From assembly GCF_036373705.1 (NCBI RefSeq), contig NC_089863.1, forward strand, positions 21,567,619 through 21,631,618: a stretch of DNA of 64,000 nucleotides. The letters are read 5' to 3'. The notes below the pieces were generated by a model. It ran no database searches, was not told the origin of the DNA, and saw only the letters and a list, made by a program, of their open reading frames with translations. This DNA is from Amia ocellicauda. Lineage: Eukaryota > Chordata > Actinopteri > Amiiformes > Amiidae. The translations under genes and the position numbers were made by a program. Below are positions 1-64,000 of the stretch, piece after piece; position 1 is the stretch's first letter; each line of letters starts with the position of its first letter.

Positions 1-496
1 TGATTTATTAGATGACCAGAAATAGGGAAGGGGAGGAGGGCGGGTCTTAATGGAAAATGAAGAGCTCTGGTTGAGTCAGACAATTGTCACATGATTCACC
101 TCTTCTTGTTTCACAGCTGGGATTTTACAGTCTGCAAACGCTGTGCTGCAATGCGTCAGTCAGTCAGTGCATCAGTCAGTCGGTGTGTCAGTCAGTCAGT
201 CAATCAGTCAGTCAAGTTGCAATTCTTGAATGTGAGGAAATCCAGGCTATCCAATAAGAAGACACCTGGTTTAGATTCCACCAATTAGAAGAGGACAATG
301 TATGTGGTGGGTTTCCCCATGGCCAATCAGAGCACTGTGTTAATGAGGGGGTGGGGTTGTAGGAGTTCCCAAGTCTCGTAAATGTTTTGGTTTGTTGTTT
401 TTGAGGTATTTTAATTCTTACGCAGTCGGGAGTGTTTAAACACTGAAATCATGGAAGATTTGAATTCCTCTCCTCCCCCTTCTCTCTCCCTCTCTC

Positions 497-536
<40 letters not shown>

Positions 537-1562
537 ACTCCTCCTTTCTGGCCTGTGCTGTGGTTAAGATGTTTGGTTGTCATTATGACACACAATGCCT
601 TGTGCTCAAAGGGCAGCTGCTGTTTTCTCCGGGAATTCTGGGTGACCGAGACTGCTGGCAGGGCTGTCACTCAAATGGCCCCGCCCCCCCAAGGCTGCAG
701 GCAGGGCTGTCATTAAACGGCCGCCCCGGGGAACCACAACTTGGCAAAATAACATCACAAAGACAACAACAAAAACAATAACGACAAGTACAGAAATCCC
801 GGCAGCCTGGTCCCGGTTACCCAGAATTCTCTGCAAGTGCTGTGAGATGGTGCATGCTGTTCACTGTGCTGCCTGCCTGCACAGCCCCGGGTCCACACTG
901 ACCCACTGACCCCCTGACCAGCTCACTGTCCACTGTCCACTCGCTGTCCACCGCCCCTTGTACAGGCAGCAGGGCCTGTCCTGGGCCCAGCTGTGTGAAA
1001 CTGGACTGCACTGGCCTGGCCTGGATTGGACTGGACTGGACTGGACTGAGTGGGTTTAAACAGCTGGACACTGGTCAGCCCAGCACCGTGATCAAACGCA
1101 ATTATAGTGAAAAACAAAGGAAATACACACAAAAAATCCCTGAATTCAACAAAATCCAAGAGTCTGTGTCTCCAGCTGCACATCACAATGACACATTGAC
1201 ACACTACACACTGCCACACTTACACTAACACTTCCACATTGACACTACACACAGCCAAACTAACACTGACACATTAACACTACACACTGAAACTACACAC
1301 TGCCACACTAACACTGCCACATTGACACTACGCACTGCAAATACACACTGACACTATATACTGACACTACACACACACACACACACACACAGTGTGTATG
1401 CCTGTGCCCTTGCGCGTCCCAGACACTGATCCCTGTGGGCTGACCGCTGGCCGCCAGCTCTCTGACTGGACTGGTTGTGTTGCACCGTTTCCTCCTGTTG
1501 TGTCTGCGTGTCGCTGGTGTGCCACCGAGTGAGCAGACACTAACGCCCCTGTCTCTCTCTCT

Positions 1563-1605
<43 letters not shown>

Positions 1606-1609
1606 GCAG
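1..1609. other. Non-coding stretch upstream of a candidate terminal exon
   Basis: No exon could be supported here. The stretch holds a CAGT-rich run (about 150-215), a CT tract (480-533), an ACTGCACTGG-like run (1000-1050), CACTA-rich repeats (1195-1365), a CA tract (about 1367-1391) and a CT tract ending in TTGCAG at 1609. It is probably the last intron of a plus-strand gene whose body lies outside the window. Confidence 0.5.
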
Positions 1610-2357
1610 GAGTTTTTTGGGGGGACCCTGATGACTCGGAAGGAATCCAGGACTCTCTTTCAGTCGCCCACACATTCCAGCCCTGACCCCCCGACCCTCA
1701 GACAGACACACGGACAAGCACACGCACACGCATACACACACAGGTGGACAGACGGACTTACTTGCAGACAGAGACACGCACACAGACAGACAGACAGCCT
1801 GAATGCTACTGGCCGAGCAGAGTCCTGTCTGACTGACCGGTGTGAACGCTGAGCTGTACTGACACACACTGACACACACATATTTACACACACACTCACT
1901 CACACACACAAACCAACTCAAACACACTCCAGTCCGGTCAGTGACTCTGCAGCAGTCCTGTCCAGTCCAGTACCACCCTGTCTTTAGCAATGGCTGTCCG
2001 TCTGTCTGAAGAAGTCCAACACACACACAGGACAGACACTACACAGAGACGACTACGATTTTAATTTTACAATTAACATTAAGGGGGTTTGTGGGGTTTC
2101 AGACAATTATAATAATAATAATAATAATATCAATAATTCCTCTTTCTTGAACAATCAATATCGAGTACAATGTTATAGAGGAGACAGTATCTGCTGGAGA
2201 TGAGAGGAGAAACCCCGATGGCAACATGTTTACAGCTGCAACTATCTTATCATTGTAAATACTTTTAGTTTCAAAAGAATTTAAAAAAAGCTAAAAAAAA
2301 ATAATAAAATGATATTTAAAAAAAAAAAAACACAAAAGAAAAAAACACAAAAAGGAG

Positions 2358-2400
<43 letters not shown>

Positions 2401-2700
2401 GAGGGGGCAGTGACTCTGCAGCGGTCCGGTCCGGTCCGGTCCGTCTCCGGGGAGGGAGTATATTTTACGGAATTCTAATCGTCGTTGTTTCTGGGGTAAC
2501 TGCAGAGGTTATTTTGGGGGCTTCTCTTGAGGGGATGGGGGGGTTCTATGATTTTAGAGATTTCTAGATGATGTTTACCGGTCTGTCGATCCCAGATTGG
2601 TGTCAATTAATTTATTTCTTATTTATTGTAATTTTATTTGATCTAATTTTATTCCTTTTTAATTTAAAGAAGAAAAAAAAACTGTAATAAAGAATTCAAG
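1610..2700 (+). other. Candidate 3'-terminal exon and 3' UTR of an unidentified gene
   Basis: A strong acceptor (CT tract plus TTGCAG) is at 1609 and a poly(A) signal is at 2686. Between them, one frame reads about 25 residues (VFWGDPDDSEGIQDSLSVAH and onward) to a TGA at 1684-1686. Another frame (EFFGGTLMTRKESRTLF and onward) stays open much longer but runs into CA-repeat sequence. I recognise neither peptide. The remainder looks like a 3' UTR with CA, AAT and GA repeats. The reading frame is uncertain and the exon may be wholly untranslated. Confidence 0.4.
2686..2691 (+). terminator. Poly(A) signal AATAAA
   Basis: A canonical AATAAA follows an A-rich stretch. A GT-rich element (GGTGTGCTTGTGTGTTTTTGC) begins about 20 bases downstream, the usual layout of a vertebrate cleavage and polyadenylation site. 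It would end the plus-strand gene entering from the left edge. Confidence 0.6.
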
Positions 2701-2807
2701 AAGAAGCAAAGGTGTGCTTGTGTGTTTTTGCTTGTGAGTGTGGGACTGAGTGTCTTTCCCCAAATCTTCCACTAGGTGTCGACCGAGGACCTGACATTCC
2801 AAGCGCG

Positions 2808-2810
<3 letters not shown>

Positions 2811-2852
<42 letters not shown>
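2811..2852. repeat. (CA)n microsatellite
   Basis: A nearly pure CA dinucleotide run just downstream of the poly(A) site at 2686. Confidence 0.95.
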
Positions 2853-2855
<3 letters not shown>

Positions 2856-3184
2856 TTCATTCACACGTTCACACACTCCCTCCCTCCCCCTCACAATCTC
2901 TCTCACACTGAGTCACACTCTGCTGATTGGATCTGACCCCTGTGTCTCCTCGCTCTTTGGACCCTGGACCTGCTGGCTGGCTTCTGCTGACAATGTTTAA
3001 TGGGAGCAGACACAGGGCACCCCCCACGGCCTCCTGCCCCACAACAACAGCAACACACCAGTCCTGGCACAGACACTCCCTTACCTCCCAGTGCCAACTG
3101 TGACTGAGCGCTCGAGAGCCAATCAACAGGGAGGATGGCCAACCACTCGAACTCTCTACCTCGGAGACTCCACGGCAATGTCTG

Positions 3185-3725
3185 AACTGACAGACAGTGT
3201 GAGTGGACAGAGACAGTGCGACAGGACAGACAATGTGAGTGGACACAGACAGTGTGAGTGGACACAGAGACGGTGTGAGTGGACACAGACAATGTGAGTG
3301 GACAGAGACAGTGTGAGTGGACACAGACTGGACACAGAGACAGTGTGAGTGTGACTGGACACACTGTGAGTGGACAGAGACAGTGTGAGTGTGACTGGAC
3401 ACAGTAAGGACAGGACAGAGACAATGTGAGTGGACACAGACAGTGTGAGTGGACACAGAGACGGTGTGAGTGGACACAGACAATGTGAGTGGACAGAGAC
3501 AGTGTGAGTGGACACAGACTGGACACAGAGACAGTGTGAGTGTGACTGGACACACTGTGAGTGGACAGAGACAGTGTGAGTGTGACTGGACACAGTAAGG
3601 ACAGGACAGAGACAATGTGAGTGGACACAGACAGTGTGAGTGGACACAGAGACAGTGCGAGTGGACACAGACTGGACACAGAGACAGTGTGAGTGGACAC
3701 AGACTGGACACAGAGACAGTGTGAG
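3185..3725. repeat. Minisatellite, GTGAGTGGACACAGA-type, with higher-order period
   Basis: A short motif (GTGAGTGGACACAGAGACA with variants) is repeated throughout. A block of about 190 bases starting near 3229 recurs almost unchanged from about 3421, so the array has a higher-order structure. The long minus-strand open frames here (2869-3744) come only from the repeat. Three CA-rich motif variants alternate. Confidence 0.9.
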
Positions 3726-3889
3726 TGGACGGCTGCAGAGTCACTGACTAGCCTGTCCTGCAGCAGAAGCTATACACTACCAGTAACATCTACACAGTCA
3801 GTATTACATTTTGTCAAAAGCAGTTTCACATGCAGACTAAACACCTCCAGATACCTCAAATCCCAGTCCTGTTTATTATAACAACAAGC

Positions 3890-4567
3890 ACAGTGTGCGG
3901 ACCGCCGGCGCCGCGTCGCTGCATTGCGCTCCATCCCTGAGAGAGACGGGAGGCGGGAAGGTCCGCTATTCCCGACGTCATCATAGTTACACCACTCCTC
4001 CTCCTCCTCCCTCCCTCCCTCTCTCTCTCTCTCTCTCTCCCCCCAGTCACAGAGTCAGGACCGTGGATTCGCACTGGGCCCGACACGGAGCGGCTCCACT
4101 CGACTCGCCCACTTCATCTCCCCCTCTTCATCACTTTATAATCTTCATCACCCTCCCCCTCACCCTCCGCTTTCTCCCCGTCATCCCTCCCGGAGTCCCA
4201 GCGGCGTGGCGGACGGGGCGGGCAGCGGCGCGGCGTGGACCGGACCGATCACGCAGGGCAGAGAGACCCGCGGCACAGGCCGCCCTGCGAGGAGAGAGAG
4301 AGGAAGCGGGCACTGAACCCGGAACCAGCGGGCAGACGAGCCGAGACGACGGGAGGAAGAGCAGACTCGTCTCGTCCTTCCCCTCCCCCTCCATCGCCGA
4401 TAACCACCGTCCTCCGTGGGTAGCGGCCCCGGGGGTTGGCCCACAATACAGCAGCATCCGGCCGGCACGTCGGACCGGACTTCGGGACTGGTGTCGGGCA
4501 GGGGAGATAGGGAGAGCCGGACTCGTTTTCTGGCCTGTGCCCGGGCGGCGGACCCCCAAACTCTGAG
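3890..4567 (+). promoter_or_regulatory. CERS2: CpG-rich promoter and 5' UTR exon of CERS2 (inferred)
   Basis: This is the densest CpG stretch in the left third of the window, with a CRE-like GACGTCAT at about 3977 and CT and CCTCCC tracts. It ends in a good donor: CTCTGAG with GTGAGACGG starting at 4568. The next supported plus-strand exon is CERS2 coding exon 1 at 13939, whose ATG lies two bases after the acceptor, so an upstream non-coding exon is needed and this is the best candidate. The transcription start was not located, and joining it to CERS2 is inference. Confidence 0.55.
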
Positions 4568-5059
4568 GTGAGACGGTGACGTCAGCGGTGTTTTCAGTGC
4601 GGTGCGCTGCGGGATGTTGTGTAGCGTGTTGTGTGTCGAGCTGTAGGTGGGCCTCCCTCTTGTGTGTGTGGATATTATATACCAGTGCCGAGCCCTGCTC
4701 ATGCAAATACACACTGCGCACACAGAGAGGAAACCACTTACCTGGGAGCACTGCTTTGTTTGTCTCTAATTGTGTTTATGCTTATTTTACTAATGAAGAG
4801 GTGCTACCCGAGATAGCAGTGTGTGTGTGTCTATCTATCCAATGCATGCACAACTTCATACTGATAATAACAAACCATCACACACACACCAGCTGTCAGG
4901 ATATGGCCAGTCCGTTGAATTGGTGTTTTGGGGGGTTGGTTTGTTAATTGCAGTTTGGTTGTCTCCTGGTGGAGTGCGTTGGGGTCACGTTGGGTAGAAC
5001 ACTGTGGGAGGTTCTTGACCCTGTGACTGGCCATGCTCTTCCTCTGTGGTCAACCAGAG

Positions 5060-5096
<37 letters not shown>

Positions 5097-5300
5097 GGTG
5101 GGGGGGTGGTACTAATCAGGACAGGACTTACGACATATAACACACACACATGCTCATATCACCTAGATATCACGTATCTATACAGACATTGTGTACATGC
5201 ACTCATTGACTCACACGTGCATCAAATTGCACACACACAAACTCAGTCATACATATAGACCGAGAGACACTTACAAACACGCATACATGGATACACAGGG

Positions 5301-5304
<4 letters not shown>

Positions 5305-5372
<68 letters not shown>
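5305..5372. repeat. Compound (GA)n(CA)n microsatellite
   Basis: A GA run passes directly into a CA run. Another TG run is nearby (5058-5095), and an AAT run is at 5480-5512. Confidence 0.9.
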
Positions 5373-5374
<2 letters not shown>

Positions 5375-5478
5375 TTATATACACACATACACACACACCG
5401 ACACTCCCACACATGTAAACAAAGACAGACATGCACACGCTCCACACCCTCGGGACCACAAACTCTGGCTCTAGGAAC

Positions 5479-5512
<34 letters not shown>

Positions 5513-6984
5513 TGAGGAAAGCCAGTATAAGTTACATGAAATCGATATGCTCCACACTGTGCTGACGGGAGGCCAAGGAAGTGTGTGTGTGAGTGTGAGT
5601 GTGAGTGTGTGTGTTTGTTTGTACAGAGAGAACGTGACAGACAAAGGTCAGTTCTCTCTCTACCATTTCTCCAGAGAGAAGGGGGGGGAAACGATGCAGA
5701 CGCAGCCGGTATGTTTGTGGACAGATAGGCGGATTACATCTGTGTGTACCGGCTCTTGTGCAGTGAAACGACAAGTGTTTACGTGTTTATTGCGTGTCAG
5801 TCTGATGATGATTATCGGTGGGCTTTATGTTGATATCCTGGGGGCTTTGCTGCTCTCTCAATTCATTGTTTTTTCAATTTAAGGCACTTAATTGGCCCGA
5901 CTAACCAACGCCACACTCGGGTCGTCATGGGGATGGTTGGCACCGGGTGTCATGCTCTCTGGACCTGGGGTCCTCAGGGTCCGTGCTCCGGGGGGGGCAG
6001 GCGCAGGGCATGTTTTCTCCTCTTTCTCATCCTTTCGGTTTGGTTCTAAGGAGGTGCCACGGCTGCTGCTGTTTTGATAGTAGCTGGCCATTTACAAAGC
6101 TATTTCAGTGTCGGTATTAAGAGAGAGAACTGCAGGCTTACCTCTCTGTGGTTTTCTTTTCCTCTTTTCTGCTGTTTCCTGTCTTTGGGATCTTCTTTTT
6201 TTGGTGTTTTTGTAATGTTTCACAATTTTGTTTATTCTTCCTTAGTTAAGTATAACTAACTTTTTTGTCGTTCATTTGGCATTTTATTTCACCCAGAAAC
6301 AATATAGAATGAACATATTTTAGGGGCTCATTTTTAGTTACGGCTGCTCTCCCTCTCTCTTTCTTTCTCTCTCCCTCTTCTCTCTTTCCCTCTTCTCTGC
6401 TCCCTCCCTCCCTCCCTCTCTCTCTCTCTCTCTCTCTCTGTCTTCACTTCACTCGACACCCACACGCATGCTGCCCGACCCTGCGCACAAACAGGCCCCC
6501 CATTCAGCAGACAGACACGCCCACAGCGTCCACCCCAGGACAATATCAACATTTACAGCGTGAAGGCATTCATAAAGAGAGTCACAACTCTCTCTCTCTC
6601 TCTCTTTTCCTTCTCGCTCTTTCTCCGTCCCTCCTACACTCTATCTGTCCGCCAGGCGCGCGTCATCTTTTTTTTTTTTTTTGGCCTAAAAAGTAAACGT
6701 GCTGCTATGTGTTCCAGGGGATACAGCCAGGCCCTGCGTTCCCGAGAGAGGGAGAGGGAGAGAGAGATAATGAACATGCCTCCAGTGTTGTGTAGAGCCG
6801 TGCACAGCGGCCTGTGTGCAGGAGGAACCCGTATTGTGCATACCGGCTGGGTGTGCCTGAGTCAGGTTAACTGTAATAGGAGCAAGAGACAATGAGACAT
6901 GCCAGCCTATCCCTCTCTCTCTACTTCTTTTTTTTTTCTTGTTCTTCCTCTATTTATCTTGCTGTCCCCTTCTCTCTCTCTCTT

Positions 6985-7085
6985 AAGTTCAAAATAAACT
7001 TTATTGTCATGACCAGCTGACAAAGCATCAACAGACACAGTGAGGAGAACAGAATCAACACAATAACAAAGTAAAATTAAAGATT
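6985..7085. repeat. Dispersed repeat copy (TTCAAAATAAACTTTATTGTCATGAC type)
   Basis: The copy begins right after a CT tract with TTCAAAATAAACTTTATTG, followed by TCATGACCAGC and a purine-rich body. Related sequence recurs at about 7453, 26391, 52107, 55266 and 55655 on this strand, and at 37895-37930 and 39018-39050 in the opposite orientation. Confidence 0.7.
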
Positions 7086-7121
7086 TAAATAGCTTTACAG
7101 ATTTGACTCCCTCTCCATTTA

Positions 7122-7161
<40 letters not shown>

Positions 7162-7452
7162 GTTCGTTGATGTTATGCAGCTGTGTCACTTCCCTTGTAA
7201 TTCAGTCTCTTAATCCGAGACATTATGTGTGGGAGGGGGTGCCGTGTCTGTGTGTGTCGACGAGGCTGTGTGTGTGTTACTGTGTTGTTGGCATGTTGTG
7301 CGGAGAGAGAGAGAGAGAGAGGGGGCAGTCATTTGAATGGGTATGGTTGGGGGGAGGGTGGAGTGCAAGAAGAGCTGCTGAATTTAGTTGCTCAAGTTTG
7401 TGAGTCACTGTCCGGTTACACACACCCTCTCCCTCGCTCCCTCTCTCTCTCA

Positions 7453-7680
7453 GTTCAATTCAAGCTTTATTGGCATGACTTTTGTATACACGTATTGCCA
7501 AAGCATGTGATATAATTGATATGTATAGACAAGAAAATGTAAAACTAAAAAAGAAAGAATAAATTAGTAAATAATAAAGAAAATCATTGATAATAGAATG
7601 ATTAGGTCAATTTCAATAAATAAAAGTAATATATCATAATAAATAGTAATATTTAGAAAAACAAAAAAGAGAATACTATA
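7453..7680. repeat. Dispersed repeat copy (TTCAATTCAAGCTTTATTGGCATGAC type)
   Basis: It starts after a CT tract with the conserved TTTATTGGCATGAC core, followed by GTATTGCCAAAGCA about 25 bases later and an A/T-rich body. The copy at 26391 shares both blocks, which marks them as one family rather than chance. Confidence 0.75.
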
Positions 7681-7863
7681 CATCAATAAAACATTCTTCA
7701 TTTCCTCTTATACACTCTCTCAACACCCTCTCTCCCTCTCCCTCTCCCTCTAATACTCATGCAAGCTCACACAAACGCACACAAACTCATGTGTGTAGCT
7801 GTCCCTATGCACAGGGGTGGGGGGGGCAGGTTTAGTAAGAGCATCTTGTGCAATAGCAGGAGG

Positions 7864-7867
<4 letters not shown>

Positions 7868-7920
<53 letters not shown>
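7868..7920. repeat. (GA)n microsatellite
   Basis: A pure GA run of about 50 bases in the CERS2 first intron. Confidence 0.95.
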
Positions 7921-7924
<4 letters not shown>

Positions 7925-8472
7925 AGGGGGGAGCTCATGCTACAGTGACTCCAGGTGGCCTGAATCAGTTGCCGCCAGTTGTGTTTAGTGTTGTTCTTCC
8001 TGGGTCGTCTGGAGATTCAGAGGAGCTGTTGTGTCATCAGAGACACAAGTCCAGTCCAGCAGGGTCATCTGTGTCCCATTGCCAGCACAGCTTCCCGTCT
8101 CCCCTCTGCAGTCTGGAGCCTGGGGGGTGTGGGGGTGTAGACACTAATTAGAAGGCGGGTCTGTGGTGCAGCTGTGAGAACAGGAGGGCTCTCCTCTTGG
8201 TTTATAATTAGAAGGGTTTTGAAGTTGAGTGGTGCAATTCAGATCAACCACACGGTCACCCCCCCATTCCCACACTCGGAGTGGTCTGTGGCGCTGTGGG
8301 GTGCTGGGCGTTTGAAGTGGCCAGCCCTGCCGGCTCCAGTCCGAGTTATTTTGGTCTGCTGGGGGCAGGGTATGTGCAGGTCCAGCCCTGTCTCAGTCTC
8401 TGTTGGCGTGTTCACGTCCACTTCCGATCCATATCAAACTCATCGGTAGCATTTGATCCTGGCAGTGTGGAG

Positions 8473-9406
8473 TAGGGATGGGCAGTTCGGTTCTTCTTAG
8501 TGACTCGATTCATTTGATTCAGTTCAGTTTGGTGAATCAATTCATTTCGTTCATTTGATTCACTGATTCAGTGACTCGAACAAATGCACACCGAATCAGG
8601 ATTGGTTAGATAGACTTGAACCGGAAAGAACGAGTCTTTCACAAACTGCACACCACAAAAGCCAGGAAAACTCTATATTTGAGTGGGTTAAATTCAATAC
8701 AGTTGTGACAAATCTATATTTAAAGTCCTGTAGATAACAACAGTTTGAAGCATGAACATTATTTAGCCAACACAATGAATTAAATGTAATATATTGTTTT
8801 AATAATAATGTTAAATAAATGTCTTGCGCATAGGTGTATCTCAATTATTATTAATATTAATAATAATAATAATAATAATAATTGGTTATTTTGTTGATTT
8901 AACTCAAGATGACATAATAATTTATGCAAAATATTTTGTGTATAAAACATTACAAAAACAGACTTCATAGTGATTATTATATTTTTATTTGTTTGGCAGA
9001 CGTACCCAATGAATACAAACTGTAATACACACACACACATTATGTACAGTATATAATATTGCATAAATGTCTAATCTCATTTTCTAACGGCGTAATCCGT
9101 GGCACTTGGTCTGGATAATGTGACGCCGTTTTGGCTCATAGTTACAGACTTATTTCTTATGCACTAAGCAAGAGGGAATTTAGAACCAACATTGGCACTC
9201 AGTGAGTTGTCAGGACGAACGAATCCGCCAGAATCGAGAGTCAGAGAGTCATTGAGCGCTGTCGAGGCGGGCCTCCGGCTCCTGAGCGCCGCTGCTGCTC
9301 ACAGTGAATCAAAAGAGCCGATTCAATGCGTCACTGATCCGAGTCCCATCGTCACCAAAATGATTAGTTAAAAAAGAATGAATCATTCGCGAACTGCACA
9401 TCACTA
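8473..9406. mobile_element. Non-autonomous hAT-type DNA transposon (934 bp)
   Basis: The left end TAGGGATGGGCAGTTCG is an imperfect inverted match of the right end (CGCGAACTGCACATCACTA). Flanking 8-base direct repeats are GTGTGGAG (8465-8472) and GTGTGGCG (9407-9414), agreeing at 7 of 8 positions. An 8-bp target duplication is the hAT hallmark. The interior is A/T-rich with AAT repeats and has no transposase-like frame. Confidence 0.8.
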
Positions 9407-9607
9407 GTGTGGCGCTCGGCCGGCTCAAGTTCCAGCATGCACTGCGGTGGCGTGTGTTTTAGAAGCAGACGGCAAACAAACACCTTCACAGCAGTGGAGC
9501 AGATAGGAGAACACTTCCCTACTGCCCGTATTATAAATAAGATATTGTTAAAATTAACACTATAGGACTTATTTTATGTTGGCAAGAATATATAATTGTA
9601 TTTTTTA

Positions 9608-11031
9608 GGCCTGTCCCGAAGGGTAGGAACACTTCGAAGCTTCGTTGGTGCTCATTTGCATATATATCGATGATGTCAGATTTGAATGAAAACCCTACTT
9701 TTTTTTTTGTACAGGTTATACATATAAACAGAATAAAACATCCAACTGTAGTATAACAAGTTATCTCGAACAGTAATAATGTTTTTATATTATTACATGC
9801 ACATGTATAGGTATTGGTTTTATTTGCATGAAACATTTTAACGTTCCCAATCACCTTACTCATAATAAACTGTATGTGCAGTGACTTTGTAATTTGTATT
9901 TTATTCAATACAGAAAAAGTGTCTGACTCGATGTAAAATGCTAAATGAATAAACCCCAGTGTTCAGTAACATTAAGAAAGATAACTAGGCTATACTAAAA
10001 GTAGTAAATACTAAAGACACTAACCTTAACATTTGGGTTAACTATAATAAAGACTCCATTCTACAGTTCAGAGTTATATATTTTTTGGTATATTATTAAT
10101 AATAATAATAAAAATAATAATGGATCGATTGCAACGAACTTGCAGAGTTAGCGGAACTGCGTACTAAACACTGATCATCTCCTAATAAATCATGCATAAT
10201 ATTTTAAAGTTAGTTGGGTAAATGATCCCGGAGATTGATTGTCCCTCTGTGATAACAATTTTCAGTTGCACAGCTTACATTAAGCTTTCTGGGGCTCTTC
10301 TGTGCATTTAGCAAAAAATTCCCAACCGCAGAAGTTGTACATTTCCATTATATATAACAACCTGCTGTAAAGATGACAGATAAAGAAACAATAACTCAGA
10401 GTGGTCCACATGCATGCTGGCTGATGGGGATAGTGCACTTTCAGAAGAAGAAAACCGTATATAAATGTAATCGTATATTCTCAAAATACATTGTTTAAAT
10501 GTAATCTGGTCCAAAGCCTGCTGACATGACAGTGGAATTTGAGGGACTTTTTATGACTGTTTTGAACTGTTATATCCATCGTAGTATACACATCTAATGT
10601 TTTAATTTAGGTAGTGCGACATCAGAAGTGTGGTTTAGTGTTGTAACTCTCGCTGGGGTTTCCAAGCAGCCGACCCAACTCATCATTGCGGTCCAACAGC
10701 AACTCGTTGTATTGGTTATTACTGCAGCTTACAGGTCTCGGGGACTGAACTCACTCACTCACTCATACTGACTCGTTCTTCTGCCTCCCTTCACCTGTTA
10801 TCCCCTCTCCCCGCGCTCCTCCCCACCGCACCGCCCTCACCCCATCAACCGTTTATTGGGTGCGGTGGTGCGCTCCAGTATTCAAACATAGTCCATTTCT
10901 TTTAAGAAGAGAAAAATAATTAGATGTGATTGTCACGTGGCGAACATTCGAATGTTCGTAAAAACCTCAGAATGTCTGGAGACCGAACGAACCTTCGAAC
11001 GTTCGAACCTTTGATGATGGCCCTGTTTGCA
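9608..11031. mobile_element. Probable DNA-transposon relic with TTCGAA-rich ends
   Basis: The left edge (AGGCCTGTCCCGAAGGGTAG then CTTCGAAGCTTCG) roughly mirrors the right edge (CGAACCTTCGAACGTTCGAA then GATGATGGCCCTG). The interior is A/T-rich and non-coding. No convincing 8-bp duplication was found, so the boundaries are approximate and assignment to hAT rests on the end sequence alone. Confidence 0.4.
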
Positions 11032-11290
11032 TTGGTTGCAAAAATATGAAAGTGCGTTGGTTTTACTTGTTATAATAATTCGTAATGAGATGGACTGTTT
11101 TTGATATAGCTCTGTGTTAAAGGACTTATTTAATATTTACATATAATGAAGTTTGGACTCACGTGTTATTGCGTGTGCGAGGACCCCTGTGGTGGTTGAC
11201 CAATGATTCTGATCAAATGTACCAAATAATTTGAGCTGGATCAGAAATGGTGTGTAAAAGCGCTTTGTTGTGTAATCAGGGTGTGTGTGT

Positions 11291-12605
11291 TAGAGCCCGA
11301 CTGATACAGGTTTTTTGGGTCCAATACTGATAATTGGGAAGCAAAATTTCCCGATTACCGATGTATCTGCCAATTATTTACTTTTTTGTTCACATGCAAA
11401 ACGGACATTTTCTAGCATGGATCCCTCAAATCTCTCCATGTCAGAGAAATTGTCAAATATGCCATGAAGGCAGGATTTTTACATAATAAACTTAACATAA
11501 ATTACATCAATAACATCCACAAATCAAACATTGTATTTTTTTTAAATACATTAGAATAAGGGAGAGTAAAGGAGAAAATTAAACGTATGCATGTTCTATA
11601 CATTAGAACAAAGACCAAGGTATGTGAGCAATTTCACACACAAATAGACAAATGTTCTATACATTAGAGCAAATACTATGGTAGTGGTAATTGCTGGTCT
11701 AGATTATATTTGTATTTTACACGCGTCAGGTTTTCTCAGGTCTCAAGTCCTGCTCGGTACTCCATACTGCTGATCATACAGGGGCAGGTTATAGCGCAGA
11801 CAGCACAACACAGCTGTATTTGTTTAAAAACATGCATTTAAAAATGCCCTCAATTGTAACATATTTAATATATATGTTAAGCGTATGCAATATGAATCAC
11901 AGCCAAAAGACGATGCAGGATTTGAAATAGTTTTATAAATACCATGTATAGTTTCAGTTTTATCCAACATTGTCTGAGAGATGCATTTTTCGTAAATTTT
12001 CTTTAGTTGTTTTACTGTGATCTGAGCATGCTTGTCATTTGGAGACAGTTTTTGTCTGCGGATATCCAGTCAACATTTTCAGCAAATATTTCCTGTTTTT
12101 CTGTATTTTAATTAATTAAGCGATTTAATTAACTTTTCAGTAAAAATGTGCCATAGAATACATTAATCTTCAGTCATGATGAAAATAATCAAAACCGTGG
12201 GTACTCAAATGCAGCACAGCCTTCAAAAACACTTTCTATTGGTTATGAGGGTTTTAGTAAAACACATGTTTATTAGTTTGAGCCCTGTGTTTCTCAGTGG
12301 GGGTGTTTGTTACACCACGGTGCACCGCCGCACATGAGAATCAGTGTCGTAAGATCCCAGTGGAAACTAAAGCACCATAACTACGTTAAAAAATAATGGT
12401 AAATAATTATAATAATGACTGTAAAACCAAATAAATGTGTTTATTTGTCTGAATTCTGACTAAGGATTTTATGGTAATTTGAAAAAATATTTAGCCAATG
12501 GGTTGAGAAAATATATTGGTGGTATATCGGTGGAATATGTGCTGATACTGATATTGCTGTAAAAGGCCAATAATATCGGTGCTCCGATAGATCTGTCGGG
12601 CCCTG
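11291..12605. mobile_element. hAT-type DNA transposon relic (about 1.3 kb)
   Basis: The left end TAGAGCCCGACTGAT and right end ATCTGTCGGGCCCTG are inverted repeats of the GGGCCCGAC type, each followed inward by CCGATA-rich sequence. GTGTGTGT flanks both sides (11283-11290 and 12606-12613), which fits an 8-bp duplication but is low-complexity. No intact transposase frame is present. Confidence 0.7.
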
Positions 12606-12639
12606 GTGTGTGTGGTGTGTGATGAGACCGAATAGTCGA

Positions 12640-13654
12640 CAATGTAACTATTCCTTAAAGATGGTCACTATGGACAAGTGAATCCAACATTTGAGAGATA
12701 CAAAAAAATAGTATATATTGATTTGATTTTAAAGCCTGTACAGTTGATTGGCTCTCTATGTAGCTGTAATGAAGATTGATGGGAGGGTGGGATTTTCTAT
12801 TTCTTATCTGTGATTGGCTAAACTAGAACATACAGACATTATGGTCACGTTCATCCTGTGCGGCTCCACCAATGGGATTGGTGGGATTCTGCAAATATGT
12901 GCGTATCTGTGGAAATAATACATACAAAGTAAATGAAAACACTGTTTAGTGTATAGTATGTGCAGTGCAATTAAACTACCACAAATCTACAACTGGTGTG
13001 TTAACCCACCTAAAAGCCGCTTCTGCGACACTAGCAATGACAGAAAGCCAGCTGTTGCTATTTATTCTGTATTCACTGCAACTCGAACGCACAGGTGTGT
13101 TTCTGAACACAGACCGACAGTCTGTGTTGAGTGTGGTTTGGAAACGTGGAAAAGTACATTGTTTAGTTAAGTATACCGTATAAATTAGATAGTCTAATAC
13201 ATTTTGGATTTTGCTGTTTTTACAGGAAAACATTGCCACAAGGTCATTAATGTTCAGGCATTTTCGTTGCAGCTAACATTGCTAAACTATTATTGAATGG
13301 AAACTAATACAAATTGAAAAACATTTTAGTCTGTCACTTACGGCTGTTATTGCAAAATATTCCTTTGTCAACAAATATTCACAACCTTTATAGTTACCAC
13401 TCTGACATGAGATGATTATTGCTGCTGTTATTATGCCATTTCCATACGTCTTCTAATAGGAAGGTATTTTTACACAGACTAATGTTTATTTAACAAACTT
13501 GTGTTAGATAAGAATTTTAAAATAAAGTTCACAACTTTTTCCAATTGCAAACATGTCACATTTTGAATGGGTCGGCGGGGGGACAGGCGATTATTTGAAT
13601 AGTCGTGGACAACAGCTGTGGAATTATCGATAATATTTGTCACGCACATCCCTA
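12640..13654 (+). mobile_element. hAT element relic with BED-finger transposase fragment
   Basis: The right end reads GACAAATATTATCG then CGTGACA-type sequence to CATCCCTA (inverse of TAGGGATGTGCG), and GAATAGTCG lies near both ends. The short frame at 12965-13183 reads STTGVLTHLK, like the C-terminal half of a BED zinc finger. A sister copy at 32905-34165 keeps a better version (THLKSKHP). The element is decayed and not functional. Confidence 0.6.
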
Positions 13655-13901
13655 GTTAGTGTATGTGTGAGAGTGCATATGTAATGTTAGTGAGTGTTTA
13701 GTGTGTGTGGTGTTGAAGTCTCTCTGAGCAGAGTCCACAGACTTGGTGAGTTGGCACTTTTTCCGCAATCATAAACACTGAGTGACTGACAGAGCTCAGC
13801 CAGGAACCTGACGCACAGGCAGTGTTTCAGCCAGCCAGCCAGGCAGGCAGGCAGGCAGGCAGTGTGTCAGTCATTGTGTCCTTCTGTCTGTCTGTCTCTC
13901 A

Positions 13902-13939
<38 letters not shown>

Positions 13940-13940
13940 G

Positions 13941-16527
13941 ATGTTGCAGGTTGTGTACGAGTGGTTCTGGTGGGACCGGCTCTGGCTGCCCTACAACCTG
14001 ACCTGGTCGGACCTGCAGGATCGCGATGGCCGCGTCTATGCCAAGGCCACCGACCTGTGGGTGACCCTGCCGCTCGCCCTGCTCTTCATGGTCATCCGCC
14101 AGCTGTTTGAGCGGTGAGTCTGGGGCCGTGGCAGCGCCCCCTGCGACCATGAGGGGAAGTGCGGCCTTGAAGTCTCTCTCTCTTGAAGACTTCTCTCTCT
14201 CTCTCTCTCAATGCTGATCCATGTCTGCCCCCCCCAGGTATTTGGCCACGCCCCTGGCCAGTTTGCTGGGGGTGCGAGAGACGGTGCGGCCCAGAGCCAA
14301 CCACAACCCCACACTGGAGAGCTTCTACAACAGCAGCGCCAAGCACCCCAAACAGGTCAGCCCTGACACACTCACCCATTCGTCCGCACACAAACACACG
14401 TAGACACACACACCCACACCAATCCATCCCTACTTAAACACACGCACCCCTTCCCCCACTTCACACACACACACACAACCTCTCCACACAAATGCACACA
14501 CCCTGCCCACAAAAACACACATACAAATCCCCCACTCCCCACTCACACACACACCCCTCCCCACTTAAACACACACCCAACCCCCCCACACACAAACACA
14601 CAGGTTTGGAAACCTTTAGACAAGCCGTTCTCTTCTAACAGAGTGATGTGGAGAGCTTGTCCAGGCAGACGGGCTGCTCTGTGCGTCAGGTCCAGCGCTG
14701 GTTCCGGCGCCGGAGGAACCAGGACCGGCCCAGCCTGCTCAAGAAGTTCCGGGAGGCCAGGTAGGCCAGCGCCACTCAGCGTAACGCACCGCCCACGACA
14801 TACCGGGTCACGGGACTGCACTGTACAACACTCCTGCCGCTCACAGCCACACGCCACCGCGGTGATACTGCATACACGGCACAGAAGGGACACAGCCATC
14901 AGAGCCACACATGTCCCACGAGCACATGCACCGCACTGCCGCACCACAGCAGCACAGCACAGGGTGCAGTGCAGTCCCACACACATCTGTGTTGTCAGTG
15001 GTCAGTGTGTAGTGCTTGTGTCAGTAGTGTCTGTCAGTACATGTACATCTGTCTGTATCTGTGTGTGTAAGTGTTTGATTCGAGTCAGTGAGTATGTGCA
15101 TGTCTGTGTCTGCGTGTGTCTGTGTGTGTTGTGACATTACCTCTGAAACAGTCTTTTGTTTGCTTGTGAACAACAGAGTCACTGTTCATTCAGCATTACA
15201 ATCTGGCTCCCTCCCTCCCTCCTCTGTCAAGGCAGTGTGTGTGTGTGTGTGTGTGAAACTGTGTCTGCAGTGTGTGTGTGTGTGTGTGTATGAGAGAAAC
15301 TGTGTGTCCACAGTGTGTGTTGAGACCGTGTGCTTCTCTTCCAGTTGGAGATTTACCTTTTACCTTCTTGCTTTCATTGCTGGCCTGGCGGCGCTGATCG
15401 ATGTGAGTATTCCTCTCCTCCCTCTCTCCCTCCCTCCCTCTATCCTCCTCTCCCTCCCCCTCTCAGCCTCTTGTTTCACTCTTCTCTGTGTCTCTACTGT
15501 ACCTCTTCCTCAGCCATCCTCTCCCTCCCTCTCATCCTCCGATTTTAATAAAATGAACAAAAAACAGAAATACAATCGTTCACAAGTTGTGCTGATATCT
15601 CTCTCTCTCTCTTTCTCTCTCGTGTGTTTCAGAAACCATGGTTTTATGACCTGAAGGAGGTTTGGAAAGGATTCCCCACTCTGGTTTGTTTATAATTATT
15701 ATTGCAAATACTTATTATTAGTAGTAGTGCTGTTATTTACGTGTTGATATCCATATTGTTAAATCTCCTTTTTCCCCTCCTCCACTCTTGCCACCCCTTC
15801 CCTCTCTCCTCGCCTCTCCAGACGATGCTGCCCTCTCAGTATTGGTATTATATGATTGAGCTGGGATTCTACTGGTCTCTGCTGTTCAGTGTGGCATCTG
15901 ACGTCAAGAGGAAAGTGAGTCTTGATCCCCCCCTTCGGTGTGTGTGTGTGTGTGTCAGTAAACAGGAAAAAAGTATCTGATCAAGAGTTTTAACCACTTT
16001 CTCTCTCTGTCTATCTCCCTCTCTCTCTCTCTCTCAGGACTTTAATGAGCAGATCGTCCACCATGTTGCCACTATAATCCTGATCAGTTTCTCTTGGTGT
16101 GTGAATTACATCCGTGCCGGCACTCTCATCATGTTTGTGCACGACTCCTCGGACTACCTGCTGGAGGTACGGACACACTGACGCACTGACCGATTGACGG
16201 AAAGCACGCACTGATGGACTAATGCAATGACTGACGCACTGACCGTCTCCCTCTCTCTCAGTCTGCAAAGATGTTCAACTACGCCGGCTGGAAGAACACC
16301 TGTAATGCCATCTTCATCGTCTTCGCCGCCATCTTCATCTTCACACGCCTGGTCATCTTCCCCTTCTGGTGAGACGCGCACAACACCAGACACAAGACAC
16401 CGCTCGCACAACACAAACACACACAAAACACACTACATACCCTGTACACATTGACGCACACTGCACGCACTACACACTGTACACCCCTCTCCCGGACACT
16501 GTACTGTACATGGGTGTCAGTGTGTAT

Positions 16528-16562
<35 letters not shown>

Positions 16563-19500
16563 GATACTGTACTGTACGTGGGTGTACCCAGTCCAGCTGT
16601 ACCCGCCCTTCTTCGGGTACTACTTCTTCAACGGGCTGCTGCTGGTGCTGCAGGGGCTGCATGTGTTCTGGGCCGTCCTCATCCTGCGCATGGCCGCCAA
16701 GTTCCTCACCGGCAAGGTACCGGAGAGGGGGAGGAGACGGGCAGAGGGGTGGACGGGGTAGAAATGGGAAGGGGAGGGATAGAGGGAGGAGATCAGAGGT
16801 GGAGGAGCGATAGAGGGAGAAGGGGGAGGAGATTGTAGGGGGAGAGGGAGGGGCAGATGGGTCTAGTGCAGGGGTCTCAAACTCAGTTCCTGGAGGGCTG
16901 TGTGTATGATGCTGGTTTTTGTTCCAACAGAGTCCTCAATTACTTAATTGGTCTAATTGTTTAATTGGCTAGATACATTTCAACACCTATCCAGGCCTCG
17001 GGATATTTTATAAGCAACTGTACCTTGAATCAAATGCACTTTTAGACCATCAACTGTAAAATACCTTGCAATATATTTTTTAAATGTATCAAACTAGAAT
17101 GCTAAATTTCCTGGAGAAACTCTATCTGCATGTGACAGTATGTTTGAGTAGAGTACGCAGTATGTTTCACTGTACATGTAGCACTGTAGGAAGTACAAGA
17201 TACTACAGTATACTATAGTCAGATGTGGGTTTAGAGATTTTGTGGCCCTAGGCTATGCACAGTTTGAGGCCCCTCTTCACACAGAAAAAATAAACAAAAT
17301 GCAGGTGACCTGAGGCTGGGCACACAGTGAATGCCAGTGTAAAGGCAATTAATGGTACTGATGTTACAGTGGTGAGAGCCTATAGCCTACTGGTAGACCA
17401 ATGTAAACGGCACGAAAGACACCACCATAAATAATTTATAAACAGTACAGGCTGTGCTGTGGCACTGTACCATACTTTAAGGTGGCATCAGCCAATACAA
17501 GGCAAGAGCACTGTAACGGTATTAGGTCATTACAGAAGTAAGCCACGCAGAACTGCAGAAGTGTGTGCTACACAAACGCGGCAATACATCTAAAAATTGA
17601 GACTGTTGTGAGGTTGATGTAAAGCATTCAAAATATCCAACTTACCGATGATGTCATATTAGTGGATCTTTTTCCTGCTTTTCTTTGAAGCAAACTCACT
17701 GATTGATAAGGGTGACGTCCCTCTGACGCAGCAGATCCTGTTCAACAGACATCAGAGTCTGTGGTTCAGCCACAGTTCACCCACTGAGGTCCTGAGTTTG
17801 TTTGATCAATCCCAGCTTGAAAAAGACTCTCACCTCTTGCATTTGTGGCAGATAAAGTCAAATCTATTCTGAAAGCAATATCCACATGAGGGAAAACAGT
17901 ATGACATCCCTTATCCTTAAATGAACATATTCCGTGGTGACTGGGCAGTGCACAAACTGAAGGAGTTCCTCAGGAAAACAGTGGATTTTACTAATGTTTC
18001 ACGGTCTCACAATGAAGATCTTACAGTCGATCGCTGCTTCCACATCGTTTCCAAACAAAGTATTACTTCCTCCCGGCTTTTTCTTTAAAATAATTCTGAC
18101 CTGTCAAAGGCTCTCTGGACTGTCACTCAGCTTAGTCCCGCCCTCAAGCAGAGGTACATGAGTCAATCAGTGAAGCGAAGTTTTGGAACAGAACTGCTAC
18201 AGGGGGCAGAACGTATCTGATGCGTCTGATTGGTTACTTGCCTTTAGGAGGCGGGACATACATGACATGAGTTTTGACAGGTTTGTAATCTTGGAGACGG
18301 CTCTGCCCCACGTCTTGTCATCCTGTGCGGTTGCACACACTCGCTCAATAGGCGAGCCGGCCCTGCCCACTCATTTTTGTAGACCCACGCAAGGTCAAAC
18401 TTAGAAAAGACAGCATTGCCAGACATTTTCAACTAGGACTTGATAGTAATAATTTATGGCACAATAGGTGTGGGTTTATTTTCAGGAAAAAAGCTCAGAG
18501 AAACGTAATTACTAAACAACCAACATTATAATTAACATTTGTACTTCCCTTGCTGAGGCCCCCTGGTGGAGAGAGGCCCTAGGCTGCAGCCTTCATGGCC
18601 TGTGTGGTTAACATGGGCCAGACTGTAGTATAAAAGTGTAATATGGTATAAAATTGTATTACAGTATTTGTTGTAGTCTAGTATAATGTATTACTTTGTA
18701 TTATTGTTATTACTATAGTATACAACAGTGTACCATAGTGTTTGTTGAACTGTAGTACATTACATGGTACTACAGTATTCAATAGTCTACTATAGTATAA
18801 AAATGTGCTATAGTATATCACAGGCTACTACAGTATATGGTACTATAATAGTATATTATGGTTTAAATCAGTGTACTACAGTATGTGTTGTAGGTTGTAG
18901 TAGTGAATCATATGGAATAATATTAATCGCTACTAAACCTCTATATATATGAATTTAATGTACTATAATTATTATTAGTAGTAGATGTGGTAGAAGCATT
19001 ATCATCATCTGGCATTATAAGGGGAAAATGTATGGTAAATACTTTCTTAAAAGCATGTATAAATCATGGTCAAATCATACACAATACGCTATATTAGGCC
19101 AATAGGGAATGATCTGAGGTATGTATGGAATTTTTTCTGACATTTTCTAGCGCACAGTTGTGATAAGTGAATAATATGGTGCTAAATAATTGCAACTAAA
19201 GTCCTGTATATACAAATTTAATGTAGTATAGTTATTAGTAGTAGAAGAGGTATAAGTATTATACCCGGCCCTCAAGGAATTGAGGTTGAGACCCCTGGTA
19301 TAGTGAGAGATGAGAGTAGAGAGAAGGAGGAGATCAGGGGGAGGAGGGATGGAGGATATGGGTCTAGTGAGAGATGAGAGTGGAGAGGGGGAAGGACACT
19401 TTTTCGATTTTTGATTTCTTAACACTTTCCTCTCTTCCCCCCCTTTCCGTCAGTTCGTGGAGGATGAGAGGAGCGACAGGGAGGAGACTGACAACTCGGA

Positions 19501-19654
19501 GGAGGAGGAGGAAGTCAAGAAAGAGCGCCTGGGCGTGGAGGGGGAGGGTGTGGGAGCGGGAGCGGTCAGCAGGGGGCAGAAGGGGCCCAAAAACGGGCCC
19601 ATGAGGAACGGACATCCGTCCTACAACAACAACCACCATCGCAAGACTGAATAG
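13941..19654 (+). CDS. CERS2: Ceramide synthase 2
   Basis: ER membrane enzyme that N-acylates sphinganine with very-long-chain (C20-C26) acyl-CoA to give dihydroceramide. Coding exons: 13941-14113, 14238-14355, 14642-14760, 15345-15402, 15633-15683, 15822-15914, 16038-16166, 16262-16368, 16563-16716, 19454-19654. Total is 400 aa against 380 in human. The start [17 protein letters not shown] lies two bases after the acceptor and matches the known N-terminus. The glycosylation site N19-L-T is kept. Residues about 67-130 form the Hox-like domain ([20 protein letters not shown]). The TLC domain follows, with the catalytic Lag1 motif [13 protein letters not shown] in exon 7 (16038-16166). The acidic tail starts EDERSDREE and ends [15 protein letters not shown]. 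The start of exon 7 is good to about two bases. Identity is certain at family level, and CERS2 is preferred over CERS3/4 by overall match and by its place next to SETDB1. Confidence 0.97.
16869..19297. mobile_element. hAT-like transposon in CERS2 last intron (2.4 kb)
   Basis: The ends CAGGGGTCTCAAACTCA (16869) and TGAGGTTGAGACCCCTG (ending 19297) are near-perfect inverted repeats. The flanks GTCTAGTG (16861-16868) and GTATAGTG (19298-19305) agree at 7 of 8 positions, as expected for a hAT duplication. No transposase frame survives. A block at about 17220-18610, bounded by GGCCCTAGGCT at both edges, is less A/T-rich and may be a second element nested inside. Confidence 0.8.
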
Positions 19655-20501
19655 GAGCGGCGGCCGAGCAGAAGCCGACCACACGCCAACCACATGCCTG
19701 GCCACACGCAACACCACAGGGCTGGGAGCGGAGAGAGGGAAAGAGAGAGGGAGGGAATGGGGTTGTTGTGGGCGCTGAGGACAGTGTTACTGCAGCCGCT
19801 GCCTGAGAAAGAGAGAGGGAGGAAGAGGAAGGGGTTAATTATACTGGCCCAGTGGGGGGGAGGGAGGGAGAGAGAGAGAGAGGGATGGATGGATGGATGG
19901 ATGGAGAGAACAGGAGGAGGGACGGAGGCGTGTGAGAAGTGTGGTGTGATGGAAACCTGATTAGGCCGAAAGATTTTTATTCATGAGGATATGACTGACT
20001 GGAGAAACAGATACACAATCTCTGTCATACACATTCACACACACACACACACACACACATTCACACAAACATGCACGCATGCCCGCAAGCACTCGCACTC
20101 TCCTGCACATACAAAAGTCACATGTGCAAACCGTCACCCGGAAGGCGAGAGTCGGGTCGTAATCCATGTAGGTCGAGGAATGGCTCCCTGGCTGGTGGGT
20201 CTGTGTTTAGTATTTTAATTTCTGTAGTGTTATTTTATTTAATTTAGCAGCGGAGTGCGTGTGCGTGTGTGTGTGCGTGTGCTGGCCCAGGCCTGGAGCG
20301 AAACTAGTGCCATGCAGGGTAGTGCAGTCCAGACAACGGCTTGCTCTCCGCCCCCTCCTCCTATCCGCAGTGCCTCCATGTGTCTTGTGCAATAGATCTG
20401 TGGGATGTTTTTATTTTTGTTTTTGTTCTATTTTTTTTTTTCATTTTTAATCAAGTGCCTTAACAAAGCTGCCCTCTGCCTCTCCCTCTTCATTCATTCC
20501 T

Positions 20502-20504
<3 letters not shown>

Positions 20505-20560
<56 letters not shown>
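20505..20560. repeat. (CT)n microsatellite
   Basis: A pure CT run of about 55 bases in the putative CERS2 3' UTR. Confidence 0.95.
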
Positions 20561-20563
<3 letters not shown>

Positions 20564-21630
20564 GAGGGAGGGGGTGGGAGTTTGACGCACAGTCCTACAA
20601 ACCCCCCCCCACCCCCCCTTAAGTTGTATGAATAGCGTTTGATCGAGTTGAGCACAGGCTGTTACACAAGTCACTAATCGACTTACTCTTTGTCGAGCAG
20701 AATGTTTGTGTTGGGTTGTGAGGGAGGGGGTGGGGGGGGGTGTAGAGGGAGGCAAAAGTTTGACAGAGACCCCCAATCTGCAACCCGGCCCCCCCACCCC
20801 ACCCCGCCGCACCGATCACCGTCAGTATTCACAAGCTAAAGGATTGCAATTTACCAATACTCCTGATCGTATGTAATAACCGTTGTTGCTTTATTATGTT
20901 CAGATTTTTATGTTTTTTGTTTTGTTCGTGTAGGCTTTGTGACAGTTGTGTGTCAGGCGCGGTGCTCAATGCACAACGGACCTGGAGCCCCGGGAGCGGG
21001 CCGGGGGAGGGGGAGGACACTTTGTTCTCGGACTTCAGGTGGCTTAAAAAAACACCCCGTACAGGACCGATCAAATGCCCCCGGCTGGCTCTCCCTCTCC
21101 CCTTGAGTGGTTTTCATTTAATTCCCCCCCCACTGTAAAAAAGAAAAGAAAAGCCAAAGAGAAGAGTTGTGGGGTGGGAGGGGACTGGCAGGAGTGATGC
21201 TCCAGTTCAGGGGAGCTGAGGGAGAGGGAGGAGGTTGGCAGAGAGCTGAGGAAATGAACTGGGACTAATTGACCAGTAATTGGAGAATGGAGCTCGTTAA
21301 GAACTGCTGGGGTCACTCAGTAATACACTGGTGCCTGAGAGCTGTACCCCTGGACCAGGCCTATCCCTAGAGAGAGAGAGACTCCTGCAGGTGCTAGGGG
21401 TTCCTCCCTACACACCTGAACACTGTGCCCTGGCGCCCTCTGTGTGCAGTACACAGGATCAATCCACTGATCACATCCCTTTGGTGTCAATCAGAGGGCT
21501 GCCTTAACTCCTCTCTCTCACTCTCTCTCTCTCTCCTCATGGCCACGACTGACCTCCTCCCTCCTTCCAGACGATGAAAGCTAACCCTTTCGTTTATTTT
21601 TTGTAATTTTTATGCTAATGAAAATAATTC

Positions 21631-21636
21631 AATACA
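21631..21636 (+). terminator. CERS2: Possible CERS2 poly(A) signal (AATACA)
   Basis: A one-base variant of AATAAA with a GT-rich element 20-45 bases downstream. No canonical AATAAA was seen between the CERS2 stop and this point. Confidence 0.35.
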
Positions 21637-21660
21637 GATGGTGTCACGTGTCTTCCTTGG

Positions 21661-24415
21661 ATTGTGTGTGCTTCTGTGCATGCATGAGTGGTACTGGTGT
21701 GTGTGTGTGTGTGAGGGGTACAAGTATGTGTGTGAGTGAGTGGTACACGTGTGTGAGAGAGAGAGAGAGGGGTACAAGTGTGTGAGCAAGTGGTATTGAA
21801 GAGCTGCAGACAATGTGAAATGTATCTAGAACTATTAAATTTAGTTATTCGGTTCCTCCTGTCGACCCCTGCGCTGAAATAACATGAATTAATGAATGCC
21901 TGGTGGCCAGAATACAATACAAGTTCAAAGATCAATTCCCATCCCCTGATATGTGCTTCATCCCTCTTCTATCCTCCTCAGAGTCCATTGGAGTGACACT
22001 GCGTGTTCAGCTCCTACTTTCTCCTTAAGGTGCATATCAGTATATCTGTGTAAGTGCTTAATATGAGTATGTACGGCGGTTGTGTTGACAGGTGCGATTG
22101 TGGGTGTATATTACAATCCAGCATCTATCCGGCAGACCAGAGCATAGGCGACACGTTGGATAAGATTCATGTGAGACAATGGACAGACGGAAATAGATAC
22201 AAATGTGAATAGAGATGAACAAAACACAAACGGAGAGTTCAGCAGCAGGCATTTGACTAACAGTCCACGAACTGACGAGAGCCGATCCTCCGTCCCATTC
22301 CCAGACACTATTTTCTAGGGCAGTTACTTTGTTCCCATGTCCACCTCGTATTGTCCTGCTTTTATTTCAGTCTTGTATCCTGCAAGGTTTTGTGAAGATC
22401 CTTCATCATGTTTTCTAGCAACTGTGCTAGAGCGACAGGGGTGTTGTCAGTGAGCAACTGTCCCTGCCACCATGGTGCAGCACCATGCCGGTGACAATTC
22501 TGCCTGCTATGCTTGGGTCCCCCAGGACCATAGTGTCAGGTACCTGTAGACATAATGGGCTTGGTAAGGCAGGTTAAAGGTCCGTACCTAAAAAGGGGTA
22601 AAGGAGTTAGGACGCACCGCTGTGTGCTGGACATCTGGACAGCCTCCATAGCGTCCCTCAAAGGTGTGACTGTGATGATAGTTGTGGATGTATCGATTAT
22701 TGCACATCACAATATTTTATCATACTACTTGCCTTGCGTTACCAGTACTCGTATTTTTTTTGATTTCCCCTATGCTCCCTTTCCCCTGGCCCTTGACTGT
22801 GACCTGACACTCAGCGCACTCAGCTTTTACAATCCAGGATGTAAGACCTCATATATTGTATACACTTGTGTAAATTGGAAATTGAAAAATGTATTATGCT
22901 TTGAATTGCACTGTATTATGTAAATTTGAATTTGTAATGTTTTATACCTTGTACTGCACTGTATTTGTGCACTTTGTATTGTGCTTATATTTTGTAAGTC
23001 GCCCTGGATAAGGTCGTCTGCTAAGAAATAAATAATAATAGTAATAATAATTAGTTAGAAATGTTAGAGAAGAGTCAGCAGCAGTAAAGAAAGGAGTTGT
23101 ACCCATATGAATATCCAACATGTCATCCTTCAACATATTCAACAAATCTCCATGTCACATGCCTGTCCATCAGATGTGGATTGTGTAATATTGTCAGTTA
23201 TATCTGATTCTAAGAATTAATCTAAGTAATTTTGGAAAGCATCACCTGTCTTTTAAGTAGCGGTGAGTGCATGAGAAAGGCCTTGCACAGAGTGACTTAA
23301 TCCTGAAGTTGTCTGTGATTTTACCCATTGCTCGAATCCCCTGTCCGCTGCTGCATTAATGGAGTAGATGGTTGAACTGGCCCTACCAAAAAGACCACCA
23401 ATATCACCCAGCAGGCTTCTTTGGGCCAGATGCTTAATCTGGCGTGGCCATTACATGAAGTATATGCTTTTACAAAGAGGACCCACGGGGGTTAACTGAA
23501 GAAAAATGCAGTTTTTATTTATTATTGGGCTGAAGTCCTGGCTAATAGGGTTTTCAAGCACTAAAATACAATGTGATATATAATATCAGTGTATAATAAT
23601 ATACAACCTGTAACAATTTTGTTTGTATAGTACATTTTCTTTTGATAACTTTTATTAACTAGTGTTAAGAATATCATTAGGAAAACTGACAGTGGAAATG
23701 GTCTCTTACAGAGTTTAGGTTTATTAAGAAACATTTCTCTGAATCGTAAGTGTTGTTCCCAAGTTAAATTCAACTTGAGTTTTGAGTCTCGACAATCAAG
23801 GACCACGGGGACTCGGACTATAAGTCTGCCACAGCTACTACAGCTGCTGCCATCTTTCCCTTATTTTGTATTGCGCTGACCTCAGCAGCCCACCAATTTC
23901 CATTGCCCGAGCCCAGGGCATCCTTTATTGCCGTCCTAAACCTATTGTATTTATCACTGAAATCCCCTTCGGACACTCCCTCAGGCCATGAACCATTTCT
24001 AAACGCTACATTAATACCTACTCATGTGTTATTTGGGCATTTGGCTTTCACTAGAATATGTACATCTTTTAAGTGCATTACACTTAAGATAAGATAAGAT
24101 AAGAGAACTATATTTGAAATGATAGAACAAATCTATACTGTTGAGAGACTCTTTGGACCTGCATGGCAAAGGCTAACAGAGAAACAGTCTGCTTTAAAAC
24201 TCTAGGAATGTGAAATGTATCTAGAAATATTAAATTTAGTTCTTCAGGTACACATGTATGAGTGCGAGAGGGATACACGTGTGTGTGCGAGAGAGAGAGA
24301 GGGGTACAGGCGTGTGTGTGTGCGTGTGAGAGAGAGAGGGGTACAGGCGTGTGTGTGTGCGTGCGCATGTGTGTCGGTTTCAATTAACAAGACAGTCGAC
24401 ACGCTTTGCAAATAA
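21661..24415. other. Intergenic DNA between the convergent CERS2 and SETDB1 3' ends
   Basis: No gene found. The stretch contains GT/GA-rich runs (21665-21790 and 24255-24370, related to each other: both carry GGTACA with GTGTGTGAGAGAG-type blocks, and both adjoin a GTGAAATGTATCTAGAA sequence), a LINE/SINE tail (22700-23045) and a short GATAA run (24090-24108). Confidence 0.6.
22700..23050 (+). mobile_element. LINE/SINE 3' tail (GTCGCCCTGGATAAGG type)
   Basis: The sequence TTGTAAGTCGCCCTGGATAA at about 22995 continues into TCTGCTAAG and an AAT-type run. This is the widespread fish L2-clade LINE tail that tRNA-derived SINEs also use. The 5' boundary is unclear. A diverged relative sits at 63225-63385. 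Confidence 0.7.
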
Positions 24416-24429
24416 GGAAAAACAAAGTA

Positions 24430-24435
24430 TTTATT
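24430..24435 (-). terminator. SETDB1: SETDB1 poly(A) signal (AATAAA on minus strand)
   Basis: TTTATT on the plus strand, so AATAAA on the transcribed strand, about 160 bases past the SETDB1 stop at 24593. Placement and short spacing fit a compact 3' UTR. Confidence 0.55.
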
Positions 24436-24592
24436 TGCAGAACAATAACATCAACATCAACACTGGGGGGGGGGTACGGGACCGAGAGCAGTGCGGCGGA
24501 GCACTGAACATGCTATTGTGCGCCCACCCTTGTTTCTCAGTCAGTGTGCATCAGTGTGTGTGTGCATGCGTGTGTGAGAGAGAGTCGGCGTG

Positions 24593-38904
<14,312 letters not shown>

Positions 38905-38906
38905 CC

Positions 38907-40165
38907 CTGAGAGCGAGGAATGCAGGGAGATCATCATACACAATGACCAGGGACAATCTGCACAGCTATTTAAATATTAACTTGTGTTGTTCTGTTCTCT
39001 TCACTGTGTCTGTCAATGCTAATAAAGTTTATTTTGAATTGAAGTCAAAGTGAACAGAACAACGTAGCTTACTAACAACAGTGAGAGAGAGACACGCTGG
39101 TTTGTTCTTCACCACAAAAGAACAGGGTGAACCACAGAAACATATACTGGAGAACTGCGTGAGAGTTACAGATTATTAAACTATACAAGAAACCATGCTT
39201 AATATTATCATTATTATTAATAATAATAATAGGGGGGTTGTGCCGTAAACCTTCGCCAAACAATGGAGGCAGTGTAGCTGCGTCAATCGCGATCGGAAAT
39301 GTAGTCTTTTTACGGCGGCTGACTCTCACGGTTTGCTACACAATAACCAGCAGACATGAAACACAAAATACACCTGCAAGGGTTTCACTGGTCCATTAAA
39401 CGTCCGTGTCGTGGGATGCAAGAATAATGAAAAACGACACTTTTATCCCGAAATGCGGGGTCGGTCAAGGGTTTAGGGAACTCCAGCTCCCAGCAGCCCT
39501 TGCGACTCGCAGCCTGGGCGCATGACTGTGACGCCGGCTGCGCGTTAATTCAAAATAACTCGTCGCTTCATATTGTAACTCCGTTTTAAACGTGTTTTTG
39601 TTCAGTAAATCCCATAAAAGTCTGTAAACGCGTCGCTTTCCGAGAAAAAGCATTGAGCTGCAGGTCTTTCTATGGACACGTGAACGTTGTAAACACAAAA
39701 AAGTGTCCAACCTACCTGGGAACAACAAACGAGAGATTCGTGGATTTTAATATTTCCCTCTGGGTCCGGGTCGCTTCAGATTTGGACCATATGCAGACCA
39801 ATTCCTTCCTCACTGTGGCGGGGGAAACAATTCCTAGTTTAAAAGCCTTTAATAATATATTTAACGATAGTCATTCTCCTTCCCCAGGCATCCCTGCAGT
39901 GGTAGGCAAGTCCAGAGGGGGACAACGCCCACTTACAACACTGCGCCAATCCTCATCCTGCAGCGGTTTGAGTGACATCCCCCCGGGCCAATAGCTTCTG
40001 CTGGATGGACAACAGCGGCAATCTCGTCTTCTGCCGTTAACCAATCCGCTGCGGGAACAGGGTGAGTGATGGCTGCGCTGGCCAATGGGTGCAGATGGGG
40101 GGGGGGGTTCGGGCGGGAGTTGGTCGTCTGTGTGCGCGGAGATAAATATAAATACGGGACGGTGT
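38907..40165 (-). promoter_or_regulatory. SETDB1: SETDB1 5' region and probable promoter
   Basis: The coding exon starts at an acceptor (38907), so a 5' UTR exon lies above it. Donor candidates on the minus strand are CCCAG with GTAGGT at 39715 and TGTT with GTAAGT at 39936. Four CCAAT boxes on the plus strand (39946, 39988, 40041, 40082) and a CpG-richer context at 39880-40150 suggest an NF-Y-type, TATA-less promoter. The start site was not placed, and a bidirectional function cannot be excluded. Confidence 0.5.
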
Positions 40166-40199
40166 ATTGTGCTGTAATAATAAGGTGATCTTCCCCTAC

Positions 40200-40675
40200 A
40201 ACACATCCTGTCCTCTATGTCTCACCCTGTCCCCTACAACACATTATGTCCCCTATGTCTCACCCTGTCCCCAACAACACATCCTGTCCCCTATGTCTCA
40301 CCCTGTCCTCTATGTCTCACCCTGTCCCCTGCGTCACACCCTGTCCCCAACAACACATCCTGTCCCCTATGTCTCACCCTGTCCCCAACAACACATCCTG
40401 TCCCCTATGTTTCACCCTGTCCCCAACAACACATCCTGTCCCCTATGTCTTACCCTGTCCTCTATGTCTCACCCTGTCCCCTGCATCACACCCTGTCCCC
40501 AACAACACATCCTGTCCCCTATGTCTCACCCTGTCCTCTATGTCTCACCCTGTCCCCTGCATCACACCCTGTCCCCAACAACACATCCTGTCCCCTATGT
40601 CTCACCCTGTCCCCAACAACACATCCTGTCCCCTATGTCTCACCCTGTCCCCTACAACACACCCTGTTTATTTCT
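40200..40675. repeat. Minisatellite, ACCCTGTCCCCAACAACACA-type
   Basis: Units of about 37-40 bases built from CACCCTGTCCCC, AACAACACATCCTG and TCCCCTATGTCT recur more than ten times. Long open frames on the plus strand (three phases) come only from the repeat. It starts about 40 bases beyond the SETDB1 promoter-like DNA. Confidence 0.95.
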
Positions 40676-42285
40676 ACTTGACCATCAACTGTTGAGTGAG
40701 TTGTTTCAAATCCATATCTTTATCACTGATACTTAAGGTTTTGGAGGTAAATTATTCTAAGATGAATTCTGTGTTTTTGCTCAGTTTAAGGTTTCTTTCA
40801 TGAACGTAATTGGGCTTTGTGTTGTCAGTCATTGTATTGCTTTCAGGAGATTGTGTATCGAGATTAGATTTGTGCACAATTGCAATTCTGTTTTGTGCAT
40901 ATTATTACATACATCCACACTTGCCTGCTTGATTAATATACAACTGTAATATCCATGTTTGTTTAATTGTCTTGTTCACAGGGAGACTCGTTGGACTGGC
41001 GACCGTGTCAATAGGAAACTAAATTGCAGTTTTGAGGAACTTGTGGTTGAATTTACAAAACAAAAAGCACAAAAAGTAAAACTCTCACTTAATAGTTTCA
41101 AAACTAACCAGACTTTCCTGTTCTGTCTTATGTGTAACATGGTGAATTAAACCAGACATGTGTGACAATGTGTGGTATGTTTACAGGGTAAATGTACATG
41201 AAACGTAAGACAGTGCAGCTATTGGTTACTTTAGTCATGTGACACTCACTCACCACCAATCAAGTTTTCACATTAGAATCACGAGTTGTCTATTAATGTC
41301 CATTAGTTATTAAAGTGTTACTAACAAATATTAATGTAATTAATACAATTAATATTATTGATTTAATAAAATGTGACTCAATACAGTATTTTTCTTCATT
41401 GCTAATGATAATTTCCTTCATGTTAAATTCATGTTACACACACACACACAATCACACACATGATGACACACGATCTGTCACACAGACGATCACATACACA
41501 CATAGTTACACACATGATCACACACACACTCTGTCATACAGACGATCACCAGAATCAGGCCTGGCCCACAGAGTTGCCCTCCTGCACATTCGCACGTGCT
41601 CAGATTCAACAGATTTAAAGCAAGGGAAAAATCATTCAAAAAGAGGAAAATCATCATAATAAAAAATAAAAAGTGGTGAGATTGTTGGGGCTCCAGCAAG
41701 GTCCCCAGCCCTGGTCCTGCAGAGACACAGTCCAGTCCAGCTCAGCAGGGTCTTCAGTGAGAGAGACAGATAGTCAAACAGACACACGTATGTGCTGTAT
41801 CTTCCACACGCTCACTCCAAATCCACACATGAATTGACCATTAATTATTTAGGAATTAATTTATTCAAGTGTCAGTGCAGCTTCAGACTCCCGTCCTGTC
41901 CCGAGGTGTCCGGTGTTTTAGTGGATCGGCTGACCACTCTCCGCTCAGCGCAGCACTGAGAGTCCGCGGACCAGTCTCACTGTTCAGAGCTAACAAGGTC
42001 AATTAGCAGGATGTCCCGGGGGGAGAGAGCAATGGTGGGAGCTTTGAATTTTTTAAAATATGAAATCTATGAAATCCCGGAGTTGTTTTATGGAAGTGCA
42101 GGTTAACGTTGATTACAGCGCTCTCAGGAGTGGGGGTAAGCGTGAGGATAGGTAGATAAGTAGTCCAGTACTGTGCTGTGCCTGTGGTTTGAACAGAGAG
42201 GTGGAGAGAAGGACAGAGGACACTGCCAGGGTACGGGACAGGATTGTGACCGTCCTGTCCGGCAGTGTTGTTGTCGGTTGATCAT
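40676..42285. other. Intergenic DNA left of the cortexin-domain gene
   Basis: Mostly A/T-rich, with CACA and GATCACA repeats (41430-41550). A CCCTGGTCCTGCAGAGACAC repeat copy is at about 41709-41755. TTTATT at 41860-41865 gives an AATAAA on the minus strand, possibly the poly(A) signal of the 42.8 kb micropeptide gene. No exon supported. Confidence 0.5.
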
Positions 42286-42289
42286 TGAA

Positions 42290-42790
42290 TGGTGTGTTTC
42301 TGGAGGTTTCCTGGGGTATCAGTCAGGCATTTGGGATATGAGGGTATTGGGAAATGGGGATATTTGGGGTATTGGGATAATTGGGGGTATTTGGGGGAAC
42401 TGAGGTATGTGGAATATTGGGGGTCTTGGGGGTGTGGGGGTAATAGGGGTATGGGAGTATTGGAGCTTTAGGGGTATTGGGGCTCTGGGAGTATTCAGGG
42501 TACGGGGGTATTGGGGTTATTGGGGATGTGGGGTGTATTGAGGGTGTCAGGGGTATTGGGGGTGTGGGGTGTACTGGGGGTGTGGGGTATTGGGGTGTGG
42601 GAGGTAATGAGGCTCAGGGGGTATTGGAGTGTTGGGAGTATTGGTGCTCTGGGGTTATTGGAGTGTTGGGAGTATTGGGGCTCTGGGGTTATTGGAGTGT
42701 TGGAGTTATTGTGAGTATTGGAGGTGTGGGGTATTGGGGGTATTGAGGGTGTGGGCAGTATTGGGGCTCTGGGGGTATTGGGGTGTGGGG
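42290..42790. repeat. G-rich degenerate repeat (GGGGTATTGG type)
   Basis: About 500 bases of GGGGTATTGGAGTGTTGGGA-type units directly after the stop codon of the minus-strand micropeptide gene. On the transcribed strand it is C-rich and would form the 3' UTR. Many closely spaced G3-4 runs lie on the plus strand. Confidence 0.85.
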
Positions 42791-42970
42791 TCAGTTGTTG
42801 ATCTGCTCCTCCTGCCAGGTGGAGGTGGGGATGGCGCTGTACGGGTCCATCACCATCTGGGCACAGCGCACCACTGTCACCAGCAGGAAGAAGCACAGCA
42901 GCCCCAGGAAGGCCAGAGCGAAGCCCTTGTCCACATCCACGGCAAACTGGGGGGTGGGGGCTGCATCCAT
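42791..42970 (-). CDS. CTXND2: Cortexin-domain micropeptide (CTXND2-like)
   Basis: A single-exon CDS of 59 aa. The minus-strand acceptor CTGCAG (a long CT tract precedes it) is followed by TG and then ATG, so 5' UTR exon(s) lie upstream and were not found. A short polar N-terminus (MDAAPTPQFAVDVDKG) precedes one TM helix (about residues 17-36, ALAFLGLLCFFLLVTVVRC), then the cortexin signature RCAQMVMDPYSAIPTSTW and a short tail ending EEQINN. Cortexins are single-pass neuronal membrane proteins with conserved RC-x5-DPY-x2-(M/I)P-x-S-(S/T)W after the helix, and all of that is here. It is shorter than CTXN1-3 (about 80 aa), which points to the CTXND group. The 2-like label is inferred from size and locus. 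Function is unknown. Confidence 0.75.
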   Translation of the reverse strand: MDAAPTPQFAVDVDKGFALAFLGLLCFFLLVTVVRCAQMVMDPYSAIPTSTWQEEQINN

Positions 42971-42972
42971 CA

Positions 42973-42973
42973 C

Positions 42974-43012
<39 letters not shown>

Positions 43013-45180
43013 GGAGGGAGGTAGAGAGAGGGAGAGGGAGAGTTCAAACATAAACAGCATAGGCTTGAAAAAGTATGTGAACTCAGATTCTCAGTAACTG
43101 ATAGAACCGCCTTTAAGCACTGATAACTTCAAGAAAACATTTTGTGTATTTGCTGCTCAGACCTGCACAACGGTTACCCTGATATTCTCCTGTGGAATTT
43201 CCTGATACAATTTTGAATTCATTGTCCCCTCAATGATTGCAAGCCGTCCAGGCCCTGAGGCAGCAAAGCAGCCCCAAACCAGGATACTCCCTCTGCCATG
43301 CCCCTTCTGTTAGAACACTGTGCTCAATAAAGACACGTAAAAGTACACATCACACTGTTAATCTATTGTTATGACTTAGCTGAAGATCAGACTATATTTT
43401 AGGAGCCATTTATGCAGGCAATTCAAAAGGGTTCACAAACTTTTTCTTGCAACTGTACACACACACACTCAAATTCACACGCACACAGTCACACACACAC
43501 ACACACACACACTGTGCCCTGACACAGGCAGACAACAGTGTCTCCATCAAAGTGTTTCAGTGTGTCTGTCCCCAGCTCCTCCGTTCCAGGCTGTATGACC
43601 ACTGAGCTGCTCCCGTCTGCCCTGTTCTGGAGCCCGGTACCATCCATCAGCGCTGATGCCAAGAACGGTGTTGCATCTGTGTGTGTGTGTGTGTGTCAGT
43701 GTGCCCCTGCATGAGTGTCCACTCACCGCTCTCTCTCCGTGTCCGACTCAGTCTCCGTCCGCGATCCCAAACACCTGTTTTCCCGCTGGCATCCTGGAGA
43801 ATATTTCTGTCAGCTCCTCCTACCCCCACGAGTGACTTCTTAGCCCCCATCTCCCTCCCATCTCTTCTAGATGTCCAATATGATACAGTTCAGTACAGGA
43901 ATGCCCCCCCCCCACACACACACACAACTCACTCTCTCCCTCTCTCTCTCTCTCTCCCTCCCTCCCTCTCTCTCATTTTCATACACCCTCATGAATACTT
44001 CAGGACAGCCCTGGTGTTGGGTGTCAGCCTGGAGGGGGTTGCAATGTTCAGACCAATTCCCTCTCTCCCACCCAAAGCTTCCAGAAAAAAATACATTGAT
44101 GGACAATTAAATAAAGATATAAATATTTATATTTATATAAATGTATATATAAAGATAATCTGGAAGTCTGTGTGTATGTGTGGGTGTATTTCTGCATGTG
44201 TTTTTGTGCGTGTGTGCATGTCTGTGTGTGTAACTTGACCCAAAGCACAGACCTGCCACTGCTGTTATGTTGTGTGCTGTGTGCTGTGTTTTGCATTGTG
44301 TGTTGTGGGCTGTGTACTGTGTGTGTTCTGTGGTGTAAGCTGTGTGCTGTGTTTGTGTTGTGCTGTGTGTGTTTTGTGCTGTGTCCTGTGTGTGGTTGTT
44401 GTGAGCTGTGTGCTGTGTGTGTTATGCTTGTGTGAGTGTGTTGTGTGTGGGTGTTTTGTGAGCTGTGTGTGTTATGAGCTGTGTGTGTTGTGTGTGTGTG
44501 TGTGTGTGTGAGTGTGTTGTGTGTGGAAAGCTGATCTCAAGGAGGCGGAGGATGGGTAACTGGAAAACTGTCAATGTCAAGCTACACAAGAGTGCGACCC
44601 AGGGGAGTTGTCAATCGATCCCCAGTCCGGGGGCTCAGTGGGCCTGAACTACATACAGTGACAGTGTAAACAGAGCTCCTTGTCACGCCTCGCCACCCTG
44701 TCACTGAGCTACATGCCTGCGTTGTGTTCATTGCATTATAAGAAACATAAGAAAGTTTACAAACAAGAAGAGGCCATTCGACCCATCGTGCTCGTTTGAT
44801 TTCCATTAATAACTAAGTGATCCAAGAATCCTATCCAGTCTGCTTTTAAATGTTCCCAAATTGTCCTTCAGTCACCTCACTGGGGAGTTTGTTCAGATTG
44901 TGACGCCTCTGTGTGTGAAGAAGTGTCTCCTGTTTTCTGTCTCGAATGCCTTGAAGCCCAGTTTCCATTTGTGTCCAAGGGTCCCTGTGTCCCTGCTTAC
45001 ACTGTGTTTAATTTGATGTGATTGCATGCATGTGTTATTGTATTGCATTATGGTTGTGTGTATTTTATTTATGTATTTATTGAAATCTACAAGAACCCAA
45101 AAAGGTTGGCATTGAAAGTTCTGATGTGTCGTTTGTGCTGTTTGTTTGTTGTGCGAGGGCCTCTGTCTCCACTCTTATCT
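42973..45180. other. Intergenic DNA between the micropeptide gene and ARNT promoter
   Basis: No exon could be supported, though the micropeptide gene's 5' UTR exon should be here. The stretch contains GA repeats (42976-43040), a CA tract (43493-43512), GT-rich TGTGTGCTGTGT repeats (44265-44525) and an inverted LINE 3' fragment (44738-45000). Confidence 0.55.
44738..45000 (-). mobile_element. LINE 3' fragment, inverted relative to the 36.8 kb copy
   Basis: The reverse complement matches 36800-36957 and 37088-37130 and preserves the middle portion missing there (GGAAATCAAACGAGCACGAT). On the minus strand it reads like the tail of a non-LTR retrotransposon ORF and 3' UTR. Confidence 0.6.
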
Positions 45181-45239
45181 TTCAGCTAACGGACAAGCCG
45201 TGAAGCCGCAGAAAGCAGCATCCTTGTGTCGCAAAGGTG

Positions 45240-45797
45240 TTTCACAAGCGCACTTCCTGTGGAAAAATACCAAGAAGTCGGCGACGATGAATCACTCCGT
45301 CACACTGTCTCTTTAAAAACTTTCTTGGAATTATACATGACGTCAACAAAAGCGCTCCGCCCACCCGGATCAACCTACCTTGACTATGGAGGCGGGACTT
45401 AAAACCCCTCCCACTAACGCCCGCCCTCTCCCCCCAAACGACATCTCCAATTGGATGAAAGGGTTGTCCTTCAGAGCGGCAGTCGTCCTCCAATTGGTCG
45501 AGCTTGCCTTTCCATTCACGCATAGTTCAGCCGTCAAATCCCCAAACGCGCTAGTTCGGTTGACGCGTTGGCCTCTGCTCGGGATAGCCATCTTGGATTA
45601 AGGGGGGTTTTACTGACGCTATTAAAAAAAAAAAAAAAACTGAAAAAAGTTTTTTTTTTGGAGGGGGATTAATTAAACTAATTGAACTAGTGACCGGCAG
45701 CTCGAGTTTCCACCTGAAAGAGGTTAGGGTGAGCCGAGCGACACCGGGGCTACGGAGGGCGAGAGCGGCCTGTCTGTGTTGATGTGCGGGAGCAGGA
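45240..45797 (+). promoter_or_regulatory. ARNT: ARNT promoter and 5' UTR (inferred)
   Basis: CpG-rich DNA directly upstream of the ARNT ATG. It contains an ETS-type ACTTCCTGTGG (45252), CCAAT-type ATTGG sites (45451 and 45493), GGCGGGAC (45391) and a YY1-like GCCATCTT (45587-45594), often found near TATA-less starts. No TATA box. A poly-A/poly-T-rich stretch (45624-45660) follows the YY1 site. The start site is not fixed. Confidence 0.55.
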
Positions 45798-48416
45798 ATG
45801 GACTCCTCAGCGTCGGGTAACACTGAATACGGATTATAATCAACACCCTGGAGAGAGAGAGAGAGAGAGGGAGAGGGGAAGGGTTTTTTAATGCGTGTTG
45901 TCTGTGTGTTTGTTTTGGTTAGGGAGTTGTCTAAGTAGGTAATAGCGCCACAGATATTCGTTTTCTGTAGTTGTTGTTTTTGTTGTCGTCAGTGGTTGTT
46001 TGCTGTTGTTGTTACTCTTGCTGTTGCTGCTGTCTGTGGTTGTTTGTTGCTATTGTTGGCAGTGGTTGTTGCTCTTGCTGTGTTGCTGCTGTCAGTGGTT
46101 TCTCTTGTTGTCAGAGGTTGTTGCTGTTGTTGTCAGAGGTTGTTGCTGTTGCTGTTGTCAGTGGTTGTTATTGTTGTTGTTGCTGTCTGGTTGTTGCTCT
46201 TTCTGTGTTGCAGCTGTCAGTGGTTTTTGTTGTTGTTGTTGCTCTTTCTGTGTTGCAGCTGTCAGTGGTTTTTGCAGTTGCTGTAGCTGCTGTCAGTGGT
46301 TGTTGCTGTTGCTGTTGTCAGTGGTTGTTATTGTTGTTGTTGCTGTCTGGTTGTTGCTCTTTCTGTGTTGCAGCTGTCAGTGGTTTTTGTTGTTGTTGTT
46401 GCTCTTTCTGTGTTGCAGCTGTCAGTGGTTTTTGCAGTTGCTGTAGCTGCTGTCAGTGGTTGTTGCTGCTGTCAGTGGTTGTTGTTGTTGTTGTCAGAGG
46501 TTGTTGCTGTTGCTGCTGTCAATGGTTGTTGTCAGTGGTTGTTATTGTTGTTGTTGCTGTCTGGTTGTTGCTCTTTCTGTGTTGCAGCTGTCAGTGGTTT
46601 TTGTTGTTGTTGTTGTTGTTGTTGCTGTCTGGTTGTTGCTCTTTCTGTGTTGCTGCTGTCAGTGGTTTGTGTGGGGGTGACCGTGCTAGTCCCGGTTTCA
46701 GACGCCTTTTGGGGACCAGTTTTTTGCACTGCAGTGTGATACAACACTACAGTATATTGCACTGCACTGTGTTGTACAACACTACAATATATTACACTAC
46801 ACAGTACACTGTACTGTAATGTAGTATACTGTAGTACAGTACATTGTATTGTGCTATAATACACTAGACTGTATTATTATGTGCTCCTCCTGTACTGAGC
46901 TGTACTGTACTACACTGTAACGTCACAACTACAGCTCCGGTCCTACAGCTGCGACTAACTCGGAGCCGCCATTACTTGGGGAATGTGTGGGTTTGTGATA
47001 TTCTGTCTGTGTATTATAATCCAGTATTTGACTGTACTGTATGTGGGCGTCAGTCTGTATAACCTCTCTCTCTCTCTCTCTCTCTCTCGCTCTCAGACAT
47101 GGCTTCAGATGTTCCTGGGCTGGCCGTGGCTGTGGCCGGTGGTAACCAGGGCTTGGGGGGGGTGGCTGGGGGAGCCGTCGTCCAGAGAGGGGGCACTACC
47201 AAGAGGCGGGCTGTGTGAGTACTGCAGACAGCTGACTGCTGCCACGGAACCGGCGCAATGGACTGATTATCATTATTGTTACTCCTGTTGTTATTTAAGA
47301 AAGTCACAGTAGCAGTTATTTGTATATTGCTATAATTAACATGTGTTTTGCTATTGTTTTTGTTGTTGTTGTTGTTGTTATGATGTAGGGAGACAGGAAG
47401 AGAGGTGGATTGAGAGAGAGATGGGGGATGTGGAGGAGAGGAAGGGGGGGGTATGGAGAGAGAGATGGAGGATGTGGAGGAGAGGAAGAGGAGGGATGTG
47501 GAAGAGAGGAAGAGGGGGGTATGGAGAGAGGAGGGATGTGGAGGAGAAGAAGAGGGGGGTATGGAGAGGGGGTAATGTGGAGGGGAGGAAGAGAGGGGTA
47601 TGGAGAGAGATGGGTATGGAGGACAGGAAGTGGAGGGTATGGAGAGAGATGGAGGATGTGGAGGAGAGGAAGAGAGGGATATGGAGAGAGAGGGGGGGAT
47701 ATGGAGGGGAGGAAGAGAGAGGGATGTGGAGGAGAGAGAGAGAGGTATAAGACAGACAGGGAAAGAGATGGAGAGGGGGATGAGGAGAGGAGATGGGTGG
47801 ACCGATGGATATGTAGAGGAGGATGGGACAGAGAAGTGGAATGAGGGATGAGCCCAGGGAGAGGGGATGAGGAGGGAGGAGAACTGTGCCTGGGTCAGTG
47901 TGTTATGGTCAGTGTGCTGAGGTCAGTCTCACTCTCTCTCTACAGACCAGACTTCGACGATGATGAGGACAGCAACGGCAAACTGTTCAGGTGAGCTACT
48001 TTTTATTAATATATTTATTATTATGGTTATTAGATGTATTATTATTATCATCACAGAATTATTTAGTTATTTGCAGTCATTTCACAGTGTTCCAGTGTAG
48101 TTGCAAGTCTCCGCCTGCTAGGTGGCAGTGTGACTCAGAGCAGAGTGTCTGACTGTGTTCTGCTCATAGTTTCGCCTGCAGAGATAGAGGATCTTTGGTG
48201 TAACTGTCACAGCATTCCTGGGGAAGCGCATTAATCGAGTTTATCTGGATAGTGCAGTACCAGCCCTGGCCACATGGCGGCAATGTAGCAGTGTGTTATC
48301 AACTGTGTGTTGTTAGTTTTATACACTGTTAGCAGGTTTGCCTTTCTGCTCACCAGATATTTATGAATTCTTGGAATGTAAAACAAATTGAAGAAATAAC
48401 CTTCTCCTCCCTCTCT

Positions 48417-48448
<32 letters not shown>

Positions 48449-50823
48449 CTGCAGGTGTGATGATGACCAGGGAGGGTCTAATGATAAGGAGCGGTTTGCC
48501 AGGTAGGGGAGAGGTACAGGTACAGGTACAGGTGGAGAGAGAGAGAGACGCTACACTGCAGTGCGCACTGTTGTTTGTGATCGCTGTTTTGCTGTAGTGC
48601 AGTGTACTGGCACTCCTCTCTATGTCTTCCTGTTCCTGTTAATCTCTTTCATGGTTTTAAATCGCTCTGTATGGTCTTTTTAAGCCCCTGTGTTTAAAAA
48701 GAAAGAGGCATCCCTGACAGAGTAAAGCCTGCTGTTGCTTTTTGTCATTTTTCAGTCAGTGTGTCAGGGTGTCAATCAGTCAGTCGTTGTCAGTCGTGGT
48801 GTCAGTCAGTCAGTCATTGTCAGTCATTGTGTCAGTTAGTGTGTCATTGTATCTGTCAGTCAGTTAGGCGTTGTGTCAGTCACGGTGTGTCAGTCAGTCA
48901 CGGTGTGTTAGTGCTGTGCTGTGCTATTTGTGTGTGTCTCCACAGGTCCCAGCCTGACTGTACAGATAGCAGGTTACACAACAGGTGTGTATTGTGATAA
49001 ATATCTTTCTCTCTCTTTCCCCTGCCTCTGCCCCCTCCCCCTCTCTCCCGGGCGGCCAGGGAGAACCACAGCGAGATTGAGCGGCGCCGGCGCAACAAGA
49101 TGACCGCGTACATCACCGAGCTGTCAGACATGGTGCCCACCTGCAGCGCTCTGGCCCGCAAGCCCGACAAGCTGACCATCCTACGCATGGCCGTGTCCCA
49201 CATGAAGAGCCTTCGCGGCACTGGCAACACCAGCCCTGATGGTGCCTACAAGCCAGCCTTTCTCACGGACCAGGTGAGAGAGGGAGGGGGAGGGGGAGGG
49301 AGGGACAGGGGGAGGGGGAGAGGGAGAGGGAGGGAGGGGGAGAGGGAGGGAGGGAGAGGGGCAAATAGTAAGGGAGGTAGGTGCGATGCAGTTTGAGTGA
49401 AGAGGAGGGAGATGGGAGCCACAGAGACGCACAGGAGAGACTCAGCGCCCTCCCTGCCTCTCTGCAGGAGCTGAAGCACCTGATCCTGGAGGCGGCTGAC
49501 GGGTTCCTGTTCGTGGCGTCCTGCGAGGCGGGACGCGTGCTGTACGTGTCGGACTCGGTGACGCCGGTGCTCAACCAGCCGCAGGCCGACTGGCTGGGCA
49601 GCTCGCTGTTCGACCAGGTCCACCCCGACGATGTCGACAAGCTCCGCGAGCAGCTGTCCACCGCCGAGAGCACCGCCACGGGTAACTGGCCGGGCCTGCG
49701 CCGACACGCCTCTGAGCAGACATGCTGACACACTGCAATAAATACTAATCTATCTCACTCTCTTCCCCCCTCTCTGTCCCCCCCCCTCGCTCTTCCCTCT
49801 CCCTCTCCCTCTCCCTCTCCCTCTCTCGCTCTCCTTCTCTCCCTCCCTGCCTTCTTCTCTCTCTCTCCCTCCCTCAGGCCGTATCCTGGATCTGAAGACA
49901 GGCACAGTGAAGAAAGAGGGGCAGCAGGCGTCCGTGCGGATGTGCATGGGCTCCCGGCGCTCCTTCATCTGCAGGATGAGGTACCACAGATACCCCCCCA
50001 CACCCCACGTACCCCACGTACCCCACGTACCCCACGTACCCCACAGTAATCCCCCCCACTGCAACTGAAACACTGCTCATACCCCCTCCTACCGCCCTGA
50101 TACCGCACTGCGCCCCAGTCCCCTCTAACTACCCCTTTCCTGCAGGTGTAACATGAGCCCAGTGGAGCCGGTGACCATGAACCGGCTAAGCTACCTGCGC
50201 AACAGGAACCGGTCAGTACCACACCCCGACACGGACGCCCCGACACTGACCCCTGGACATCTGACACGCTGTCTAACACACTCTCTCCCTGCAGGAACGG
50301 TCTGGGCCCGGTGAAGGACGGTGAGCCCCAGTACGTGGTAGTGCACTGCACAGGGTACATCAAGTCCTGGCCCCCCGCAGGTACCGCCCCGGCCACACAC
50401 GTTATGCTTCACAGCACGGCACACTGCAACACAAGACTAACACAGTCCCTCTCTCTCAGGAGTGTCGATGCCGGAGGAGGAGGCCGACAGCAGCCAGGGG
50501 AACAGATTCTGCTTGGTGGCCATCGGCAGACTGCAGGTACTGTCCCCCTGTCCGACACTTCAGTGTGTCTGTGTGTTTTGTGTGTGTGTTGTGTGTGGTA
50601 ATTTGTATGTCTGTGTGTTGATGTTGTGTGTAAATGTGATATTGTAATGTGATGCTGTGCTAAGAAATGTAATATTAATAAACAATATTGTGTGTGTGTG
50701 TGTATTTAATGTGGTTTGTGTGTTAATGTATGTTTAATGTTGTTGTTGTTTGTGTGTATGTTGATGTTGGGTATGTTAATGTTGTGTGGGCGTGCATGTG
50801 TGTGTGTGTTATTTTGTGGGCGT

Positions 50824-50862
<39 letters not shown>

Positions 50863-52905
50863 CATGCGTGTGCGCTCAGGTGTCCAGCTGTCCCAGTAAC
50901 ACAGACATGAACAACATCTGCATCCCAGTGGAGTTCATCTCCAGACACAACAGCCAGGGCATCTTCACCTTCGTGGACCATCGCTGCACCAACACTGTGG
51001 GCTACCAGCCACAGGTCAGACGGGAGAGAGGGAGGGAGTGCCGAAGGAAGGAGAGGGGAAGAGGGAAAGTGAGGGGGAGGGGGGGAGTATTGGGAAAGGG
51101 GGAGGGCGAGGGATACAGGGAAAGGGGAGAGAGAGGAAGGGAGGAGAGGGGGGGAAGGGGGGAGGAAGGGAGGAGAGGGGGGGAAGGGGGAAGGAAGCAA
51201 TGAAGGAGAGGGGAATAGGGAAATTGGGGAGAGGGGGAAGAATTATAGGGAAAGGAGGGAGAGGGAGAGGGGAGGGAGAGAGGAAAAGGGAAAGTGGGGA
51301 GGGGGGTACAGGGAAAGGAGAGAGGAGATGGGGAGGGATGCAGGGGGAGGGGAGAGGAAGGGAGGAGAGGGATGCAGGGGAAGGGAAGAGAGGAAGACAG
51401 GAGGGAGAGGGGGAGGGATGCAGGGGGAGGGGAGAGAGGATGGCAGGAGGGAGAGGGGGTTTGCCTGGGGGAGGGGAGAGAGAGGAAGGGATGCAGGGGA
51501 GAGGGAGGAAGGACAAAGGAAGAGGAGGAGGAGGCAGGGGAGAGGGTGCTGTGCAGTGCTTTTCTCTCTCCTCTCCCTCCCTCTCTAATGCTCTGCTGCT
51601 TGCTCTAGCCTCGTAACATCTCTTACCATTCTAATCCCCTCGCCTCAGCTTCATCTGCATCACAACATGTGGGCGCAGCTCTGTAAGGGAGTGGGCAGAG
51701 CTCTGGGAGAGAGGGGTCCGGGTTCTGTGATGCGGTGGGCGGGGCTTTCGTTGTTTTCCTCCTGGTTGTTTTTTAGTTTTCTTTTCGGTCATTGGGTGGA
51801 TAACAATATTTAGGCTGATGCACCGGGTGAGACTGGGGTGGGGCACTGCTGCCATGAGAGTGTGGTGTTTAAGTGTAGGGGCGACTCAGCGTTCAACTAT
51901 ACACCCTAGGGCAGCATGGGGGCAGTTTGAGGATCTGCGTGCGGTGTGGGAAGCAGGATTATTAAAAGGCAGTCTCTCTCGCAGGAGTTGCTGGGGAAGG
52001 ATATTCTGGAATTTGCTCATCCGGAGGACCAGGGCCTGCTGAGAGACAGCTTCCAACAGGTCAGTGTGTCAGAGGGTCAGTGTGTATGTCCCCTCCCTCT
52101 CCACTCAATCCAGAAAGCTTTATTGCCCTGACTGGGTGATAGTGTTGCAGCGGCAGCAACAGACAGGCCCAGTGCTCAGGACCAGGGTGATGGGAACGAC
52201 ACACACAGTCATGACACTCCTCTCTCTCTCCCTCCCTCCCGCAGGTAATCAAGTTGAAGGGGCAGGTTCTGTCCGTGATGTTCCGGTTCCGGTCCAAGGC
52301 CCGGGAATGGGTGTGGCTGCGGACCAGCTCCTTCACTTTCCAGAACCCCTTCTCGGAGGAGATCGAATACATCATCTGCACCAACGCCAACGTCAAGTGG
52401 GTGCCCCGCCTGCGCAACCTGTGACCCCTGTGTGATGATTGTGTGACTTGTGGGTCTCTAACAAACTGACTGAGTGACTGATACTCTGACACACTGACTG
52501 ATACTCTGACACACTGACTGACTGAACTGACTGACTAAGTAATTCAATCTGTGTCAATGTTTGTGTGATTATTTGTCATTGAGTGTGTGTGTGTGTGTGT
52601 GACCTTGTGTTCTGACCACGGTTTTTCCCAACCTCCCCAACCTGCCCCCACCCCCCTTTGTGGCAGTAGGGCTCCAAGCCAGGACTCCCATACCTCTCTG
52701 CCCTCCCCTGGCCTCCAAGTGCCCCCCGCCCTGGGGCAAAGCCCACACAACTGCCCCCACGAGCTCAGCCCGGGGCAGGTGACTCCCAGGTGAGTGGGGT
52801 GAGATGCCCCACCCCAGCTTTGCCTGAACTGCCCTCCATAGGCCCCTCCCTTTCTCTTGCTCTCTCTGTGGGTGTGGGTGTGCCCTGGTCAGTGGTGATG
52901 GTTGG

Positions 52906-52980
<75 letters not shown>

Positions 52981-55900
52981 CTCTGTCTCTGTGTGTCCCT
53001 GTGTCCCTGTGTGAGGTGGATCTCTGGGTGTCTCTGTGTCCCTGTGTGAGGTGGATCTCTGGGTGTCCCTGTGTGAGGTCGATCTCTGAGTGTCTTGGTG
53101 TCCCTGTGTGAGGTGGATCTCTGGGTGTCTCGGTGTCCCTGTGTGAGGTGGATCTCTGGGTGTCCCTGTGTGAGGTCGATCTCTGAGTGTCTTGGTGTCC
53201 CTGTGTGAGGTGGATCTCTGGGTGTCCCTGTGTCCCTGTGTGAGGTGGATCTCTGGGTGTCCCTGTGTCTGGGTGTCCTTGTGTGAGGTGGATCTCTGGG
53301 TGTCTGGGTGTCCTTGTGTGAGGTGGATCTCTGGGTGTCTGGGTGTCCTTGTGTGAGGTGGATCTCTGGGTGTCTCGGTGTCCTTGTGTGAGGTGGATCT
53401 CTGGGTGTCTCGGTGTCCTTGTGTGAGGTGGATCTCTGGGTGTCTCGGTGTCCTTGTGTGAGGTGGATCTCTGGGTGTCTGGGTGTCCCTGTGTGAGGTG
53501 TATCTCTGGGTGTCCCTGTGTCCCTGTGTGAGGTGGATCTCTAGGTGTCTTAGGTGGAGGTGACATGGTCCTGTCCCTGAGAAACGCATCAGCTGAACTT
53601 GTCTTTCTCTGTCTCTCTCTCAGGCAGCTCCAGCAGCAGCAGCAGGCAGACCTGGAGGACTCAGGGAGGGAGGTGCTGGGGTTTGAGGCAGCCGCTCACA
53701 ACACACTGCAGCTCCCCCTGGGCCAGGTCAGCACAGACGCACTGACTGACTGACACACTGACTGACATAGTGACCGATGACGCACTGCCAATGCACAGAC
53801 GCACTGACCCTCTCTCTCTCTCAGGTGCCGGCGGTGACAGCAGCAGGTCCAGAGCACAGTAAACCCCTGGACAAGCCTGACGGGCTGTACCCCCCCGAGA
53901 GAGACCCCCGCTACAGGGATGCCTACACAGGTACACACACCTCTCCGTGGGTACACACACCTCTACACAGGTACACACACCTCTCCGTGGGTACACACAC
54001 CTCTACACAGGTACACACACCTCTCCGTGGGTACACGTCTCTACACAGGTACACACACTGTCTGCACACCTGGGCACTCTGTCTATACACATACACCCCA
54101 GCAAATACTGAACATCTCTCTCTCTCGCTCTCTCTCTCTCTCCAGCAGACCAGTCGAAGGCCCTGCCGCCCAGTTCAGCCCCATCTGCCCCGCAGGTTTA
54201 CCCCCAGGGCAACTACGCTTCAGCCCGGCCTGGCGACCCCTACAGGTACAGGCCTTACCTGTCCCTACCTGTCCCGCCTGTCTCTCTCCTGTCCCACAAC
54301 TGTGTCTCCTGTCTCTCCTCTTCCTTTGGTGCTGTGTCAGCAGTTCTTCTCCACTCTACTGTTGTGTAGTAATTGTGTGCTGGTCTATGACAGGGCGGTA
54401 CAGGGGGCCATGGGGCAGCCGTCCTCCGCGGGGCAGATCCTGGCACACATCTCCCGCCAGGCCGGCAACCCTGGCAACAACCCCGGCATCCCCGGCAACA
54501 GCAGCCAGGGCTCTGTGGGGGTGGGGCCTGGGGCCTGGGCCGGAGCACGAGCCCCTTTCAACACACAGGTTAGTAGAGCGAACACACAACACACACACTG
54601 ACACTTAATGTACTGTGCTCTGACAGTGTGCTGTGCTGTGCTCTGACAGTGTGTTGTGCTGTGCTGTGCTGTGCTGTGCTGTGCTGTGCTCTGCTCTGAC
54701 AGTGCTCTGACAGTGAGCTGTGTGTCCAGCAGGTGGCGTCTCAGTCAGTGAAGGCTCAGTCTCCAGGGTTCGGGCTGCCAGGCTTCCCCGGGGCCCCACC
54801 CACCTTCAACACACTGCCCAGCCCGGCCACCGCCACCACCCCCAGCACCGCCACCTTCCCCACGCTTGGCACCCGGGCCCCTGGCCCCACCGGTTTTGGT
54901 ATGTCTGTGTCTTTCTGTCTCTGTGTGTCCGTCTGTGTCCGTCTCTGTGTGTGTGGCTGTATGTGTCCGTCTCTGTCTGTGTGTGTCCATCTCTGTGTGT
55001 CCATCTGTGTGTGTGTCTTTGTCCGTCTGTGTGTGTGTGTGTGTGTATATCTCTGTCTGTTTGTCTGTGTGTCTCTGTCTTTGTGTGTGTCTGTCTGCGT
55101 GTCTTTGTATCCTGTAGTTTGTCTGCTGCATCAGTGACTTCAATTCTGCATCTGTGGCCCTATGCCTGTTGTGAAACTAAAGCCCTTTCATTCAGACACT
55201 TGTCTAAGTGTCACTCTGCTGTTGTATTTGTTCATACGGACCGTACGGATCAAATTCAGAAGCTTCAAATTCAAATGAGCTTTATTTGCTTGACCAGAGT
55301 GTCATTACATTGTGTTACCAGAGTGTTAAATTACGGCAACATTTCAACACAGAGTAATACAATAAAATCATAATAAAAATAAGGATGTGAAAATACACAC
55401 AAACAAACACGTAATTAAACAATACATAATTCTGAGCAGGATAGCAGGAAGTGTTGTTTGTTGTTTTCCGAATGTTTGGTTTGTATCTTCAGATGCACTT
55501 TAAAATAAGATATCTGCAATTAATTTAGAGATCTTCAAACCATTTCACAATATCTGGACTTCATTTAAAGATATCTGAAATACATTTACCGATATCTGCA
55601 AATGACTTCCTGTATGTTGCCCAAGATTATCACTTCCTGTTCTCTTGTTCATTCCAATTCAAAACGAGCTTTATTGACATGCCAGGTTCAATTGAGGCAA
55701 AGCGCTTACAGGCGCTGTAAAGAAGGAATCCAATCAAATAATGTGATAGAATTGAAAGGGAAAATAAAAGATAACTCTCTCTCTCTTTCTCTCTCTCAGG
55801 GGACGGCTGCCAGCCCGGGGCGCAGTTCTCTTCCCGGCCAGCAGATGGCGTGGCAGTGTGGCCGCAGTGGCAGAACCAGCCGCACACACAGGGCCCCAGC

Positions 55901-56215
55901 GAGACACACCCCCACGCGCAGAGCAGCCAATCGGACATCTTCCCGGCGGTGAGTGAGGGGGCAGGCGGCCAATGAGTGAGATGACAGGGGGAGGGGCTTT
56001 CGCTGTATGTGTCCCTGAGCCACTCTCTCTCTCTCTCTCTCTGTGTCTCTGTGTTTGTGTCTGTGACTCTGTCTCTCTTTCTCTCTCACACTCACTCGCT
56101 CTCTCTCTGTCTCACTGTCCTGCAGGACATGCTGTCCATGCTGGGTGACCAGGCGTCCAACTTCAACAACGATGAATTTGCGGAGCTGCCCATCTTCACC
56201 CCTTTCAATGAGTGA
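45798..56215 (+). CDS. ARNT: Aryl hydrocarbon receptor nuclear translocator (HIF-1beta)
   Basis: Nuclear bHLH-PAS factor and shared partner of AHR, HIF-alpha and SIM proteins. Coding exons: 45798-45816, 47097-47214, 47946-47990, 48455-48502, 48946-48984, 49060-49273, 49468-49681, 49878-49980, 50146-50211, 50295-50380, 50460-50536, 50880-51014, 51985-52059, 52245-52396, 52667-52789, 53624-53726, 53825-53930, 54146-54245, 54394-54568, 54730-54898, 55800-55948, 56126-56215. Lengths sum to 802 codons with consistent phases (801 aa; human 789). Order: short N-terminus (MDSSAS), NLS-like KRRAVPDFDDDE, bHLH ([20 protein letters not shown]), PAS-A, PAS-B, Gln/Pro-rich activation region, and a conserved C-terminus ([23 protein letters not shown], ending FTPFNE). 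ARNT rather than ARNT2 is chosen by this C-terminus and by the SETDB1/CERS2 neighbourhood. Confidence 0.97.
46000..46670. repeat. GTT/GCT-rich minisatellite in ARNT intron 1
   Basis: Units built from TGTTGCAGCTGTCAGTGGTT and TTGTTGTTGTTGCTCTTTCT recur many times, with blocks of about 170 bases repeated (around 46160-46290 and 46320-46450). The 280-codon frame across it reads Cys/Leu/Val repeats and is not a gene. Confidence 0.9.
47390..47870. repeat. Purine-rich repeat (GGATGTGGAGGAGAGGAAGAG)
   Basis: ARNT intron 2 is largely a degenerate G/A repeat with units of about 24-54 bases. Open frames over it are repeat artefacts. Confidence 0.85.
48946..48984 (+). other. ARNT: ARNT micro-exon 5 (39 nt), diverged
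   Basis: It encodes [12 protein letters not shown] plus split Arg codons at both sides. The position matches the small exon that is alternatively spliced in mammalian ARNT (SDDEQSSADKERLAR in human). Both neighbours share phase 2, so skipping gives an in-frame protein. The acidic, CK2-site-like sequence of mammals is mostly lost here. Confidence 0.75.
49060..49273 (+). other. ARNT: ARNT bHLH exon
   Basis: Residues about 90-161. The basic region ([11 protein letters not shown]) contacts the E-box half-site. Helix 1, loop ([14 protein letters not shown]) and helix 2 ([17 protein letters not shown]) are virtually identical to human. Confidence 0.97.
49468..50211 (+). other. ARNT: ARNT PAS-A exons
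   Basis: Three exons (49468-49681, 49878-49980, 50146-50211): [35 protein letters not shown]-type strand, [35 protein letters not shown] and [14 protein letters not shown]. This is the dimerisation PAS repeat. Sequence is strongly conserved to the end of the second exon; the third ([20 protein letters not shown]) is more diverged. Confidence 0.95.
50880..52396 (+). other. ARNT: ARNT PAS-B exons
   Basis: Three exons (50880-51014, 51985-52059, 52245-52396): [65 protein letters not shown] and [24 protein letters not shown] binds the HIF-2alpha PAS-B and coiled-coil coactivators in the known protein. The exon ends at a GTGGGT donor after NVK. Confidence 0.95.
51015..51560. repeat. Long polypurine tract in ARNT intron 12
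   Basis: About 545 bases consisting nearly exclusively of G and A (GGGGAGAGGGAAAGG type units). Frames such as 51038-51616 are artefacts. It is the longest polypurine tract in the window. Confidence 0.95.
52911..52980. repeat. (CT)n microsatellite in ARNT intron 15
   Basis: A nearly pure CT run of about 65 bases, passing into TGTCTCTGTGTGTCC and then the 30-base minisatellite. Confidence 0.95.
53003..53560. repeat. 30-base minisatellite (GTGTGAGGTGGATCTCTGGG)
   Basis: About 18 units of GTCCCTGTGTGAGGTGGATC and TCTGGGTGTC with small variants (CTTG or CCTG; GTCGATC or GTGGATC). A set of minus-strand frames reads [15 protein letters not shown]-type repeats over it, which is purely repeat-derived. 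Confidence 0.95.
53928..54060. repeat. 40-base tandem repeat including the ARNT exon 17 donor
   Basis: The unit CTCTACACAGGTACACACAC plus CTCTCCGTGGGTACACACAC is repeated. The authentic exon 17 donor (TACACAG with GTACAC at 53931) is one member, and identical donor-like copies follow at 53971, 54011 and 54049. Confidence 0.85.
55264..55700. repeat. Two copies of the TTTATTG dispersed repeat in ARNT intron 20
   Basis: TTCAAATTCAAATGAGCTTT (55264) and TTCCAATTCAAAACGAGCTT (55651) begin two tandemly placed copies of the same family as at 6985, 7453 and 26391. Between them lies a block with repeated AGATATCTG motifs (55508-55600). Confidence 0.7.
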
Positions 56216-56401
56216 ACGAGGGATGACCCCTCCACAAACCTCTGCAATCCCCACCCTCCTGCTCATCCCCTCCTCTTTCTCTCTCTCTCTCAGCATAGTT
56301 CTCCCCAGTATGTCTGTGTGTTTATTAGCAGGTGTGTTGTAAATGTGACTGTGTGTGTCTCTGTGAGAGACTGTGTGTGTGTGTGTGTTTCTCTGTGAGA
56401 G

Positions 56402-56432
<31 letters not shown>

Positions 56433-57735
56433 CTCTGTGAGAGACAGTATGTGTGTGTGGTCCAGGTACACAGTGTTAACTTCTCAGTGTTTGGAGAGAT
56501 GAAACAACAGCAAAGAGGAGAGAAAGAGAGAGAAAGAGTGGGGTGCAGAGAGAGGTGGGTAGGAGAGGAATGGAAGGATGGATGGAGGGATGGTGTCAGT
56601 AAGGTCAGCGTGGTTCTGATGAGCAATGAGGGCACTGACTGTTAGTGCAGCCGACTGTCTTGTCAGCAGAGGGACACATTGACCGGGCTCTGGGACTCTG
56701 GGGCTCTGGGTTCTGGGCACTCTGGGACTCTGGGCTCCACTCAAGGACGATGTTTTAATACGAGACGGAAAACATCAACCATGAGAAATTCTCTTATTTT
56801 TCTTTTGTGTTAAAATGTTACAATCATTATGTATTTTTATTTTTCTTGCAATCACCTTCAGACTCAGAGGAAGCTGAGAGGGAGAGGGAGAGGGGTTGAG
56901 AGGGAGAGAGGCTGAGAGGTAGAGGGAGAGGGAGAGGAGCTGAGAGGGAGAGGAGCTGACGCACTGTGTAGCTTTGATTCTTTATCTGTATGCGTCTGTA
57001 AATATGTTCCTGCAGCTGAGAGAGGAGGTGGAACTGTCCAGCTCTCCTTCATCATCATCATCATGGTTTGTGTATTGATCTTTTCTCTTCAGTACTTGTA
57101 ACACAAGAGCGAGGTTTGCATCCAGTTGTTTGTCTTGAGACTTCACTAACCATAGCGGCACATGCTCTTCAGCAGTGTTCGGTAGTGAAGCAGGGACTGC
57201 AGAGACACAGTCCAGTCCAGTCCAGCAGGGTCTCAGCCCTGGTCCTGCAGAGACACAGTCCAGTCCAGTTGAGCTGTGGTGTTTATTTCCAGGGGCCGGG
57301 CCGGGCTGTTTGGGCCTCTGGGTTATACGGACTGTGTTTAGCAATACTGTAGGAGCCACGGGGCCCCGTGTCTGTGTGGGTCTGGCTCCTCTCAGCCCTG
57401 AGCTGCGGCTGAAACAGGGTTTAATTTCATGTGGTATTATTGTTATTGTTACTATTATTATTTTTAAATGTAAGGTATTCATTTTGGGGGGATGAGGGTC
57501 TGTGTGTTTTTTATTCTCCACCCAGGTTACAATCATGTGATATATACCGTATAAATATATATAGAAATATATATGAAAAAGGAGGATGGAAAGTAAGTGT
57601 AAAGAAAAAAAAAAGCCTTTTTTTATCTGTTTTTGTAAACTGTTGTAAAGTAAAGCAATACGTTGTGGTTGAAGTGTTCGCCTCAGCATCTCCTGTCTTT
57701 CCTTTGGAGTTTTAAAAGGAAAAAAATACAATAAT
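56216..57735 (+). other. ARNT: ARNT 3' UTR (probable)
   Basis: No coding signal. It has GT tracts (56365-56455), a GA-rich patch, and two copies of a CTGCAGAGACACAGTCCAGT repeat (57195 and 57245). An AATACA near 57725, followed by GCGTGTCTCTGTT, is a possible end signal. No AATAAA was seen in a convincing position. Confidence 0.4.
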
Positions 57736-59186
57736 ACTGTTTTTACTGTAAACCTGCGTGTCTCTGTTATTGACCCCCGTCTATTGCACATCTATTCAGT
57801 TCCATACCAGGGTAAACATTCTCCCAAATGTTCTGCTTTAAATTCTAGTTATTATTAACAGTTAGACAAAGTATTTTCATGTAGTATGCATTGTAGTTAT
57901 GATGATGATGTGATTAAGATGGTAGGGATCCACACGCAGATGAGTGTGCTCAAGTCCGGATAAACCCAACAGGCTACAGGGGCTGCAGCCCAGGGCCCCG
58001 GCCACTAGAGGGCTCGGCGAGCACGGTTGACAATGGAAAAATTGTTAAAGGGGAACTCCACCGAAAATACATATGTTTTCAGGTTATTCTATAAGTAGAA
58101 ACATATTCTGTGCAGTGAGTTTTTTATGTCCAGCTCCTTCTATGTACCAGAAATCAGAGATGGAAAAATGTGCCGTGACGTCACGGATGTACTAACTGGA
58201 GCTGCTGCTGGGAGTCAATGGGGGAAATCAGACAATCATTAAAACAACATTTTTTGCATGTTTGATTGCCCCATCACGCTATTTTCCGAAAGATCCATCG
58301 GTGTGTGGTCCTAAAAGGTTTTTTCCACCACCCAGAACTATTACTATTATTTTATATGATTATTTTATCGCTCACCCTGGTGATTAAAAACGCTCTTTGC
58401 TTCTGTCAGGAAAATAGAACCAAAGAGGTTGTTTTTTCCGACAACAATATGGATTAGGAATCCAGAGTTGAGGAAGAAAATACAGGGTATATATATATAG
58501 TTTATTGACTACAAAGGGGAAATTTAAAACGATATGAGTGTGTGTGTTATAGGTGACGGTTATACGGTTTTAATAAGAAAAGTAACCTAAATTACCATAT
58601 CAATAGAAAAAGTAAGTTTAAAATAAATTTTAACACGAAAATATTGTTACATAATAGTCTATAATATTACATAAATAATATACTTTAGTTAAACTTGACA
58701 TCTGAAGATATTTAACCGACTGACTATGGACTTAATAACCATAAATAGTATTAATTATAGTGATAATAATATAATGACACTTTTTTTTTTTTACAGCATT
58801 ACTCAAATTTATTTTGTTTTAAACATGGTATCTATTTCACTTTTGAATACTGTTTAGTTTCTTGTAGAGCTGTCTGATGTATTGAGCATTTTCTTCATTA
58901 CCAATTGTAAAACAAACTCAAATATAGCAGATTAAGATTAGTCATATTTGACCAATCTATTTGAATAAAGTTATGCCGTAATCACGTGGGCCCACCTCAG
59001 TCACGACTCTTCTCGTTGTGATGCAGCTCTTCTGTCACAATAAGGTGAGGCACCTGTCCGCAGCCGAGCAGGGCGCCCCAGCGTCTGATTGGCTGAGTTG
59101 GCCCCTGTGAGGCCCCGCCGCCCGCCCGGCTCTGCGCTCTGCTCTCTGTTCATCTGGTGTTGTTTTTGCCCCTGCAGCTGGCGGCC
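57736..59186. other. Intergenic DNA between ARNT and the Ig-receptor gene
   Basis: A/T-rich, with no exon. A segment beginning TTAAAGGGGAACTCCACCGA (58045) looks like a DNA-transposon end, but no partner end was found. CACGTG (58984) and a CpG-richer patch (59000-59180) just upstream of the ATG may be the receptor promoter. Confidence 0.5.
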
Positions 59187-59889
59187 ATGAGCGCCCCCCC
59201 CGCACTGGCGCTCCTGCTCCTCGGCATAGCAGCCCGTGAGTTCACCTGCACTGCTCTTATTGTTGTTATTATTATTATTATTATTATTATAACAATACCA
59301 TAACATGACTGTAGTTCTTCTTCTTGTTGTTCTTGTTTGTTCTTAATTTTATTTATGCTACTTTCATTTACGCTGCTTATCGGTCTCATCAAAGGCAATC
59401 CGCTGTACTAAGTTCTTGATGTTTGCTGATTCAGCACAGAACGTATTATATTTTAAAATGCGATTGTATAATAAAAACCATGATTATATATAAGTAATAA
59501 CACAAATATTAATGATGTGTTATGTATGTGTTATCCAAAGCCACCTACCTATCAACTGAGACATTATACTGGTTGGACAAAAACGTGTAGAAGTTGAAAC
59601 AATCAATAGTTCTTTATCAGTAATAATTTAGTAGGAAGCCGTATAATCAGCAGCAGTATAATTAAGGTTGTTTAATACTATTAATAATCAATATAATAAT
59701 AATACAAGTACAGTATAATAATAACACTATTTTACAATATGCATGTACATTTTATATATTTATATTTATACAATATTTACTTTATTGTAACGCTTGGTTG
59801 TCCGCCGCATCTGAAGACTATATATGCCAACGATTCCAGTTAAAATGCCTTTCGAAAATGTCCTCATTATGTATACATATATAATGTAT

Positions 59890-59939
<50 letters not shown>

Positions 59940-60259
59940 TAATTCATTGTCAGATCCATAAATCCAAAATTGCATAGCCTATAATCGGCTGAAACAATTA
60001 TGAAATGTCATAATATATTATTTTTATTATTGTATTATATATAAGTATTGTTCCTGAAAAAATAATCGTGGTAATGCTGTAATTTAGTATGCCTAATCAT
60101 GATCAACAATGCAGACAATTATTCTACAGTTTGTCTATTTTAATTTGACAAATCACAAAATGACACGGCTCTTCTCCCTAGTTCAAAACAGGCGAAAATG
60201 GGATTGAGTGTAAAATTAAACCACTTAATAACGATTTATTACACTATAAAATATGTTTG

Positions 60260-60314
<55 letters not shown>

Positions 60315-63300
60315 GATCTGTGCAAATCCACATTATTGTTTTATTGTTCCGGGTGGAGTTTGTATTAATTAATTACCTAATTGCCTTGATTTGTTTTAAA
60401 CACGTTATATATAACGTTGCATTAAAAATAAATTAGTTATGAGCATTTTGAAAAAAAACAACGCTAAATCGAGCTGGATATAGGAATGCCACAATAATTG
60501 AAATATAAATCTGAAATCGCCGGCGGCTTGAAAATAATGTGGCAGAGAAATGAGCTACGAAATGAAAGAAATTAAAACATGGAATCTTCTGTCCTTTCTT
60601 TTTGTTCTTCTTTCTCTGGATATTCCTCTTTTCTTTTCACTCATCGTTTTATTTGTAATCTTAATCCTATTTTTAATTATGCATTTGTTGAATTTGAGTG
60701 TATTTTTAACATTTGTTTCGTTTCCCTTTGTATTAATGTATTGTATGTTATTTATCCTGCATTATTTATCCACTGTACTGCATTGTGCCACTGTCTCCCG
60801 TCTCGCCCGCAGGCGCAGTGTGCGGTTCGGCGGACCCGGTGCCGCTCGTTTTCGGGGCTGTCGGCGAGAATACAACGCTGTCCTGTCTGCTAGACTCGGT
60901 GCCCTCCTCCTTCTCTCACGTCAGCTGGTACCGACAGGACGCCGGGGGTCGTGTGGAGCTCCTGGCATATTTCAGCACGTATGCACTCGCGTACGGCCGG
61001 TACTCGGCGACGCTCTCTCCGGACAACAGGAACATGACCCTGACCATGTCCAACCTGAGCCTCAGCGACTCCGGCCACTATTTCTGTGTCGTGCGTGCTG
61101 CTCTCCAGTTCTACCCCGGGAGCGCCTCCGCGCTGGTCGTGACAGGTGAGGAAAGCGTCTAAACCCGGTCCCAGAAGTTTGGGGTCGCTGGGATTTTATT
61201 TTCATGTTTTTATTTGTCAGTGAGTGTGTCAATGTGTCAGTGTGTCAGGCAGTCAGTCATTGTATCAGTGTGTTAGTCTGTCCGTCAGTCAGTGTGTCAG
61301 TCTGTCTGTGTGTCAGTCAGTGTGTCAGGCAGTCAGTCAGTGTATCAGTGTCGTCTAAACCCGGTCCCAGAAGTTTGGGGTCGCTGGGATTTTATTTTCA
61401 TGTTTTTATTTGTCAGTGAGTGTGTCAATGTGTCAGTGTGTCAGGCAGTCAGTCATTGTATCAGTGTGTTAGTCTGTCCGTCAGTCAGTGTGTCAGTCTG
61501 TCTGTGTGTCAGTCAGTGTGTCAGGCAGTCAGTCAGTGTATCAGTGTCGTCTAAACCCGGTCCCAGAAGTTTGGGGTCGCTGGGATTTTATTTTCATGTT
61601 TTTATTTGTCAGTGAGTGTGTCAATGTGTCAGTGTGTCAGGCAGTCAGTCATTGTATCAGTGTGTTAGTCTGTCCGTCAGTCAGTGTGTCAGTCTGTCTG
61701 TGTGTCAGTCAGTGTGTCAGGCAGTCAGTCAGTGTATCAGTGTGTCAGTCCGTCCATCAGTGTGTCAATCTATCAGTGTGTCAGGCAGTCAGTGTGTCAG
61801 GCAGTCTATCAGTGTATCAGTGTCGTCTAAACCCGGTCCCAGAAGTTTGGGGTCGCTGGGATTTTATTTTCATGTTTTTATTTGTCAGTGAGTGTGTCAG
61901 TCTGTCTGTGTGTCAGGCAGTCAGTCAGTGTGTCAGACAGTCTGTGTGTCAGACAGTCAGTCTGTGTGTCAGACAGTCAGTCAGTGTATCAGTGTGTCAA
62001 TCTATCAGTGTGTCAGGCAGTCAGTGTGTCAGTGTGTCAGTGCATCAGTCAGTAAGTCAGTGTGTCAGACAGTCTGTGTGTCAGACAGTAAGTCAGTGTG
62101 TCAGTCCGTCCGTCAGTGTGTCAGGCAGTCTGTCAGTGTGTCAGTCAGTCAGTGCATCAGTCAGTGTGTCTGGCAGTCTATCAGTGTATCAGTGTGTCAG
62201 TCTGTCAGTCTGTCAGTCTCTCAGTCTCTCAGTCAGTTAGTGTGTCAGTCTGTCTGTGTGTCAGTTAGTCAGTGTGTCAGTCAGGGAATATGTTTTCCTC
62301 TATAAAATCCTGTGAATGAAGTTAACGTGAATGTGTGTCAGATCCACAGAGGGCGCCGCGCCTGGAGCTGTTTTCTGTGCAGGAGGAGGAGGAAGAGAGC
62401 AGGATGGTGCTGCTGTGTGAGGTGCGAGGCTGGGGGGGGGCAGGCTGGGAGCCCCCTGTCTGGAGCCTGCGGGACCCCAAGGGAGTGGAGAAGGAGGAGG
62501 TGGGGGAGTGGGGGTGGTCATTTGACTCGGACAACGAGTTCACCCTCTCCTCTCTCTGGGAACAGCGAGGCCCCGCCCCCTTCGCTTGCCTGATTCACCG
62601 AACCAACGGCACTGTAGTCCAGGCAGCGCTGGAGAGCCCAGACCGTCTGCAGGGTAACGACAGCTGCCAGCACACACACTCTGTCCCTGTCCCTCTGTCT
62701 CTGTCTCTGTCTCTGTCTCTGTCTCTGTCACAATTCTAATTCAGAATTCAGAAAGGATTCACAGATCCCATCCCTCACTCAGTGTGTTGTTGTGGCAGGC
62801 ATGTGCCTGCTGTTGCTGTCCCTGGGCGTCTTGGCTGTGGTTCTGCTGGCTCTGGCTCTGGCAGCTCTGTGCCACCGGAGACGACTGGTCCGAAAAGCAG
62901 CAGGTCTGGCCCACATTAACCAGCATCATTTAATGAGGATTGGAAGTAGAATAAGAATTGATTAACAGACAGACACACTGACTGACTGACAGACACACTG
63001 ACAGACACACTGACTGACTGACTGACTGACTGACTTACACACTGACTGTCTGTCTGTCTATTTCTGCTCAGTGTGTAATGGTAGTTTTCTCTGGTTGTGT
63101 TACAGACCCCAGTGGACACAGGGAACACCCAGCCCCCCCCTCACGCCACACCACCCCCCCCAAGCGCTCAGTGCAGCACAGTGCGGTAAGAAACCAACAC
63201 ACTGACACACTGACACACACACTTACACAATGATGCACAGACAGTGGGTTCAATCCCAGGTGAGGGACACTGCTGCTGTACAAACCCTGCTATATGAATG

Positions 63301-63491
63301 GGTGATTGTATGTAAAAATGTGATACAGTGTAACAGTTGTAAATCTCCCTGGATAAGGGCATCTGCAAAGAAATATAATAACCAAACTGCTAATTGGATT
63401 AATTAGATAATTAATTGATTACCTGTCTCTCTCTTCCTGTGCACCCCCCTCCTTTCTCTCTCAGACGGAGTACTCCTCTCTCAATCTGTGA
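59187..63491 (+). CDS. V-C-type immunoglobulin receptor with TEYSSL tail motif
   Basis: Predicted type I cell-surface receptor. Exons: 59187-59235, 60813-61145, 62342-62653, 62799-62903, 63106-63185, 63465-63491. They sum to 302 codons (301 aa), and most introns are phase 1, as usual in Ig genes. Residues 1 to about 22 are a signal peptide. The V-type domain (about 25-127) has Cys41, W55 (HVSWYRQ), DSGHYFC with Cys108, and glycosylation sites at N36, N90 and N97. The second Ig domain (about 129-230) has Cys153, W168 and Cys210. A TM helix (about 233-256, very Leu/Ala-rich) follows, then CHRRR and a tail rich in Pro/His. The last eight residues, TEYSSLNL, fit TxYxxL, close to ITSM/ITIM consensus, suggesting an inhibitory or switch-type signal. 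There is no FGxG J motif. I do not recognise a specific orthologue; relatives may include NITR-like, SIRP/B7-like or TCR-like fish receptors. Confidence 0.82.
59896..59940. repeat. (AT)n microsatellite followed by CA
   Basis: A pure AT run of about 34 bases followed by a short CA run. Confidence 0.95.
60263..60312. repeat. (AAT)n microsatellite
   Basis: About 16 AAT units in intron 1 of the Ig-receptor gene. Confidence 0.95.
61156..62285. repeat. 196-base tandem repeat plus CAGTGTGT minisatellite
   Basis: Intron 2 of the Ig-receptor gene. A unit starting CGTCTAAACCCGGTCCCAGA begins at 61156, 61352, 61548 and 61824. The first three are spaced exactly 196 bases apart; the last spacing is 276. 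Each ends in GTCAGT-rich sequence, which then expands alone to about 62285. The first unit starts 11 bases past the V-exon donor. Confidence 0.95.
63225..63385 (+). mobile_element. Degenerate tRNA-derived SINE with LINE-type tail
   Basis: GGTTCAATCCC (63247) is a good Pol III B-box. About 90 bases later comes TAAATCTCCCTGGATAAGGG then CATCTGCAAAGAAATATAAT, a diverged form of the tail at 22995. It lies in the last intron of the Ig-receptor gene. No proper A-box was identified. Confidence 0.6.
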
Positions 63492-64000
63492 CGGGTCACA
63501 TGCCAAATCCAGTCCTGGGAGGTCACCCTCGGTCAGGGATCTAATTGAACTTCATAATTGCTTAATTGGATTAATATTACAGCCTTCAAGTTTAAAGAGC
63601 CTTACTGAATTGGACTGGACCTGCAGGAACAGGACTGTGCACCACACACAGACACACAGAGTGGACATTAAATATATCTGGATGGACATTGAGTGGACAT
63701 TATTTTTATATTACATTTTACTATAATTGAGTTATATGTCATTGTGTTGAGTTTTGGATGAGTGTGAACTGTGCATTGTTTCTGTATCAATGTGTTGAGC
63801 TCCTGATTAAACTGTCTTGCCCATGTGAGTCCTGCGTGAATTGGCTATTCTTGTCTATATACATAAATGGGCTTCTTTCTCAAACTGTGTACAATCACTG
63901 TTCTCTCTCTGGAAATGGAAATATAAATTGTTTTTTTCATTTGCAGAAAAAATAACAATAACAGCAACGACCCCTGTGGTCTGAGGCTTTGATCAGTGTT
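63492..64000 (+). other. 3' UTR of the Ig-receptor gene and downstream DNA
   Basis: Begins at the TGA (63489-63491). ATTAAA at 63806-63811 with a GTGAGTCCTGCGTG element about 20 bases on is a plausible poly(A) site. The last 170 bases show no feature. Confidence 0.5.
63806..63811 (+). terminator. Poly(A) signal ATTAAA of the Ig-receptor gene
   Basis: The commonest AATAAA variant, about 315 bases past the stop, followed by GT-rich sequence. Confidence 0.5.

Follow-up and report, generated by a model that had tools for sequence, protein, structure and literature searches.

Two-domain receptors of the immunoglobulin superfamily (IgSF) with tyrosine motifs in their tails are a large and known kind, which includes the NITRs, the SIRPs and others. 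Accordingly, the present locus, which a preliminary description named as a candidate for an undescribed system, is not borne out as one. Many NITRs have inhibitory tail motifs, and SIRP-alpha has one further C1 domain and several ITIMs, unlike the receptor here. Tapasin, whose C1 domain displays weak similarity to the receptor, is an ER chaperone with a different N-terminal domain.

According to a published account, NITRs are type I receptors that carry a continuous VJ region, have one Ig domain or two, and are encoded by a diversified gene complex (PMC7916673). A second paper gives a single V domain for all nine members of the CD28 family, and states that C23 and W41, among other canonical V residues, are missing from PD-1 of sterlet, gar and teleost fish (PMC11599192). 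UrIg, a VJ-C1 gene of the shark MHC, and the VJ genes NKp30 and PRARP, also found in the MHC, are interpreted as pointing to a proto-MHC that contained antigen-receptor precursors; the same source reports that tetrapods have several VJ-C1-type genes, with linkage to MHC paralogous regions in some cases, and names four major regions of this kind, of which human chromosome 1 is one (PMC10751288).

The gene described here is located in a 64-kb stretch of DNA, termed the window. The gene product had been called unassigned, and Pfam indeed gives nothing above cut-off except generic Ig models. It is reasonable to say that the receptor resembles known families and is as yet unassigned, the comparison with NITR, PRARP and UrIg being by description. 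No report of an Ig receptor beside ARNT was found among the literature matches listed, from a search in which ARNT-specific queries were narrow and most subscription journals lay outside the scope.

Gene structure and genomic setting

The preliminary description proposed six exons, joined in phase, that encode a 301-amino-acid protein ending in TEYSSLNL. The join of six GT-AG exons does yield 301 codons plus a stop, at exactly the coordinates of Table 1, with introns in phases 1, 1, 1, 1 and 0. Phase-1 introns flanking each Ig exon are the usual IgSF gene pattern. The G+C content of the exons is 0.48-0.73 (at least 0.63 in five of the six) and that of the introns is 0.28-0.49. No AATAAA is present after the receptor stop codon in the 3′ flank inspected.

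Table 1. Positions of the receptor gene features in the window
Feature	Position	Strand	Content
Exon 1	59187..59235	+	Start codon, followed by the greater part of the presumed signal peptide; donor CCC/GTGAGT
Exon 2	60813..61145	+	V-set Ig domain; one exon encodes both V and a degenerate J-like G strand
Exon 3	62342..62653	+	C-like Ig domain, C1-leaning, candidate C1 only
Exon 4	62799..62903	+	Transmembrane helix and basic stop-transfer stretch; weak donor CAG/GTCTGG
Exon 5	63106..63185	+	Proline/basic tail segment, 80 nt
Exon 6	63465..63491, stop included	+	Microexon TEYSSLNL; TxYxxL motif
3′ flank	63667..63811	+	Two ATTAAA poly(A)-signal-like hexamers, at 63667 and 63806

Splice sites were scored with a consensus matrix and ranked against all GT or AG dinucleotides in the window. 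The score of the exon 2 donor is strong (better than 99.9% of GTs) whilst that of the exon 3 acceptor is unremarkable (better than 72.9% of AGs), with no better acceptor (score > 2) in 62250-62360. The donors of exons 3 and 4 are weak (better than 93.5% and 92.1% of GTs, respectively), and positions 62799-63105 hold no better exon 4 donor (score > 2). In silico, frame and tail motif are both preserved when exon 3 or exon 4 is skipped. Retention of intron 4 gives a protein of 286 residues, retention of intron 5 one of 308 and skipping of exon 5 one of 292, each with a tail that has no tyrosine; the TEYSSLNL tail thus rests on the predicted joins between exons 4, 5 and 6.

This raises the question of whether the gene has decayed or its 3′ end has been joined wrongly, the true product stopping in intron 4 or 5 before the tyrosine motif is reached. 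In favour are the weak exon 4 donor, the 286-residue read-through product and an intron 2 full of tandem repeats. Set against these are six exons that are all open and in phase, and an exon 6 acceptor that is better than 99.7% of window AGs. In addition, restoration of the frame needs exon 5, and exon 5 provides it, its length bringing exon 6 into the TEYSSLNL frame. A truncated product is regarded as quite improbable. The V exon is certainly real; exon 3, the transmembrane exon and the gene as a whole are very likely real; and the last two exon joins, as judged from the sequence, are likely correct.

Three copies of a 196-base unit, with 100% identity, are found in intron 2 (61156-61743) just past the exon 2 donor. 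They are either an assembly artefact or an array of very recent origin.

The neighbouring regions were scanned with Pfam in the form of 19 distinct chosen open reading frames, 10 of which have no family at E 0.01. On the minus strand are SETDB1-type domains, with MBD, Tudor_4, Tudor_5 and DUF5604 above cut-off and Pre-SET just below. The plus strand has the ARNT-type HLH (∼49.1 kb) and PAS (∼49.5 kb) domains, and the reading frame that ends near 56.2 kb is taken to be the ARNT C-terminus. The receptor gene follows directly, and its reported position next to ARNT is thus upheld. The human order is also SETDB1-ARNT, head to head, with CTSK as the gene after ARNT.

Several other open frames are present. 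A Cortexin-like frame (42806-42979, minus strand, inside the open reading frame 42794-43090; Pfam Cortexin E 9e-14) lies between SETDB1 and ARNT; we know of no such mammalian neighbour. A weak TLC-domain match, below cut-off, is found at 15696-15977 on the plus strand (E 0.0048) and is perhaps a ceramide synthase exon, which we would expect beside SETDB1. Between ARNT and the receptor, on the minus strand, is a Met-started open frame of 269 residues (56985-57791) that has no Pfam match and is perhaps due to chance.

The receptor gene is single-copy within the 64-kb window. A tblastn search of the window detected no second V or C copy (best other match E 0.71 for V and E 0.46 for C). The Leu/Pro-rich transmembrane-tail piece has one unrelated-looking match, at 30482-30616 (E 0.002, with the low-complexity filter off).

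The Ig domains and related receptor families

The receptor is a V-set member of the IgSF. The proposed V domain was readily recovered in exon 2: Pfam V-set scores 59 bits on the whole protein (E 6.4e-16; curated cut-off 26) and 62.1 bits on exon 2 alone (E 6.7e-17), and the hallmark residues are present, i.e., the B/F cysteines Cys 24 and Cys 91 and the C-strand Trp 38, in exon 2 numbering. A V-type Cys-Trp-DxGxYxC pattern, which is loose and was composed post hoc from exon 2 itself, occurs once in window open frames of at least 90 codons and in none of 50 first-order Markov windows. Viral and prokaryote contigs yielded 16 and 173 pattern-matching stretches, respectively, none confirmed as exon 2 relatives, a result that says nothing about fishes; the prokaryote models of NCBIfam match neither Ig exon. 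Single-sequence structure prediction gave a mean pLDDT of 44.1 for exon 2 and 48.1 for exon 3, values too low to justify a fold search.

The V domain is nearest to those of TCR-alpha, PD-1, SIRP-alpha and light chains, with PD-L1 and CD80 further off. B7-type membership appears unlikely from these data. The J motif consensus is FGxG. By comparison with it the sequence FYPGSASALVV of exon 2 is read here as a J-like end: FYPGS keeps the F and the second G, lacks the first Gly, and has S in place of T.

Membership in the CD28 family, including PD-1, was considered and rejected, since two Ig domains are predicted here and a single V domain is the rule there. The rejection holds if the gene model is right, i.e., if the Ig-sized, in-phase C-like exon does follow the V exon; exon 3 can be skipped in frame, and a one-domain form is conceivable despite the two-domain model. 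The receptor also has both canonical V residues, in contrast to PD-1 of sterlet, gar and teleosts.

The second domain is less clear. For exon 3, Pfam lists no family at E values up to 10. An ad hoc C1 profile gives it 4.5 bits, a value reached by 4 of 1000 shuffles (810 of the 1000 reported). When left out of this profile in turn, 12 of 12 true C1 domains score 25.5-93.0, and the divergent C1 domain of TRAC scores 2.7. Up to E 10, exon 3 has a single match in PDB, to beta-2-microglobulin (E 0.85), which is a C1 domain. The three PDB alignments listed extend past the V domain to cover ∼32 residues of light-chain C1. SIRP-alpha D2 gives no match to exon 3 (Z -0.2), which sets the receptor apart from SIRP-alpha. 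Of the C-like domain that had been proposed, the Ig-sized, open and in-phase exon stands, but its C1 score is far below those of the 12 left-out domains. Exon 3 is thus Ig-sized and leans to C1, and no label stronger than “C-like” is warranted.

Could the receptor be an NITR? Its anatomy is the one described for these type I proteins, which have a continuous VJ region and one Ig domain or two (PMC7916673), and the V domain is antigen-receptor-like. However, teleost NITRs are a multigene family with a diversified gene complex, whereas one copy is found in 64 kb here. In addition, the J-like end is without the first Gly, and the second domain leans to C1 and not to the NITR intermediate domain. 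On these descriptive grounds, an NITR identity is considered unlikely.

UrIg and PRARP offer another comparison. As here, a V domain with a J-like end is followed by a C-type domain in a non-rearranging gene; these are VJ-C1 genes, whereas the present second domain is C-like and a C1-leaning candidate. From its human position at 1q21, ARNT presumably belongs to an MHC paralogous region. As some VJ-C1 genes are linked to such regions, it is worth stating that the receptor could be a non-rearranging VJ-C1 antigen-receptor relative of the PRARP/UrIg kind, kept in a human-chromosome-1-type MHC paralogous region. The order of V and C-like domains, the PDB alignments that run into light-chain C1, the beta-2-microglobulin match and the tetrapod and shark genes mentioned above are in agreement with this, but it is a rather unlikely reading. 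That a V(J)-C1 relative of this type survives in such a region with an inhibitory-type tail has only a slim chance of being correct.

Tail motif and proposed function

The predicted protein has the anatomy previously assigned to it, with a V domain, a C-like domain, a transmembrane helix and a tail; its N-terminus is hydrophobic and a signal peptide is presumed from hydropathy. The best 19-residue hydropathy window (3.0) starts at residue 234 and marks the transmembrane helix, which is uncharged; the best N-terminal window is 1.75. There are four N-glycosylation sequons. The tail is 46 residues long and has one tyrosine, within TEYSSLNL.

The TxYxxL motif ascribed to the end of the tail is present as TEYSSL in exon 6. 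Shuffling of the 46-residue tail produces TxYxx[LVI] in 118 of 20000 trials and the wider [TSILV]xYxx[LVI] in 585 of 20000. The ITIM is [S/I/V/L]xYxx[I/V/L], and TEYSSL has Thr at -2; YxxL is also a common endocytic/sorting signal. The ITSM consensus is given as TxYxxV/I (PMC11599192), and TEYSSL has Leu at +3. Thus, TEYSSL sits between the two motifs, non-canonical for one or the other at each of these positions. With Leu in place of V/I, SAP-type signalling through TEYSSL would be a guess.

The preferred reading, put at about an even chance, is that the gene encodes an inhibitory or switch-type type I IgSF membrane receptor. The V domain would bind a cell-surface ligand, and upon engagement a Src-family kinase would phosphorylate the single tail tyrosine. 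The phosphotyrosine might then recruit SHP-1/2, which are SH2 phosphatases, or else an SH2 adaptor, and cell activation would be damped. Since there is one tyrosine, the receptor would act weakly as a monomer, or would need clustering, dimerisation or a partner receptor in cis. Against an inhibitory role are the non-canonical nature of TEYSSL, its second reading as a signal for sorting (YxxL), and the dependence of the motif on a pair of splicing events, of which one uses a weak donor. Alternatively, the protein may be a V-C ligand or adhesion molecule, B7-like or similar, in which YxxL serves merely in sorting. A short-tailed V-C-transmembrane arrangement is also the B7 layout and YxxL is compatible with an endocytic signal; the probability of such a ligand is judged to be small.

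If orthologues keep the TEYSSL tail, fish immunity would gain an unassigned inhibitory-type receptor, with the SETDB1-ARNT pair as a fixed and easily checked synteny marker. A genuine C1 domain in exon 3 would make the gene relevant to the place and time of origin of V-C1 antigen-receptor precursors. Should the V(J)-C1 interpretation be true, such genes would have persisted in further descendants of the proto-MHC region besides the MHC and Ig/TCR ones, and the antigen-receptor precursor may predate, and not postdate, the first genome duplication.
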